Assembly: GCA_017541275.1 (NCBI GenBank)
Contig: JAFXZM010000025.1
Span: forward strand, 1 to 56,929
Direction: 5' to 3'
DNA length: 56,929 bases
From: Oscillospiraceae bacterium
Lineage (GTDB): Bacteria; Bacillota; Clostridia; Oscillospirales; Ruminococcaceae
Position numbers and translations under genes: made by a program
Shown: positions 1-56,929 of the stretch, piece after piece
How the letters are laid out: each line of letters begins with the position of its first letter
Numbering within the stretch: position 1 is the stretch's first letter
Notes under the pieces: generated by a model
Databases searched by the model: none
The model's input: only the letters and a program-made list of their open reading frames with translations
What the model was told of the DNA's origin: nothing

Positions 1-932
1 CTGAGGTCATGCGCTTCTGCCAGAGCTTCATGACAGAGCTCTATCGCCACATCGGCCCGAACCTCGACGTTCCGGCTGGTGATATCGGTGTCGGCGCCCG
101 CGAGATCGGCTACCTCTTCGGCCAGTACAAGAGAATCCAGAACGAGTTTTCCGGCGTTCTGACCGGTAAGGGCATCCCCTACGGCGGCTCCCTGATCCGT
201 CCGGAGGCAACCGGCTACGGCGCTGTCTACTATGTCCAGAATATGCTCGATTACTTCAAGGATGAGATCAAGGGCAAGACCTTTGCTGTTTCCGGCTTCG
301 GCAACGTCGCCTGGGATACTATCAAGAAGGTCAATGAGCTCGGCGGCAAGGTCGTCACCATTTCCGGTCCGGACGGCTACATCTACGACGAGGACGGCAT
401 CTCCACGGACGAGAAGGTCGATTTCCTGCTCGAAATGCGCGCTTCCTGCCGCAACCGTGCAGAGGACTATGCGGACAAGTTCCCGTCTGCAAAGTTCTTC
501 AAGGGCGAGAAGCCGTGGGGCGTCAAGGCTGACATTCTGATGCCGTGCGCAACCCAGAACGAAGTCGGCGTTGAGGAAGCAAAGAAGATTATCGCGAACG
601 GCGTCAAGTACTATGTTGAGGTCGCAAATATGCCGACTACCAATGAGGCGATCGCTCTGCTGAAGGAAGCAGGCGTCATCGTTGCTCCGTCCAAGGCTGT
701 CAATGCCGGCGGCGTTGCTGTTTCCGGTCTCGAAATGTCCCAGAACAGCGAGCGTCTGAGCTGGACTGCTGAGGAGGTCGATGCGAAGTTGAAGGGCATT
801 ATGGCCAATATCTTCAAGGCTTCGATTCAGGCTGCTAATGAGTACGGCCTCGGCGATGATCTCGTCGCAGGCGCAAACATTGCCGGCTTCCTGAAGGTTG
901 CTGAGGCAATGAAGGCACAGGGCTGTGTCTGA
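1..932 (+). CDS. gdhA: NADP-type glutamate dehydrogenase, 3' part
   Basis: This is the C-terminal part of a hexameric glutamate dehydrogenase, which interconverts 2-oxoglutarate plus ammonia and glutamate in the cytoplasm. The reading frame is open at the left edge of the window, so the true start lies outside; the first in-frame ATG (position 9) is internal. Visible family signatures are the VPAGDIGVGAREIGYLFGQY segment near the start, the GGSLIRPEATGYG segment, and the Rossmann glycine motif VSGFGNVAW of the cofactor domain. The end MKAQGCV is typical of the small bacterial GDH family. A strong hairpin follows the stop. The convergent neighbour operon encodes aconitase and isocitrate dehydrogenase, which make the 2-oxoglutarate used here. 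Identification is very secure; preference for NADP is inferred from family. Confidence 0.96.
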   Translation, partial: EVMRFCQSFMTELYRHIGPNLDVPAGDIGVGAREIGYLFGQYKRIQNEFSGVLTGKGIPYGGSLIRPEATGYGAVYYVQNMLDYFKDEIKGKTFAVSGFGNVAWDTIKKVNELGGKVVTISGPDGYIYDEDGISTDEKVDFLLEMRASCRNRAEDYADKFPSAKFFKGEKPWGVKADILMPCATQNEVGVEEAKKIIANGVKYYVEVANMPTTNEAIALLKEAGVIVAPSKAVNAGGVAVSGLEMSQNSERLSWTAEEVDAKLKGIMANIFKASIQAANEYGLGDDLVAGANIAGFLKVAEAMKAQGCV

Positions 933-957
933 TTCTCCTGAACCCGATATGTAAACT

Positions 958-988
958 GATGCCGCCGTACAGATTGTACGGCGGCATC
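958..988. terminator. Bidirectional terminator hairpin between gdhA and scaffoldin-like gene
   Basis: A perfect 14-bp inverted repeat (arms 958-971 and 975-988) with a 3-nt loop lies between two convergent genes. It is followed on the plus strand by a short T-containing stretch (TCAGTTTTGT). The position suggests it stops transcription from both sides. Confidence 0.8.
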
Positions 989-1022
989 TCAGTTTTGTAT
1001 GAAATGTGATCGGGGAGGTTGC

Positions 1023-2942
1023 TTATGCTTCGGGGCCGCCCGGAGCCTTCGGATTCTTTGTCAGCTCATACCATGAGATATCCTTGGCAGCAAGCGTATT
1101 GACATAATACTTCAGAATGTACTGTGCATCGTCAGCAGCGACATTTCCGTCACCGGAGACATCCGCGATCTTTCTCTGTGCTTCGGTCATGAAGCTGTCC
1201 TTGCCGGCGAGCATATTGACGTACTCACGGAGCGTCATCTGCGCGTCTGCTGCATTGACAGCGCCGTTCTGATCGACGTCGCCGAACAGGCCGACCATGA
1301 TCGAGCAGGTGTAGGTCTCATCGCCGCATGCAGCGGTGATCGTTGCGGAGCCGAGCTTTTTCGATGTGACAAAACCATTGCTGTCAACAGTTGCAACGGT
1401 CGGATCAGAGCTTGTCCATGTGACAGTGTCGTGCGCATTGAACAGTGTCAGATTGAGGTGCTCATCCGGGCCTGTAAACATGTAGCTGGTATAATTCAGC
1501 GCTGTTTTGCCGTCGGAGATGACTGTGACTGTGCCGTCATAGTATTCCGTCGGGATTTCCTGTCCGTCGCGGTTGGAGACCAGCAGTGCGGAGTAGGTTC
1601 CGTCGGTGGTGAGCACATTGCCGTTGTGGAATTTGATCGGATATACAGTGCCTTCCGCAGCATCTTCCGGAATCTCAACGCTGAGCTGAACGAGTACGGC
1701 GCCGTCTGCCGCGGCAGTGTCATACATGGAGACATACACGAGAGATTTCGGCTCGCATTCAACATTCAGCATGGTCTCGCCGTCGGGATATGCGGGTCTG
1801 CGTGTCTGGGCGAGTGCAACGATCTTTGCAGGTGTGGGAGAATCGAAATATGAAGTGATGCCTGCCGTGCCGGGGTCGCCGTAGACATAAACCGGAACCT
1901 TCACGGTCTCGCCGGGCTTGCCGCATACATCACCGATGATGAAGTAGTGTCCGGCATCCTCGATCTTGTAGTCATCCTTCCATGTGGAAGCGGTCGTGCC
2001 GGTCTCGGTGGTGGTGCTCTGTGTGGTGATTGTGGTTGAGGTTGTGGTTTCCGTTGTCGATGTAGTCGATTCGGTGGTAGTGGTTTCCGTAGCGGTGGTG
2101 GTTGTGGTTTCTGTTGCGGTGGTGGTCGATTCGGTGGTCGTGGTTTCCGTAGCAGTGGTAGTTGATTCAGTGGTCGTAGTTTCCGTTGCGGTGGTGGACG
2201 TGGTGGTTCCGGTGCTGTCTGAGGATGTGGTTTCAGTTCCCTCGACGATAACGGTCAGCGGGATGCTTTCAAATTCGAGGAAGCCGTCTGAGCCAGCGGT
2301 CTTGCAGGCGGACATTCCGTATTTCGGGGTATCCTTGCTGATTGTTTTGTAGTTGAGGTACTGCTCCTTGCGGATATCCAGCGTATAGGTGCCGGAGGGC
2401 GTATCCTTCGGGATGACCAGATTTGCGGAAACAAAGGCGTAGTCATATGCCCAGCTTACCGTTTTGCTCCATGCGGTCGTGCCGGCCTCTGCGCAGGCAT
2501 CTGCATTCTGCTCGACATTTTCAGACGAATAGACCCAGATAATATTCATCTGGTCTGCATTGAAGGTCGGCGTGAAGGAATACGCGGAATCGCCCGAATG
2601 TGCGCTGTCGAAGCAATAGGGCTTTGCGAACTGTGCGCCGGTCAGATACATGCCGTAATTGCCGAACAGGCCGTCCTCACCAACCTGACCGTCATTGACC
2701 TGCAGCTTCAGGTTGATACCCCAGACACCGGGATTCTCAGGGATATACACTGAAAACGGAACCGTCACATCGCCTGCCGCAATTTCATTGGCAGTGACCG
2801 ATACGGTATTCGAGTCGTTTGAGCGGATGTCGAAGGTCAGTTTTTCGTCGGCTGCGTATGTCGGAAAAGCGGCCGATACGAGCATGGCGGAGGCTGCCAT
2901 GCTGCCTGCCAGTGCGGCAGACAATAGCTTTTTGAATCGCAT
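1023..2942 (-). CDS. Secreted scaffoldin-like protein: two cohesin-like domains, Ig-like domain, dockerin
   Basis: A 639-residue exported protein. The start at 2942 (MRFKKLLSAAL) is chosen because AAAGGA precedes it at good spacing and a signal peptide follows, cleaved near TYAADE; an upstream in-frame ATG lies inside rex and lacks these. Order of parts: signal peptide (1-31), a beta-rich cohesin-like domain (about 32-235, with NPGVWGINLKL), a Thr/Glu/Ser linker rich in TTTATETTT repeats, a second cohesin-like domain with KPGETVKVPVYVYGDPGTAG, a Big2-like Ig domain (TVTWTSSDPTVATVDSNG), and a C-terminal dockerin with two calcium loops (DVDQNGAVNAADAQ and DVSGDGNVAADDAQ). Cohesins plus a dockerin suggest an adaptor scaffoldin of a cellulosome. 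It sits 46 bp behind rex with no clear promoter. The cohesin assignment is by sequence pattern; the dockerin is clear. Confidence 0.8.
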   Translation of the reverse strand: MRFKKLLSAALAGSMAASAMLVSAAFPTYAADEKLTFDIRSNDSNTVSVTANEIAAGDVTVPFSVYIPENPGVWGINLKLQVNDGQVGEDGLFGNYGMYLTGAQFAKPYCFDSAHSGDSAYSFTPTFNADQMNIIWVYSSENVEQNADACAEAGTTAWSKTVSWAYDYAFVSANLVIPKDTPSGTYTLDIRKEQYLNYKTISKDTPKYGMSACKTAGSDGFLEFESIPLTVIVEGTETTSSDSTGTTTSTTATETTTTESTTTATETTTTESTTTATETTTTTATETTTTESTTSTTETTTSTTITTQSTTTETGTTASTWKDDYKIEDAGHYFIIGDVCGKPGETVKVPVYVYGDPGTAGITSYFDSPTPAKIVALAQTRRPAYPDGETMLNVECEPKSLVYVSMYDTAAADGAVLVQLSVEIPEDAAEGTVYPIKFHNGNVLTTDGTYSALLVSNRDGQEIPTEYYDGTVTVISDGKTALNYTSYMFTGPDEHLNLTLFNAHDTVTWTSSDPTVATVDSNGFVTSKKLGSATITAACGDETYTCSIMVGLFGDVDQNGAVNAADAQMTLREYVNMLAGKDSFMTEAQRKIADVSGDGNVAADDAQYILKYYVNTLAAKDISWYELTKNPKAPGGPEA

Positions 2943-2988
2943 AATTCTGTTCCTTTCTGATTCAGTAAGATTATTGATGCTGTCCGTA

Positions 2989-3639
2989 TTACGGTACAGA
3001 GTCAACCTGTGATTCATGTCCCAGACCGTAGGTCAGGGTCAGAAGGCTGTCCGCCAGGTGGACATTTTCGATGAGGATATCCGGGTCGTCGATCCGGAGA
3101 TCGCCGTGGCTGAAATTCCAGAAGGCACGGACACCGAGGGCGGCGAGCTTCTGCGCCAGTGCAGGTGCCGCATTCTCCGGCACGCAGATCACTGCCAGCT
3201 CCGGGTGCTCCTGATGGCAGAACCCGGCGAGCGTATCGGTATGGTGAACGGGCATGCCGTTGAGATCCCTCCCCGCTACAAACGGGTTGGAATCAAACAG
3301 TCCGATCAGCTCACAGCCGCACTGCGGAAAGCTGACATGGCTCGCGATTGCGCGTCCCATCGTGCCGAGGCCGATGAGAATGGTGCGGCGGTGCTCGGAA
3401 ACACCGAGAATCTGACCGATCTCGTCATACAGCGCACGGACATTATAGCCGTACCCCTGCTGACCGAAGCCGCCGAAGCAGTTGAGATCCTGCCGGATCT
3501 GCGATGCGGTCAGTCCCATTTGTCCGGAAAGCTCCTTCGAGGAGATCCGGACGGTGCCCTTTGCGGCAAGCTCACCGAGAAAGCGGTGATAGCGCGGCAG
3601 ACGCCGGATCACCGACGGTGAGATCTCCTGTTTCGACAT
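2989..3639 (-). CDS. rex: Redox-sensing transcriptional repressor Rex
   Basis: A 216-residue Rex protein, which represses fermentative and respiratory genes and is released from DNA when NADH is high. Residues 1-75 form the winged helix (IRRLPRYHRFLGELAAKG, then SSKELSGQMGLTASQIRQDL), and the later part is a Rossmann NAD(H) domain with the GLGTMGRA nucleotide loop. Length is normal for the family. It lies 9 bp after icd in the acn-icd operon, so it is probably co-transcribed with TCA-cycle genes whose flux affects the NADH pool. I did not find a good copy of the usual Rex operator (TTGTTAA-type) in front of acn. Identification is secure; the target genes are unknown. Confidence 0.95.
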   Translation of the reverse strand: MSKQEISPSVIRRLPRYHRFLGELAAKGTVRISSKELSGQMGLTASQIRQDLNCFGGFGQQGYGYNVRALYDEIGQILGVSEHRRTILIGLGTMGRAIASHVSFPQCGCELIGLFDSNPFVAGRDLNGMPVHHTDTLAGFCHQEHPELAVICVPENAAPALAQKLAALGVRAFWNFSHGDLRIDDPDILIENVHLADSLLTLTYGLGHESQVDSVP

Positions 3640-3648
3640 GTTGCCTCC

Positions 3649-4860
3649 TTACTGCATGCTTGCAGAAAGACGGGAGCCGATCTCCTCAAGGAAGGTGCGC
3701 GAGCTGACCTTCTGCTTGTTTTCGAGAGAGGAGAGCAGATAGAGGTCGCCGGTCATGATGCCGTCCTCGATCGTCCGGATCGTAGCGGCTTCGAGCTTGT
3801 CTGCGAAATCGCAGAGTGCCGGGATGCTGTCCAGCTCGCCGCGCTTGCGGAGTGCGCCCGACCATGCAAAGATCGTTGCGACGGAATTCGTGGAGGTTTC
3901 CTCGCCCTTGAGGTGCTTGTAATAGTGGCGCTGCACGGTGCCGTGCGCCGCCTCAAACTCATAAACACCGGTCGGGGAAACGAGCACGGAGGTCATCATC
4001 GCAAGCGAGCCGTAGGCAGTCGAGACCATGTCGGACATGACGTCGCCGTCATAGTTCTTGCAGGCCCAGATATAGCCGCCGCTGGAGCGGATGACGCGGG
4101 CGACTGCATCGTCAATCAGCGTATAGAAATATTCAATGCCCGCCGCTGCAAACTTCTCCTTATACTCATTTTCGTATATTTCGCTGAAAATATCCTTAAA
4201 TCTGTGGTCATACTGCTTGGAGATCGTATCCTTTGTTGCAAACCAGAGATCCTGCTTCATGTCCAGTGCATATTTGAAGCAGGAATGTGCGAAGCCTGCA
4301 ATGGATTTGTCTCGGTTATGGAGGCCCTGAATGATGCCGTCATCCGTGAACTCATGGATAAGCTGGCGGGTCTCTTTGCCGTCCTTGTCCGTCCAGACGA
4401 GCTCGGCTTTGCCGCCGCCCTTCACCTGCATTTCGGTGTTCTTGTACACATCGCCGTATGCGTGACGGGCAATGGTGATCGGCTTTGTCCATGTCGGGAT
4501 ATACGGGGTGATGCCCTTGACGAGAATCGGGGTGCGGAACACGGTGCCGTCCAGAATCGCACGGATTGTGCCGTTCGGGGACTTCCACATTTCGGAAAGG
4601 CCGTATTCCTCGACGCGGGCGGCATTCGGCGTGATTGTCGCACACTTGACAGGGACGCCGTATTTCAGCGTTGCGTTTGCGCTGTCAACCGTGATCTGAT
4701 CCTTGGTTTCCTCGCGCTTTTTCAGTCCCAGATCGTAGTATTCGGTTTTCAGATCGACATACGGGCAGATGAGGATATCCTTGATCCACTGCCAGAGAAT
4801 GCGCGTCATTTCGTCGCCGTCCATTTCGACGAGCGGCGTAGTCATTTTGATCTTATCCAT
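3649..4860 (-). CDS. icd: NADP-dependent isocitrate dehydrogenase, homodimeric (eukaryote-like) type
   Basis: A 403-residue enzyme that oxidises isocitrate to 2-oxoglutarate and CO2, reducing NADP. It belongs to the homodimeric type shared with eukaryotes ([16 protein letters not shown] near the N-terminus) and not to the E. coli-like type. Substrate-contact and metal-binding segments are visible: [15 protein letters not shown], the DDAVAR aspartates and [10 protein letters not shown]. The cofactor region [10 protein letters not shown] is also present. It lies between a small membrane ORF and rex in the aconitase operon. Together with acn it forms the oxidative branch to 2-oxoglutarate, the substrate of the neighbouring glutamate dehydrogenase; no citrate synthase gene is in the window. 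Confidence 0.97.
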
Positions 4861-4908
4861 CGGAAAGACCTCCTTTTCGTTTTGATTGTATCACCTGCTG
4901 TGCATGCA

Positions 4909-5130
4909 TTACAGCAGGAATATGCTGACGGTCACGATGATGATTGAGACGACTGTGCCGATAAGCTGACAGATCTTTTTATCGGGCCCGTGCGCATATC
5001 TGACAAGCAGCACCTCCGTCAGCTTTCCGGCGATGAGCGCTGCCGCAAGGGAAAGAAGCTGCGGCACTGTCAGCCCGATATGGCTGTGGTGAAACCGGCG
5101 GAGCTGTGCTGCTGCGGCTGTCAGTAACAT
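4909..5130 (-). CDS. Small membrane protein of unknown function between acn and icd
   Basis: A possible 73-residue protein filling the 277-bp gap between acn and icd, starting 7 bp after the acn stop. It has two hydrophobic stretches: roughly residues 22-44 (LTVPQLLSLAAALIAGKLTEVLL) in looser form, and a strongly hydrophobic C-terminus ending VVSIIIVTVSIFLL. A basic stretch (RYAHGPDKK) lies between them. I do not recognise the family. No strong ribosome binding site precedes the ATG, so translational coupling to acn would be needed. The hydrophobic pattern and tight fit argue for a real gene; the weak start argues against it. Confidence 0.5.
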   Translation of the reverse strand: MLLTAAAAQLRRFHHSHIGLTVPQLLSLAAALIAGKLTEVLLVRYAHGPDKKICQLIGTVVSIIIVTVSIFLL

Positions 5131-5137
5131 GTGCGTC

Positions 5138-7075
5138 TTATTTCAGCGTTTCGCGGGTGTAGTCCAGCAGACCGCCTGCAAGCATGATGTCCTTGGTGCG
5201 GCCTGTCAGCTCGCAGAGCACGGGAATCTCCGCGCCGCTGGTCTTGTTGATGACAGTGAGTTCGGTTTTGCCCGCCTCAACAGCCTTTCTGACATCTGCG
5301 AGCACGAGCTGATCGCCCTGTGCGATTTTGTCATAATCCGCCTCATTGACAAAGGTCAGCGGCAGAATGCCGGCATTGATGAGGTTTGCGCGGTGAATAC
5401 GTGCAAAGGACTTGACCAGCACAGCCTTGACGCCGAGATACAGCGGTGCAAGCGCCGCATGTTCACGGGACGAGCCCTGACCGTAGTTCGCGCCGCCGAC
5501 AATGATGCTCCGGCCGAGCTCCTTGGCACGCTTCGGGAATTCCTCATCGCAGACGGCGAAGCAGTGCTCGGAAATCTTCGGGATATTGGAGCGGAGCGGC
5601 AGAATCTTTGCGCCCGCCGGCATGATGTGGTCGGTCGTGATATTGTCGCCGACCTTCAGGGAGACCGGTGCGTCGATTGTTTCGAGCAGCGGATGTGTCT
5701 CCGGATACGGCTTGATATTCGGGCCGAGCTTGATCTCGACGGAATCCATATCCTTCTCCTCTGCCGGCAGCGTAACCATGTTGTCGTTGATCGTAAAGAC
5801 CTCCGGCAGCTTGAATTCCGGCATATCGCCGAGCGTGCGCGGGTCGGTGAGATAGCCTGTCAGTGCGGATGCCGCAGCGGTTTCCGGCGAAACAAGATAG
5901 ATCTGACCGTCCTTTGTGCCGGAGCGGCCTTCAAAGTTGCGGTTGAAGGTGCGCAGCGAAATACCTGCGGAGTTCGGGGACTGTCCCATGCCGATGCAGG
6001 GGCCGCATGCGGATTCGAGGATTCTAGCGCCTGCGTCGATCATATCGCCGAGGCAGCCGTTTGCCGCGATCATGTTGAGCACCTGCTTGGAGCCCGGTGC
6101 GATCGACAGCGAAACATCCGGATGCACGGTCTTGCCCTTCAGGATGTAGGCGACCTTCATCATATCGAGCAGCGAGGAATTCGTGCAGGAGCCGATGCAG
6201 ACCTGGTCGATCTTCAGCCTGCCGATTTCGCTCATGGATTTGACATTGTCGGGGGAGTGCGGGCAGGCAGCCAGCGGCTCCAGCTTCGAGAGGTCGATGT
6301 CGATGACCTCATCGTACACGGCATCCTCGTCTGCTGCCAGCGGAATCCAGACCTCCTCACGCTTCTGCGCTTTGAGGAAGGCTTTTGTCATCTCATCGGA
6401 CGGGAAGACCGAAGTTGTTGCGCCGAGCTCTGCGCCCATGTTCGTGATTGTGGCACGCTCCGGAACGGTCAGCGTCTTCACGCCCTCGCCGGTGTATTCG
6501 ATGACCTTGCCGACGCCGCCCTTGACGGACATTCTGCGCAGCACCTCAAGGATGACGTCCTTTGCGGCGACCCACGGGCTGAGCTTGCCGGTCAGTCTGA
6601 CATTGACGACCTTCGGACACGTGATATAGTATGCACCGCCGCCCATTGCGACAGCGACGTCAAGGCCGCCTGCGCCGATTGCCAGCATGCCCAGGCCGCC
6701 GCCGGTCGGGGTGTGGGAGTCTGAGCCGATCAGCGTTTTGCCCGGAATGCCGAAGCGCTCCAGATGTACCTGATGGCAGATGCCGTTGCCCGGACGGGAG
6801 AAGAAAAGGCCGTGCTTTTTTGCACAGTAGCCGATGAAGCGGTGATCGTCCGCATTCTCAAAGCCGTTCTGGAGGGTGTTGTGGTCGATGTATGCGACGG
6901 AGCGCTCGGTGCGGACGCGCGGAACGCCCATTGCCTCGAATTCGAGGTAGGCCATGGTTCCGGTTGCATCCTGCGTGAGCGTCTGGTCGATGCGGATGCC
7001 GATTTCGGTGCCGCGCTCCAGCTTGCCCTCAACGAGATGCGCCGAGAGGATTTTTTCAGTCATGGTAAGACCCAT
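5138..7075 (-). CDS. acn: Aconitate hydratase
   Basis: A 645-residue iron-sulfur enzyme isomerising citrate to isocitrate through cis-aconitate. The three cluster cysteines are visible in GSCTNSS and ACGPCIGMGQ; the substrate-binding swivel-domain motif SSREHAAL is near the C-terminus. The start at 7075 (MGLTMTEKILSAHL) follows an AGGA at proper spacing; the longer frame would begin within the leader. The length matches the shorter clostridial/mitochondrial-like aconitases rather than the roughly 900-residue AcnA. First gene of the operon acn - small ORF - icd - rex. A near-consensus promoter lies upstream with a 17-bp palindrome between its -35 and -10 boxes, so the operon is probably repressed by an unidentified factor. 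Confidence 0.96.
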   Translation of the reverse strand: MGLTMTEKILSAHLVEGKLERGTEIGIRIDQTLTQDATGTMAYLEFEAMGVPRVRTERSVAYIDHNTLQNGFENADDHRFIGYCAKKHGLFFSRPGNGICHQVHLERFGIPGKTLIGSDSHTPTGGGLGMLAIGAGGLDVAVAMGGGAYYITCPKVVNVRLTGKLSPWVAAKDVILEVLRRMSVKGGVGKVIEYTGEGVKTLTVPERATITNMGAELGATTSVFPSDEMTKAFLKAQKREEVWIPLAADEDAVYDEVIDIDLSKLEPLAACPHSPDNVKSMSEIGRLKIDQVCIGSCTNSSLLDMMKVAYILKGKTVHPDVSLSIAPGSKQVLNMIAANGCLGDMIDAGARILESACGPCIGMGQSPNSAGISLRTFNRNFEGRSGTKDGQIYLVSPETAAASALTGYLTDPRTLGDMPEFKLPEVFTINDNMVTLPAEEKDMDSVEIKLGPNIKPYPETHPLLETIDAPVSLKVGDNITTDHIMPAGAKILPLRSNIPKISEHCFAVCDEEFPKRAKELGRSIIVGGANYGQGSSREHAALAPLYLGVKAVLVKSFARIHRANLINAGILPLTFVNEADYDKIAQGDQLVLADVRKAVEAGKTELTVINKTSGAEIPVLCELTGRTKDIMLAGGLLDYTRETLK

Positions 7076-7115
7076 TTTTAGATTCCTGCCTTTCATCAGA
7101 GAAATATACTCTTAT

Positions 7116-7145
7116 ATTTTACACCAAAACAGGTTGTTTTGTCAA
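7116..7145 (-). promoter_or_regulatory. Sigma-A promoter of the acn-icd-rex operon
   Basis: Reading the minus strand, TTGACA (7145-7140) and TAAAAT (7121-7116) are separated by 18 bp, about 40 bp before the acn start. No other candidate of similar quality is present in this gap. Confidence 0.75.
7125..7141. promoter_or_regulatory. Palindromic operator candidate within acn promoter
   Basis: A perfect palindrome with 7-bp arms and a 3-bp centre (CAAAACA-GGT-TGTTTTG on the plus strand) fills the spacer between -35 and -10 of the acn promoter. That position is typical of a repressor site. It does not match the usual Rex operator. The binding protein is unknown. Confidence 0.55.
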
Positions 7146-7174
7146 GTGATTTTTCAGATCGGGAATGTTATTTC

Positions 7175-7285
7175 GGGGATTTTCGGCACGTAACCGGCGA
7201 AGCCGTGTTCTCCTTAAGTTGTTAGCATTGCGTCACTAAGCCCCCTCTTTTTGCGCTTTTGAACGATAGGGTGTTTCGCCGTCTG
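7175..7285. repeat. Intergenic repeat blocks shared with 39.7-39.9 kb
   Basis: Two blocks in this gap recur near 39.7 kb. Block A (7175-7200) matches 39736-39761 at 23 of 26 positions in the same orientation. Block B (about 7239-7279, minus strand) matches about 39900-39940, including the exact 15-mer ATCGTTCAAAAGCGC and CGAAACAC. They look like pieces of a dispersed non-coding repeat family. Confidence 0.6.
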
Positions 7286-7316
7286 CGGACGGCCGCTCCC
7301 CGCAACTGCGCGTTGC

Positions 7317-7345
7317 TTGACGGCGGAACGGATGTATGCTATAAT
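7317..7345 (+). promoter_or_regulatory. Sigma-A promoter of XRE/zinc-ribbon gene
   Basis: TTGACG (7317-7322) and TATAAT (7340-7345) are separated by 17 bp, 23 bp upstream of the ATG at 7369, with AAGGAGG in between as ribosome binding site. The short leader is typical. Confidence 0.85.
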
Positions 7346-7368
7346 GCAGACAAAGGAGGGGTGCAAAA

Positions 7369-8133
7369 ATGGAACCGAAAACAATCCTTCACGATCTGCG
7401 CGTCAAAAACGGATACTCGCAGGATGCGCTTGCAGAACAGGTATATGTGACCCGTCAGGCGGTTTCGCGCTGGGAGACCGGCGATACCGTGCCGAATACG
7501 GAAACACTGAAGCTGCTCTCAAAGCTGTACGGCGTTTCGATCAATACGCTGCTGGGTTCTCCGCGGGAGCTGGTCTGTCAGTGCTGCGGAATGCCGCTCG
7601 ATGACACGCAGATCAGCAGGGAGCGGGACGGCTCTCTGAACGAGAATTACTGCAAATGGTGCTATGCGGACGGCACGTACATGTACAGCGATCTGGATAA
7701 TCTCATTGACGTCTGCGTCAGAAATATGCCGCGGGAAGGGCATACGGAGGATGAGATACGGGCGTATCTGCGGCAGAAGCTCCCGCAGCTCGATTACTGG
7801 AAGCGGCAGGCAGAGCTCGGCGACGGCGGCAGATTCGAGGAATTCAAGCAGTCGCTCATCCGCGAGATCAATGACCTGCACATAGCGGACATGCCGGAGC
7901 TGAAAACGCTGAATGCGCTGGTCGGCAGCTATGTCAATTTGCCGTTCCGGCTCCCGAACGGCCTGACCGTGAAATTTCTCGATGACGGCACAACCTATCT
8001 GGGCAATCAGCTCGAAGCGGAGTCCGGCTGCGGACGGTGCTTCGGCGTGCTCGCAAATACCGATTTCATCCTGATCTGCACCTATGACGCAGGCGGGGAA
8101 AACCCGGAGCTTGTAATGTTCAAAAAACGGTAA
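7369..8133 (+). CDS. XRE-family regulator fused to a zinc-ribbon domain
   Basis: A 254-residue cytoplasmic protein. Residues 1-65 are a Cro/CI helix-turn-helix (YSQDALAEQVYVTRQAVSRW, then TVPNTETLKLLSKLYGVSI). Residues 67-105 form a zinc ribbon of the type annotated as putative zinc ribbon domain, with CQCCGMPL and YCKWCYADG supplying four cysteines. The rest is a helical part of unknown fold followed by a beta-rich C-terminus (LPNGLTVKFLDDGTTYLGN) with a CGRC pair. The zinc-ribbon/HTH combination is common in Firmicutes; the sensed signal is unknown. It has its own strong promoter and ends with a GC-rich hairpin. Confidence 0.85.
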   Translation: MEPKTILHDLRVKNGYSQDALAEQVYVTRQAVSRWETGDTVPNTETLKLLSKLYGVSINTLLGSPRELVCQCCGMPLDDTQISRERDGSLNENYCKWCYADGTYMYSDLDNLIDVCVRNMPREGHTEDEIRAYLRQKLPQLDYWKRQAELGDGGRFEEFKQSLIREINDLHIADMPELKTLNALVGSYVNLPFRLPNGLTVKFLDDGTTYLGNQLEAESGCGRCFGVLANTDFILICTYDAGGENPELVMFKKR

Positions 8134-8140
8134 CGGAACA

Positions 8141-8168
8141 GCCCGGAGGCAGTGTATGGCCTCCGGGC
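8141..8168 (+). terminator. GC-rich hairpin after XRE/zinc-ribbon gene
   Basis: A perfect 10-bp stem (8141-8150 with 8159-8168) and 8-nt loop just after the stop codon. There is no T-run behind it, so it may be a weak terminator or an mRNA 3'-end stabiliser. Confidence 0.55.
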
Positions 8169-8222
8169 TCGGCCGCGTCCGGATGATTCTTCACAGTTCA
8201 CAAAATGTTCACAATTTGTTCA

Positions 8223-8251
8223 TAGACAAAACGCGCGGAATATGGTATAAT
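8223..8251 (+). promoter_or_regulatory. Promoter of rpsO
   Basis: TAGACA (8223-8228) and TATAAT (8246-8251) with a 17-bp spacer, about 109 bp before the rpsO start. The leader that follows contains a short CCTGC/GCAGG hairpin (near 8286-8301). S15 autoregulates through structured leaders in several Firmicutes, so this leader may be such an element; I could not match it to a described class. Confidence 0.7.
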
Positions 8252-8359
8252 AAATAGACCGTTTACGCGGATGCGGGGTTTTGCCTGCCCCTTTGCAGGA
8301 GGTCTTCACCTTCCCGTACCTGCGTTTACCGGATTACATCAACGAAAGAGGTGAAATTC

Positions 8360-8626
8360 ATGCTTCGTAAGGAAGAGAAGACGGAGGTCATTCTTGCGAA
8401 CGCAACCCACGAGGGCGATACCGGTTCTCCTGAGGTGCAGATCGCGATTCTGACCCGCCGCATCAACGACCTGAACGCACATCTGAAGCAGCACAAGCAC
8501 GACCACCACTCCTACCGCGGTCTGCTGAAGATGGTCGGCCGCAGACGTAACCTGCTCGCATACCTGAAGAAAAAGGATATCGAGCGCTACAGAGCGACCA
8601 TCGAGCGTCTCGGCCTGCGTAAGTAA
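8360..8626 (+). CDS. rpsO: 30S ribosomal protein S15
   Basis: An 88-residue S15, which binds the three-way junction of 16S rRNA helices 20-22 early in assembly of the small subunit. The start at 8360 ([10 protein letters not shown]) follows AGAGGTG at good spacing; the GTG nine bases upstream is part of that ribosome binding site. The signatures [27 protein letters not shown] and [10 protein letters not shown] are clear, and length is typical. The rpsO-pnp order is conserved in many bacteria. Confidence 0.97.
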
Positions 8627-8647
8627 TAAGGACGTTACGCACACGGA

Positions 8648-8676
8648 GGGAGGGGGGCGACCCTCTCCCTTTTCTT
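8648..8676 (+). terminator. Terminator after rpsO
   Basis: A G-rich/C-rich imperfect hairpin (stem between about 8648-8656 and 8661-8669) followed by TTTTCTT. It probably separates most rpsO transcription from pnp. Confidence 0.65.
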
Positions 8677-8720
8677 CGTTTCGCAGCAGTCCTTCGCTGC
8701 CTGTCTGTTTCAGCCGGGGC

Positions 8721-8776
8721 TTAGCATGAAATCATGCATTGCAGCCCGCTCAATGAAGTGTATGATTTTATGCTAA
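8721..8776 (+). promoter_or_regulatory. Long hairpin in the pnp 5' leader
   Basis: Arms 8721-8738 and 8759-8776 form an 18-bp stem that is perfect apart from two G-U wobbles, enclosing a 20-nt loop, 67 bp before the pnp start. In E. coli, PNPase expression is autoregulated through RNase III cleavage of a stem in its leader. The position suggests a comparable role, which is inference. Confidence 0.5.
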
Positions 8777-8843
8777 TACGCCGGATGAACAAAAGAGAAC
8801 GGACTGTACAGAATAAAAAAATCAAAATAGGAGGCTACCCAGA

Positions 8844-10973
8844 ATGTTCGAGAATCATAAGATTTTCAAGACGACCTTCTGCGGCCGCGAGCTGACCGTC
8901 GAGACCGGAAAGACCTGTGAGCTTTCCAACGGCTCCTGCTGGGTCCGCTACGGCGATACGGTCGTCATGGCAAATGTCACCGCGAGCGAGAAGCCGCGTG
9001 ACGGTATTGATTTCTTCCCGCTTTCCGTCGATTACGAGGAGCGGCTCTACTCCGTCGGCAGAATCCCCGGCAGCTTCATGAAGCGTGAGGGAAAGCCCTC
9101 TGAGCACGCAATCCTGACCTCCCGCTGCGTTGACCGCCCGATCAGACCGCTCTTCCCGAAGGATATGCGCAATGACGTTGCGGTCGTTATGACCGTGCTC
9201 GCAGTCGATCAGGATGCAATGCCCGAAATCCTCGGCATGATCGGCACATCCGTCGCGATTTCCATTTCCGATATTCCGTGGAACGGCCCGATCGGCGGCG
9301 TGGAAGTCGGTCTGGTCAACGGCGAGATCATTCTCATGCCGACCAAGGCACAGAGAGCCGAATCTGACCTGAAGCTGACCGTCGCCGCAACCGCAAACAA
9401 GATCGTCATGATCGAGGCGGGCGCCAATGAGGTGCCGGAGGATCTGATGCTCGAATGCATCCTCAAGGCTCATGAGGAGATCAAGAAGCTCGTTGCATTT
9501 ATCTCCGATATCCAGAAGGAGATCGGCAAGCCCAAGTTCAGCTTCGAGTCCATGGAGGTCGATCATGACCTGTTCGATGCGATTGCGGAATTTGCACGCA
9601 AGGACGTCGAATTCGCACTCGATACCAATGACAAGAACGTGCGCGAGGCAAGACTGCTCCCGATCAAGAATGCGATTCATGAGAAGTTCGATCCGGAGAA
9701 CGAGACCCGCATCGCCATGATTGACGAGTGCATTTACAAGCTCCAGAAAACCATCGTCCGCGAATGGCTCTATCAGGGCAAGCGCGTGGACGGCAGAAAG
9801 ATCGACGAGATCCGTCCGCTGGCCGCTGAGGTCGGTGTGCTGCCGCGTGTCCACGGCTCCGGTCTGTTCACCCGCGGCCGGACGCAGGTTCTGACCGTCG
9901 CAACGCTCGGCCCTGTCTCCGATGCACAGCGCATCGACGGCCTCGATGAAAACGAGGAGACCAAGCGCTACATGCATCAGTACAACTTCCCGTCCTATTC
10001 CGTCGGTGAGACCAAGCCCTCCAGAGGCCCGGGACGCCGCGAGATCGGTCACGGCGCACTCGCAGAAAAGGCACTCGTGCCGGTTCTGCCGTCTGTGGAT
10101 GAGTTCCCGTATGCCATGCGTCTGGTGTCTGAGGTGCTCAGCTCCAACGGTTCGACCTCGCAGGGCTCGATCTGCGGCTCGACGCTCGCACTCATGGATG
10201 CCGGCGTGCCGATTAAGGCACCGGTTGCAGGTATTTCCTGCGGCCTCATTACCAAGCCGGATTCCGACGAGTTCATGACTATGGTCGATATTCAGGGTCT
10301 TGAGGACTTCTTCGGCGATATGGACTTCAAGGTCGGCGGCACCCACAAGGGTATCACCGCGATTCAGGTCGATATCAAGGTTGACGGCCTGACCCCGGCA
10401 ATCATCAAGGAAGCATTTGAAAAGACCCGCAAGGCACGTATCTACATCCTTGATGAGATTATGCTGAAGGCGATTCCGCAGTCCCGCGAGACCGTCAGTG
10501 AGTTTGCGCCGAAGATGCTCCAGACCCGCGTGCCGGTCGATAAGATCCGCGAAGTCATCGGCTCCGGCGGCAAGGTCATCCAGAAGATCTCTGCTGAGTG
10601 CGATGTCAAGATCGACATCAATGAGGACGGCAGCGTGTTCGTTTCCGGCATCGACCTCGCAAATGCAAGAAAGGCAATCCAGATCATTGATACGATCGCA
10701 AACGGCCCGGAGATCGGCGCAATCTACAAGGGCAAGGTCACCGGCATTCAGTCGTTCGGCGCATTCGTTGAGATCGTACCCGGCAAGGAGGGTCTTGTTC
10801 ACATCTCCAAGCTGGATAAGCAGCGCGTCGAGAAAACTGAGGATGTTGTTTCGCTGGGCGATGAGATCGTCGTCAAGGTCATGGAGATCGACGATGTCAA
10901 GGGCAAGATCAGCCTTTCCAGAAAGGATGCACTTGCGGAGCTGGAAGCGAGAAAACAGCTCGTTCAGGACTAA
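8844..10973 (+). CDS. pnp: Polyribonucleotide nucleotidyltransferase (PNPase)
   Basis: A 709-residue phosphorolytic 3'-5' exoribonuclease of mRNA turnover. Order: first RNase PH domain (about 10-140), helical linker, second RNase PH domain (about 320-545) with SSNGSTSQGSICGSTLAL and the FGDMDFKVGGT metal site, then a KH domain (IREVIGSGGKVIQKISAE) and an S1 domain (YKGKVTGIQSFGAFVEIVPGK). The start follows AGGAGG with a 9-nt spacing. Length matches the family. It is preceded by a long leader hairpin and followed by a GC-rich hairpin. Confidence 0.98.
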   Translation: MFENHKIFKTTFCGRELTVETGKTCELSNGSCWVRYGDTVVMANVTASEKPRDGIDFFPLSVDYEERLYSVGRIPGSFMKREGKPSEHAILTSRCVDRPIRPLFPKDMRNDVAVVMTVLAVDQDAMPEILGMIGTSVAISISDIPWNGPIGGVEVGLVNGEIILMPTKAQRAESDLKLTVAATANKIVMIEAGANEVPEDLMLECILKAHEEIKKLVAFISDIQKEIGKPKFSFESMEVDHDLFDAIAEFARKDVEFALDTNDKNVREARLLPIKNAIHEKFDPENETRIAMIDECIYKLQKTIVREWLYQGKRVDGRKIDEIRPLAAEVGVLPRVHGSGLFTRGRTQVLTVATLGPVSDAQRIDGLDENEETKRYMHQYNFPSYSVGETKPSRGPGRREIGHGALAEKALVPVLPSVDEFPYAMRLVSEVLSSNGSTSQGSICGSTLALMDAGVPIKAPVAGISCGLITKPDSDEFMTMVDIQGLEDFFGDMDFKVGGTHKGITAIQVDIKVDGLTPAIIKEAFEKTRKARIYILDEIMLKAIPQSRETVSEFAPKMLQTRVPVDKIREVIGSGGKVIQKISAECDVKIDINEDGSVFVSGIDLANARKAIQIIDTIANGPEIGAIYKGKVTGIQSFGAFVEIVPGKEGLVHISKLDKQRVEKTEDVVSLGDEIVVKVMEIDDVKGKISLSRKDALAELEARKQLVQD

Positions 10974-10980
10974 TACTGTT

Positions 10981-11004
10981 CCCCCGGTGCAGCCGCGCCG
11001 GGGG
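10981..11004 (+). terminator. Hairpin after pnp
   Basis: A 7-bp GC stem (10981-10987 with 10998-11004) closely follows the pnp stop, with a weak T-rich tail. The next gene starts 25 bp later, so read-through is likely. Confidence 0.5.
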
Positions 11005-11028
11005 ATTGCTTTTGGGGGTGCAGGCAGA

Positions 11029-12378
11029 ATGACAACGCCGATTGCAGACTTTGCGGCGCAGTATGCGCGGACGGGTGCCGTGCGGATGCATATGCCCGGG
11101 CATAAGGGAAAGCCGGTGCTGGGCTGTGAGCCGGCCGATCTGACGGAAATCGCTGGAGCAGATGAGCTGTTTGCTCCGGCCGGCATCATCGCGGAGAGCG
11201 AGGCCAATGCGGGCCGGCTGTTCGGGTGCCGGACGCTCTATTCTGCGGAGGGCTCGTCACTCTGCATCCGTGCGATGCTGTATCTGGCGGTGCTGCATGC
11301 GCGGGAGACCGGAAAAAAACCGGTCATCGCCGCAGCACGGAATGCGCACAGGACGTTCCTGACGGCGGCTGTCCTGCTGGATTTTGAAATTCGCTGGCTG
11401 CCGCATCCGGCGGGGGCGGATTATCTGTCCGGCTGCATGACACCGGAGCAGCTCCGCCCGCTTGCGGATGACCCGCCCGCTGCACTGTATCTCACCAGCC
11501 CGGATTATCTGGGGAATCTCTGCGATATCCGCGCGGCTGCGCGATTTTGCCGCGAGAACGGCATACTGCTGCTTGTCGATAATGCGCACGGTGCCTACCT
11601 GAAATTTCTGCCGGAATCGCTGCACCCGGCCGATCTCGGTGCCGATCTCTGCTGCGATTCCGCACACAAAACGCTTCCGGTGCTCACCGGCGGTGCATAT
11701 CTGCATATTGCGGCACATGCGCCGGAGGTCTGCAAAAGCCGGGCACGCGCGGCGATGGGGCTGTTTGCCTCGACGAGCCCGAGCTATCTGATTCTTCAGT
11801 CGCTCGATCGCTGCAATCAATATCTGCATGACGGATATTCCGCGAAGCTGCGCGATTTTCTTGCGCTTGTGCGTGCGCTGCGCGGGCAGCTCTCGGAGTC
11901 CGGCTGGCAGCTCTGCGGTGAGGAGCCGATGAAGCTGACGCTTCTGCCGAAGGCGTTTGGCTATACCGGCACCGCACTGGCGGAAATTCTGCAAAATGAA
12001 CGAATCTTCTGCGAATTCGCAGACCGCGATCATCTTGTGCTGATGCCGTCGCCGGAAAATACCCGTGCGGAGCTTCATCGCGTCGGGCATGTACTGTGCG
12101 GCCTTCCGCGCCGCAGCCCCCTGACGGATGCGCCCCCGCCGCTTCCGGAGCCGGAGCGGGCGGTGTCTCCGCGGGAAGCCGCGCTTTCCCCGTCTGAGGT
12201 GCTCCCGGTGCGTCAGTGCATCGGGCGGGTCTGCGCCGATCTGAGCGTGTCCTGTCCGCCGGCTGTCCCGATCGTGATGTGCGGGGAGCGCATCACTGCC
12301 GGTGCGGTTTCGTGCATGGAATATTACGGCACGGAGCAGTGCGCCGTGCTGCGGCAGACCGGTACAACTGCCACTTGA
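11029..12378 (+). CDS. Orn/Lys/Arg decarboxylase-family PLP enzyme
   Basis: A 449-residue fold-type I PLP enzyme related to the small Bacillus arginine/lysine decarboxylases. The N-terminal signature RMHMPGHKGKP, the GADELFAP segment, the PLP aspartate motif (VDNAHGAYLKF) and the lysine motif SAHKTLPVLTGGAY that forms the Schiff base are visible. A C-terminal domain of the Orn/Lys/Arg decarboxylase type follows. The ATG at 11029 is the only start giving the complete N-terminus; its ribosome binding site is weak. The substrate cannot be told from sequence; polyamine-precursor decarboxylation is the family expectation. It may be partly co-transcribed with pnp. Confidence 0.85.
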   Translation: MTTPIADFAAQYARTGAVRMHMPGHKGKPVLGCEPADLTEIAGADELFAPAGIIAESEANAGRLFGCRTLYSAEGSSLCIRAMLYLAVLHARETGKKPVIAAARNAHRTFLTAAVLLDFEIRWLPHPAGADYLSGCMTPEQLRPLADDPPAALYLTSPDYLGNLCDIRAAARFCRENGILLLVDNAHGAYLKFLPESLHPADLGADLCCDSAHKTLPVLTGGAYLHIAAHAPEVCKSRARAAMGLFASTSPSYLILQSLDRCNQYLHDGYSAKLRDFLALVRALRGQLSESGWQLCGEEPMKLTLLPKAFGYTGTALAEILQNERIFCEFADRDHLVLMPSPENTRAELHRVGHVLCGLPRRSPLTDAPPPLPEPERAVSPREAALSPSEVLPVRQCIGRVCADLSVSCPPAVPIVMCGERITAGAVSCMEYYGTEQCAVLRQTGTTAT

Positions 12379-12462
12379 ATCAAATATTTGACAAATCTTC
12401 AGCCTGCGAAAATTATCGCAAAACCTGTACTTATAAATTTACTGCTTTTTTTTGCTAAGCTA

Positions 12463-12491
12463 TTGAAATTTACGCAAAAATATGATATAAT
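12463..12491 (+). promoter_or_regulatory. Promoter of the pilin-sortase operon
   Basis: TTGAAA (12463-12468) and TATAAT (12486-12491) with a 17-bp spacer in an AT-rich gap, about 120 bp before the pilin start. The surrounding DNA is visibly richer in A and T than the neighbouring genes. Confidence 0.75.
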
Positions 12492-12613
12492 AACTGCAAA
12501 TAAAAAAACCGTATCGCCGTCTTCGGCTGTACGAAAATGCATAGTGGATTCTTCGCACGGTCTTTTGAAACTGACGAAACAAGACTGATTGTATTGATTA
12601 AGGAGGAATCATC

Positions 12614-14041
12614 ATGAAAAAACGATTTGCCGTATGCGCGGCTTTGTCCGCTCTGCTTGCTGTATCGGCGCTGCCGGCTGTGTCTGCCTCTGCCGCTGTG
12701 CCCTACAGCCCAACCCGACCGGCAGACGACAGCATCGAAACGACCTCGCTGACAAAATATCTTGTCATGGATAAGGATGCATCTGTTCCGGTTGCGACCT
12801 TTACTTATTCCCTTGCGCCCGGAACGGCAATCTCTGATCCCGCAGAGGGCAAGCTGGCCGTAATTCCCGGCATTACAACGGGCGTGAGCGGCGGTTCCGG
12901 TGCGACGGCGCCGGGTGTACGCTTTGCCCCTGAAGATTCTGCTCGCTTGGAAAGTGCAAAGCTCACTGCGGATTCTCCGGTATTCAAGACACCGGACGAT
13001 ACCGATGAAAAGTATGTAACGAAAGATGCTGTTTTCGATTTTTCCGGTGTGGCTTTCACCGAACCGGGCGTGTACCGCTATATTGTTACCGAAGACGACG
13101 GTACGAATCAGGGTGTGACAAACGGCTTTGAGGGAACCGGGGCGGATGCGCTGACTGTCCGCACGCTCGATGTGTATGTCGAAAACGCATTCGACGCAAA
13201 TAATGAAATCATAACAGACAGTGACGGAAAGCCGCAGCTCAAAATAACCGGCTATGTCTGGTATGACGGCACGGTTACAACTGCTCCGAGCGCTGAGGAG
13301 AACATGGATGCAGAACCGCCTGTATCCGGAAAGCCGGAAGGCTCTACAAAGCGCCCGTACATCACGAACTACTACGATACTGCAAATCTGACCTTTGCAA
13401 AGGCCGTTAAGGGCAATCAGGGCTCCAGAGACAAGTATTTCAAGTTTACGCTGGTAATCAGCAACCTCAAAGAAGCCGGTACACTAATGAATGTTGACAT
13501 TACGAATGCAAGCAATGCCGTTCCCGCTTCGCCGAATGCAGCAACACGCACAGGTTATGCCCAAAAAACGAATCCGCAGCAGCTTGAAGTTGATGTCGAA
13601 AAAACGATCCCTAACAACGGCTACAAGGTCGAATCCGTAACCGTCGGAACGGGTACGGATACGAGCACAACCTACACGCTGACCGCTGAGTATTATTTGC
13701 AGCACGGCCAGTATATTACGGTTCAGGGAGTGCCCAAGGGCGCATCCTATTCCCTGACCGAGGATGCGGAGGATTACACCTCAGCAGCGAGCATTACTGC
13801 GGCAGACAGCTTCCTGAACTATGATGGTAGAGAAGGAAACGATGCGCTCAGCGGTTCTATGTCAGACACAATCGGAGATGCTGATATTTACATGGGCTTC
13901 ACCAACACCCGCAGCGGTGTGATTCCGACCGGCGTTCTGCTGACAGTTGCAGGCTCGGCAGGCGTTTGTGCGGTCGGCCTCGGCGGTGCGCTGTTCTTCT
14001 GGATCAAGAGCCGCCGCCGGAAGGATGACGGAGAAGAATAA
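12614..14041 (+). CDS. Spy0128/FctA-like pilin with C-terminal sorting signal
   Basis: A 475-residue surface protein. A signal peptide (1-28, cleaved near ASA-AVPY) is followed by two Ig-like domains of the streptococcal pilin (Spy0128/FctA) type. The first contains VATFTYSLAPG and TEPGVYRYIVTEDDG; the second contains LTFAKAVKGNQG and VPKGASYSLTEDAEDY. In this family such Lys and Glu positions form intramolecular isopeptide bonds. The tail has IPTGV (about 437), a hydrophobic segment and a basic end KSRRRKDDGEE, a sorting signal resembling the VPTG motif used by pilin sortases and not LPXTG. AGGAGG precedes the ATG. The sortase gene follows 6 bp later, so the pair probably builds a surface fibre. 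Confidence 0.85.
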   Translation: MKKRFAVCAALSALLAVSALPAVSASAAVPYSPTRPADDSIETTSLTKYLVMDKDASVPVATFTYSLAPGTAISDPAEGKLAVIPGITTGVSGGSGATAPGVRFAPEDSARLESAKLTADSPVFKTPDDTDEKYVTKDAVFDFSGVAFTEPGVYRYIVTEDDGTNQGVTNGFEGTGADALTVRTLDVYVENAFDANNEIITDSDGKPQLKITGYVWYDGTVTTAPSAEENMDAEPPVSGKPEGSTKRPYITNYYDTANLTFAKAVKGNQGSRDKYFKFTLVISNLKEAGTLMNVDITNASNAVPASPNAATRTGYAQKTNPQQLEVDVEKTIPNNGYKVESVTVGTGTDTSTTYTLTAEYYLQHGQYITVQGVPKGASYSLTEDAEDYTSAASITAADSFLNYDGREGNDALSGSMSDTIGDADIYMGFTNTRSGVIPTGVLLTVAGSAGVCAVGLGGALFFWIKSRRRKDDGEE

Positions 14042-14047
14042 ACCGAA

Positions 14048-14755
14048 TTGCTGAAATTCTGGAAACTCCTGAACGGTCTGTATGAGCGCCTGCTGATACT
14101 GCTGTTTGTTCTGGTATTTCTGGTCGGCCTTTGGCAGATGTATGACAATTACTACATGTTTAATCATGCATCTGACCGGAGCTTCCTGCGGTATAAGCCG
14201 GGCAGCACTGCCGCTGAGACAGTGCGCAGCTCACCGATTTCAGACGAAATGATCGGCTGGCTGACGATCGACGGAACCTCGATTGACTTCCCCGTGATGC
14301 AGGCCGCAGATAACAGCAAATATCTCTCGACGGATGTGTTCGGGAATTATTCAATGACAGGCAGCATCTTTTTGGACAGCCGGAACAGCCCCGATTTTTC
14401 CGATTCGTTTTCGATGATCTACGGACATCATATGGAATACGGAAAAATGTTCGGCGCACTGGACGATTTCTTGAATGATGCATATTTGCATGCACACGCG
14501 ACCGGCACGCTGATGCTGGGACGCGACGGAAGCGTGCAGTATCCGCTGGAGGTTCTGGCCGGGCTTCGTGTCAGCGTCAGAGAGCGTTCAGTGTTTGACC
14601 TCGATCAAAAGGAAGCACGGGAATACCTCAGCGCGCAGACCGGCATTGACCTTTCTGCCCGCGGGGAGCCGCTTGTGGCTCTTTCAACCTGTCAGGAGGC
14701 CAGCTCGCTGTCAAGAATTGTCGTGCTTTGCTGCCTGAAGCAGTCAGAATCATAA
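14048..14755 (+). CDS. Class B-like sortase
   Basis: A 235-residue membrane-anchored transpeptidase. The N-terminus has one membrane segment (about 14-30), and the catalytic residues are visible: His127 or His128 in IYGHHMEYG, Cys215 in LSTC, and Arg223 in SLSRIVV. WLTIDGTSIDFPVMQ and FGNYSMTGSIFLDSRNS are typical of class B sortases. The start is a TTG at 14048 because the first ATG falls inside the membrane segment. Only 6 bp separate it from the pilin, whose IPTGV tail is its likely substrate. No second pilin or second sortase is present nearby. A 20-bp perfect hairpin follows. Confidence 0.9.
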   Translation: MLKFWKLLNGLYERLLILLFVLVFLVGLWQMYDNYYMFNHASDRSFLRYKPGSTAAETVRSSPISDEMIGWLTIDGTSIDFPVMQAADNSKYLSTDVFGNYSMTGSIFLDSRNSPDFSDSFSMIYGHHMEYGKMFGALDDFLNDAYLHAHATGTLMLGRDGSVQYPLEVLAGLRVSVRERSVFDLDQKEAREYLSAQTGIDLSARGEPLVALSTCQEASSLSRIVVLCCLKQSES

Positions 14756-14757
14756 AC

Positions 14758-14801
14758 CCAACTGAGGGAGGGAAAACATGAGTTTTCCCTCCCTCAGTTG
14801 G
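14758..14801. terminator. 20-bp perfect hairpin after the sortase gene
   Basis: Arms 14758-14777 and 14782-14801 are fully complementary with an ATGA loop, directly behind the sortase stop. There is no T-run on either side. It may act as a strong terminator or processing site, or be a small palindromic repeat. Confidence 0.6.
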
Positions 14802-14864
14802 CCATTAAGAATTCCATATAATAAAAAGCATGTACTTCCTTTCATTTTGATGAATATGGGATTT

Positions 14865-14930
14865 CAAAGGGACAGTGTCCCACCGCTGCGCTGAGGTGGT
14901 TTTTGCAAAGCGAGCGATACCTTTCTCTAC
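14865..14930. repeat. Short intergenic motifs also found at 19.4 kb
   Basis: The palindrome-containing CAAAGGGACAGTGTCCC (14865-14881) and the motif GCGAGCGATACCTTTCTCT (about 14906-14925) both recur with few changes near 19399-19478, the first one inverted. A further small stem (CCACC/GGTGG) lies between them. No coding frame was recognised in 14802-14950. Confidence 0.45.
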
Positions 14931-14950
14931 AGAATGAGGTATCTGATTGA

Positions 14951-15769
14951 TTACGGCCTGTTTTTGCCTGCGGAATCCTGTTCTGCTTTCCGTGCGCGGC
15001 TGCGGAAGCTGCTGGGCGTGATGCCGCAGTGCATGCGGAACTGCCGCGAAAAATGCTCATAGCTGTTGTAGCCGCACTGCGCCGCAATATCCTGAACGGT
15101 CATATTGGTCGTCTGAAGCAGCATGCGTGCGCGCCCCAGCCGGCTCTCGATGAGATCCTGCATGAAGGTCACGCCGAACTGCTGCCGATAGTGATGCTGA
15201 AATGAGGAGCGGCTCATGCGAAGCTCCTGCGATGCCCGATCGACGGACCAGTCCAGATAAGGCATGCTGTAAATCCTGTTGCGGATAATCATCAAATTCT
15301 CATACTGCGCATTGTGCGGTATCATGTTCCGTTCGTGCAGGCATTCGCTCACCTTGTTGCACATCAGCCAGAAGTGATGCCCGATCGAATCCGCCTTGTG
15401 CAGATGATTGGAGCCGTTTTCATCCGCCACGGATTTGATGCAGTAGCTGTAAAGCTCAATATGCTCCAGCGGAATCGGCGTCGCCCACGGAATATACTTT
15501 TTGCGGAACCACTCATCCTCACCGTTTTCAAACAAAAAGTGTATCCAGTCCAGGAAAAGACACTGATGCGGTGCGGCGCGGAAATACTGCGCCATACCCT
15601 CCGGATAAACGAAAAATGTTCTCGCGGGAACGCGGATATCCTCGCCGTTCAGCGTAATAATTGCCTCTGATTTCAGCAGCAGAAGCAGGTTGTCGCCGCT
15701 GCCCTGCGGACGGCTTACGGCATAGCCCGGATCAAACCGGCGGTCGTATCCGACACTGTTCAGAATCAT
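14951..15769 (-). CDS. AraC-family transcriptional regulator
   Basis: A 272-residue regulator. The N-terminal part is a cupin-like sensing domain (GDNLLLLLKSEAIITLNGED, then VPARTFFVYPEGMAQYF), and the last 100 residues hold the two helix-turn-helix motifs (LDWSVDRASQELRMSRSSFQHHY and VQDIAAQCGYNSYEHFSRQFR region). The ATG at 15769 is preceded by GGAGG at proper spacing; an upstream TTG gives nine more residues without such a site. It is divergent from the GH9 cellulase and has a perfect-consensus promoter that overlaps the cellulase control region, so it probably senses a sugar and controls that gene. The ligand is unknown. Confidence 0.9.
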   Translation of the reverse strand: MILNSVGYDRRFDPGYAVSRPQGSGDNLLLLLKSEAIITLNGEDIRVPARTFFVYPEGMAQYFRAAPHQCLFLDWIHFLFENGEDEWFRKKYIPWATPIPLEHIELYSYCIKSVADENGSNHLHKADSIGHHFWLMCNKVSECLHERNMIPHNAQYENLMIIRNRIYSMPYLDWSVDRASQELRMSRSSFQHHYRQQFGVTFMQDLIESRLGRARMLLQTTNMTVQDIAAQCGYNSYEHFSRQFRMHCGITPSSFRSRARKAEQDSAGKNRP

Positions 15770-15813
15770 CAAAATCGCCTCCGAATATTTGCACAAAGTA
15801 TCATATAATATGT

Positions 15814-15842
15814 ATTATACCCTATTCCATTTCATTTGTCAA
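15814..15842 (-). promoter_or_regulatory. Consensus promoter of the AraC regulator gene
   Basis: On the minus strand TTGACA (15842-15837) and TATAAT (15819-15814) are separated by exactly 17 bp. On the plus strand a TATAAT at 15848-15853 with no good -35 could serve the GH9 gene, so the two promoters would overlap; that fits an activator-dependent GH9 promoter. Confidence 0.85.
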
Positions 15843-15902
15843 TCATTTATAATAGAATTACAGGCAGTGAGTAACCTGTGTTTGCGCGGGCTGTTTCTCC
15901 GG

Positions 15903-15961
15903 CACTGCATGCCGCATGTGCTCATGTGTAACGGGTAGCATGAGCCTGCCGATGTGCAGTG
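15903..15961 (+). promoter_or_regulatory. Nested hairpin in GH9 leader
   Basis: An outer 7-bp stem (CACTGCA at 15903-15909 with TGCAGTG at 15955-15961) encloses an inner 7-bp stem (GCTCATG at 15920-15926 with CATGAGC at 15939-15945). It lies in the roughly 200-nt leader of the cellulase gene. It could be a cis-acting RNA element or a dyad for a regulator; no known riboswitch class was recognised. Confidence 0.4.
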
Positions 15962-16048
15962 TTCGGGGACGGTCGCAGAGGGAACTGTTTGCAGCCCCGC
16001 ATCCAAATTGACTTGCCGGAGAACCGGCAGAGAGGGGAGTTTTTATCC

Positions 16049-18472
16049 ATGAAAAAAAGGCATCTCAGGAGAGGCTTGTCGGTCATCACCGCATGTGTGA
16101 TTCTGACCGCGGCAGCACAGACAGTTGTACCGATGTCTGCTTCCGCAGCGGCAAACCTCATCACCAACTCGACCTTCGAGAGCGGCACGACCGACTGGGC
16201 AATCTACAAGGAAAGCGGCGGCGCAGCAACGCTGTCTACCGACGCCGGCAGACTTGCCGTCAACATCAGCTCGCTGGGCAAGGTGAATTACGCCGTGCAG
16301 GCATATTACGATATCGTTCCGCTGTATCAGAACGGTGTGTATCATGTTCACTTTGAGATCTCCTGCACACACAAGCGCTTTGTGGAGTTCATGATCCAGC
16401 AGAACGGCGGCACCTATCAGGCCTACACATGGCAGGGCCTCGAACTGACACCCGAAACGCAGATCGTTGACTATGAGTTTACCATGAAAAAAGAAACAGA
16501 TATTATGACGAAGCTCTGCTTCAATCTCGGCATTCAGTCTGAAAAGGATCCGGAATTCAATGAGGCGAATACCGTCTATCTCGATAATATGACGCTCGAG
16601 CTCGTTGATGACAGTGCCGTCGATTATTCGACGATCGGCCCGTACCAGGCTCCGATCATTGCAAATCAGGTTGGCTACCGCACCAACGATAAAAAGACCG
16701 CTGTCGTCCGCAAGGACGGTCAGTCGGAATTCAAGGTCGTCAATGCCGATACCGGCGCTGTGGCGTATACCGGTACGCTTTCCGAAGGCATCAGCAATTC
16801 CAGTGCCAATGAGACCGATTACATCGCCGATTTCTCCGAGGTCAAGGATGCAGGCACGTATTATATCACCTGCGGCAGTCTGGACAAGTCCTATCCGTTC
16901 GTGATCGCTGACAATCCCTATGAAAAGCTCGCAGCGGATACGGTCCGCATGTTCTATCTCCAGCGCTGCGGCTGCAAGATCGAGGACGCTGACTTCAGTC
17001 ACGCATCCTGCCACGATACCATGGCAACGATCTACGGCACCTCCGATAAAATCGACGTGACCGGCGGCTGGCATGATGCCGGCGACTACGGCAGATATAC
17101 CGTTGCGGGCGCAAAGGCTGTTGCCGACCTGCTCTATGCATATCAGGCAAATCCGTCCATGTTCAGCGACAGCATCGGCATTCCCGAGAGCGGAAACGGC
17201 GTTCCGGATATCCTCGATGAGGTCAAGTATGAGCTTGACTGGATGCTGAAGATGCAGGCTGCTGACGGCGGTGTGTATCATAAGGTCACCTGCGAGACAT
17301 TCCCGGGCTATGTCATGCCGACAGCAGAGACAAAGCCGCTGATCGTCACACCGGTCTCGACCACCGCAACCGCTGACTTCTGCGCATGCATGGCAATGGC
17401 AGCAGAGTTCTACAAGGATATCAACAAGGACTACGCAGACAAGTGCCTCGCAGCAGCGAAGAAGGCATGGAGCTTCCTTGAAGCACATCCGGAATTCATC
17501 TACAAGAATCCGTCCGATATCTCGACCGGTGATTACGGCGACAAGCGCGACTCCGATGAGCGCTACTGGGCAGCCTGCCAGATGTATCGCGCAACCGGCG
17601 ACGCCTCCTATCTCGATAAGGCAACCTCGCTTCAGTCGGGTCTGGACTGGTCTACCGTCGGTGACTACGGCAATATCGCACTCGCCACCATGGAGGAAAA
17701 CGATACCAACAAATCCTACCGCGACAAGGCGATCGCAAGCATCGCGGCAAGCGCTGAAAATGCAAAGTCGATCGTCAACAGCAGCCCATACGGCTCCCCG
17801 ATCACCAAGTACAACTGGGGCAGCAATATGACGATCGCAAATGCCGGTATCCTGCTCGCGATGAACGGCAATCAGGATGAGGCAAATGAGGTCATGAATT
17901 ATCTGCTCGGCAAGAATCCGCTCGGCACCTGCTTCGTGACCGGCTTCGGCACCGTTTCGCCGGAGAATCCGCATCACCGTCCGTCTATGGCGGTCGGCAA
18001 GGCACAGCCCGGCATGCTGGTCGGCGGCGTCAACTCCAGTCTGGAGGACAGCGCGGCAAAGGCCTACTGTAAGACCGCTCCCGCAGCAAAGTGCTACATC
18101 GACAATGCCGAGAGCTATTCGACCAACGAGATCACGATTTACTGGAATTCTCCGCTGGTGTATCTGCTGGCGGTCTCCGAGGCAGCACAGAACACGCAGA
18201 TCGACCCGCCGCAGCCTCAGAAGGTCGTCTGGGGTGATATCGACGATAACGGCGAAGTGGATATCAAGGATGCCGTGCTGTTTGCGCGTGTCATCGGTGA
18301 CGACGAGACGCTTGCCGAAGGCGAATATACCGATCAGGGCAAGGCAAATTCCGATGTGACGCATGACGGCACGACCGATGCGAACGACCTGAATAAGCTG
18401 ATGAGCTACCTTGCAAAGTTCATCAGGCTGGAGGATCTTGCACAAAAAAATCCTGCTCCCAGTGAGCAATGA
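16049..18472 (+). CDS. Cellulosomal GH9 endoglucanase with N-terminal CBM and C-terminal dockerin
   Basis: An 807-residue secreted enzyme. Order: signal peptide (1-33, cleaved near ASAAANLI), a CBM4/9-like carbohydrate-binding domain (about 34-190, NLITNSTFESGTTDWAIYK), an Ig-like domain (IIANQVGYRTNDKKTAVV), the GH9 (alpha/alpha)6 catalytic domain, and a dockerin (about 727-800, DIDDNGEVDIKDAV and DVTHDGTTDANDLN). Catalytic residues sit in GGWHDAGDYGRY (the Asp pair near residue 342), NPHHRPS and NEITIYWN (the acid Glu). Such enzymes cut beta-1,4-glucan, often processively. Start at 16049 follows AGGGGAG and a long leader. The divergent AraC gene is its likely regulator. The dockerin tethers it to a scaffoldin. 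Confidence 0.96.
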   Translation: MKKRHLRRGLSVITACVILTAAAQTVVPMSASAAANLITNSTFESGTTDWAIYKESGGAATLSTDAGRLAVNISSLGKVNYAVQAYYDIVPLYQNGVYHVHFEISCTHKRFVEFMIQQNGGTYQAYTWQGLELTPETQIVDYEFTMKKETDIMTKLCFNLGIQSEKDPEFNEANTVYLDNMTLELVDDSAVDYSTIGPYQAPIIANQVGYRTNDKKTAVVRKDGQSEFKVVNADTGAVAYTGTLSEGISNSSANETDYIADFSEVKDAGTYYITCGSLDKSYPFVIADNPYEKLAADTVRMFYLQRCGCKIEDADFSHASCHDTMATIYGTSDKIDVTGGWHDAGDYGRYTVAGAKAVADLLYAYQANPSMFSDSIGIPESGNGVPDILDEVKYELDWMLKMQAADGGVYHKVTCETFPGYVMPTAETKPLIVTPVSTTATADFCACMAMAAEFYKDINKDYADKCLAAAKKAWSFLEAHPEFIYKNPSDISTGDYGDKRDSDERYWAACQMYRATGDASYLDKATSLQSGLDWSTVGDYGNIALATMEENDTNKSYRDKAIASIAASAENAKSIVNSSPYGSPITKYNWGSNMTIANAGILLAMNGNQDEANEVMNYLLGKNPLGTCFVTGFGTVSPENPHHRPSMAVGKAQPGMLVGGVNSSLEDSAAKAYCKTAPAAKCYIDNAESYSTNEITIYWNSPLVYLLAVSEAAQNTQIDPPQPQKVVWGDIDDNGEVDIKDAVLFARVIGDDETLAEGEYTDQGKANSDVTHDGTTDANDLNKLMSYLAKFIRLEDLAQKNPAPSEQ

Positions 18473-18482
18473 TGTAAACTGA

Positions 18483-18515
18483 AAAGGACTGCCGTACAAG
18501 CTGCGGCAGTCCTTT
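18483..18515 (+). terminator. Terminator hairpin after GH9 gene
   Basis: A perfect 12-bp stem (18483-18494 with 18504-18515) ending in CCTTT, 10 bp behind the stop codon. The esterase ATG follows 27 bp later, so its expression needs read-through or an unseen promoter. Confidence 0.7.
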
Positions 18516-18541
18516 GGCATGATAGGAAACAGGAGGCTGTT

Positions 18542-19402
18542 ATGGCAGAGCAATATCTTGTCATCCGGAAGGAATGGGCCGAAAGCGATGCGCGGCGCGA
18601 TGCCGGACTGACAACCCCGCCGGAGATTGAACGCTTTGACAATATCTCTTACGGGCCGGACGAACAGTGGCATCGGCTTGATGTGTACCGTCCGCGCAGT
18701 GCGGCGGGGCGGCTGCCGGTGATCGTCAGCTTTCATGGCGGCGCATGGGTCTACGGCAGCAAGGAGGTCTATCAGTTCTATTGCATGGACCTTGCGCGGC
18801 GCGGCTTTGCCGTTGTGAATTACAGCTACCGGCTGGCGCCGGAGCACCGGTTTCCGGCTGCAATGGAGGATACAAACAGCGTTTTTGCGTGGACGCTGGC
18901 ACATGCGGAGGAATTCGGCTTTGATCCGGAGGCTGTTTTTGCAGTCGGGGATTCCGCCGGGGCAATGGGCATTGCACTCTATGCCTGCGCCTTGACAAAT
19001 CCGGATTATGCCGCATGCTTTCCGTTCCGCGTGCCGGCGGGACTGCGGCTGCGTGGCCTTGCGCTGAACTGCGGCATTTATGCGGCGCACGGCAGAGCTG
19101 CGGAGCTTGCGGATTACCTTCCCGTGCAGGATGCAGGACGCGCCCTGCGCATGTTGCATGTGCCCGATCATGTGACGGCAGATTTTCCGCCGTCTTATGT
19201 CATGACCGCAAACCGTGATTTTCTGCACGCAGAGCCCGATTGTTTGCTGAAGGTGTTTGACCGCCTCGGCGTGCCGTACCGTTATCGCATGTACGGCGAT
19301 GCGGAGCATCCGCTTGCACATGTATTCCACTGCAATATCCGTACCGAAGCAGCACAGCAGGCAAACGACGACGAATGCGCATTTTTCCGCAGCAGATTAT
19401 GA
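18542..19402 (+). CDS. Alpha/beta-hydrolase esterase of the HSL/acetyl-esterase type
   Basis: A 286-residue cytoplasmic hydrolase without a signal peptide. It shows the oxyanion motif FHGGAWVYG, the YRLAPEHRFPAAMED segment typical of the hormone-sensitive-lipase/BD-FAE group, and the nucleophile elbow GDSAG (Ser near residue 141). A catalytic Asp is likely in TANRDFLHAE and a catalytic His in EHPLAHVF. Family members deacylate short-chain esters, including acetylated sugars, so a role in trimming imported acetylated oligosaccharides fits its place behind a GH9 cellulase. Substrate is unproven. A strong terminator with ten T follows. Confidence 0.85.
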   Translation: MAEQYLVIRKEWAESDARRDAGLTTPPEIERFDNISYGPDEQWHRLDVYRPRSAAGRLPVIVSFHGGAWVYGSKEVYQFYCMDLARRGFAVVNYSYRLAPEHRFPAAMEDTNSVFAWTLAHAEEFGFDPEAVFAVGDSAGAMGIALYACALTNPDYAACFPFRVPAGLRLRGLALNCGIYAAHGRAAELADYLPVQDAGRALRMLHVPDHVTADFPPSYVMTANRDFLHAEPDCLLKVFDRLGVPYRYRMYGDAEHPLAHVFHCNIRTEAAQQANDDECAFFRSRL

Positions 19403-19489
19403 ATGGGGACACTGCCCTTTGGCGGAGTTCGGGGCGGAGTCACATTCATAATCATTGCGAGGCGATACCTTTATCTGCAAGCCGAAGAA

Positions 19490-19517
19490 GGAAAACGGGA
19501 GTTTTCCTTTTTTTTTT
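19490..19517 (+). terminator. Rho-independent terminator after esterase gene
   Basis: GGAAAAC (19490-19496) pairs with GTTTTCC (19501-19507) around a GGGA loop and is followed by ten T residues. The 19403-19489 stretch before it carries the short motifs shared with 14.87-14.93 kb. Confidence 0.85.
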
Positions 19518-19581
19518 CATACAAACCCGAATACGCCGGAAAAATTTTCTCCGCTTAAAGACTTTTTAATCTCTGATGTGT

Positions 19582-19587
19582 TATAAT
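19582..19587 (+). promoter_or_regulatory. -10 box of the ABC/C45 operon
   Basis: A TATAAT lies 44 bp before the permease start. No good -35 box is visible at 16-18 bp, so the promoter may need an activator. Confidence 0.5.
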
Positions 19588-19630
19588 GCAGACAGTTACA
19601 CAAATCCTTCCGCTTAAAGGAGATGATCCG

Positions 19631-22054
19631 ATGTTTTTCCGAATGCTGAAAAACGACCTCCGCAGCAAGCGCAGCCTGAATGTGATCCTGTTTCTGTTCA
19701 TTACGTTCGCCTCTGCACTGGTGTTTGTCGGCGCCGCGCAGGTCTATTCCGGCCTGACCGGAAATGACTATACGCGGCGGGTCTGCCATTCGACCGATGC
19801 CGTGATCGGCTTCCGGTTCAATGCGGCTTTCCGTGATGAAAAGGTCGAAGCAATCAGCGGACTCCTGAACGAATGCGACGGCATCACGTCGTACTGTTTC
19901 CGCGAGAGGGTTCAGGCAGATTCCGAATGCATTGATTTTCCGAATTATGATGAAAAGGAATCGCCGTCATTCCTCGATCGCTCGCATGTCATAACCAAAA
20001 TGAACACAGACTATGATCTGGTGTTCGATACCGATGACAAGCCGTTTTATGTCAAAAACGGACAGGTCGCGCTGTCAGTCTGGCTTCGTGATCTCACCGG
20101 TGCGCAGGTCGGCGACAAGGTGCGGATCACGACCGATCTGGGCTATACCTACGAGCTGGAAATCGGGGCCTTCTTTAAATCGAAGTATAAGTCCATGTAC
20201 ATTCTCTCCGATGCCGACTATGAGAAGATTGCGCAGGAATTCCCGGTTCGGATCGGACAGTTCGCGCTGTGTATGCCGATACCGGATCACGCGCTGCTCG
20301 AATCTCTCTCGGTGAAGATTGTCAATGAAAGCGGCACCAATGTCGGATACAGCATCACCAGCCAGAGCGGCTCTGATGATGAGATCATTGCGAATATCGT
20401 TTCGGTTTTTCTGGTGCTCATCAGCGTGTTCATGATTTTGCTGATCCTCATGACGATCCGCTTCACGATGATCGCGGCGCTGAAGGAGGAGGAGAAGGAG
20501 ATCGGCATGATGCGTGCAATCGGCGTGGATTCGCTGAAATTCCGCTGGCTGTTTGCCGCAAAGTATATCGCATTTGCTTTGATCGGCGGCACGATCGGTG
20601 CGCTGATCGGCTATCCGCTTTCGCGGAAGGTCGTGCTGATGTTCGGCTCCGGCAGAATCAACCCGCCGTTCCGCATCATGACGATGCTGGGCATCGCAGC
20701 CGTTGCGGGCATTGTGCTTGTGATGATTCTGTTTTCAGTGTTCGTGATGCGCAGAATGAAGCGCATTTCCGTCATCGACGCGATTCACGGCGAAAACCGC
20801 GGCGAGCGCTTCGGCAGACACACTGCATTGCATCTGCATAAGCGGCGCATCATGCCCGTGCCGCTTTATCTGGCGATTTCGGACATCCTGACGCGGTTCA
20901 AGCGTTACATCTTCCTCATTCTCGCCTATACGCTCGGTGCTTCGATCATTCTGCTGACCGGCTCGCTCCGGCATTCCGTCCTGAATCCTTCCTTTGCGCG
21001 CTATTTCCTGATGACGGAAATTGATTTTGCAACAAATTTCAGTGACGAAGCGATTGCGGAATATCTGGAACGTGAGGAATACGACGGCATCCCGTTCTAT
21101 GAGCAGCTCAATACGGAAATGAAAGAGGCGGGCATCCCCGCACATATCGAAATGCACAAATCCACAAACGCAGTATGGACGAAAAACGGTATGCCGATCA
21201 CAGACACATATTTCTGCTACGATCTGCCGGACAATGAAAAGCTGACCTACCGCAAGGGCGGGCGTGCGCCGAAGCTCGAAAACGAGATCGCAATGAGCTG
21301 GTTTTCGGCAAAAGCATACGGGATTTCGCTCGGCGATACGCTCACATTCTCATTCACCACGCTTGATTACGCAGACGGCGAGCTGAAGCAGAACGAGACC
21401 GAAAAACAGTTTGTCGTGACGGCCTTTGCAGATTTTTCCGAGCAGAATATGCCCTATATCATCGCCGGAACGGAATTCACGCTGCCGGATGAGGGATCGT
21501 CAGGCGGATACGACATTCTCGGCTTTGTCATCGACTCCGATGACAAGGAGGGCGTGTTCAGGCAGATCTGCGACAAATACGGCAGAGAAAACATCATGAC
21601 CTCGCAGGAATATATTGAGGATATGCTGGAGGACTACGACTTCGTGCTGACATTGCTGATGAAGGTCATGACGGGAACGGTGCTGTTCGTGAACATTCTC
21701 ATCACCGCGCTGTATCTCAATATTTTCATTGCGGAGGACACGCCGGAGATCGCGCTGCTCAAGAGCCTCGGCTTCCGGGAACGGTCCGTGAAGCACTGGC
21801 AGAATCTGCGGATGCTGCTTCTGACCGTTCTGGCACTGATTGTAACGGTGATTTTGTACCATACCGCGATTGCAGCAGCGGCAGATATCCTGTTTGAGCA
21901 GTTTATCGGGCTGACCGGCTTCCGGTTCGAGCCGTTCCCGCTGTTTGTTTACGTCCTGACGCCGCTTATGGTGATCGGCACGGTGCTGATTCCGACCGTG
22001 CTGCGGATGCGCACCGTCAAGCATATCGACATCCGCCAGATGAATGAAGAATAA
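19631..22054 (+). CDS. ABC transporter permease with FtsX domains
   Basis: An 807-residue membrane protein of the MacB/FtsX/LolC-type exporters. The start at 19631 (MFFRMLKNDLRSKRSL) follows AAGGAGATG at good spacing. One N-terminal membrane segment is followed by a large extracellular region, a first FtsX core (about 260-385, with LKEEEKEIGMMRAIG), a central membrane segment, a second extracellular region, and a second FtsX core (about 675-800, with EIALLKSLGFRERSV). The next gene encodes its ATPase and the third a lipoprotein hydrolase; spacing is 13 and 12 bp. Such permeases move peptides, antimicrobials or lipoproteins or act as mechanotransmitters; the cargo is unknown. Confidence 0.88.
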   Translation: MFFRMLKNDLRSKRSLNVILFLFITFASALVFVGAAQVYSGLTGNDYTRRVCHSTDAVIGFRFNAAFRDEKVEAISGLLNECDGITSYCFRERVQADSECIDFPNYDEKESPSFLDRSHVITKMNTDYDLVFDTDDKPFYVKNGQVALSVWLRDLTGAQVGDKVRITTDLGYTYELEIGAFFKSKYKSMYILSDADYEKIAQEFPVRIGQFALCMPIPDHALLESLSVKIVNESGTNVGYSITSQSGSDDEIIANIVSVFLVLISVFMILLILMTIRFTMIAALKEEEKEIGMMRAIGVDSLKFRWLFAAKYIAFALIGGTIGALIGYPLSRKVVLMFGSGRINPPFRIMTMLGIAAVAGIVLVMILFSVFVMRRMKRISVIDAIHGENRGERFGRHTALHLHKRRIMPVPLYLAISDILTRFKRYIFLILAYTLGASIILLTGSLRHSVLNPSFARYFLMTEIDFATNFSDEAIAEYLEREEYDGIPFYEQLNTEMKEAGIPAHIEMHKSTNAVWTKNGMPITDTYFCYDLPDNEKLTYRKGGRAPKLENEIAMSWFSAKAYGISLGDTLTFSFTTLDYADGELKQNETEKQFVVTAFADFSEQNMPYIIAGTEFTLPDEGSSGGYDILGFVIDSDDKEGVFRQICDKYGRENIMTSQEYIEDMLEDYDFVLTLLMKVMTGTVLFVNILITALYLNIFIAEDTPEIALLKSLGFRERSVKHWQNLRMLLLTVLALIVTVILYHTAIAAAADILFEQFIGLTGFRFEPFPLFVYVLTPLMVIGTVLIPTVLRMRTVKHIDIRQMNEE

Positions 22055-22067
22055 GGAGGGCTCCGCT

Positions 22068-22826
22068 ATGAGTCAGGTATTATCCGTCACCGATCTCTGC
22101 AAGACTTTTATTATCCGCAGCAACAGCAATAACGTTTTGTGCAATGTCAATTTTACAATGAATGACGGCGAATTCGTCACGGTCATGGGGCCCAGCGGCA
22201 GCGGCAAATCGACGCTGCTCTATACGGTCAGCGGCATGGACGCGCCGACCTCCGGCGAGGTGAAATTCGCAGACAGGTCGCTTGCCGGCATGAAGCCGAA
22301 GGAGCTGAACCGCCTGCGCCTCACCGAAATGGGCTTCATCTTCCAGCAGATGTACATGATGAAAAAGCTCAGCATTCTCGACAACATCGTGCTGCCGGGG
22401 TATCAGGCGGGCACAGCCCGGAAGGAGGTCAATGCCCGCGCTGAATCGCTGATGCGCAGGCTCGGCATCATTGACACCGCTGACCGCAGCATCAATGAGG
22501 TCTCCGGCGGACAGCTTCAGCGCGCCTGCCTCTGCCGTGCGCTGATTAACGAACCGAAGGTGATCTTTGCCGATGAGCCGACCGGTGCGCTGAATTCCAA
22601 GGCGGCGAGTGATGTGATGCGCGAGCTGACTGCCGCAAACCGCGAGGGCACCGGCATCCTCATGGTCACGCACAGCGAGCGTGTCGCTGCACAGAGTGAG
22701 CGCGTAATCTATCTGGTGGACGGCGGCATTCAGGGCGAGCTGCAGCTCGGCAGGCTCACAGATGAAGCCGAGCTGAACAGCCGCGAGAAAAGGCTCCGGA
22801 CATGGCTGAGCGATCTGGGCTGGTAA
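22068..22826 (+). CDS. ABC transporter ATP-binding protein
   Basis: A 252-residue ATPase of the LolD/MacB group. Walker A is GPSGSGKST, the signature is VSGGQLQRAC, Walker B is VIFADEP and the switch histidine is in VTHSERV. The ATG at 22068 follows AAGGAGGG. It powers the two-core permease encoded just upstream. Confidence 0.93.
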   Translation: MSQVLSVTDLCKTFIIRSNSNNVLCNVNFTMNDGEFVTVMGPSGSGKSTLLYTVSGMDAPTSGEVKFADRSLAGMKPKELNRLRLTEMGFIFQQMYMMKKLSILDNIVLPGYQAGTARKEVNARAESLMRRLGIIDTADRSINEVSGGQLQRACLCRALINEPKVIFADEPTGALNSKAASDVMRELTAANREGTGILMVTHSERVAAQSERVIYLVDGGIQGELQLGRLTDEAELNSREKRLRTWLSDLGW

Positions 22827-22838
22827 GGGGGCGCGAAC

Positions 22839-24227
22839 ATGAAACGAAAGATGATCTGCACAGCGGCGGCGGCAATGTTCCTGCTGACCTGCGGGTGCAG
22901 TGAGCCGACCTATGACGGCTTCTCCGTGCCGGAACAGGAAAAAAGCACCCTTCAGCCCGTCGGCGATCTGACGACCGGCAACTGCTATGAGGGCATCGAA
23001 CCGACCGCTGAGCCGACAAAAGCGGAGTTTTCCTCCGCTGACGGCCTTTGCGTGATCCGGCAGAAAACGCATTATTATGACATCACGCTTGATCTGACGC
23101 AGGGCGATCATTTCGCTGCCGGCAAAGCCTATGCCGAGGCGATTCTGAAGGCGATTCCGGATTATCGTGTGCTGATGGACGGCTATCTGCACGAAAACAT
23201 CCGTGTCGCATTCCCGGAAACGAAGAACGATGACGTATATGATATCCTGATAAAGCGCGTGGATGCGCTGACGGATGCGCTGCAAAAGGATTACCGGGAG
23301 GAGCTGCGCGGGTTTGCGGATGTGATGGCGGACGCTGAGAAGCCGTTTGCCGATGACGGCATGATCTCGGAATATGAGGCAAATCTGCTTCATATGGTTC
23401 CGGATATCCTTCGGACGACCGCGTGCAGCGCGATCTCTGCGGACGGCAGCCGCACGGCCTCCGGCAAACGCCTGAGCGCGAGACTGCTGGAATGGGATCT
23501 GGGCAAGGGAAACAAAATGTGTTCCGCACACTGCGTTCTGCACCTCGAAAACGGAGACAGTTCGCTGATCTCCGTCACGAGTGTCGGCCTGCTGGACGTC
23601 ATCACGGGTATCAACCAAAACGGCGTGTTTGCAGGCGACCTCGACGTCGGCTCCTATGATACGGAATATACCGCAGAGGGAAAGAGCAGCTATTCCTTTG
23701 CCATGCGCGAGGGACTGGAAACATGCAGCACGGCGCGGGAATTCGGCGCGTTCATAACAGCGGATGCGGAGCGGTATCCCTACGCGCACAATGTGTTCAT
23801 CACCGATGCGGAGGATGCGTTCGTCGCGGAAAACTGTGTTTCCCCCAACGAGGGCAGCGCTGTCCTGCGCGATGCGGACACGCCGCTGTGCAAGGGTGTC
23901 GAATGGGATGCAGAGGGCTGCATCTGCGCGGTCAATTCGTTTGTGTCTGCCGATCTGCCGGAATTCATGACGATCAACGAGAACAATATTGTCCGCTGGG
24001 AGAAATACAACAAACTGTTTGCGACAGACGAAAAGCTGACGGTCTCCCGCTTCAAAGACCTGCTGACCAGTGAGCAGACGGATACTTCGCTTGTCAATAT
24101 CCGCAGCGACGGGCTGGTTTTCCTGCTGATCGCAGACTATGACACCAACCGCATTCAGGCGGCATTCACGACCACGGACGGCGTGACCGATACACCGGAA
24201 TTCTCCGATCTCGGCAGCTTTCGGTGA
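22839..24227 (+). CDS. Lipoprotein with C45-type acyltransferase/amidase domain
   Basis: A 462-residue protein that is predicted to be exported and lipid-anchored: the N-terminus ends in the lipobox LLTCGC. The rest resembles peptidase family C45 (acyl-CoA:6-aminopenicillanate acyltransferase fold), an Ntn-type linear-amide hydrolase. The putative nucleophile is Cys196 in TTACSAI, followed by the GKRLSARLLEWD strand and the GLLDVITGINQNGV segment usual for the fold. In the family the nucleophile is exposed by self-cleavage, which would split this protein into two chains. As last gene of an ABC operon it may process a substrate moved by the transporter. The function is inferred. Confidence 0.72.
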   Translation: MKRKMICTAAAAMFLLTCGCSEPTYDGFSVPEQEKSTLQPVGDLTTGNCYEGIEPTAEPTKAEFSSADGLCVIRQKTHYYDITLDLTQGDHFAAGKAYAEAILKAIPDYRVLMDGYLHENIRVAFPETKNDDVYDILIKRVDALTDALQKDYREELRGFADVMADAEKPFADDGMISEYEANLLHMVPDILRTTACSAISADGSRTASGKRLSARLLEWDLGKGNKMCSAHCVLHLENGDSSLISVTSVGLLDVITGINQNGVFAGDLDVGSYDTEYTAEGKSSYSFAMREGLETCSTAREFGAFITADAERYPYAHNVFITDAEDAFVAENCVSPNEGSAVLRDADTPLCKGVEWDAEGCICAVNSFVSADLPEFMTINENNIVRWEKYNKLFATDEKLTVSRFKDLLTSEQTDTSLVNIRSDGLVFLLIADYDTNRIQAAFTTTDGVTDTPEFSDLGSFR

Positions 24228-24253
24228 ATTGTCAGGCAGTGCCGATAACAGTT

Positions 24254-24291
24254 CGGACAGCACCTCATTGTGAAGTGCTGTCCGTTTTTTT
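24254..24291 (+). terminator. Rho-independent terminator after C45 lipoprotein gene
   Basis: A perfect 10-bp stem (24254-24263 with 24275-24284) followed by seven T residues. It closes the plus-strand ABC operon and stands against the convergent permease gene. Confidence 0.92.
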
Positions 24292-24300
24292 GCATTACAA

Positions 24301-26793
24301 TTATTCCCGGTTTTTCAGGACTTCCGCAGGCGAAATGCGGTTGATCTTCCGGATCAGAAGCCGGTTGATGACGAAATAAACCGCAATGACTGCCACATAA
24401 ATGGCCGCATACAGATACCACGGAAATGCGAGCTTCATGGAGCACGCAACATTGCAGATAAAGCTCGGATAGATCGCATCCATGGCGGCTTTTGCAAGCG
24501 GTACGGCAATCAGTGCGCCGACCGCAACAATCAGCAGATTGCCGTTGAGATACAGCGACCGGATCTCCCGCGGACGGTAGCCGAATATCTTAATCAGCGA
24601 AATACCCATTGCGCTGCGGTCGATCATCACACCCATCATCAGATACATGACAACGCAGAAAATCACCGTGCCTGCTGAGAGCATCGTCACAACAAGCGAG
24701 AACATCAGATCAACAAATACACTCGCGCTTTGTTCGATATCCGCCTTCGACGTCACAGAATAAAGCCTGCCCTCGTCAATATCAAGCACGCAGTCAGAAT
24801 AGACCGCATTGAAATAATCCGCATCCTGACCGAACAGCTCGCGCATACTGTCAATATCCATGAAGATCGTGAAGCCGACAGAATAATCACTGATTCCGGT
24901 TACGGTAAAGCTGTAATCCGCATCGGCAGCAGCATCGTGAAAGATCACGCGGTCGCCGGTTTTGTAACCGTACCGCTCCACCAGAGAGGAATTGATAACC
25001 GCCTTATTTTTGCCCTTTTCCGGCTTTGCATCGAAGTATTTGTTGTCGCCGTCAATGCCGATGACCGTCACATCCAGCGTGTAGCCCATGCAGTCCGTAC
25101 TGAGCGTTTCGATATAGGCTGCCTCGCCGTTTTCGGGAACAGTTTTCTCCGGGTATTTGTAGAGATACTGATACGCATATTTCGTATCTGCGATCGTATC
25201 ATCATTTACCGCCTTGCACATCACATAGCAGTCCAGTCCCAGAATCACGACCATGACGGAGACCAGCATGCCAAGCACTGTTGCGATTGCCGAGCGGGAT
25301 TCGCGGACAAGCTGACGGATTGCAAACAGCAGGGGAAAGCGTTTCGTTTTCAGAGAAAACTGTCTGTAGCTGCCCGCAGACTGCTCGTTTTTCATCAGGG
25401 AAAGAGCGGTGCGCGAGAGCTTTTTGTTGATGACAACGGCGTTCACCAGCGCAGAAATCAGCGGCGGAATGACAAGCGCATAAATGACCAGATACGCCGG
25501 AAAGATCACGTCAAAAACCGGCAGCGAGAAGTACGCATAGGAATCCTGCGCCTGCGATTGCACGCCGAATCCGAAGCCGAGTGCCGCGCCGGCCAGTGCT
25601 GCGAAAAAAGCAACCAAAGTCGGCATGGTGATGTAATGCAGCATGAGATTTTTCTTCTTCACGCCGAGTGCATAGAGCGCACCGATAACGCTTTGCTCCT
25701 GCTCAATCTGATGCACGACAAACACCGAAAGCACATACGCAAACAGCGCAAGAATGATGATTCCGGCGACCAGTCCGGCGTTTTTGTCCATGATGACATC
25801 ACCGGCCGCGGCCGCAATGCGGATGTTGTCCTCTGCGGTGACGAAGGAGGTCAGATTCTCGATTTCAAGATCAAACACCTCGTCCAGCAGTTCTCCGGTC
25901 TGATTCTGCAATTCGCCGATTCCGTCCGCCAGTTTCTCCGCACTGTCTGCTGCATCCCTGATGTTTTCATCGAATCTGCTGTATTTCTGCAAGCCGTCGG
26001 CAAGCGCATCCGCGCCGTCATGCAGGTCGATGATGCCGGCTTCGATGTCGCGGCGCTCCTGCAAATAATCGTCAACCGTTTCGCGGAAATACTTGTTTTC
26101 GATCTGCTCCGGCTCGATTTTGATTTTCCTGATCTGTTCCTTCAGCTCGTCATTTGTTGTATTGCCGAGCCGGTAGGCATAGGTGTATTCTTCGGCATTT
26201 TGATCGCCGTTTTCTTTGATTGCATCATACTGTGAACCGGTCACAAACAGCAGTCCGAATGCATTTTTGTCAACAGCGGTATCGCTGAATTTTGCAATGC
26301 ACATATCGTAGTCCGGTACAGAGCCGATGCCCGTGATTCTGAATTCCGTGCCGCCCGCTTTGACCGTATCACCGATGTGCAGATGATGCGCTTCGGCATA
26401 TCCTTTTTCAATGACGGCTTCACCGTTTTGTTCTGCGATTGTACCTTCGTCAAGCTGAATCAGGTCAATTTTGTTACGGTTCCGGAATAGCCGCAATGTC
26501 GTATTTTCGTCCGTTTTGAGGTCAAATGAAAACATCGGTTCAATCGTAGTTCCGTCTTCTGTCAGACCGTTCAGATCATCATCGCTGAGCGGCAGAAACA
26601 CCGTAAACTGTCCGTCCTCGACCATATTGACCGACTTTTTGTTTTCGGTTCCCTGAATAATCATTTCGGACGAACCGACGATTGAAATGGCCAGATATAT
26701 TCCCATGACAAACAGCAGAAACAATGCCAGATACCGCCCGAAATTTGCCCGCAGATCGCGCAGGAGCCGTTTTCTGAGTACCTTGTTCATCAC
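24301..26793 (-). CDS. ABC exporter permease with FtsX domains (TetR-controlled operon)
   Basis: An 830-residue membrane protein starting MMNKVLRKRLLRDLRANFGRY. One N-terminal membrane segment is followed by a soluble extracellular part that includes a likely coiled-coil (about 205-305, with ADGLQKYSRFDENIRDAADS), a first FtsX core (about 335-460, VIGALYALGVKKKN), a further segment (about 505-525), a second soluble part, and the last FtsX core (about 695-820, MGISLIKIFGYRPREI). It overlaps the ATPase gene by 4 bp (ATGA), so the two are coupled. It is distinct from the permease at 19.6 kb. Cargo unknown; the TetR gene upstream suggests a drug- or peptide-responsive exporter. Confidence 0.88.
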   Translation of the reverse strand: MMNKVLRKRLLRDLRANFGRYLALFLLFVMGIYLAISIVGSSEMIIQGTENKKSVNMVEDGQFTVFLPLSDDDLNGLTEDGTTIEPMFSFDLKTDENTTLRLFRNRNKIDLIQLDEGTIAEQNGEAVIEKGYAEAHHLHIGDTVKAGGTEFRITGIGSVPDYDMCIAKFSDTAVDKNAFGLLFVTGSQYDAIKENGDQNAEEYTYAYRLGNTTNDELKEQIRKIKIEPEQIENKYFRETVDDYLQERRDIEAGIIDLHDGADALADGLQKYSRFDENIRDAADSAEKLADGIGELQNQTGELLDEVFDLEIENLTSFVTAEDNIRIAAAAGDVIMDKNAGLVAGIIILALFAYVLSVFVVHQIEQEQSVIGALYALGVKKKNLMLHYITMPTLVAFFAALAGAALGFGFGVQSQAQDSYAYFSLPVFDVIFPAYLVIYALVIPPLISALVNAVVINKKLSRTALSLMKNEQSAGSYRQFSLKTKRFPLLFAIRQLVRESRSAIATVLGMLVSVMVVILGLDCYVMCKAVNDDTIADTKYAYQYLYKYPEKTVPENGEAAYIETLSTDCMGYTLDVTVIGIDGDNKYFDAKPEKGKNKAVINSSLVERYGYKTGDRVIFHDAAADADYSFTVTGISDYSVGFTIFMDIDSMRELFGQDADYFNAVYSDCVLDIDEGRLYSVTSKADIEQSASVFVDLMFSLVVTMLSAGTVIFCVVMYLMMGVMIDRSAMGISLIKIFGYRPREIRSLYLNGNLLIVAVGALIAVPLAKAAMDAIYPSFICNVACSMKLAFPWYLYAAIYVAVIAVYFVINRLLIRKINRISPAEVLKNRE

Positions 26794-27491
26794 AGATCCT
26801 CCAGTTCGGCGGCGGGCGTTCTGGTCTCGTTCATGTACTCCTTTTTCACCAGTCCGTCCTTGATGATGATGACCTTATGCACCATGTTTTTGATCGAATT
26901 GTTATGCGTGACGATCAGCATGGTCGTGCCGTATTTCGCGTTGATTTCTTCGAGCAGTACGAGAATGTCGCGGCTTGTTTTGGAGTCCAGCGCGCCGGTC
27001 GGTTCATCGCAGAGCAGCAGCTTCGGATTCTTGATGAGCGCCCGTGCGATCGCCGTTCTTTGCTGCTGACCGCCGGAGAGCTGCGCCGGAAACTTGTTCT
27101 GATGCTCCGTCAGACCGAGCGTTTCAAGCAGTTCGTCCATGTCAAGCGGCTTTTCTGCAATATGCTGGCAGATCTGGATATTTTCGCGCACCGTCAGATT
27201 CGGCACGAGATTGTAGAACTGAAAAATGAAGCCGAGATTATCGCGGCGGTAATCCGAGAGCTGTGCCGGCTTCAACCCGAAGATTTCCTTTCCGTCTACC
27301 GTGATCGAGCCGGAATCCATGGTATCCAGTCCGCCGATGCAGTTGAGCAGCGTGGATTTTCCGGAACCGCTTGTGCCCTGAATCACACACATCTGTCCGC
27401 ACTCCAGCCCCGTGCTGATGCCCTTCAGCACCTGCACATAGCTTGTGTCCTTGCCGTAGCTTTTCTTGACATCCTTCACCTGTAAATACAT
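26790..27491 (-). CDS. ABC transporter ATP-binding protein
   Basis: A 233-residue MacB/LolD-type ATPase with Walker A (GTSGSGKST), signature (LSGGQQQRTA), Walker B (LLLCDEPTGALD) and switch region (IVTHNN). AAGGAGGG precedes the ATG. It pairs with the 830-residue permease. The 64-bp gap to the tetR stop contains two inverted repeats that could be regulatory. Confidence 0.94.
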   Translation of the reverse strand: MYLQVKDVKKSYGKDTSYVQVLKGISTGLECGQMCVIQGTSGSGKSTLLNCIGGLDTMDSGSITVDGKEIFGLKPAQLSDYRRDNLGFIFQFYNLVPNLTVRENIQICQHIAEKPLDMDELLETLGLTEHQNKFPAQLSGGQQQRTAIARALIKNPKLLLCDEPTGALDSKTSRDILVLLEEINAKYGTTMLIVTHNNSIKNMVHKVIIIKDGLVKKEYMNETRTPAAELEDL

Positions 27492-27505
27492 AATGCCCTC
27501 CTTGC

Positions 27506-27557
27506 GTTAGTTATGACTAACTTGTGGATACAGAAAGAAGATTCAGAATCTTCTTTC
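27506..27557. promoter_or_regulatory. Two palindromes between tetR and the ABC genes
   Basis: The first (27506-27521) has 6-bp arms GTTAGT/ACTAAC around TATG. The second (27533-27557) is a perfect 25-bp palindrome with 12-bp arms and a single central base, and it overlaps the tetR stop codon. No T-run follows, so an operator or mRNA processing hairpin is more likely than a terminator. Confidence 0.45.
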
Positions 27558-28173
27558 AATTATCATCCTCCAAAATATGTGCGAGCCAGCCTTCCACCAG
27601 CATATCCATGACCGGCTTGATCTTTTTGAGCGCTTTCTGCGGGTCAGCTTCATGCGTTACCAGATGCACATAGGCATTGATCTCAACATGAGACAGCCAA
27701 TGCAGCATATATCTGTTGACGCGCTTGCCCGGAAATGCGGCAGCATATTTTTCCGCAAGCGCGAGATTGTGCTGCTCGATCATTTCAATGAAGCGGTCGA
27801 TGATGCCCTCATAGCTCGAACCTGCTGACTTTTCCAGCAGAATCAGCAATGCATCGCGGTCGGCATAGAGCATGGAGATCATTGCTTCCGCAAAGTCATC
27901 ATGATCGCCGGTATGATGCTGAAAATGCGCAATGTCCGTTGCCATATCATCCGAAAAATGCTGTTGAATCGTGTGCATGATTCTTTGCAGCGGTTCATCT
28001 ACGACCGCACCGAACAGCCCGTTCTTATCCTTGCAGAAGAAATAAACGGCACCGGTCGTCATGCCTGCTGACGCACTGATCGACCGCAGGGACGCCTTGG
28101 CAAATCCCTTTTCCTGAAACTCCTTTTTCGCGCAGGCAATCAGCTTTTCCCGCGCTTCATATTCCTTTTCCAT
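27556..28173 (-). CDS. TetR-family repressor
   Basis: A 205-residue regulator. The N-terminal helix-turn-helix is clear (LIACAKKEFQEKGFAKASLR, then ISASAGMTTGAVYFFCKDKNGLF), followed by a helical ligand-binding domain. The start at 28173 follows GGAGGTGA; a longer frame upstream crosses the promoter. A 28-bp perfect palindrome overlaps its own -10 box, indicating autorepression. The downstream ABC exporter genes, same strand, are the probable targets. The inducer is unknown. Confidence 0.93.
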   Translation of the reverse strand: MEKEYEAREKLIACAKKEFQEKGFAKASLRSISASAGMTTGAVYFFCKDKNGLFGAVVDEPLQRIMHTIQQHFSDDMATDIAHFQHHTGDHDDFAEAMISMLYADRDALLILLEKSAGSSYEGIIDRFIEMIEQHNLALAEKYAAAFPGKRVNRYMLHWLSHVEINAYVHLVTHEADPQKALKKIKPVMDMLVEGWLAHILEDDN

Positions 28174-28188
28174 GATGTCACCTCCGTT

Positions 28189-28216
28189 CATAACAGTGTT
28201 ACCTAACACTGTTATG
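28189..28216. promoter_or_regulatory. TetR operator: 28-bp perfect palindrome
   Basis: Arms of 13 bp (28189-28201 and 28204-28216) around a 2-bp centre. Each arm itself contains the near-symmetric TAACASTGTTA. It touches the -10 box of the tetR promoter. Confidence 0.8.
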
Positions 28217-28242
28217 ATAACGCAAAAAGAGACCGCTGTCAA
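28214..28242 (-). promoter_or_regulatory. Promoter of tetR-ABC operon
   Basis: On the minus strand TTGACA (28242-28237) and TATCAT (28219-28214) with a 17-bp spacer; the -10 box overlaps the palindromic operator. Confidence 0.85.
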
Positions 28243-28326
28243 CGGTCGGGGCTGAAATTCGTCATAAAGTATATAATGCGGCTGCAATTGTGAAAAATAA
28301 CTGTTATCCGGTCTGCCGTGCTGAAT

Positions 28327-28516
28327 GCCGGCAGTGCCGGGCCCGGTTTTGCTCTCATGAAGCATAACTGTTAATTACTTTCTCCTGCTCCCATTGCACT
28401 TTTTCGCATAATATGCTATAAGCCGGCAGTGCCGGCCTCCGGTTTTGCTCCCATGAAGCGTAACCGGTAATTATAATCTCCTGCTCCCATTGCACTTTTT
28501 CGCATAATATGCTATA
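28327..28516 (+). repeat. Tandem 94/95-bp duplication carrying a promoter
   Basis: Unit 1 (28327-28420) and unit 2 (28422-28516) align along their whole length with a few substitutions and one indel. Their last 43 bp are identical and contain TTGCAC and the -10 region. Only unit 2 continues into TATAAT; in unit 1 the box reads TATAAG. Confidence 0.9.
28394..28422 (+). promoter_or_regulatory. Upstream copy of the duplicated promoter
   Basis: TTGCAC (28394-28399), 17-bp spacer and TATAAG (28417-28422). The altered last base of the -10 box should make it weaker than the downstream copy. Confidence 0.6.
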
Positions 28517-28518
28517 AT
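28490..28518 (+). promoter_or_regulatory. Promoter of the two-component operon
   Basis: TTGCAC (28490-28495), 17-bp spacer and TATAAT (28513-28518), 26 bp before the response-regulator ATG. A nearly identical promoter stands in front of the XRE membrane gene at 39.7 kb. Confidence 0.85.
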
Positions 28519-28543
28519 AATAGGGCAGAGGCAGGTGTGTGTT

Positions 28544-29224
28544 ATGACTGATATTCTGATGATTGAGGATGACCCGGAGCTCGGCGGGCTGGTGCGCGAT
28601 TTTCTTCTCCGCGCCGGTTTTTCCGTTTTGCTCTGTCCGGATGCGGAATCCGGGCTTTCGGCGCTGCGCACGGAGCCGTTCCGGCTGGTGCTGCTGGATG
28701 TAATGCTGCCGGGTATGGACGGCTGTGAGGCATGTGCAGTGCTCCGGACAACGCAGGAGATTCCCGTGCTGATGATGAGCGCCCGCAGCGATGACGAAAG
28801 CAAGCTGCTCGGCTATGAGACCGGCGCTGACGATTACATCGGAAAGCCGTTTTCCGTGCCGGTGCTGATTGCCAAGATCAAGGCGCTGCTCAGACGGAGC
28901 GGCGGTTCCGGGACAGCAGCCGTTCTCACCGGCTGCGGCATTACAGTCAATCCTGCTTCCAGACAGGTCACAAAAAACGGAATCCCGCTGCGGCTCAATG
29001 CCAAGGAATTTGAGCTTCTCCGCGTGCTGATGTCGCACCCCGGCGAAGCGCTCAGCAAGGACATGCTGTTTGATTCGGTCTGGGGTGCGGATTGCTTTAC
29101 CGAGCCCGGCACGGTCAGTGTACACATTCGCTGGCTGCGCGAAAAGCTGGAGGATGATCCCAACCAGCCGCAGATCATTCGCACTGTCTGGAAGGCCGGC
29201 TATTGCTTCGGAGGCGGAAAATGA
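28544..29224 (+). CDS. OmpR/PhoB-family response regulator
   Basis: A 226-residue two-domain regulator. The receiver domain (1-115) has the acidic pocket IEDDPE, the phospho-acceptor Asp52 in LLDVMLPG, MMSARS with the conserved Thr/Ser position, and the lysine in GKPFSVP. The C-terminal winged helix (about 130-225) has LNAKEFELLRVLMSHPGEAL and VSVHIRWLREKLEDDP. Start at 28544 is preceded by AGGTG. It overlaps the kinase gene by ATGA and is its partner. Confidence 0.96.
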   Translation: MTDILMIEDDPELGGLVRDFLLRAGFSVLLCPDAESGLSALRTEPFRLVLLDVMLPGMDGCEACAVLRTTQEIPVLMMSARSDDESKLLGYETGADDYIGKPFSVPVLIAKIKALLRRSGGSGTAAVLTGCGITVNPASRQVTKNGIPLRLNAKEFELLRVLMSHPGEALSKDMLFDSVWGADCFTEPGTVSVHIRWLREKLEDDPNQPQIIRTVWKAGYCFGGGK

Positions 29225-30528
29225 AGCCGCTGCTGCGCTTTCTGGGCGCTGCTGCCGTTGTGTTCGCAGCGCTGCTGATCGGCTTCTGCGCGGCCTTTTC
29301 TCACACGGTCAAAAAACGCGAACGTGCATTCCGCATATCGGTCAACCGCATCAACAGCGAGCTGAATGCTGCCGCCGCAGAGGGGCATGACCCGCAGAAG
29401 GTCATTCTCGAACGGCAGGCTGACTGGTCGGCGCGCTTCGGTGCAGATCTGCCGCAGCCGCCGGAATACCTCCCGGCACACAGTAGCACTGCTCCGTTTT
29501 TTTCGGATTCGGGAACAGACACCGTTGTCTGCACCGTGCAGGATGCGTCGGGGACGCTGCTCGGCTTTACGGTTTACCGCGTCCCGCATGACACTGCATC
29601 TGCGGTGAAACGGCTGATCTGCGGCGTGTTGATTTTCTGCTGGGCTGCGGTCTGCGGGGCAGCGCTGTACATTCATTTCCGTATTCTCGCGCCGTTCCGG
29701 CGGCTCTCGGAATATCCTGTCCGCATTGCGAGGCTGCGCACGGCCGAAAAGCTCCCCGAAACGGAGAACCGCTTTTTCGGCAAATACATCTGGGGCATGA
29801 ATATGCTGAATGATGTGATGAAGGCGGACAGCAGGCAGATCGCGCAGATGGAATCACAGCGGCAGACAATGCTTGCTGCAATCGCGCACGGCGTCAAGAC
29901 ACCGATCACGAATATCCGGCTTTATGCAGAGGCGATCGGCACGGGACTTTACGACCGGAACGGCCCGGATATCCGCGAAATTGCCGGAAAAATTGCCGGG
30001 AATGCCGATAAAATCGAGGCGCTCACCGCGGAAATGATCGGAACAGCCGCAGCAGCCGTCAGTGCATATCAGCCGGAGATTGAGCCGTTTTATCTGCGTG
30101 AGCTGGCCGACCTTGTCAAACAGGAATTTGCAGCGCAGATGCAGTTCAGCCGTGTGCCGTTTTCGGTCACATGCACCGCGAACCCGATCGTTCACAGCGA
30201 CAAATTCGGTCTGTTCCGCATCATTTCGCAGCTCATCGGCAATGCGCTGAAATACGGTGACGGCAGCGGCATTTCTGCTGCGATGATGCGGCAGGACGAC
30301 GGCTTCTGCATCACCGTGCGCAACCGCGGCCCGCTGCTTCCCGAAAGCGAGCTGCCGTTTGTGTTCGGGAGCTTCTGGCGCGGCTCCAACGCAGCAGAAA
30401 CCGAAGGCAGCGGAATCGGGCTGTATGTTTCGCAGAAGATTGCTGCGGCGCTTGGCGGCCGGGTTTTTGCACGGAGACTGCCGGAATCCGGCGAAATGGA
30501 ATTTTCTGTGGTTTTTGATACAATGTAA
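29221..30528 (+). CDS. Sensor histidine kinase
   Basis: A 435-residue membrane kinase. Two membrane segments (about 5-25 and 128-150) frame an extracellular sensor part of roughly 100 residues without a recognised fold. The phospho-acceptor is His223 in AIAHGVKTPIT, and the ATP-binding domain shows IGNALKYGDG, NRGPLLP and EGSGIGLYVSQKIA. The gene starts inside the stop of the response regulator (ATGA overlap), so both are translated together from the duplicated promoter. The signal is unknown. Confidence 0.94.
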   Translation: MKPLLRFLGAAAVVFAALLIGFCAAFSHTVKKRERAFRISVNRINSELNAAAAEGHDPQKVILERQADWSARFGADLPQPPEYLPAHSSTAPFFSDSGTDTVVCTVQDASGTLLGFTVYRVPHDTASAVKRLICGVLIFCWAAVCGAALYIHFRILAPFRRLSEYPVRIARLRTAEKLPETENRFFGKYIWGMNMLNDVMKADSRQIAQMESQRQTMLAAIAHGVKTPITNIRLYAEAIGTGLYDRNGPDIREIAGKIAGNADKIEALTAEMIGTAAAAVSAYQPEIEPFYLRELADLVKQEFAAQMQFSRVPFSVTCTANPIVHSDKFGLFRIISQLIGNALKYGDGSGISAAMMRQDDGFCITVRNRGPLLPESELPFVFGSFWRGSNAAETEGSGIGLYVSQKIAAALGGRVFARRLPESGEMEFSVVFDTM

Positions 30529-30626
30529 CGTGCGGCACAGGCTGCGCGTGAATATGCAAATTGCAAATGATAATTACCGGAAAGCACGATTCCGATATGA
30601 TGACAGACGGAAGGAGCGTGGGGAGC

Positions 30627-31616
30627 ATGACCACGAAGGAACGGGTGCTGGCCCTGCTGGAGGCGCACAGAGGCGAGCATTTCTCCGGGGCACAGCTAGC
30701 CGCGTCTTTGGGTGTCTCGCGGAATGCAGTCTGGAAGGCGGTCACGGAGCTGCGTGCGGCGGGCTGCCGCATTGATGCGGCCACAAACAGAGGCTATTGC
30801 TATGCCGCAGAGAATGATCTGCTGTCGGTGCAGGGAATCCTGCCGCTGCTGAGTGAGACTGCCCGTCCGCTTGCGGCGCATTTGCAGGTGTTTCCGGAGC
30901 TGGCCTCGACCAATCAGACCGCAAAGGAGCTCGCGCTCGCGGGCGCCGCGCACGGAACAGCGGTCATCGCAGAGCGGCAGACGCAGGGAAGGGGACGCTA
31001 TATGCGCAGCTTCTGCTCACCGCCGGGCGGGCTGTATATCAGCATGATACTGCACCCGGACAGGCTGAATTTTGCACATATCACAACCGTTACGGCACTG
31101 GCCGGCGCGGCTGTTTGTGAGGCAGTCGAGGCAGTTTCGGGTAAAAAGCCCGGTATCAAATGGGTCAATGATGTGTTTCTGGACGGCAAAAAAATCTGCG
31201 GTATTCTGACAGAGGCCGTCACGGATATTGAAAGCGGCACGCTCGGCTGGCTCGTGCTCGGCATCGGCATCAACGTCACGACGCGCACGGAAGATTTCCC
31301 GCCGGATCTGCGGGAGATTGCCGGTTCTGTGTTCGGAGAAGATGTCCCCGGCAGCCGGAACCGCCTTGCCGCAGAGCTGCTCAACCGCATACCGGGCTGT
31401 GTGCCGGCGCCGGCGGAGGCAGAGGTCATCGGGCGCTACCGCAGCCGGCTGATGATGCTCGGCAGGCAGGTCACGGTGGTGCAGAGCGACGGAACAGAAT
31501 ACTCCGCAGCAGCGCTGGATATTGACGAAGCCGGACACCTGATTGTCGAAACCGCAGCGGGAGAGCGCCGGGTTTTGTCCTCCGGCGAAATCCGCATCCG
31601 GATGCAGGAATCATGA
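30627..31616 (+). CDS. birA: Bifunctional biotin ligase/repressor BirA
   Basis: A 329-residue protein joining biotin to carboxylase carrier domains and repressing biotin genes. Residues 1-65 are a winged helix (GAQLAASLGVSRNAVWKAV). The ligase domain has the biotinyl-AMP loop GRGRYMRSFCSPPGG, the KWVNDVFLDGKKICGIL motif and the GIGINV segment; an SH3-like domain ends the protein. Start at 30627 follows GGGGAG. A matching BirA operator lies 10 bp after the stop, in front of bioY. Confidence 0.96.
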   Translation: MTTKERVLALLEAHRGEHFSGAQLAASLGVSRNAVWKAVTELRAAGCRIDAATNRGYCYAAENDLLSVQGILPLLSETARPLAAHLQVFPELASTNQTAKELALAGAAHGTAVIAERQTQGRGRYMRSFCSPPGGLYISMILHPDRLNFAHITTVTALAGAAVCEAVEAVSGKKPGIKWVNDVFLDGKKICGILTEAVTDIESGTLGWLVLGIGINVTTRTEDFPPDLREIAGSVFGEDVPGSRNRLAAELLNRIPGCVPAPAEAEVIGRYRSRLMMLGRQVTVVQSDGTEYSAAALDIDEAGHLIVETAAGERRVLSSGEIRIRMQES

Positions 31617-31625
31617 ATCAGGCTG

Positions 31626-31659
31626 ATTGTCACCCTTATAATAAAATGAGGTTGACAAT
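31626..31659. promoter_or_regulatory. BirA operator in front of bioY
   Basis: ATTGTCACCC (31626-31635) and GGTTGACAAT (31650-31659) form an inverted repeat with one mismatch and a 14-bp spacer, the layout known for BirA sites. It overlaps the -35 box of the bioY promoter. Confidence 0.88.
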
Positions 31660-31680
31660 TCATCTGCTCTGTGCTATAAT
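31652..31680 (+). promoter_or_regulatory. Consensus promoter of bioY
   Basis: TTGACA (31652-31657), 17-bp spacer and TATAAT (31675-31680). The right arm of the BirA operator covers the -35 box. Confidence 0.92.
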
Positions 31681-31741
31681 AAACTCATAAAAAACAGCCT
31701 GCGTCCGCAGCTCTGCGGCGGCAGGCGGACGGAGGTTACCT

Positions 31742-32305
31742 ATGGCACAGAACACACACTCTATGGCACGCACGCTTGATCTTGCGTATATCGCTGCCGG
31801 TACGGCGCTGCTCGCGGTCTGCTCGTGGATCTGCATTCCGATGACGGTGCAGTTTACCATGCAGACCTTTGCGGTATTCTTTCTGCTGATGCTGCTTGGC
31901 GGAAAGCGCGGAACAGCGTCGATTCTGGTTTATATACTGCTGGGCGCGGCAGGCGTGCCGGTCTTTTCAAAATTCACAGGCGGTCTGGGCGTTCTGTTCG
32001 ACAAGACCGGCGGATATATTCTCGGATTTATGTTCACCGGCCTGATATACTGGGCAGCGGAGCGGCTGTCCGGCGGAAGGCTTTGGGTGAAGATCGCGGC
32101 GCTGACGGCAGGGCTTGCGGTCTGTTATGCCTTCGGAACGGCATGGTTTATGGTCGTGTACACGAAGGCGCACGGCACGACCGCGCTGAATGTGGTGCTT
32201 GGCTGGTGCGTGTATCCGTTTATTCTGCCCGATCTCGGAAAGCTGGTGCTGGCGGTGCTGCTGGCACGCCGGGTATCGCCGTACCTGAAGACGGGAAAGG
32301 AATAA
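31742..32305 (+). CDS. bioY: Biotin transporter substrate-binding subunit BioY
   Basis: A 187-residue integral membrane S-component of ECF transporters, importing biotin. About six membrane segments are seen, starting with LAYIAAGTALLAVCSWICIP; QFTMQTFAVFFLLMLLGGKRG and GAAGVPVFSKFTGGLGVLFDKTGGYILGF match the BioY family (the second motif spans residues near 65-95). No ECF ATPase or T-subunit is in the window, so it must share a general ECF module or work alone. GGAGG precedes the start. It is under BirA control, so biotin shortage should raise its expression. Confidence 0.95.
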   Translation: MAQNTHSMARTLDLAYIAAGTALLAVCSWICIPMTVQFTMQTFAVFFLLMLLGGKRGTASILVYILLGAAGVPVFSKFTGGLGVLFDKTGGYILGFMFTGLIYWAAERLSGGRLWVKIAALTAGLAVCYAFGTAWFMVVYTKAHGTTALNVVLGWCVYPFILPDLGKLVLAVLLARRVSPYLKTGKE

Positions 32306-32374
32306 TTCTCCTGCCGGATCAATGTGAAGTCTCTCGCGCAGCCGCGGCAAAAAAGCAATGAAAGGGGCATGTAT

Positions 32375-33496
32375 ATGCCGAAATCCGATTATTCTGAGAT
32401 TACGCCGGTTGATCTGCGCAATCCGTTCCGGAATCCGACCGAGGAGCCGGATTATTCGCCGGATTACCGCGAGATTGCGCCGGAGCTGACGATGCCCGGC
32501 AGCAGACTGCCGCTGTTTCCGGAGCCGACCGAACGCAAGCGCATCCGCAGATTCTTCAATATGAGCTTTCTCACGCTGATGTTCGGATTTGTAGTGACGA
32601 TGAGCATATACACCGGCCTGCACATGCTGAGCACGATGGTTCTGAAGCAGATCGACCTGCGCAGGCTCGGCGAGCTGCCGGGCAATTACATGATGATTGC
32701 AGACCGGTATATCGACGACAGCGCGATTGGTAGCGGCATCACGCTGATTGCATTTCTCTGCGGCAATCTGATTGCGTTTTCCGTCGGATGCAGACTGACG
32801 AATGTGCAGCCGCGGACGATGTTCCGGCTGCGGGAGCTGAGCTTTGTCCGGACGGGGATATATGTGCTGATCGGGCTCTGGCTGCAAATGCTGACGGGGC
32901 TGCTTTGTGAACGGCTGCTGCCGCTGCTGAAGCGTGCCGGCTTTCGCATTGCATCGCCGGGCTATGAGCTGACGGGCAGCCGCTCGCGCATTATGCTGCT
33001 GATTGTGTACTGCTGCCTGATTGCGCCGGTCACGGAGGAACTGCTGCTGCGGGGCGTCGTGCTGAAAAATCTCAGCCGCGTCAGTCAGCGGTTCGGCATA
33101 TTCATGTCCGCGTTTTTATTCGCTGTGATGCATGAAAATCTTTCGCAGTTCCTGTTTACGTTTCCGCTCGGCATCCTGCTTGGTTATATCACGGTGCGGC
33201 ATAATTCCCTGACGCCTGCGATCATCACTCACATGGCCGTCAATCTGTTTGCGGTGCTGTATTCCTATGCGGAGCACGAAATGCAGCGCTCATTTTTCCG
33301 GACGGCCGATCTGAGCTATACGCTTCTTCTTCTGCTGCTCGGCAGTGCGTCATTTGTCTATCTGATTCTGACGGAGCGGCTGCCGGATAAAACGCCGCAT
33401 CAGTCCGCACGCGGAATGCGTCTTGCGGCAGGATGTCCGCTGCTCTGGGCATTTCTGTGCATGCACGCGGCGGCTGTTGTCTATTCAATTATATAA
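32375..33496 (+). CDS. CPBP-family intramembrane metalloprotease
   Basis: A 373-residue membrane protein of the CAAX/bacteriocin-processing (Abi) family. About eight membrane segments are present. The catalytic motifs are EELLLRG (EExxxR), FAVMHEN (histidine), and a second histidine in ITHMAVN. The N-terminal 60 residues are charged and cytoplasmic (SEITPVDLRNPFRNP). The ATG at 32375 is preferred over one six bases upstream because AAAGGGG is then at a workable distance. Family members cleave prenylated or small membrane peptides, and in bacteria often give bacteriocin immunity. No bacteriocin gene was seen here. Confidence 0.88.
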   Translation: MPKSDYSEITPVDLRNPFRNPTEEPDYSPDYREIAPELTMPGSRLPLFPEPTERKRIRRFFNMSFLTLMFGFVVTMSIYTGLHMLSTMVLKQIDLRRLGELPGNYMMIADRYIDDSAIGSGITLIAFLCGNLIAFSVGCRLTNVQPRTMFRLRELSFVRTGIYVLIGLWLQMLTGLLCERLLPLLKRAGFRIASPGYELTGSRSRIMLLIVYCCLIAPVTEELLLRGVVLKNLSRVSQRFGIFMSAFLFAVMHENLSQFLFTFPLGILLGYITVRHNSLTPAIITHMAVNLFAVLYSYAEHEMQRSFFRTADLSYTLLLLLLGSASFVYLILTERLPDKTPHQSARGMRLAAGCPLLWAFLCMHAAAVVYSII

Positions 33497-33539
33497 CGGA
33501 GCAGCTTTCTCAGGCTCAATTCACAGGGAGGTGCAGAAA

Positions 33540-34349
33540 ATGGCAGACGAAACGAAATTGCCGCAGGATGCGGAGCTGCAGGAGGATGAGATCTATCATC
33601 TGGATACCCGCACGGCACTCGCAGAGCATCTGTTTACCAAGCGGGAGACCGGCTTCCGGCATGCGCCCTTCGAGCGCGAGATCGCATTCTTTGAGAGCGT
33701 GCGCTCCGGCAGCGTGGAGACCGTGAAAACATTGTTTACGCCGCTGGGCGGAGAGGGCTTCGGCACGCTCAGTCACGATCCGCTGCAAAATCTCAAATAT
33801 CATCTGGTCGTCAGCATCGCGATGATTACGCGCTTCTGCATTAACGGCGGCATGCAGCCGGAGGAGGCCTATAACCTCAGCGACGTCTATATTCTGCGCA
33901 CCGACCGCTGCGAATCGGTCAGTGAGATCAACGATGTGCATTTTGAAATGACAATCGCTTTCACGAAGCGTATGCGGCAGATCAACAGCGGAAAAATGTA
34001 TACGAAAACGATGCTGGCCGTGCTGGATTATATCAGCGACCACCTGCATGAGCGCATCCTGATCGAGGATCTGGCAGAGGCGGTTTCGCGCACGCCGCCC
34101 TATATTTCGCGGATGTTCCGCAAGGAAATGGGCATGCCGCTCAGTGAGTATATCAATCGGAAAAAGATCGAAGCAGCGGCGAATATGCTGCAATTTTCGG
34201 ATTTCTCCGCGCTGGATATCAGCAGCTATCTCGGCTTCAGCTCGCAGAGCTACTTCATCAAGCTGTTCCGGAAGCAGATCGGGCTGACACCGAAGGAATA
34301 CCGCAGCCGGTTCTATACGGTCGGGTTTATGAAGCCCAAGCCGAAATGA
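33540..34349 (+). CDS. AraC-family regulator
   Basis: A 269-residue regulator. The N-terminal 165 residues have no family I recognise; they include a helical segment (QNLKYHLVVSIAMITRFCIN) typical of regulators with a YesN-like domain. The C-terminal 100 residues carry both AraC helix-turn-helix units (LIEDLAEAVSRTPPYISRMF and DISSYLGFSSQSYFIKLFRK). GGGAGGTG precedes the ATG. It lies 142 bp upstream of the dockerin/GH16 gene on the same strand; the gap has no good promoter boxes, so activation by this regulator is plausible. Confidence 0.9.
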   Translation: MADETKLPQDAELQEDEIYHLDTRTALAEHLFTKRETGFRHAPFEREIAFFESVRSGSVETVKTLFTPLGGEGFGTLSHDPLQNLKYHLVVSIAMITRFCINGGMQPEEAYNLSDVYILRTDRCESVSEINDVHFEMTIAFTKRMRQINSGKMYTKTMLAVLDYISDHLHERILIEDLAEAVSRTPPYISRMFRKEMGMPLSEYINRKKIEAAANMLQFSDFSALDISSYLGFSSQSYFIKLFRKQIGLTPKEYRSRFYTVGFMKPKPK

Positions 34350-34491
34350 GGTTATGATTTTTTTATTTTGCGGGGAATTTTGCTAGAATCTCCGAGGGCG
34401 TCTGTGGCATAATGGAAACAGGAAGTAACCCGCAGGGGAAGCGGGAACGAAATGAACAAAACAGAAACGCGAAACAAGGGGAGATTATACC

Positions 34492-36336
34492 ATGAAAAAA
34501 AGAACGCTCCGCAGATCTGCTGCGCTGATTTCCGCAGCAGCAATCGGCCTCGGCGCATTGCATCTCGGTGCATTTGCAGCCGTCAAAACCGATGTGAATT
34601 CGGACGGCAGCGCCGATAAGCAGGATGTGACCGCGCTGGTCGCTGCTCTGCTCGGCGGAAACATGCCGCAGGGCTCCGATGTCAACGGCGACGGCAGGGT
34701 CAATGCCGCTGACCTGACAATCCTCAAGCATGAGCTGCTCTATCCGAAGCAGGAGACCGGCAAAGAGCCGAGGCTTCCTGCAACCATGTATTCCAACTTT
34801 CGCTCCGGCGATGCAGGCGACTTCTTCGCATCCGACGGCTGGTGCAACGGCAGACCGTTTGACTGCTACTGGACCAAGGACAATGCTGCGATCAAAAACA
34901 ATCTGCTTGAACTCCGCGTTGATGCAAAGGATGATAAGCATAACGACATCTACGGCGAAGATTACGAAACCCACGAAAGATGGTATCCGAATTATTCCGG
35001 CGGCGAATTCCGCACCGAGAGGTACTACAGCTATGGCTACTATGAGACTTCGATGAAGGCGATCAAGAATGACGGCGTTGTGTCCTCGTTCTTCACCTAC
35101 ACCGGCCCGTCCGATGTCATCAACGGACAGAAGAATCCTTGGGACGAGATCGACATTGAGATTCTCGGCAAGGACACCACAAAGATGCAGGTCAATTACT
35201 ATGTGAACGGTGAGGGCGGCCATGAAGGAATGGTCGATCTCGGATTCGATGCATCGGAAGGCTACCACACCTACGGCTTCGACTGGCAGCCGGATCATAT
35301 CACATGGTATGTAGACGGCAAACAGGTTTCCTGGTATGATACGAAAGCCGGCAAGCAGCGCGACGGCTACTACAAAGACAAGGACGGCGACCTGCCGAAG
35401 ACCGCGAGCAAGATCATGATGAACGCATGGCCGGGACGCGGTGTTGATGACTGGCTCAAGCCGTTCAACGGCAATCTGGGTCTGGTCGCGAGCTATGAGT
35501 GGGTCACCTATCATAAAGCAGATAACGCAGACGATCCGCATACGCTGGATGAGCTTGAGGAAATCGCAAAGCAGCAGGGTTCGCACGGCGATCCCGATCC
35601 GGGCAATAACAACGGCATGAACGCAAATGCGACGATGGTTTCCAACTTCTCCGCAGGTCAGGCCGGCGACTTCTTCGCCTCCGCAGGCTGGACAAACGGC
35701 AAGCCGTTTGACTGCTACTGGGATAAGCAGAATGCGGCAATCCGAAATAATCTGCTGGAACTCAGCATTGATGTGAACCGTGATCGCTCTATCACCGCAG
35801 ATATCTATGAGAACGGTGTTAAGACCGGCACATGGTATCCGGGCTATTCCGGCGGTGAGTTCCGCACCAACAATTTCTATCACTACGGCTACTACGAGAC
35901 CTCGATGAAGGCAATCAAGAATGACGGCGTTGTGTCCTCGTTCTTCACCTACACCGGCCCGTCCGATGTTGTCAACGGCCAGAAAAACCCGTGGGACGAG
36001 ATCGACATCGAGATCCTCGGCAAGGACACCACAAAGGTGCAGCTCAACTACTACCGCAACGGCACCGGCGGCCACGAGAAGATGATCGACCTCGGGTTTG
36101 ATTCCTCTGAGGATTTCCACAGATACGGCTTTGACTGGCAGCGCGATCATATCACATGGTATGTGGACGGCAAGGAAGTCTGGACTATGTGGGGCGATGT
36201 GCCTGTCACACCGAGCAAGATCATGATGAACGCATGGCCGGGACGCACCGTTGATGACTGGCTCAAGCCGTTCAACGGCCGTACCGGACTGACAGCTTAC
36301 TACCAGTGGGTCACCTATAATCAGGGCGGCCGCTGA
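34492..36336 (+). CDS. Cellulosomal lichenase with N-terminal dockerin and two GH16 domains
   Basis: A 614-residue secreted enzyme. After a signal peptide (1-29) comes a dockerin (31-85, [12 protein letters not shown] and [14 protein letters not shown]), then two GH16 beta-1,3-1,4-glucanase domains (about 97-350 and 381-612) linked by a short Asp/Pro/Gly/Asn region. Each has the catalytic motif [10 protein letters not shown] (first Glu at residues 219 and 503) and PFDCYW, HDITWYVDG-like and MMNAWPG segments. Such enzymes cut mixed-linkage beta-glucan. The domains are close copies, with 56 identical bases (35062-35117 and 35914-35969), so the duplication is recent or kept alike by recombination. 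The first copy carries an insertion (residues around 284-302) absent from the second. Confidence 0.97.
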
Positions 36337-36379
36337 TCCCTCCCGCGAAAAGTGTTTGAATAAGTTTACCTCCCTCTCA

Positions 36380-36416
36380 CCCTGCGGTCATTCCGGATCG
36401 CAGGGGAATTTTTTTA
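36380..36416 (+). terminator. Rho-independent terminator after GH16 gene
   Basis: CCCTGCG (36380-36386) pairs with CGCAGGG (36399-36405), followed by GAA and eight T residues. Confidence 0.88.
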
Positions 36417-36433
36417 CTGTTTCTATGCATAAA

Positions 36434-36475
36434 AAACCGCGGAACGGAAAACATCAGCTTTCCGTTCCGCGGTTT
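36434..36475 (-). terminator. Terminator of minus-strand operon
   Basis: A perfect 17-bp stem (36434-36450 with 36459-36475) and 8-nt loop; on the minus strand it ends in a T-run. It lies just behind the unknown gene at 36489. Confidence 0.9.
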
Positions 36476-36488
36476 GTGCATCAGCGCA

Positions 36489-36851
36489 TCAACGCATCAG
36501 CGCGTCGAGCTCTGTCAGCGTCAGACGGCGAACAAGCGCGTCGGTATCGTTATCGTCAATGACATAGCCGCCGATGCCGAGCCGCCGCATGGCCGTAAAG
36601 AAATCGGTATCGCCGATCACGTCGCCCTTGGTGCGGCTGTAGAGCAGCAGCCGCCATTCCGAAACAGTCTGTCCGTCCGACTGAAAGCGGTTCTGCGGCG
36701 CCTTGGGCAGAATCGTATCAACCCCCTCATTCAGCGCGAATACGCCGAAGGTTACACCGTCGGGGCGAATATAAAAGCGCGGTGACGCGACATATGCGTC
36801 ATCCCAGTTTGCATTTGCGCTGCCGGTCGTGTAAATATCCGTATGGCTCAT
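36489..36851 (-). CDS. Hypothetical protein
   Basis: A 120-residue soluble protein that I do not recognise. It starts MSHTDIYTTGSANANWDD and contains a possible beta-rich core (FYIRPDGVTFGVFALNEGV) and a helical C-terminus rich in Asp and Leu. No signal peptide or membrane segment is visible. AGGAGG precedes the ATG, 19 bp after the nitroreductase gene, and a strong terminator follows, so it is a genuine last gene of the operon. Its function cannot be inferred from sequence alone. Confidence 0.8.
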   Translation of the reverse strand: MSHTDIYTTGSANANWDDAYVASPRFYIRPDGVTFGVFALNEGVDTILPKAPQNRFQSDGQTVSEWRLLLYSRTKGDVIGDTDFFTAMRRLGIGGYVIDDNDTDALVRRLTLTELDALMR

Positions 36852-36870
36852 CGTTTAACCTCCTGCTGCT

Positions 36871-37395
36871 TCAGATCTGATTCAGACGGTTTTCTTTTCG
36901 CGGCGGCGCAGCGGGGAGCTCCTCTGCGGGATAGCCGAGGATGCAGTGGCCGATGCCCTCCCATTCGCCTTCGATGCCGAGCTGTGTGAGCAGAGCCTTT
37001 CCCGCATCCGAATCGAATTCCTCTTTTGCGCGGTGAATCCAGCAGCTTCCGAGGCCGAGCGCATGTGCCGCAAGCATGAGATTCCCCATGACGAGGCTGC
37101 CGTCATAGATTCCGGTCGGGCATTCCTTGTCCGCGAGTACGATCATGAGCGCAGGTGCACCGTAAAACGGGTCAAAGCCCTCCGCCCAGCCGCCGATCAT
37201 CCGGTTCTGCTCGGAGAGGCGGTCACGGAGCTGCGGGTCGGTGACGGTGATGATGCGTGCAGCCTGCCGGTTCCGGCCGCTTGCCGCATACAGTCCGGCC
37301 TCCGCGATCTGATCGAGCAGCGTCTGCGGCACCGCATCGGGGCGGAAGGCACGGCAGCTTCGGCGCTGCTTCATGGCTTCGATGATTTCATTCAT
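36871..37395 (-). CDS. Nitroreductase-family flavoprotein
   Basis: A 174-residue FMN-dependent oxidoreductase. The N-terminal RRSCRAFRPDAVP and AAGLYAASGRNRQ segments contact the phosphate of FMN, and GLGSCWIHRAKEEF with GHCILGYPAEE is typical of the C-terminal half. It is the short type, acting as a homodimer. It overlaps the phosphoesterase gene by 8 bp. Physiological substrate is unknown, as is usual in this family. Confidence 0.92.
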   Translation of the reverse strand: MNEIIEAMKQRRSCRAFRPDAVPQTLLDQIAEAGLYAASGRNRQAARIITVTDPQLRDRLSEQNRMIGGWAEGFDPFYGAPALMIVLADKECPTGIYDGSLVMGNLMLAAHALGLGSCWIHRAKEEFDSDAGKALLTQLGIEGEWEGIGHCILGYPAEELPAAPPRKENRLNQI

Positions 37396-37978
37396 TTGGG
37401 ATCCCTCCTAAGCGATTTGATTCCGGTATATCTGTACCGATTTTCCATGAATAATAGGACTGCATATTCAAATCTTTCCACGTAAATACGCTATTTTCGA
37501 GAATGATATAGCTGTGGGCGGACTGCTCCTTGGGAATCGACACGGAGCCGGGGTTCAGCACCGTGACCTCACCTGCGCGGCGGCAGACCGGCACATGCGT
37601 ATGCCCGTGCAGAAGAATATCGCCGCTGTGCAGAGGCGGAAGCGCATCCGCGTGAAAATGATGGCCGTGTGTCGCAAAGATCAGCGTGTTCCCTTCGGTC
37701 AGCAGCGCATATTCCGCCATGACCGGAAAATCCAGCACCATCTGATCGACCTCGGTATCGCAGTTTCCGCGGACACAGAGAATATTCTGTGCAAGCGGAT
37801 TCAGCATGGCAATGACAGCCTTGGGATCATAGCCGTCCGGCAGGTCGTTGCGCGGGCCGTGATAGAGGATATCTCCCAGCAGCAGCAAGCGGTCGGCATG
37901 CTCTGCGCGAAAGCAGCCGAGCATGGTTTTGCAGTAAAATGCAGAGCCGTGAATGTCTGATGCGATCATCCATTTCAT
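37388..37978 (-). CDS. YfcE/MJ0936-type metallophosphoesterase
   Basis: A 196-residue phosphodiesterase with the five calcineurin-like metal motifs: SDIHGS, GDILYHGPRND, GNCD, THGHHF and HGHTHVP. The ATG at 37978 (MKWMIASDIHGS) follows AAAGGAG; a longer frame starting at 38002 overlaps the previous gene. Family members hydrolyse phosphodiester bonds with Mn or Mg; natural substrates are mostly unknown. It is the second gene of the patatin operon. Confidence 0.93.
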   Translation of the reverse strand: MKWMIASDIHGSAFYCKTMLGCFRAEHADRLLLLGDILYHGPRNDLPDGYDPKAVIAMLNPLAQNILCVRGNCDTEVDQMVLDFPVMAEYALLTEGNTLIFATHGHHFHADALPPLHSGDILLHGHTHVPVCRRAGEVTVLNPGSVSIPKEQSAHSYIILENSVFTWKDLNMQSYYSWKIGTDIPESNRLGGIPNE

Positions 37979-37994
37979 GCGGCATGCTCTCCTT

Positions 37995-38933
37995 TCAGCC
38001 ATTCAGATAATCCAGCAGCGCGGGCAGCGCCGCCTTTGCATCGTGATATCCCAGATAATACAGCGCACCGAGCTTTTCCATGTCCGGCTCCAGCCGCATC
38101 ACATTGACCGGCTGTGACGGTGCGATCACGGCGATGCGTCCTGCATTCTCCAAACGCTCCAGCTCAGCACATTCGCGGTTATACCGTTCATCGGCATGCA
38201 GAAGCTGCTCGCGAAAGGCCGGGTATGCAAGGTAGAGTGATTCCTTTCGGAGCAGGCCGCCGGCAGCGGGCCTGACTTGCTTGCGGAAGCTGCGCTGCCG
38301 TGTCCGGATGACAACGATCTTTTCAAAGCCCTGATCGAGCGCCCACTGATACGGAATATTGACGGCACAGCCGCCGTCGAGACAGGGCTGCTGCCGGATC
38401 ATCACCGGGCGTGAGATATACGGCATGGAGGCGGAGGCACGCACGGCCTGAAAAATACTGGTGCAGGAATCCTTGCCGATGAATTCCGGCAAACCGGTAT
38501 TGAGGTTTGTGACGACCGCATAATAGCTGCGGCGTCTGTCCGAAAAGCGCTGCTGATCGAAGGCCGGAACGCCGTCCAGATGCCCGAAAACGAAATCGAA
38601 GCCGATGAGGCCGCGGTTTCTCCGCAGGGCGCGCAGGCCGACATAATGATGATCGTGCCGGTAGCGGAGATTGATGCGTGCGGAGCGTCCGATCTGCCCG
38701 GCGACATAGTTCATGCCGTTGAGGGCACCGGCCGAAACACCGACAGTACACTGAAAATTCAAGCCGGCCTCCATAAGCACATCAAGCACGCCGGAGGTAT
38801 AAAGGCCGCGGAAGGCGCCGCCCTCCAGAATGATGCAGCCCTCCGTAATGCTGTCACCGGCGCGGCCGGAGGGGAGTGCCTTCAGGCCGGAATAGAAAGC
38901 GATCATCCGCTTGACGGGGAATGAAATTGCCAT
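37995..38933 (-). CDS. Patatin-like phospholipase
   Basis: A 312-residue serine hydrolase of the patatin fold. The oxyanion loop GGAFRG, the nucleophile motif GVSAG and the catalytic-dyad aspartate in DGGCAVNIP are all visible. There is no signal peptide, so it probably acts on membrane lipids from the cytoplasm, like RssA/YjjU homologues. AGAGG precedes the ATG. First of four tightly spaced minus-strand genes (patatin, phosphoesterase, nitroreductase, unknown). Confidence 0.92.
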   Translation of the reverse strand: MAISFPVKRMIAFYSGLKALPSGRAGDSITEGCIILEGGAFRGLYTSGVLDVLMEAGLNFQCTVGVSAGALNGMNYVAGQIGRSARINLRYRHDHHYVGLRALRRNRGLIGFDFVFGHLDGVPAFDQQRFSDRRRSYYAVVTNLNTGLPEFIGKDSCTSIFQAVRASASMPYISRPVMIRQQPCLDGGCAVNIPYQWALDQGFEKIVVIRTRQRSFRKQVRPAAGGLLRKESLYLAYPAFREQLLHADERYNRECAELERLENAGRIAVIAPSQPVNVMRLEPDMEKLGALYYLGYHDAKAALPALLDYLNG

Positions 38934-38961
38934 GAGTAAGCCTCTTTATCTGTAATATTTC

Positions 38962-38978
38962 AGCGGCGTACTGCCGCT
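38962..38978 (-). terminator. Small hairpin overlapping the XRE gene stop
   Basis: AGCGGC (38962-38967) pairs with GCCGCT (38973-38978) with a 5-nt loop. The tail on the minus strand is AT-rich but without a real T-run, so termination is uncertain. Confidence 0.4.
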
Positions 38979-39643
38979 CAGGATTTCTTTTGCTTATCCC
39001 GGTTCGGGCGCAGTCTTGACCAGAGAATGATGATGAGCTGTGCGGGAATCCCGATCAGAAACAGCTTCCAGATGCGGTACTGATACAGGGTGAGGAACAG
39101 CGCGCCGAGCAGAGACCAGAGCAGCACGGAAATAATAATATAATTATGGCGCGAGTTGAACCAGATCGAATTGAATACCAGACAGACGACTTCCATCACG
39201 GGCAGCGCATACAGGAAAAGAAATGAGCCGTAGCGCAGCTCCGGAACTGCGGCATCGAGAATGACAAAGATCATCGAGGCGATGAGCCAGACCAGCAGTG
39301 CTGCCATACCCGCGATGATAAGGCGGTTATGTTTTTTGCTGTGTCCCTGCGGTTCATTCGGCAGCGAATCTTCCTCCGATTGCAATGCCGGTGCTGTTGT
39401 TTGCTGTGCCGCCTGCTTTTCCGATTGCTGTTCCGGAGTCAGCAGCAGGTCGTCAATCAGGATGCCGTAAAAATCGGCAAGCTGCTTCATAACTGCGAGA
39501 TCGGGGAGCGATTCGCCGCGCTCCCATTTGGAAACGGCTTTGTCGGAATAGTGGAGCTGCTCTGCAAGCTGTGCCTGCGTAAGCTGACGCGCCTTGCGCA
39601 GTGCCGCGAGATTGCCCGCAACGGTCTGTTTCCAGTCATCCAT
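38978..39643 (-). CDS. XRE-family regulator with membrane domain
   Basis: A 221-residue protein. Residues 1-70 form a Cro/CI helix-turn-helix (LTQAQLAEQLHYSDKAVSKW). A polar linker rich in Gln and Glu follows, then four hydrophobic segments (about 108-130, 138-158, 166-187 and 192-208) and a basic tail. HTH proteins with a membrane half are common in Firmicutes and may sense the membrane state or cell-wall stress; the signal is unknown. Its promoter is nearly the same as that of the two-component operon at 28.5 kb. Confidence 0.88.
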   Translation of the reverse strand: MDDWKQTVAGNLAALRKARQLTQAQLAEQLHYSDKAVSKWERGESLPDLAVMKQLADFYGILIDDLLLTPEQQSEKQAAQQTTAPALQSEEDSLPNEPQGHSKKHNRLIIAGMAALLVWLIASMIFVILDAAVPELRYGSFLFLYALPVMEVVCLVFNSIWFNSRHNYIIISVLLWSLLGALFLTLYQYRIWKLFLIGIPAQLIIILWSRLRPNRDKQKKS

Positions 39644-39676
39644 ATTACCGCCTCCTGTTCAGTCAGATTCAATGTA

Positions 39677-39705
39677 ATTATAACATAATATGCGGAAAAG
39701 TGCAA
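39677..39705 (-). promoter_or_regulatory. Promoter of XRE membrane gene, copy of the 28.5-kb promoter
   Basis: On the minus strand TTGCAC (39705-39700), 17-bp spacer and TATAAT (39682-39677). The spacer and the bases before -35 (CTCC, then ATTGCACTTTT) are almost identical to the duplicated promoter at 28.39 and 28.49 kb. Confidence 0.88.
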
Positions 39706-39735
39706 TAGGAGCAAGAAAAATGGGAGTGGCTGATC

Positions 39736-39940
39736 GGGGATTTTCAGATCGTAACCGGCGATGTCAAATAAAAGTTTTTGGTACGTCAGCTTTGCTGGCG
39801 TTCGCTTTCTTCAAAAGCTCGCGGAGTCCAGAGGCAGCGCCTCTGGTCGAGGGTTTGCCTGCAAACCGAGGGTTTGCCTGCAAACCCGTGAGCAGGCATC
39901 GAAACACTCCAATCGTTCAAAAGCGCGAAAAAAGGAGGGA
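39736..39940 (+). repeat. Composite intergenic repeat
   Basis: Block A (39736-39761) and block B (39900-39940) recur at 7.2 kb. Between them are a perfect hairpin with 8-bp arms CCAGAGGC/GCCTCTGG (39828-39846) and two exact 19-bp tandem units (39848-39866 and 39867-39885), each of which can fold by GGTTTGC/GCAAACC. The structure resembles a mobile-type intergenic repeat; only two relatives are in the window. Confidence 0.6.
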
Positions 39941-40073
39941 GAGAAAACAAGAGCTTTCTCTCGTTCATTACAAAAAAATATACCGCTCTTGTACAGACTG
40001 ATATTCAAACAATGAACCCCGCGATTTAGCCGCTCCCAATAGAAACCAATCACCATTCACGTGAAAGAAAACG

Positions 40074-40101
40074 GAGGGCACCGCAAGATTGCAGTGCCCT
40101 C
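40074..40101 (-). terminator. Terminator after cohesin-like lipoprotein gene
   Basis: Arms GAGGGCAC (40074-40081) and GTGCCCTC (40094-40101), with three more pairs inside, followed on the minus strand by CGTTTTCTTTC. Confidence 0.8.
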
Positions 40102-40131
40102 ATCATCTTGTCAGTTCATGCTCCGGAACCG

Positions 40132-41088
40132 TTATGCCTCATCGTCGATCGTGCGGGCGGTCAGGCTTGCAAAGGAGGCAAGATCCTTTCCGGCGCCGGA
40201 TTTCTTGATCGTGATGACGTTGCTGTCGTAACGGATCATCAGACGGAATGCAACAATACCGGTGTTGTTGTCGATTTTCACTTTCAGCTTTGCGGTTTCG
40301 CCCGGCTTTGCGGAGATTGTGTCGATTGTCAGCGTGACATTGTCGCTGAGGGTGATATTCTGCTCCGGCTCGTCCATATTGACGCAGACAAAGCCCGGAT
40401 TCGTGTCGATGGTGCCGAGACCCTTGCCTTCGAAGTCGCTGATATCGACCAGCGTAAACTCGATCGGGTACACGCCTTTGGGTGCATCATCGGCGATCTC
40501 AAGCTGATATTCGAGCAGGTCGCCGTCAAAGACAAAGTCCTTCCGCTCGGAGATATCCAGCCACAATGCCATATAGTTGCGGAATTTCGGCGTATAGGTC
40601 GGCTCCTCATACTTGGAGGCCAGCGTCGTGCCGGTATACAGCTCTGTTGCCGGGCTGCCGCCCTCCTGCGTCACGGTCGTGCCGTTGATATCGGTTTTCG
40701 GAACGTAGATCGTGCCGTCGTCGCCGCGCAGTGTGGTAACGATCGCATTTGCAGCATCCTCATCGTTATTAACGCTGATGTTGTCATTGAAGTTCAGAAC
40801 CCAGTTCTGCTGACCGTTGCTGTCGGTCACGATGTACTTTTCTGCAACTTCCAGTCCGGCGTTATTGCTGCCGCTGTCTTCGCTGCTGTTTTCGCTGTTG
40901 TCGGATTTGGAATCAGCGGCGCTGCTGTCTCCCTCGCTGCTGTTGTCCGCATTGGATTCTGCGGCGCTGCTTTCGCCGCTGACCTCAGTCTCTCCTGTAC
41001 TGCTGCTGTTATTTTTTCCGCACGCAAATGCAGGAATCATCATGGTGCATGCAAGCAGCAGAGCTGCTGTTCGTTTCAGATTGTTCAT
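40132..41088 (-). CDS. Lipoprotein with Ser/Asp-rich linker and C-terminal cohesin-like segment
   Basis: A 318-residue exported lipoprotein. The ATG at 41088 follows GGAGGGC, and the signal peptide ends in a lipobox (IPAFAC). A long low-complexity linker of Ser, Asp, Asn and Glu comes next (about 25-80). A beta-rich region follows (about 90-250, KYIVTDSNGQQNWVLNFND to TIDTNPGFVCVN). The last 65 residues, from VTLTIDTISAKPGETAKLKV through NTGIVAFRLMIRYDSNVITIK, look like the first strands of a cohesin, but the protein ends where a full domain would still need about 70 residues. A terminator follows at once, so this is the genuine end in this genome. The cohesin link is a pattern inference. Confidence 0.75.
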   Translation of the reverse strand: MNNLKRTAALLLACTMMIPAFACGKNNSSSTGETEVSGESSAAESNADNSSEGDSSAADSKSDNSENSSEDSGSNNAGLEVAEKYIVTDSNGQQNWVLNFNDNISVNNDEDAANAIVTTLRGDDGTIYVPKTDINGTTVTQEGGSPATELYTGTTLASKYEEPTYTPKFRNYMALWLDISERKDFVFDGDLLEYQLEIADDAPKGVYPIEFTLVDISDFEGKGLGTIDTNPGFVCVNMDEPEQNITLSDNVTLTIDTISAKPGETAKLKVKIDNNTGIVAFRLMIRYDSNVITIKKSGAGKDLASFASLTARTIDDEA

Positions 41089-41251
41089 GCCCTCCGGCTC
41101 CTTTCGGTTTTCGTTTCTCATTACCCGTATAAAAAAGCTGTCTGTCCGGCATACCGGACTTCCACACTTATTATACACGCAAAGCGGTGAAAAGTCAAGT
41201 GAAATGTTTGTGACAGTCCGGTTTCATTCCGATGACACCGGAAGCGTCTGT

Positions 41252-41887
41252 CTATTTGACTTCGGAATCGACCAGATACAGTTCCGGCTGGCATCCGCTT
41301 TCAAAGCCGGCGCCGTACCATTCCGCAAAAACATCCTTCAGCTCCTGCGGGATCGGTTCCGCGCGCCCGTTGATCTGCGAGATCTGCCACGGCTTGATTT
41401 TATCCAACTCCTCCTCGGTCATATCTTCTCTGTATGACTCGGCAAATGAATCGACCTGCGAAGCAAGCAGACTCAGTGAGCCGGCGGTCCCGCTGTTATT
41501 CGGTGCAGCGTAAAGAACGTAGATATCATTGATATCTAAGGCATAGAACTGCAGTTTATTATACATAATGCCCGATGACATGCCCTGCTGAAAATATGCG
41601 ACCGGCCCCTCGCACCAGGTGATCTCGCCGGTGACGGTATCGCCGGGCTTCAGATCTGCGGGAATACAGTCCGCTGTGTCATATTCCGTGCCGGTCAGCG
41701 GGGTCACTGTCACCTCAAAGTCCGAGCCGGAATCCTCTGCGGTGCTGCTTGCGGCGGTTGTTTCGGGTGCCGGGGCGGCAGATGTTGTGACGGCCGGCAC
41801 AGTGCTGTTCTCGCCGCATGCGGTCAGCGAAAAAAGCAGACAGAGCGCCGCTGCTGCACATATGATTCGTGCTTCTTTCATATTCAT
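41252..41887 (-). CDS. Lipoprotein of unknown function
   Basis: A 211-residue exported lipoprotein: signal peptide ending in the lipobox FSLTAC, then an Ala/Thr/Ser/Pro-rich linker (about 25-55), and a globular domain (about 57-205) with TVTGEITWCEGPVAYFQQG and LQFYALDINDIYVLYAAPN. I do not recognise the domain. AAGGA precedes the ATG. It lies 13 bp behind the first rpoD-like gene and could be the last member of the dgt-dnaG-rpoD operon. Confidence 0.82.
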   Translation of the reverse strand: MNMKEARIICAAAALCLLFSLTACGENSTVPAVTTSAAPAPETTAASSTAEDSGSDFEVTVTPLTGTEYDTADCIPADLKPGDTVTGEITWCEGPVAYFQQGMSSGIMYNKLQFYALDINDIYVLYAAPNNSGTAGSLSLLASQVDSFAESYREDMTEEELDKIKPWQISQINGRAEPIPQELKDVFAEWYGAGFESGCQPELYLVDSEVK

Positions 41888-41899
41888 AATCTGTATTCC

Positions 41900-42979
41900 T
41901 TATTTTTCAAGATAATCGCGAACCTTTTTGCTTCTGCTGGGGTGCCGCAGCTTTCTGAGCGCTTTTGCCTCGATTTGCCGGATGCGCTCGCGCGTGACAT
42001 TGAAAGCCTTGCCGACATCCTCCAGCGTTTTCGGCGGCTCATTATCGAGCCCGTAGCGCATGCGCAGCACATCGGCCTCACGCGGCGTCAGCGTCGAAAG
42101 CACCTCATTGAGCTGCTCCTTCAGCATGGTATTGTTCGCGGCATCGTTCGGAGACTGCGCCTGATTGTCGGGGATGAAGTCGCCCAGATGCGAATCCTCC
42201 TCCTCGCCGATCGGCGTTTCCAGCGATACCGGTTCCTGTGCGATGCGCATGACCTCGCGCACCTTTTCGAGCGGCATGTCCAGATAATCCGCGATCTCCT
42301 CCTCAGAGGGGTCTTTGCCGTTCAGGTGCAGAAGCTGACTGGAGGCTTTCTTCACGCGCGTAATTGTTTCGACCATATGTACCGGAATGCGGATCGTCCG
42401 CGCCTGATCGGCGATTGCTCTGGTAATCGACTGGCGGATCCACCATGTCGCATAGGTCGAGAATTTGAAGCCCTTTGTATAATCAAATTTATCGACCGCC
42501 TTCAGCAGCCCCATATTGCCCTCCTGAATGAGGTCAAGGAACTGCATGCCGCGCCCGACATATTTCTTTGCGATGCTCACCACAAGGCGCAGATTTGCCT
42601 CAGAGAGTCTGTTTTTCGCCGCAGCATCGTTCGGATTTTCCGCAAGGCGTCTGGCGAGCTCCTGCTCCTCCTCTGCGGTCAGCAGCGGTACTCTGCCGAT
42701 ATCCTTCAGATAAATCTTGACCGGGTCATCCGGCGAGCCGCCGCTTTCCAGCGAAAGCGCATCCTCCTCAGCCAGCCGGGTTTCGATGTCATCATCCAGC
42801 AGCTCCTCATCTGCAAGCTCCAGATTCAGCAGATTGCACTGCTCATAAAACAGACTGATCTCCTCATCCGAGAATTCCAGCTCTGCAAATGCTGCGTCCA
42901 GCTCATTCTGCGGCAGCTTTCCGGATAATTTTACCCGTTCCAGAAGCTGCTCTACCTTTTGCTGCTCTGCTGTTGCCAT
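41900..42979 (-). CDS. rpoD: Primary-type RNA polymerase sigma factor (downstream copy)
   Basis: A 359-residue group 1-like sigma-70 factor. A short N-terminal region 1.1-like domain is followed by region 1.2 ([17 protein letters not shown]), region 2 ([37 protein letters not shown]), region 3 and region 4 with the -35 binding helix ([20 protein letters not shown]). Length is typical for clostridial SigA. It lies 55 bp behind a second, very similar rpoD-like gene. Its C-terminus [15 protein letters not shown] is closer to the usual SigA end than that of the neighbour, so this is the more likely housekeeping factor. Confidence 0.93.
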
Positions 42980-43034
42980 ATTTCTCGCTTCCCTCCCGAA
43001 ATGCCGCCTCTCCCTGCGGCATGTTTTTCTGTCT

Positions 43035-44087
43035 TTAGTCGATATATCCCTGCAATTTTTTGCTGCGGCTGTAGTGCTTCAGCTTTCTGAGCGCCTTGGC
43101 CTCGATCTGCCGGATGCGTTCACGGGTCACGCCCAGTGCCTTGCCGACGTCCTCCAGCGTCTGCTGCCGGCCGTTTTCGAGGCCGTAGCGCATCCGCATG
43201 ACCTTTGCCTCGCGCTCGGTCAGGGTTGAGAGCACCTCATTGAGCTGCTCCTTCAGCATGGCGTTCGATGCAGCCTCATCCGGAGAGGGTGCCTGATCGT
43301 CGGGGATAAAGTCGCCCAAATGCGAATCCTCCTCCTCACCGACCGGTGTTTCGAGCGACACCGGATCCTGTGCGATGCGCATAATCTCCAGCACCTTTTC
43401 GACGGGCATTTCCAGCTTGTGCGCGATTTCTTCCGGGCTGGCCTCCTGGCCGGTCTCATGGAGAATCTGGCTTGAGATTTTCTTCACCTTTGTGATGCTT
43501 TCAACCATGTGAACGGGAATGCGGATTGTCCGCGCCTGATCGGCGAGTGCTCTGGTAATTGCCTGCCGGATCCACCAGGTTGCATAGGTTGAGAATTTGA
43601 AGCCCTTTGTATAATCGAATTTATCGACCGCCTTCAGCAGTCCCATATTGCCCTCCTGAATGAGGTCGAGAAACTGCATGCCGCGTCCGACATATTTTTT
43701 TGCAATGCTGACGACCAGACGCAGATTTGCTTCTGCGAGGCGCTGTCTGGCTGGCTCGTCCTGTGAATTTTCCGCAAGGCGCCGTGCCAGTTCTGTTTCC
43801 TCGTCCGCAGTCAGCAGCGGCACGCGGCCGATCTCCTTCAGATAAATCTTGACGGAGTCGTCATTGGAGATCTCGTCGTTGGCGATTGCCGCAGCCGGGT
43901 CGTTCACATCGTCGAGCGTGAGGTCATCATCCACCAGCTCAATCTGCATTGCAGAGCAGCGCTCCATGATATGCTCCGGTTCGACGGACAGGCTTTCCGA
44001 GGCCTCCTGCACCTCTGCGATGGTTATTTTGCCGGCAGCTTTTGCTTTTTCGAGAATCTGGTCAAGGCGCTTTTCTTCGTCTGCCAT
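43035..44087 (-). CDS. Primary-type RNA polymerase sigma factor (upstream copy)
   Basis: A 350-residue sigma-70 factor, a tandem paralogue of the next gene. The start at 44087 follows AAGGAGG; an ATG nine bases earlier overlaps that site. Regions 2.3-2.4 ([20 protein letters not shown]) are almost identical to those of the paralogue, so both should read the same -10 box. Region 4.2 is nearly the same apart from AFNV to ALGV and the loop RHPS to KHYS. The N-terminus and the segment after region 1.2 differ most. It lies between dnaG and the other rpoD in a dgt-dnaG-rpoD-rpoD row. Two group 1-like factors in tandem are unusual; this one may serve a growth condition. Confidence 0.92.
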
Positions 44088-44117
44088 TTTTATCATCCTC
44101 CTTAACAGTGTTACCCA

Positions 44118-45890
44118 TTATATCTGACCGCGTTTGTTCTGGGCAAGTCTGGCGAACTGCGCTGAGAAATCGGCATCACTCAGTGCATCGGCCGGCGCTG
44201 CCGACATGCGGTATTGCTTCAGGATGCCGATGCAGTCCTCGATGGACTGTTCCGGCATCTCAACCTGATCGTATTCTGCGGTAATCCCCGCGAGATATCC
44301 CGCTTCGGCAGCGGAAAAATCTTCCGTCCAGACGGTCTGCTCCGGCGGGAGCCCCTCAGCGGCACGCGCCGTCAGTGCGGAATAGATGCGGCGGTTCAGT
44401 CCTGTGACGAAATCCTCCGGAGCAAGCCGGGCTTCGATCTGCGGCAGCATTTCCGGATTCCGCAGCAGGTAGCAGAGGATCCAGCGCTCAGCAGTTGCCT
44501 CTCTGTGATGTTCGTTGGCATCGGGGTTCACGGTATCGCGGATCAGCGGCCGGTTGATGACCGCCTGCTGCTCCTGCCGGTGTGCCCGCCGCTGCCGTTT
44601 GCCGGTCTGCTCCTCGACGGCCTCGGTCAGCTCTGTCTGGCTGATTTCGTATTCCTTTGACAGCTTGGAAATATAGCTGCTGCGCTCTAATTTGTTGTCA
44701 AGGCCGCTGAGCACCTTCACGGCATTTTGCAGTGCGATGTTTTTTCCGCCGATCTCCGAAATATCAATGCCGTCCCTGCATCGGTCGAGCAGATAGGAAA
44801 CAGCATCCTCGGCATTTTCGATCAGCCTGCGGAAGAAGTCCGGCCCGAATTTTTTGAGGTATTCGTCCGGGTCCTTTGCGTTTTCCACGCGCAGAATGCG
44901 CACGCGCAGTCCCTCTGCACGCAGCAGATTGATTGCTTTCATTGCGGCATTCCGGCCGGCGGCGTCGCTGTCATATGACACCACGACCTCCTCGAACCGC
45001 TGATTGCGGATGAGGCGGCACTGCTCGGGTGTCAGCGCCGTGCCGAGCGAAGCGACGGTATTTTCAAAGCCGCCCTGATTCATCGCGATGACATCCATAT
45101 AGCCCTCGGCGAGAATCAGCCGCTTGGACTGTGATTTCTTTGCAAAATTCATCGAAAACAGGTTCAGCCCTTTTTTGAATACCGGCGTATCGGAGGAATT
45201 GAGGTATTTCGGCTCGCCGTCCTTCTCGATGGTTCTGCCGCCGAACGCGATCACCGAGCCCTTCAGGTCGAAGATCGGGAAGATGACGCGGCAGCGGAAG
45301 CGGTCATAGATGCCGCCGGATTTCTGCGACCTGCTGCACAGATTCGCCGTAATCAGCTCCTCATCCGAGTATCCCTCCGCGTGCATGGCCTGCCGCAGGC
45401 CGTCCCATTTGTCGCCGGCATAGCCCAGCCCGTATTTCCGGATGGTTTCGGGCAAAAGCGCCCGCTCCTTCAGATAGAGCAGGCCGCGCTTGTCCGCACC
45501 GGTGAGCTGATTAAAATAGAACCGAGCAGCGGAGCGGTTCAGTGCCAGCAGCCGGCGTTTGAACTCCTCCTCCCGTTTTGCCTCAGCCATGCTGCGGTCG
45601 TTTGCCGGAATTGTCATGCCGGCGCGCTCTGCGAGCATTTTCACGGCTTCGAGGAAGCTCACGGACTCAATATTCTGCACAAAGGTGATGACGCTGCCGC
45701 CGACATGACAGCCGAAGCAGTAAAAGCTGTTGTTCTCCGGATAGAACACGCAGGACGGCGTATTGTCGGGATGAAACGGGCATTTGCACTTCAGCTTGGA
45801 GCCTGCCCGCTGGAGCTGCACGTAGCTTCCCGCGACGGATTCGATCGGATTTGCCTGAATGACCTGCAATAAAAATTCCTGCGGAAGCAA
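44118..45890 (-). CDS. dnaG: DNA primase
   Basis: A 590-residue primase making RNA primers at the replication fork. The N-terminal CHC2 zinc finger has CPFHPDNTPSC and FYCFGCHVGG; the core has the TOPRIM motif ILAEGYMDVIA and the DSDAAGRNA aspartates; a C-terminal helical domain binds DnaB helicase. The start is a TTG at 45890 preceded by GAGGTGAG, which matches the usual N-terminus of the family. It precedes the two sigma genes, as in the classical macromolecular synthesis operon. Confidence 0.96.
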   Translation of the reverse strand: MLPQEFLLQVIQANPIESVAGSYVQLQRAGSKLKCKCPFHPDNTPSCVFYPENNSFYCFGCHVGGSVITFVQNIESVSFLEAVKMLAERAGMTIPANDRSMAEAKREEEFKRRLLALNRSAARFYFNQLTGADKRGLLYLKERALLPETIRKYGLGYAGDKWDGLRQAMHAEGYSDEELITANLCSRSQKSGGIYDRFRCRVIFPIFDLKGSVIAFGGRTIEKDGEPKYLNSSDTPVFKKGLNLFSMNFAKKSQSKRLILAEGYMDVIAMNQGGFENTVASLGTALTPEQCRLIRNQRFEEVVVSYDSDAAGRNAAMKAINLLRAEGLRVRILRVENAKDPDEYLKKFGPDFFRRLIENAEDAVSYLLDRCRDGIDISEIGGKNIALQNAVKVLSGLDNKLERSSYISKLSKEYEISQTELTEAVEEQTGKRQRRAHRQEQQAVINRPLIRDTVNPDANEHHREATAERWILCYLLRNPEMLPQIEARLAPEDFVTGLNRRIYSALTARAAEGLPPEQTVWTEDFSAAEAGYLAGITAEYDQVEMPEQSIEDCIGILKQYRMSAAPADALSDADFSAQFARLAQNKRGQI

Positions 45891-45924
45891 ATGTGCTCAC
45901 CTCTGTTTCATACTGTTCCTGCAA

Positions 45925-46917
45925 TCACCGCACGTCCCATGAGCGCGGAACATATAATTTTTCGTAAAGGCGGATAGCGAAATCATCGCTCATGCCGGCG
46001 ATATAATCGCAGACGGCACGGTCGGGCGAAAAGCGCTCCGCCAGATCCATATACTCCCGCGGCAGCTCATTCAGATGCTCCCGGAAGTGTGCATACAGAC
46101 GCTTGACAAGCATCTGCGCCTTGGAATCCTCTGATTTTGCCAGCGAATTGGAATACACGTTTGCATATAAAAAGGCATGCAGCTCGTCATGTGCCTTCCG
46201 GATCTCCGGCATCATGTCCATGCTTTCGATGCCGTGCTCGATGACGGAGGAGATCATGGTCGTAATGCGTTCGGATTTGGAATGTCCCAGAAGCTCCGTG
46301 CAGTCCTGCGGCAAATCCTGCTCGCGGAGGATGCCGCCGCGGATTGCATCGTCAATGTCGTGATTGATATAGGCGATGCGGTCTGCCAGGCGTACGAGAT
46401 TGCCCTCCAGCGTGCTTGCGATGCGGTTTGTGTGGCAGACAATGCCGTTTTTGACCTGCTGTGTCAGGTTGAGTCCGCGTCCGTTTTTCTCGATATAGTG
46501 TACCACGCGGACGCTCTGTTCATAATGCCGGTAGCCGTGCGGGCAGATTTCGTTCAGTGCAGCCTCGCCGGCGTGCCCGAAGGGGGAATGTCCCAGATCA
46601 TGCCCCAGCGCGATGGCTTCGGTGAGGTCCTCATTCAGCCGCAGTGCCCGCGCCATTGTCCGTGCAATCTGCGAGACCTCCAGAGTATGCGTCATGCGGG
46701 TGCGGTAGTGGTCGCCGATCGGAGAGAGAAACACCTGTGTTTTGCGCTTCAGCCGCCGGAACGCGCTCGAATGCAGGATACGGTCGCGGTCGCGCTGAAA
46801 CGCCGTCCGGTAGGGGCATGGCTCCTCCGCACGCAGCCGCCTTGCGTCCTTCGCAAGGCATGCCTGCGGACAGAGGATCGTTTCCTCAAACAGTTCCGTC
46901 TGTTCTCTTGGAGTCAC
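45925..46917 (-). CDS. dgt: dGTPase-like HD hydrolase
   Basis: A 330-residue deoxynucleoside triphosphate triphosphohydrolase-like enzyme. The HD metal site is made by RMTHTLEVSQIA and GHDLGHSPFGHAG, and YRHYEQSVRV belongs to the dNTP region. The start is GTG at 46917 with GGAGGTGA ahead. It heads the dgt-dnaG-rpoD-rpoD row; linkage of a dGTPase homologue with dnaG is common in clostridia. It may control dNTP pools. Confidence 0.94.
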   Translation of the reverse strand: MTPREQTELFEETILCPQACLAKDARRLRAEEPCPYRTAFQRDRDRILHSSAFRRLKRKTQVFLSPIGDHYRTRMTHTLEVSQIARTMARALRLNEDLTEAIALGHDLGHSPFGHAGEAALNEICPHGYRHYEQSVRVVHYIEKNGRGLNLTQQVKNGIVCHTNRIASTLEGNLVRLADRIAYINHDIDDAIRGGILREQDLPQDCTELLGHSKSERITTMISSVIEHGIESMDMMPEIRKAHDELHAFLYANVYSNSLAKSEDSKAQMLVKRLYAHFREHLNELPREYMDLAERFSPDRAVCDYIAGMSDDFAIRLYEKLYVPRSWDVR

Positions 46918-47085
46918 TGCCGTTCACCTCCGCATATCAATGTGTGAGCTGTGGATGCTGTACACCTATATATACACATCTTCGGGCAAAAAAGCCTTTT
47001 TTTCGCGGTCACGGAATCACATTTTCAGCGATATGCACAATCGTGTGAATCCCGATTTACCGATTTTTGTGTATAACATAGGCAA

Positions 47086-47107
47086 GCTCCCGGCCGCAGC
47101 CGGGAGC
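47086..47107. terminator. GC hairpin between dgt and FkbM gene
   Basis: A perfect 9-bp stem GCTCCCGGC/GCCGGGAGC (47086-47094 with 47099-47107) behind the methyltransferase stop. No T-run follows on the minus strand. The rest of 46918-47114 shows no confident promoter. Confidence 0.6.
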
Positions 47108-47114
47108 GGTATTA

Positions 47115-48206
47115 TTATTCTGCGTACTGCGTGCTGCCGTTGTCCTCGCAGACGGCATACAGATTCGTTTCCCAGGCCGGGATATACGGCAGATGCCGGA
47201 TGAACAGCCGGTAGCGCGGATTGATGCGCTTGACCAGCAGCGGCAGCTCGAAGATATCCTCATTGCGGTGATAGAGCGAGATCATCAGCTTGGGTGCATA
47301 GCGTGCGATAGAGCGGCTTGCGCCCCAGAGCGCCTCACGCTCCGCCCCCTCAACGTCCATTTTCAGGAGCGTCAGCGGATTGCCTGCGAGCAGATTATCG
47401 ACCGAACGGGCAGGGGTCATTACGCCCTCAGCCGCGACGGTTGACTGCCGTCCTGCCTTTGCCGCAAACGGCAGCTCGGTGTCCACGCACCACGCCGTAC
47501 ACTGATAGCACTGCACAGAGGGGGTATCCCCGACGAACTTCACCAGCTTTTTGTAATTCTTTTTATCCGGCTCGACCGCGATGATGCGGTGATATTTTCC
47601 GCGTGTATATTCGAGCATTTCGCGGATTGTATCGCCGTTATAGGCGCCGAGATCGACATAGATTTCATGATTTGTCGGCTGAAGCACGCGGTTCCAGACC
47701 TCGTCCTTGGAATCGACCTGATCCATGAGATAGGCGGGATTTCCGCTGATCTTGAAATTGATGATATTGGCATAGATCTGTCTGGAGCGTTCGTCGGCGA
47801 GCGACTGATACACTGCCTGAATCTCCTCCTCGTGCTCATCGCAGTAGGCTCTGGTAAACAGCCCGCCGCCGATGACCGGCACATCCGGGACATAGAGCTG
47901 ATAGCGCTCACCCAGCATGCGCACGCGGTCGATCATCTGGGGAGAGCAGACCGCGAAGGCGAGCACGATGACGAAATCGTCCAGCTCCGCTTCGAGCTCA
48001 GAGAGCTTCCGCACAGGATATCCCGCGAAATCGTGGCCGCGCACAAATTCATCGCTTGCAAAAATGCCGGCGACCGGAATCTGATAGGTGCGCATTGCAG
48101 AGAGGATGCGCACGGCTCCGTCGCCCATGCCGTAGAGGAAGATCGGCCGTGTTTCCGCCTTCAGGCGTTCCCAGACAGTTTCCTTTTCCGTAACAAACTG
48201 AAGCAT
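47115..48206 (-). CDS. FkbM-family methyltransferase
   Basis: A 363-residue cytoplasmic protein. The N-terminal half has a Rossmann-like fold with a nucleotide-type loop (IFLYGMGDGAVRIL), and the C-terminal half is an FkbM SAM-dependent methyltransferase with the SAM motif IYVDLGAYNGDT, the acidic end IIAVEPDKKNYKKL and LLKMDVEGAE. FkbM proteins methylate hydroxyls, often of sugars in surface polysaccharides. The two-part layout is common in gut Firmicutes near glycan genes. It is close to a PH-like protein gene and a GH31 gene, without obvious glycan synthesis genes nearby. Confidence 0.9.
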   Translation of the reverse strand: MLQFVTEKETVWERLKAETRPIFLYGMGDGAVRILSAMRTYQIPVAGIFASDEFVRGHDFAGYPVRKLSELEAELDDFVIVLAFAVCSPQMIDRVRMLGERYQLYVPDVPVIGGGLFTRAYCDEHEEEIQAVYQSLADERSRQIYANIINFKISGNPAYLMDQVDSKDEVWNRVLQPTNHEIYVDLGAYNGDTIREMLEYTRGKYHRIIAVEPDKKNYKKLVKFVGDTPSVQCYQCTAWCVDTELPFAAKAGRQSTVAAEGVMTPARSVDNLLAGNPLTLLKMDVEGAEREALWGASRSIARYAPKLMISLYHRNEDIFELPLLVKRINPRYRLFIRHLPYIPAWETNLYAVCEDNGSTQYAE

Positions 48207-48224
48207 TCCCTATCAGTTCCCTTC

Positions 48225-48689
48225 TTAAAAATGATCGTGATGCGGCGGCTCCGGGAAATCGCAGCCGCAGGCATCTGACATGTCGTGATCGTCATGGTGC
48301 ATATGCGGGGGCATAGCCCCGCCCATTGCAGCGTAGAGGTCGCGGCCTCTGGTATTATAGCGGTCGCGCTCGTGGTCAATCTGCTTGTCGAGCATTTTCA
48401 GGAACTCGCGCGGCTTTTTGATGCAGCGGACTTCCTTCTGCGGGGTATCGGTATCGCGGACGTAGATGATGACCGTGCCGCAGCCGATGATTCTCTGCCA
48501 GAAGGGGAGTATGAGCTTTTTGTCAGTGACCTTGTAAAGATCGAGCTCATCCTCCGCAAGGCTGAGGAAGCCGGAGCGTGTGATAAACTTTGTCTCCGTC
48601 AGGAAATAGGTAGTAAAGCTCCACGGCAGGCCGAAGATTGTTCGCTTTCTGTCCCGCCAGATATATTCAAATGCATTTTTTTTGCTCAT
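48225..48689 (-). CDS. PH-like domain protein with His-rich tail
   Basis: A 154-residue protein. Residues 10-110 resemble the bacterial PH domain (bPH_2/YdbS-like): YFLTETKFITRSGFLSL, ELDLYKVTDKKLILPFWQR, and a helix REFLKMLDKQIDHERDRYN. No membrane segments are present. The last 25 residues are packed with His, Asp, Pro and Cys (PPHMHHDDHDMSDACGCD), a likely metal-binding tail. AAAGGAG precedes the ATG at 48689. It sits 18 bp before the FkbM gene. Function unknown. Confidence 0.82.
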   Translation of the reverse strand: MSKKNAFEYIWRDRKRTIFGLPWSFTTYFLTETKFITRSGFLSLAEDELDLYKVTDKKLILPFWQRIIGCGTVIIYVRDTDTPQKEVRCIKKPREFLKMLDKQIDHERDRYNTRGRDLYAAMGGAMPPHMHHDDHDMSDACGCDFPEPPHHDHF

Positions 48690-48737
48690 TTCAAACGCTC
48701 CTTTCACGGATTGATTTCCGTATATGTTTTTTGAGAT

Positions 48738-51110
48738 TTACAGGCTGATGACGGTCTGACCGCTCGGTACAGCCTTGACCTTCCGGCCGGTTCCGGCGAC
48801 CGTGATGGTGAATTTCCGGTCTGTTTCCGGATAAGTGACGGTAATGCGGCTGCCCTCGCGCTTTGCGGTAAGGGTCAGCTCCCTGCCGCCCTCTGCACGG
48901 TAAATATCGCAGGAGGCGGTCTGGCCGTCCGCGAGGCCGCAGATCAGAACCTCCGCATTTGCGAGATAATCATAGCAGACATCGGATTTGAAATCGCCCA
49001 GCACGATGATCGAGCCGGGTCTGACATAGACGGGCATTTCGAGGTAGCTGCACTTGCGGCGGAACCATTTTCCGCCCTGTGTCAGCGGGGCATCCGTTCT
49101 GCCGAGCAGATCGAACCACTCGCCCTCCGGGAGATAGAATTCCGCGATGCCGCTCTCGTCGAAGACCGGCGCACAGAGCAGGCTGTCGCCGAGCATATAC
49201 TGCCGGTCGAGCGTGAGGCAGGCGGGGTCGTCCGCATAGTCGATGACCATTGCGCGCATCATGGGGATGCCGGTTTCGTGCGTATGATTGGCCTGCGCCC
49301 AGAGATACGGCATCAGTCTGCCCTTGAGGTTTGTGAAGTACCGCAGCACGGCGCATGCATTTTCGGGATTCTTTGGGTCATCCTCTTCATATGCCCACGG
49401 CACTCTGTAGGAGGTAGAGCCGTGCAGCCGGGAGTGTGTGCTCAGCAGGCCGAACGCGACCCAGCGCTTGTAGACGTCTGCTGAAGCGGTCTGCTCGAAG
49501 CCGCCGATATCGTGGCTGAAGAAGCCGAAGCCGGAAGCGCAGAGCGATAAGCCGCCGCGCAGGGTCTCCGCCATTGCGGAATATTCCGCGGCACAGTCGC
49601 CGCCCCAGTGAACGGGGAATTTCTGTCCGCCGGCCGTAGCGCTTCTCGCAAAGAGCACAGCCCTGTCTTTTCCGACGCATTCCTCCAGCGCCTCGAATAC
49701 GACTTTATTATAGAGATAGGTGTAATAATTATGCATCGCGGCCGGGTCGGAGCCGTCGTGATACACCACGCCCTGCGCCGGAATGCGCTCACCGAAATCG
49801 GTCTTGATCGCATCGACGCCCTCCGCGCAGAGCTTCCGGATGCCGTCGGCAAACCATCTGCATGCATCGGGATTCGTGAAATCGACGATTGCCATGCCGG
49901 GCTGCCACATATCGGTCTGGAAGATGCCGCCGTCGGCGGTGTGAATGAAATAGCCCTTTTCGGCGCCCTCATCAAAGAGAGCGGACTGCTGTGCGATATA
50001 CGGATTGATCCAGACGCAGATGCCGACATTGTACTCTTTTTTGATGCGTGCGAGCATCCCCTTGGGATCGGGGAACATTTCTCTGTCCCAATCAAAGGAT
50101 GTCCATGTAAATGCCTTCATCCAGAAGCAGTCGAAATGGAACATTTGCAGCGGGATATTCCGTTCTGCCATGCCGCTGAGGAAGCCCCTGACGGTTTTTT
50201 CGTCGTAATCGGTCGTGAACGAGGTCGAGAGCCAGAGCCCCAGCGATTTCGCCGGTGTCAGTGCCGGACGGCCGGTGAGTGCGGTATAATTCGAGAGCAC
50301 CTGTGCGCAGTTTGCGCCGCCGATGATGAAATATTCAAGCGATTCGCCCGGAACGGTCATGCTGACCTTGGAAACGGTATCGGAAGCGACCTCATAGCTG
50401 ACGGGGCCGGTCTGATTGGCAAAAACGCCGTAGCTGCGGGAGCTGAGATAGAACGGCACGCATTTATAGCTCTGATCGGAGCAGGTGCCGCCGTCGGCAT
50501 TCCAGGTTTCAACGGTCTGACCGTTTTTGACAAAGGGCGTGAATTTCTCGCCGAAGCCGTAGATATATTCTCCGACGGAGAGTGTGAGCTGCTCGCGGAC
50601 AAATGCCTTTTGTGCGGGTGCCGGGGTGCTCCAGAAGGTGTCGTCGAGTGTTTCGCGGGCATGGGCATCGGCCAGATGCGCGTTTTCCTGAATATAGGAG
50701 GTCGCGCGCCAGCCGCCGCCGGTCAGCAGCTTTCCGTCATAGGTAAAGCGGACGCCCCAGCTTTTCCCCTTCTGCACGGTCACAGCGGTTTTGCCGGAGG
50801 TCAGTGTCACGGCACCGTCGGTTTCGGTGATGACCGGCACGAAGTCCGGGTCTTCATTGAGCTCAAATTTCGGTTCGCGGTTCAGTGCGCCCTTGAAATG
50901 GGTAATCTGCACCTTGACCGTATCCTCTTTGACCGAGGAATACACAATATCGAGCGTGACACCGCCGAGCGTCATGCCGCGGTGAAAGATCTGCTGCGAT
51001 GTCGCGAGTACGTGGATTGCATTGTTTCTGACCGTCACCGCATAGGGCTGCACCGCATAATCAACGGTATAGCCGCGGCGGTTCAGCCAGAAGCCGTCTG
51101 CAAATTTCAT
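48738..51110 (-). CDS. yicI: GH31 alpha-xylosidase
   Basis: A 790-residue cytoplasmic glycoside hydrolase without a signal peptide. The N-terminal beta domain (GEYIYGFGEKFTPFVKNG) and the (beta/alpha)8 core are clear; the nucleophile is the Asp in AIKTDFGERIP and the acid the Asp in HWGGDCAAEY. The KTDFGE motif and FHFDCFWMK segment mark the YicI alpha-xylosidase type. It would release xylose from isoprimeverose and related xyloglucan oligosaccharides taken up by the cell. The promoter carries a palindrome near the start site, so a sugar-responsive repressor is likely. Confidence 0.94.
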   Translation of the reverse strand: MKFADGFWLNRRGYTVDYAVQPYAVTVRNNAIHVLATSQQIFHRGMTLGGVTLDIVYSSVKEDTVKVQITHFKGALNREPKFELNEDPDFVPVITETDGAVTLTSGKTAVTVQKGKSWGVRFTYDGKLLTGGGWRATSYIQENAHLADAHARETLDDTFWSTPAPAQKAFVREQLTLSVGEYIYGFGEKFTPFVKNGQTVETWNADGGTCSDQSYKCVPFYLSSRSYGVFANQTGPVSYEVASDTVSKVSMTVPGESLEYFIIGGANCAQVLSNYTALTGRPALTPAKSLGLWLSTSFTTDYDEKTVRGFLSGMAERNIPLQMFHFDCFWMKAFTWTSFDWDREMFPDPKGMLARIKKEYNVGICVWINPYIAQQSALFDEGAEKGYFIHTADGGIFQTDMWQPGMAIVDFTNPDACRWFADGIRKLCAEGVDAIKTDFGERIPAQGVVYHDGSDPAAMHNYYTYLYNKVVFEALEECVGKDRAVLFARSATAGGQKFPVHWGGDCAAEYSAMAETLRGGLSLCASGFGFFSHDIGGFEQTASADVYKRWVAFGLLSTHSRLHGSTSYRVPWAYEEDDPKNPENACAVLRYFTNLKGRLMPYLWAQANHTHETGIPMMRAMVIDYADDPACLTLDRQYMLGDSLLCAPVFDESGIAEFYLPEGEWFDLLGRTDAPLTQGGKWFRRKCSYLEMPVYVRPGSIIVLGDFKSDVCYDYLANAEVLICGLADGQTASCDIYRAEGGRELTLTAKREGSRITVTYPETDRKFTITVAGTGRKVKAVPSGQTVISL

Positions 51111-51156
51111 AGAAAACCTCCTGCGCAGACTGAATGTCTGCTTCTGTATATCTTTG

Positions 51157-51173
51157 GTATCGTATAACGATAC
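51157..51173. promoter_or_regulatory. Palindromic operator candidate of the GH31 gene
   Basis: A perfect palindrome with 7-bp arms GTATCGT/ACGATAC around ATA, located just downstream of the -10 box and so across the expected transcription start. The binding protein is unknown. Confidence 0.6.
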
Positions 51174-51179
51174 GCTTAT

Positions 51180-51208
51180 ATCATACCATAAAATTGTCAG
51201 AAAGTCAA
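51180..51208 (-). promoter_or_regulatory. Promoter of the GH31 gene
   Basis: On the minus strand TTGACT (51208-51203), 17-bp spacer and TATGAT (51185-51180), about 70 bp before the start codon. Confidence 0.85.
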
Positions 51209-51288
51209 TCTGTACGGTGTTATTCGCGTCTGAAAATGCAGCGAATGATTATTCTGCGCACCGTGTTTTGCTTTGCAGCCTTAAAAAA

Positions 51289-51317
51289 GAAAGCAGGGAA
51301 ACGATCTCCCTGCTTTC
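51289..51317 (-). terminator. Terminator after the PASTA pseudokinase gene
   Basis: A perfect 11-bp stem (51289-51299 with 51307-51317) followed on the minus strand by TTTTTT. It closes the kinase gene set. Confidence 0.9.
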
Positions 51318-51355
51318 ATGCTTCCGGCAAAAACGTGAATGACGTATAAAAGCGC

Positions 51356-54064
51356 TCACTCCGTCATTTGGATGGATTCCTCCTGTTCTTCGCCCTCCAC
51401 CTCGACGAGACAGAACTTCTGCCGTTCGCTGCTGCTGACTGTGACAAGCACAATGCCCGGTTTGACGGCACGGAATCTGAACGAATGCGCCTGCTGATCG
51501 GCTTCGATTTCCTGAATAATCCCTTCCTCCGAGCATTCATAGGAAATCTCGCCGATATGGTCTGTTTGCTGCCATTCGATCTGAAGAACAAAGTCCTCAT
51601 CCGGCTGAAGCAGAATGCTCTCCGGCGTGACAGAAAAATCATACGGATCATCAGCAATGTCATAGATGTCGGAAAGCGCGTCGCTGCTTTCGTCTGTTTG
51701 TTTCGACTGTTCGGTGAGCAGCACCGTAATCAGCTTTCCCTTTTCTGCATGGATGCCCTTACCCGGGGTCTGCGTAACGACAATGCCGTCTTCGCATTTG
51801 AAATCCTCGCTGATATATACAGCCATGCGGAAGCCGGCCGCCTCAATGGCTTTTTTAGCGTCCTTTGATTTCATCCCGATCACATCCGGGATTTCACCGA
51901 GTGTTCCGTCAGAGTTGACGGTCAGCAGAACCGCCGTGCCCTGACTGACCTCTGTGCCGGCAGAAATGCTCTGTGCAAGAATCTCTCCTTCCGGCTTTGT
52001 GGGATCGGCGGCATAATCAATTCTTGGTGAGAGGCTGCTGTCCGTGAGCAGGCTGACAGCATCGGCATACTGCTTTCCGACGAGCTCCGGTACAGTCCGG
52101 AGCATTTTTCCTTTGCTGACGGTCAGTGTGACCTGTGTGCCGGCTTCCGCATGCGAACCGGCTTCCGGCTGCTGTGCAGCGATCAGGCCGACGGCGCAGT
52201 CCGTATAATCCTCCTGAAATGCTGCAGTCAGACCGTATATTGCGAGGACAGATTCGGCTTTGCTCTGATTCAGCAGAACAACATTCGGAACGATGACATC
52301 CTCATTTGCAGTTGTGACCTCAATGGAAATTGCATCCGCGGTGCTCTGAACCGTATCGGCAGGCGGGTACTGATTGACGATTGTGCCCTCCGGCTTGCTG
52401 CTGTCATGAACACGTTTCTCAACTCTGACCGGTGTGCCGGTTTGTTCTGCCTGCGACAGAAATTGCTCATAGGTCTGCCCGACATAGTTCTCGACTGTTG
52501 TGTCATGATCCGTAATCGCGTCTTCGGGATCCCGTCCGAGCGATACGGTCAGCTCCAGCAGAGTATCCGTCCGCACCTCCGTATAGGGCTCAATGCTCTG
52601 ACGGATGACACAGTCTTTCTCTACTGAGCGGCTGTATTCCTGCGTCACGGTATATCTCAGACCGAGATTGTCTGCTGCCTGCGAACAGGCAGCGGCATTC
52701 ATCCCGATGAAATTCGGCATGGTAATCAGCTCGCTTCTGACACTGACAATGACACCGACAACGGAATTCTTCGCGGTAAAGCTTCCGCCTGCAATGTTTT
52801 GTGACAGCACCGTATCCGGCTCCAGGCTGTCATCCGTCTGCTTGCCGATGACGCTCAGCAGCAGCTCTGACTGCGCAAGCTGCTGTTGGGCCTCCTGTAA
52901 ATTCAGGCGTCCCAGATCGGGAACAACCGTCATTTCACTCTGCAAGGCGTTGACCGTGTCCGGCTTGGACGATTTCCGGAGATACACAGCAAGGATGACG
53001 CCGCCGGCGATCAGAAGCGCACATCCCAGCGGAATGAGAATTTTCGCCCAGAGCGGCATACCTTTGTTTTTCTTTGTCCGGAGCTGAACCTTTTTGACCC
53101 CGCTCAGTTCCTTGATAAAGGTTTCCATATCCGGCGTGCGGAATTCGCTGCTGATAAAGGACGCATTCCGCATGGCGGCTGCTTTGTCATTTGAAAGTCT
53201 GACGCGGTATGCGCCGAGCGCCTTCAGCTTATCCTTTTTGTGCTTGTCATAATATGCAGACCGCGCATCCGGTTCGGGGAGCGGAACGCCCATCATCATA
53301 TGCATAATCATTGCGGCAGAGAACACATCGTTTGCGGGCAGCAGTTCCGGGGAATCCGGCGATTTCAGGCGCTCCGGCGGAAAGAATTTCCGCTTTTCCT
53401 TCTGATTGATGTCCGTCTGGTCATCGGTCACATTATAGAGTATGTTTTCCAGATACGAATTCAGGAACAGCGTTCCGTCATCGAGAATCATCAGATCAAA
53501 GACAGAAAAGCCGCCGATCACAAAGCCGCTTTCATGGAGCGTGTCAATCGAACGCAGCAGCGGCAGAAACAGCTTTTCGGTTTCCTCCGGAGAAATTTTG
53601 CCCTGCTCCCTGATATATTCCGCGAGGTTTTTTCCTTTTACAAACTCGGTAATGATATAGGCAGTCCCGTTCTTTTCAAAGGACTCGTACACCGCGCTGA
53701 CATTATCCGGCAAATGCTGTTCGGCAAGGAGCTGCGCCTTTTTCTGGAGCATCTCCATGTATTTGTAGAATTCCTTTTCCTTGAGCGCAGTAATCCCCGT
53801 ATCGCCGATGCTGCGTTCGGAGAAGCGGACAGGGCTGTATTCGTAAATGCTGACCTTTTTTGATGTCAGTGCATCCCAGCCGATATATTTGACGAACCAG
53901 CCGTCGATATTCAGCGGCATTCCGACGATATAGCGGTCAGCAAGCACGAGGCCCGGCTCCATGCATCTGGCGTTATCCGGCATCGTTCCCTCTGCAAAGC
54001 CGCATTCCGGACAGATGCACAGGCCGTCATCATACTGTGTCATACACTTCATACAGAATTTCAT
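51356..54064 (-). CDS. Membrane pseudokinase with zinc ribbon and six PASTA domains
   Basis: A 902-residue single-pass protein. The N-terminus is a zinc ribbon (FCMKCMTQYDDGLCICPECG), followed by a Ser/Thr-kinase-like domain (about 40-320), a membrane segment (about 343-366, MPLWAKILIPLGCALLI), six PASTA repeats (about 380-785, such as PNFIGMNAAACSQAAD and PDVIGMKSKDAKKAIE), and a beta domain at the end. The catalytic motifs are lost: no Gly-rich loop, SIYEYSP in place of VAIKEF, FVIGGFSVFDLMIL in place of HRDxxPxN, and FLNSYLENI in place of DFG. PASTA repeats usually bind muropeptides or lipid II outside. This should be an inactive sensor or scaffold working with the active kinase encoded just upstream. 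Confidence 0.9.
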   Translation of the reverse strand: MKFCMKCMTQYDDGLCICPECGFAEGTMPDNARCMEPGLVLADRYIVGMPLNIDGWFVKYIGWDALTSKKVSIYEYSPVRFSERSIGDTGITALKEKEFYKYMEMLQKKAQLLAEQHLPDNVSAVYESFEKNGTAYIITEFVKGKNLAEYIREQGKISPEETEKLFLPLLRSIDTLHESGFVIGGFSVFDLMILDDGTLFLNSYLENILYNVTDDQTDINQKEKRKFFPPERLKSPDSPELLPANDVFSAAMIMHMMMGVPLPEPDARSAYYDKHKKDKLKALGAYRVRLSNDKAAAMRNASFISSEFRTPDMETFIKELSGVKKVQLRTKKNKGMPLWAKILIPLGCALLIAGGVILAVYLRKSSKPDTVNALQSEMTVVPDLGRLNLQEAQQQLAQSELLLSVIGKQTDDSLEPDTVLSQNIAGGSFTAKNSVVGVIVSVRSELITMPNFIGMNAAACSQAADNLGLRYTVTQEYSRSVEKDCVIRQSIEPYTEVRTDTLLELTVSLGRDPEDAITDHDTTVENYVGQTYEQFLSQAEQTGTPVRVEKRVHDSSKPEGTIVNQYPPADTVQSTADAISIEVTTANEDVIVPNVVLLNQSKAESVLAIYGLTAAFQEDYTDCAVGLIAAQQPEAGSHAEAGTQVTLTVSKGKMLRTVPELVGKQYADAVSLLTDSSLSPRIDYAADPTKPEGEILAQSISAGTEVSQGTAVLLTVNSDGTLGEIPDVIGMKSKDAKKAIEAAGFRMAVYISEDFKCEDGIVVTQTPGKGIHAEKGKLITVLLTEQSKQTDESSDALSDIYDIADDPYDFSVTPESILLQPDEDFVLQIEWQQTDHIGEISYECSEEGIIQEIEADQQAHSFRFRAVKPGIVLVTVSSSERQKFCLVEVEGEEQEESIQMTE

Positions 54065-54100
54065 ACGGTACTCCTCGTCTGCAAGCGTTTTTCATTCGCC

Positions 54101-56170
54101 TCAGTTATCAAAAAAGCCTTCCTCGACCATGTTTTCTTCATAGGCCATGACCTTGCTGACATAGCGCTGACTGAAGATCGGGCCGTCATCGGTTTGCTGC
54201 ATATAGATTTCAAACAGGCAGTTCTGGTCTTTCAGTGCCCAGCGGATATCCTGTCCGTCCTCAAAAAAGGGTTCACCGAACTGGCTGACCGCCTGTTTCC
54301 GGACATCCTCATTGAATTCGCTGCCCTGCTCAAACTGGATCATATAAAGCGTATCATCCACGAAATACAGATCAACGGAATCGAAATAATCCTCGCCGTA
54401 CACACCCAGATCAATCGGCACCAGCATCACGGTCTGGCCGTCCTTCCAGCCGGCGTAATCGTTGGTCACATACAGCGTACCGGAGCCGAACAAAAGCTGC
54501 AGGGAAGGCTTTGTCATGCTGAATACGGCGGAATTCATTTTCAGCAGGCCGTTATCGACCGAGAAATTGCCGCCCAGCTCCGGATAGATGATATGCATAT
54601 GCGGATTTTCGGAGGTTTCGCTTCCGCTGTCCGTCTGAGAAGCATCGGTCTGTGAGGAGGAAGGATCACTCTTTGAGGAATTGTCCGCATCTGTCACGGA
54701 GGACGGCTCGGTCTCGCTGCCGGAATCGGCAGAGGACACCGCGGAGGAATCAGCAGTGCTGTTCGCCGGACGGTCAGGGCTGTCTTTGTGCAGGAATAAG
54801 AAGATGCCGGCACCTGCCGCAAGCAGAACCGCAGCGGCAGCCGATGCGAGAATCAGCGGCTTTTTGCTTTTTTTCGCGGGTTCTTCCGGTTTGACCGCTT
54901 CAGCGGGAGCCTGCTCCGGCTGTTTGAACAGCGGCTCGGCCGGTTCGGCAGATGCGGGAATATACGCGGACAGCCGGCGGTCACGGGCAGCCTCCGCCTT
55001 TCCGGGCGCAGCGCTGTTCACGGCAGGGGCATCTGCTGTCTGCTGTGCCGGTTGCTGTGCCGGTGCGACGGTGCTTTCATCCTCCTCATATGTGCCTCTG
55101 GGGATATATTCCGAAAGGCGCGCACCGGGGCGGCTGGGGGAAGTGCTTTGGGGCTTTTCGGTGTATACGGGCATCTGCGTTTTCGGCGTATCATCGCTGA
55201 AATCAATATCAAAATCCGGAACCTGCGCAAGCTCAGCAAAGAGCTGGTCGATCGACTGGATGCGGTTCTCTGCCCTGACGGCAAGACCGTGACGCAGAAA
55301 CGCATCAAATTCCGGTGAAGCATCAAAGCCCAGCTCAGAGGGCATTTTCAGGTTATCATCGAAGACCCGGTCTGTTGCATCGGGCGGAATCGTTCCGGTA
55401 ATGCACTTGTAAACAGTCGCACAGATCGCATAAATATCCGTCCATGCGCCCTGCTTGCCGTGCCTGCGGTACTGCTCCATCGGGGCATAGCCGTGCTTCA
55501 GGATGACTGACAGGCTTTTTTCGTCGGCAAATTCCCGTGCCGCGCCGAAATCCAGCAGCTTGACCTCCTCATCGACCAGCATAATATTGTCGGGACTGAT
55601 GTCTCTGTGGATCAGATTTTTCTCATGTATTTTTTTGAGCGAGCGGAATACCGGCATCAGCAGACAGATTGTATTGTAGCTGGAAATCGTGCCGACCTGC
55701 TTCAGATAATTTTTGAGCGTAATGCCGTCGAGGTACTCCATGACGATGTAAACGGTATGGTTTTCCTCAAAAAAGTCCTTGACGGAAACGATGCCGGGCT
55801 CGTTTGCAAATTTTGCAAGTGTTCTGGCTTCATGCAGAAAATTCTCGCGGCTTTTGGAGAACAGCTCGACAGCCGCATCCGCACTGATGCTCTGCACATC
55901 GTTTGAAACGGTGTTGTTGCGGTTGACCATGCCGGAGGGATAGAATTCCTTGATCGCAACACGCATCTGAAGCAGTGTATCAAGCCCGATATAGGTGATG
56001 CCGAAGCCGCCCTCACCGAGAACGCCGCCGACAAGATATCTGTGATTCAGCATCGCACCGCGGGAGAGCGTGTGCGAGGGAGAAGTGTATGCAGACGGAT
56101 CCCTTCCGCAGCCCGGGCATTGCGGGTTGTCCGCAGGGATCTCATTCATACAGTAGGGACAGTAATTCAT
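54101..56170 (-). CDS. Membrane Ser/Thr protein kinase with N-terminal zinc ribbon
   Basis: A 689-residue kinase. The N-terminal zinc ribbon (YCPYCMNEIPADNPQCPGCG) leads into a full kinase domain (about 43-315) with GEGGFGITY, VAIKEF, HRDISPDN, and DFG in KLLDFGAARE. Then come a Pro/Ala-rich juxtamembrane part, one membrane segment (about 435-455) and a Ser/Asp-rich linker followed by an extracellular beta-rich domain (about 520-680, HIIYPELGGNFSVDNGLLKM) that I do not recognise. It lacks PASTA repeats, which are on the neighbouring pseudokinase. GAGGAG precedes the ATG. It lies 30 bp after an FHA-domain gene and 36 bp before the pseudokinase gene. Confidence 0.93.
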   Translation of the reverse strand: MNYCPYCMNEIPADNPQCPGCGRDPSAYTSPSHTLSRGAMLNHRYLVGGVLGEGGFGITYIGLDTLLQMRVAIKEFYPSGMVNRNNTVSNDVQSISADAAVELFSKSRENFLHEARTLAKFANEPGIVSVKDFFEENHTVYIVMEYLDGITLKNYLKQVGTISSYNTICLLMPVFRSLKKIHEKNLIHRDISPDNIMLVDEEVKLLDFGAAREFADEKSLSVILKHGYAPMEQYRRHGKQGAWTDIYAICATVYKCITGTIPPDATDRVFDDNLKMPSELGFDASPEFDAFLRHGLAVRAENRIQSIDQLFAELAQVPDFDIDFSDDTPKTQMPVYTEKPQSTSPSRPGARLSEYIPRGTYEEDESTVAPAQQPAQQTADAPAVNSAAPGKAEAARDRRLSAYIPASAEPAEPLFKQPEQAPAEAVKPEEPAKKSKKPLILASAAAAVLLAAGAGIFLFLHKDSPDRPANSTADSSAVSSADSGSETEPSSVTDADNSSKSDPSSSQTDASQTDSGSETSENPHMHIIYPELGGNFSVDNGLLKMNSAVFSMTKPSLQLLFGSGTLYVTNDYAGWKDGQTVMLVPIDLGVYGEDYFDSVDLYFVDDTLYMIQFEQGSEFNEDVRKQAVSQFGEPFFEDGQDIRWALKDQNCLFEIYMQQTDDGPIFSQRYVSKVMAYEENMVEEGFFDN

Positions 56171-56200
56171 GTTTTCTCCTCTTTCCTGCTCGGATATGCG

Positions 56201-56929
56201 TTACCAGGAAAACTGTTCGCTGCAAAGCGGGATAAAGAGCAGTTCGGTTTCGCCGAGCAGGATTCTGTCATAGAGCTTCAGCTCCGTCGGCATCAGCAGC
56301 ATTTGCCTGTTGACGTAGATAAATGTTTTGCTCTCTGTGCTTTGCAGAAAGAATTTTTTGTTGAGCGGGTCATAGAGCAGTACAGCCTGTGCGCCGCGGG
56401 AAACGGTTTTGTCTCCGTGCAGGTCGATAGTCACCATATGCTCGGCATCGGAGCGGCCGATGGTGCTCTGGGTATCGGTGACGGCGAACACTTTTCCCTT
56501 AAAATTCGGAGAAACAGCAACAAGCCAGCCGAGTGTCAGACCGTCAGCCAGCTCATCGAAAATGATCTGTGTTGCACCCTCATCATCCTGCTGTGAGGCA
56601 GCTTTTTCCTTTGCATCCTCAAGATTTCCGGTGAAATTGACCTCATTGATATAGGATGTCAGCGAAGGCTCCTGCGGAGGCTGAACCGGCTGAACGGGCT
56701 GAACAGGAGCAGGTGCGGGTACCTGGGCAGGCTCCGGTGCAGGCTCCGGTGCAGGCTCCGGTGCGGGCTGCACAGCCGGAACAGACTCAGCCGTGACTTT
56801 CGGATGACCGCATCGCATACAGAAATTCCCGACGACAACTGTTCCGCATACACATCTCCATGCACTGTCAGAAACCGGAACAGGCTCCGGCTGCGGTGCG
56901 GCGACGGGCTCCGGCTGCGGTGCAGCGAC
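56201..56929 (-). CDS. Zinc-ribbon and FHA-domain protein, 5' part outside window
   Basis: The frame stays open to the right edge, so the start lies outside. The visible 242 residues begin with Pro/Glu/Ala repeats (AAPQPEPVAAPQPEPV), then a zinc ribbon (RCVCGTVVVGNFCMRCG), a second Pro-rich stretch (PAPEPAPEPAPEPAQVPAP and VQPVQPVQPP), a short helix and a C-terminal FHA domain (about 140-240) with STIGRSDAEHM, KTVSRGAQAVLLY and FIYVNRQ. FHA domains bind phosphothreonine, so it is a probable substrate or reader of the kinase encoded 30 bp downstream. The ATG at 56818 falls inside the zinc ribbon and cannot be the start. Confidence 0.88.
   Translation of the reverse strand, partial: VAAPQPEPVAAPQPEPVPVSDSAWRCVCGTVVVGNFCMRCGHPKVTAESVPAVQPAPEPAPEPAPEPAQVPAPAPVQPVQPVQPPQEPSLTSYINEVNFTGNLEDAKEKAASQQDDEGATQIIFDELADGLTLGWLVAVSPNFKGKVFAVTDTQSTIGRSDAEHMVTIDLHGDKTVSRGAQAVLLYDPLNKKFFLQSTESKTFIYVNRQMLLMPTELKLYDRILLGETELLFIPLCSEQFSW

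What the first reader, a model, noticed from the sequence alone, without database searches (positions are those of the whole stretch)
51356..56929. Three-protein envelope signalling set: FHA protein, active kinase and PASTA pseudokinase
Seen: three same-strand genes 30-40 bp apart encode an FHA protein, an active Ser/Thr kinase with an unrecognised extracellular domain, and a kinase-like protein with six PASTA repeats. In usual Firmicutes PrkC/StkP, the kinase and the PASTA repeats are one protein and a PP2C phosphatase gene is adjacent. Here the output (active kinase), the input (PASTA) and the reader (FHA) are on separate chains and no phosphatase is visible. Inference: the pseudokinase senses cell-wall fragments and switches on the kinase, which signals to the FHA protein.
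Basis: partly seen in the sequence, partly recalled or inferred. Interest (0 to 1): 0.75.

Follow-up and report, generated by a model that had tools for sequence, protein, structure and literature searches.

The report
Kinase switch of bacterial secretion system
The three signalling genes are the tail end of a conserved operon for a type VII-like protein secretion system found mostly in rumen bacteria, so they more likely switch that machine on and off by phosphorylation than form a stand-alone cell-wall alarm.

Summary
In detail: FHA protein, intact Ser/Thr kinase and six-PASTA pseudokinase, 30 and 36 nt apart, then a terminator-like hairpin. The FHA gene is cut by the contig end, so the "missing phosphatase" is an artefact. 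In relatives two PP2C genes, a WXG100-like gene and a two-gene EssC-type ATPase precede FHA: 13 of 13 orthologous loci whose contigs reach that far, second PP2C in 12. Seven further genes, one a WXG100, lie before the ATPase. The set is the tail of a ~15-gene T7SS-like operon. The pseudokinase lacks the ATP-binding Lys and catalytic Asp in 15 of 15 orthologues but is constrained (dN/dS 0.065); PASTA number is 6, 4 or 0. A canonical PrkC exists separately; EssB was not found. Against: 2 of 10 such ATPase loci lack the set, one has a dead kinase; the own genome's ATPase was not seen. Best reading: a phospho-switch like the T6SS PpkA/PppA/Fha pathway, pseudokinase as membrane partner. New variant of a known kind; mechanism inferred.

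The parts
56201..56929 (-). FHA-domain protein (gene 13 of the operon), 5' end cut by the contig end; full-length orthologues start with a Cys-rich zinc-ribbon-like stretch and a Pro/Ala-rich linker
   Evidence: Pfam FHA E 8.8e-5; 14 sequences aligned: GR, SR and a Thr in the TQIIF-type motif before the FHA domain conserved in 14 of 14
54101..56170 (-). membrane Ser/Thr kinase, 689 aa, intact motifs (gene 14)
   Evidence: Pfam Pkinase E 3.7e-31; Lys, HRD..N and DFG intact in 15 of 15 sequences; best PDB sequence match PpkA E 6.9e-48
55259..56032 (-). kinase domain of gene 14
   Evidence: Pfam boundaries
54101..54610 (-). extracellular alpha+beta domain of gene 14, no known family
   Evidence: no Pfam/NCBIfam match; AlphaFold2 block means of pLDDT 63-94 for residues 531-689; 14-sequence profile without a PDB match at E<=1
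51356..54064 (-). PASTA pseudokinase, 902 aa (gene 15, last gene of the operon)
   Evidence: six PASTA; ATP-binding Lys and HRD Asp absent in 15 of 15 sequences; dN/dS 0.065 for residues 1-330
53105..53932 (-). kinase-fold domain of the pseudokinase (about residues 45-320)
   Evidence: AlphaFold2 model; target-normalised TM-score 0.68 to S. aureus PknB 4eqm
51710..52927 (-). six PASTA repeats (residues 380-785)
51395..51646 (-). C-terminal all-beta domain (about residues 807-890); a similar C-terminus is kept in the PASTA-less orthologue L114
   Evidence: DSSP of the model; L114 C-terminus
51289..51317 (-). intrinsic-terminator-like hairpin 39 bp after the pseudokinase stop (13 pairs, loop of 3, T6)
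   Evidence: 2 terminator-like sites in the 701-base stretch, mean 0.5 in shuffles

Best explanation
The three genes are the regulatory tail of a type VII-like secretion operon of about 15 genes. Order in relatives: ~195-aa coiled-coil-like protein - large protein of 477-1061 aa (LXG-like by eye, no family match) - TPR protein - two small proteins (one a sub-threshold WXG100 match) - WXG100 - ~300-aa protein - EssC-type ATPase (two genes) - WXG100-like - PP2C - PP2C - FHA - kinase - PASTA pseudokinase. SHOWN: gene order, domains, motif state, purifying selection. INFERRED: the membrane kinase phosphorylates threonines on the apparatus and on the FHA protein (its invariant pre-FHA Thr is the first candidate). 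The FHA domain docks on the phospho-site and sets assembly or firing of the ATPase, and the two PP2Cs reset the switch, as PpkA/PppA/Fha do for the type VI system. The pseudokinase, held in the membrane with a wall-side PASTA stalk, acts as allosteric partner, phospho-acceptor or scaffold of kinase and FHA. It passes on envelope state, or only the machine's position, without catalysis. The PASTA repeats are more likely an adjustable stalk or wall anchor than the essential sensor.
For: Order in 13 of 13 pseudokinase-anchored loci with enough upstream DNA (second PP2C in 12; in L128 the pseudokinase is cut after 51 residues by the contig end); identity 48-95%. Of 13 stretches read upstream of the ATPase, 12 have seven further shared genes (gene 1 in 11, the twelfth contig starting inside a gene-2 copy); the 13th, L170, has no DNA there. 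From the ATPase side: of 10 split-ATPase genes in 9 of 396 family genomes, 7 are followed by FHA, kinase and pseudokinase, 1 contig ends after the kinase, 2 lack the set. TIGR03928 E 1.7e-137 and 5.4e-35 for the two ATPase genes; WXG100 over its cut-off. Best PDB sequence match of the kinase, and of a four-sequence pseudokinase profile, is PpkA; Foldseek agrees for the kinase. FHA residues GR/SR and a Thr with Ile/Val/Leu/Met at +3 in 14 of 14. dN/dS 0.065 (pseudokinase domain) and 0.030 (kinase domain) for window against L112. PASTA count 6 in 12, 4 in 2, 0 in 1 of 15. Precedent: kinase, phosphatase and FHA genes in T7SSc-j (PMC11217815).
Against: Nothing shows phosphorylation, secretion or expression. 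In the own genome the ATPase was not found, only a weak match (E 1.2e-8), probably FtsK; this fits the contig break but does not prove that the operon is whole here. Two split-ATPase loci (G283, G412) have no FHA/kinase/pseudokinase set; G283 has a PP2C and a different kinase instead. In G424:C63 both kinase genes have lost motif residues, only one PP2C was found and the FHA-like protein is recognised by my profile but not by Pfam. By fold, the best kinase match of the pseudokinase is S. aureus PknB; PpkA is not among the 50 shown. PpkA as nearest solved structure may reflect which bacterial kinases have been solved. Both ATPase halves score below the T7SS equivalog cut-off.
Confidence: 0.68

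Rival explanations
1. One reading: the PASTA pseudokinase binds cell-wall fragments and thereby activates the neighbouring kinase, which signals to the FHA protein; a split PrkC serving the envelope in general, not a secretion system.
For: PASTA repeats are known wall-binding modules (recalled); a kinase gene precedes the pseudokinase in all 13 loci readable to the ATPase and in L123.
Against: Conserved secretion operon; separate canonical PrkC in 13 of 15 genomes; PASTA number 6, 4 or 0.
Confidence: 0.15
2. The pseudokinase is a structural subunit of the translocon, the functional counterpart of EssB/YukC, and the FHA protein stands for the FHA domains that the split ATPase lacks; binding is phosphorylation-independent as in T7SSb. 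(Odds overlap with the best explanation: a scaffold role is common to both.)
For: EssB is also a one-TM pseudokinase and binds EssC FHA domains (passages of PMC9600267); no EssB (PF10140) in 30 genus genomes or in 15 genomes with the module (G011 = G030 is in both lists), control B. subtilis rings; no FHA match on the split ATPase; G424:C63 keeps both genes though both kinases look dead.
Against: FHA GR/SR residues are kept in 14 of 14 and the kinase motifs in 15 of 15, whereas EssC FHA domains lack the phosphothreonine site (PMC11217815); two ATPase loci have no pseudokinase; EssB is not among the 60 PDB matches shown for the pseudokinase profile (1,263 found), nor the 50 shown by fold (2,000 aligned).
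Confidence: 0.3
3. The kinase phosphorylates the pseudokinase tail, which then recruits the FHA protein as a brake, as PknB - MviN - FhaA in mycobacteria. (A special case of the best explanation, so the odds overlap.)
For: Same trio (active kinase, pseudokinase, FHA protein) with a described order of events in PMC12599244 section 8.
Against: I did not search the pseudokinase juxtamembrane part systematically for a conserved FHA-type Thr; none stood out among the invariant columns listed.
Confidence: 0.25
4. The pseudokinase is a decaying duplicate without function.
For: Motifs lost; PASTA number variable.
Against: dN/dS 0.065 in the kinase-like domain, 0.173 over PASTA; present in 13 of 13 loci, in one cut by the contig end; own conserved signature (GGF, EY.P) in 15 of 15.
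Confidence: 0.03

Closest known systems
T7SS variants T7SSc-T7SSj of Garrett, Higginson and Palmer 2024 (PMC11217815; read: abstract, Results parts 1 and 2 of 3, passages of the Discussion)
   Same: EssC/EccC-type ATPase plus WXG100 protein in one cluster, often with a membrane kinase and a PPM/PP2C phosphatase, and in e, f and j a separate FHA protein
   Different: Here the ATPase is two genes without an FHA match, no YukD was found at the locus, most loci have two PP2Cs, the FHA protein has a Cys-rich start and no DUF6382 match, and a PASTA pseudokinase follows the kinase. The words PASTA and Ruminococc- have 0 occurrences in the main text. I could not see its supplementary trees.
T6SS threonine-phosphorylation pathway PpkA-PppA-Fha (PMC3953482; read: abstract and list of sections)
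   Same: Membrane kinase, PP2C and FHA protein encoded with a secretion machine; best PDB sequence match of the kinase is PpkA (the table does not name the organism)
   Different: Other secretion machine, Gram-positive envelope, PASTA pseudokinase and usually a second PP2C added
PrkC/StkP/PknB PASTA kinases with PP2C
   Same: Kinase fold plus PASTA repeats outside, PP2C in the neighbourhood
   Different: Intact kinase and PASTA are on separate proteins; a canonical PrkC is present elsewhere; NCBIfam equivalog cut-off 450 not reached (243.9 and 157.8 bits)
EssB/YukC of T7SSb (PMC9600267, PMC10765036; passages read)
   Same: Single-TM pseudokinase of a T7SS, no catalytic residues
   Different: No PF10140 match; PASTA ectodomain; PpkA and PknB are the matches by sequence and fold
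MviN pseudokinase - FhaA - PknB of mycobacteria (PMC12599244, section 8 read)
   Same: Active kinase, membrane pseudokinase and FHA protein as one circuit
   Different: Linked to peptidoglycan synthesis, no secretion system or PASTA mentioned in that section; Actinobacteria

Membership tests
Type VII secretion system (any subtype) | EssC/EccC-type FtsK ATPase in the cluster | tested here: met
   In relatives, not in the window: TIGR03928 E 1.7e-137 and 5.4e-35 for the two genes, 459.9 and 120.4 bits, both below the equivalog cut-off of 778.4
Type VII secretion system (any subtype) | WXG100 protein in the cluster | tested here: met
   PF06013 36 bits over cut-off 27.3 for L052:2494-2799; a second at 21.9 bits, below the cut-off, between ATPase and PP2C
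Type VII secretion system (any subtype) | YukD/EsaB ubiquitin-like protein (all but T7SSd) | tested here: not met
   PF08817 in 1 of the 15 module genomes, on a contig other than the operon's (G037:C6 against C33); profile comparison of the ATPase N-terminus with five local YukD-like proteins 0.7%. Control B. subtilis and G001 ring, but the YukD-like gene of G006 was missed, so sensitivity is limited.
T7SSb | EssB/YukC | tested here: not met
   PF10140 in 0 of 30 genus genomes and 0 of 15 module genomes; control B. subtilis rings
T7SSd, e, f, i, j | N-terminal FHA domains on TsxC | tested here: not met
   no FHA match on the ATPase of L036 and L113
T7SSe, f, j | DUF6382-FHA protein TsxJ | tested here: not met
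   FHA proteins of the window and L036 match FHA but not DUF6382
T7SSc | VWA protein TscE and EspG-like TscG beside kinase and PPM | tested here: inconclusive
   no VWA match among the operon genes scanned; the EspG-like fold was not tested
T7SSc-T7SSj | Place of the ATPase in the published TsxC tree | not tested
   reference sequences and supplements not at hand; locally 18 split ATPases form one clade apart from 8 other T7SS-type ATPases of the genus, with long-branch warnings
PrkC/StkP-type PASTA kinase | Intact kinase and PASTA on one chain | tested here: not met
PrkC/StkP-type PASTA kinase | PP2C gene in the same operon | tested here: met
   PP2C before FHA in 13 of 13 readable loci, separated from the pseudokinase by FHA and kinase
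EssB | PF10140 similarity | tested here: not met
T6SS threonine-phosphorylation pathway | PpkA-like kinase, PP2C and FHA protein encoded together with a secretion machine | tested here: met
T6SS threonine-phosphorylation pathway | The machine is a T6SS | tested here: not met
   Pfam scans of the operon genes of L036, L052, L113 and L159 show T7SS-type and no T6SS families; it may work like the pathway but is not a member
T6SS threonine-phosphorylation pathway | Phosphorylated apparatus protein or FHA protein bound through pThr | not testable with these tools
   needs phosphoproteomics or binding assay

The most novel reading that the evidence does not exclude
An undescribed T7SS subtype of rumen Ruminococcus relatives whose ATPase has no FHA domains. 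Control lies in a stand-alone phospho-circuit in which a catalytically dead, wall-anchored PASTA pseudokinase has taken the membrane place of EssB and gates a PpkA-like kinase and FHA reader: a Gram-positive counterpart, perhaps convergent, of the T6SS trigger.
Probability: 0.3. Interest if true: 0.8.

Novelty: new variant of a known kind. Interest (0 to 1): 0.6.

Why it matters
Whether T7SSs are switched by threonine phosphorylation is an open suggestion (Discussion passage of PMC11217815). This operon holds a whole candidate circuit (kinase, phosphatases, FHA reader, pseudokinase) in fixed order beside the ATPase, with one invariant candidate phospho-site, so the question becomes testable with a few purified proteins. 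[quoted passage not shown]

Tried and rejected
Phosphatase absent: rejected. Ubiquitin-like YukD domain at the N-terminus of the split ATPase: looked plausible by eye, no support (hhalign probability 0.7%; one unrelated PDB match at E 0.36). EssB homology: no support. One origin of all PASTA pseudokinases: in the 53-row tree the 15 orthologues join the G011:C52 and G028 pseudokinases (99/94), but treekit warns of long branches and the two reduced trees do not settle it; left open. Identity of the kinase ectodomain: the 50 Foldseek matches shown for the whole model are kinases and the ectodomain profile finds nothing; left open. Order-level search for the split ATPase: 0 of 394 genomes, without a positive control, so it shows nothing.

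Limits: a first gene list by longest ORF picked some antisense ORFs and was replaced by my own codon-usage caller, so start codons are approximate. In one search L120 gave no genes and L125 only two; both, and L114, L118, L122, L123, were recalled with their own codon usage. Most family labels come from small local profiles; Pfam or NCBIfam was run only on the proteins listed. dN/dS is a simple Nei-Gojobori estimate on one usable pair; the second pair (window-L113: 0.092 and 0.058) is near saturation. The AlphaFold model of the kinase is poor overall (mean pLDDT 54.9); that of the pseudokinase is better (74.5). The scan uses short patterns and is not exhaustive: it missed G352 and G401 loci found (or their genomes are not in that collection). 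Rows dropped: L126 and L127 are paralogous loci (G028:C560, G011:C52), not counted as orthologues; L122 and L123 end at a contig edge and are left out of the 13; L128 holds only 51 residues of the pseudokinase and is out of the motif table; L112, L036 and L052 are the same genome and counted once. L114, L122, L123 and L186 were not in the ATPase tree. G364, G115 and G323 were taken as the loci L113, L115 and L116 because contig number and coordinates agree.
Full report
WHAT IS THERE. The window is the whole contig C50 of a 2.04-Mb, 66-contig, 75.6%-complete assembly. At its right end three minus-strand genes encode an FHA protein (56201-56929, cut by the contig end), a 689-aa kinase (54101-56170) and a 902-aa protein with six PASTA repeats and a kinase-like domain (51356-54064). 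Gaps are 30 and 36 nt, with purine-rich ribosome-binding-like stretches before both starts. A terminator-like hairpin (13 pairs, T6) begins 39 bp after the last stop. The contig ends inside a VAAPQPEP-type repetitive linker of the FHA gene, a likely reason for the assembly break (inference).

CONTEXT FROM RELATIVES. In a same-genus genome (G011; its named record JAFWVK01 is a MAG from sheep omasum) the pseudokinase and kinase orthologues are both 86% identical. In front of FHA lie two PP2C genes, a WXG100-like gene and an EssC-type ATPase in two genes. One pattern-based scan of the genome collection (84,980 species) with a four-sequence pseudokinase alignment gave 17 loci, 15 of them orthologues at 48-95% identity (one a 51-residue fragment). 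All 15 titles are of MAGs or uncultured isolates; four name a source, all ruminant foregut (L112, L113, L114, L116), and seven bear RUG names (rumen uncultured genomes, recalled). Of the 15, 13 have contigs long enough to show the ATPase. All 13 have ATPase - ATPase - WXG100-like - PP2C - (PP2C) - FHA - kinase - pseudokinase; the second PP2C is missing only in L124, and in L128 the contig ends inside the pseudokinase. L122 and L123 are cut just before or inside the kinase. I read 13 stretches upstream of the ATPase. One (L170) has no DNA there; the other 12 share seven genes: a ~195-aa protein with sub-threshold coiled-coil matches (11 of 12; in L165 the contig starts inside the next gene), a protein of 477-1061 aa (LXG-like by eye, no family match over a cut-off in a form I trust; sometimes two copies), a TPR protein, two small proteins, a WXG100 protein and a ~300-aa protein without a match. 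Downstream of the pseudokinase the genes differ from locus to locus by eye. This is one ~15-gene operon whose last three genes are the finding.

CHECK FROM THE OTHER SIDE. Searching 396 genomes of the family with the split ATPase gave 10 genes in 9 genomes. Four are loci already known (G364, G011, G115, G323 = L113, L112, L115, L116, by coordinates). Of the six others, G352 and G401 have the full set with intact kinase; G424:C63 has an FHA-like protein (my profile only; Pfam finds nothing), one PP2C, and two kinase genes that have both lost motif residues; the contig of G424:C36 ends after an intact kinase; G283 and G412 lack the set. So 7 of 10 have the set (one of them degenerate), 1 cannot be judged and 2 do not. 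G283 has instead a VWA protein, a PP2C, a different kinase with intact motifs and a protein with repeated NPTPxR motifs; the same-genus G018 locus looks alike before its contig ends. The machine therefore exists with other regulatory sets. An order-level search found nothing in 394 genomes but had no positive control. In a tree of 26 ATPases the 18 split ones form one clade, with long-branch warnings. In the own genome no such ATPase was found, only a weak match (E 1.2e-8) that is probably FtsK.

OTHER LOCI WITH THE SAME MODULE. G001:C8 has a one-gene EssC (TIGR03928 977 bits, over its cut-off, with FHA matches), YukD, two WXG100-like proteins, then PP2C - PP2C - FHA - kinase - PASTA kinase; there the PASTA protein keeps all kinase motifs. 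G009:C25 has PP2C - PP2C - FHA - kinase - PASTA kinase (active motifs) without an ATPase in the flanks read. G011:C52 and G028:C560 have further degenerate PASTA kinases next to intact kinases. Loss of activity in the PASTA partner is therefore a property of some lineages of a wider module. Whether it happened once is open.

THE PSEUDOKINASE. In 15 of 15 sequences the beta-3 Lys is Tyr or Asn and the HRD Asp is gone (GGF). The DFG Asp is absent in 9 and present as DY in 6. In the 15 kinases compared, Lys, HRD..N and DFG are intact. Between window and L112 (G011), dN/dS is 0.065 for the pseudokinase domain, 0.173 for PASTA and 0.030 for the active kinase domain: constraint, not decay. The model keeps the kinase fold (target-normalised TM-score 0.68 to PknB 4eqm). 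PASTA units number six in 12, four in 2 and none in 1 of 15; three more relatives have six, four and at least five (L181, L186, L183). The PASTA-less one (L114) keeps the hydrophobic segment and a similar C-terminus. This is the main evidence against PASTA ligand binding as the indispensable input.

THE FHA PROTEIN AND PHOSPHATASES. GR and SR are kept in 14 of 14 FHA sequences; a Thr lies in a motif such as DEGATQIIFDE before the FHA domain in 14 of 14, with Ile, Val, Leu or Met at +3. That GR/SR contact phosphothreonine, that such +3 contexts suit FHA domains, and that Thr-containing tails of GarA/OdhI behave this way is recalled and comes from no call. In L036 both PP2Cs show NED/QED and DGxG near their starts; the motif names are recalled.

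NOT PrkC, NOT EssB. A canonical PrkC (752 aa, intact motifs, PASTA) with a PP2C just upstream is in the own genome. NF033483 is over its cut-off in 13 of 15 module genomes; G042 and G044 are the two without. EssB (PF10140) was found in 0 of 30 genus genomes and 0 of 15 module genomes (G011 = G030 is in both), with B. subtilis as positive control.

MECHANISM. By sequence the best PDB match of the active kinase is PpkA (E 6.9e-48; next StkP 4.2e-23), and PpkA is also the best match of the pseudokinase profile (1.3e-21); by fold it is first for the kinase but not among the 50 shown for the pseudokinase, where PknB leads the kinases. In Agrobacterium PpkA phosphorylates TssL, and Fha binding to that phosphothreonine activates type VI secretion (abstract of PMC3953482). 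Garrett et al. suggested phospho-control for T7SS variants with kinase, phosphatase and FHA genes (PMC11217815). In mycobacteria PknB phosphorylates the MviN pseudokinase tail and FhaA is recruited (PMC12599244, section 8). I infer a reversible phospho-switch on the secretion machine, the pseudokinase being its membrane partner, acceptor or scaffold. Steps shown: genes, order, motif state, constraint. Steps inferred: every phosphorylation, binding and secretion event.

NOVELTY. The kind is known (T7SS with phospho-signalling genes). The variant - split FHA-less ATPase, PP2C pair, FHA protein with a Cys-rich start, PpkA-like kinase and PASTA pseudokinase as one operon - matches none of T7SSc-j as described in the sections read; the EspG-like component of T7SSc was not tested. 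Nine paper searches ran; no listed title or start of abstract, and none of the passages I read (PMC11217815, PMC12599244, PMC9600267, PMC10765036, PMC12419801), describes it.

Noticed in passing
L048:8332-10749 (G000:C28) and orthologues: A second, separate zinc-ribbon-type pseudokinase (ILIREY, HRGLSPET, GFC in place of the motifs; PASTA-like repeats in the own copy) is widespread in the genus: 23 of 28 loci checked, being 22 genes in 22 of the 30 genus genomes, carry it, all without the HRD Asp and with Arg for the beta-3 Lys. It lies outside the secretion operon.
   Followed up: partly
L114:10001-11407: Orthologous pseudokinase without any PASTA repeat that keeps the hydrophobic segment and a C-terminus like that of the others.
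   Followed up: partly
L183:9577-14175 (G424:C63): A related operon in which both the kinase and the PASTA kinase have lost catalytic motif residues.
   Followed up: no
L040:1261-12353 (G028:C560): Tandem array of five zinc-ribbon-type kinase genes: three with PASTA (one of them degenerate), one without, one cut by the contig end.
   Followed up: no
L184:9862-10365 and L098:17599-18033: Sister secretion loci carry a small protein with NPTPxR-type motifs (repeated in L184) after the WXG100-like gene, a possible multi-site phosphorylation substrate where the FHA/kinase set would be.
   Followed up: no
L184:3154-4707: VWA-domain protein between gene 7 and the ATPase in the sister locus; L098:11063-12550 holds a protein of similar size in the same place.
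   Followed up: no
L049:8765-10889 (G000:C52): Another kinase (Pkinase over its cut-off) next to a protein that looks like a PP2C by eye and zinc-ribbon-like proteins in the own genome, not part of this operon.
   Followed up: no
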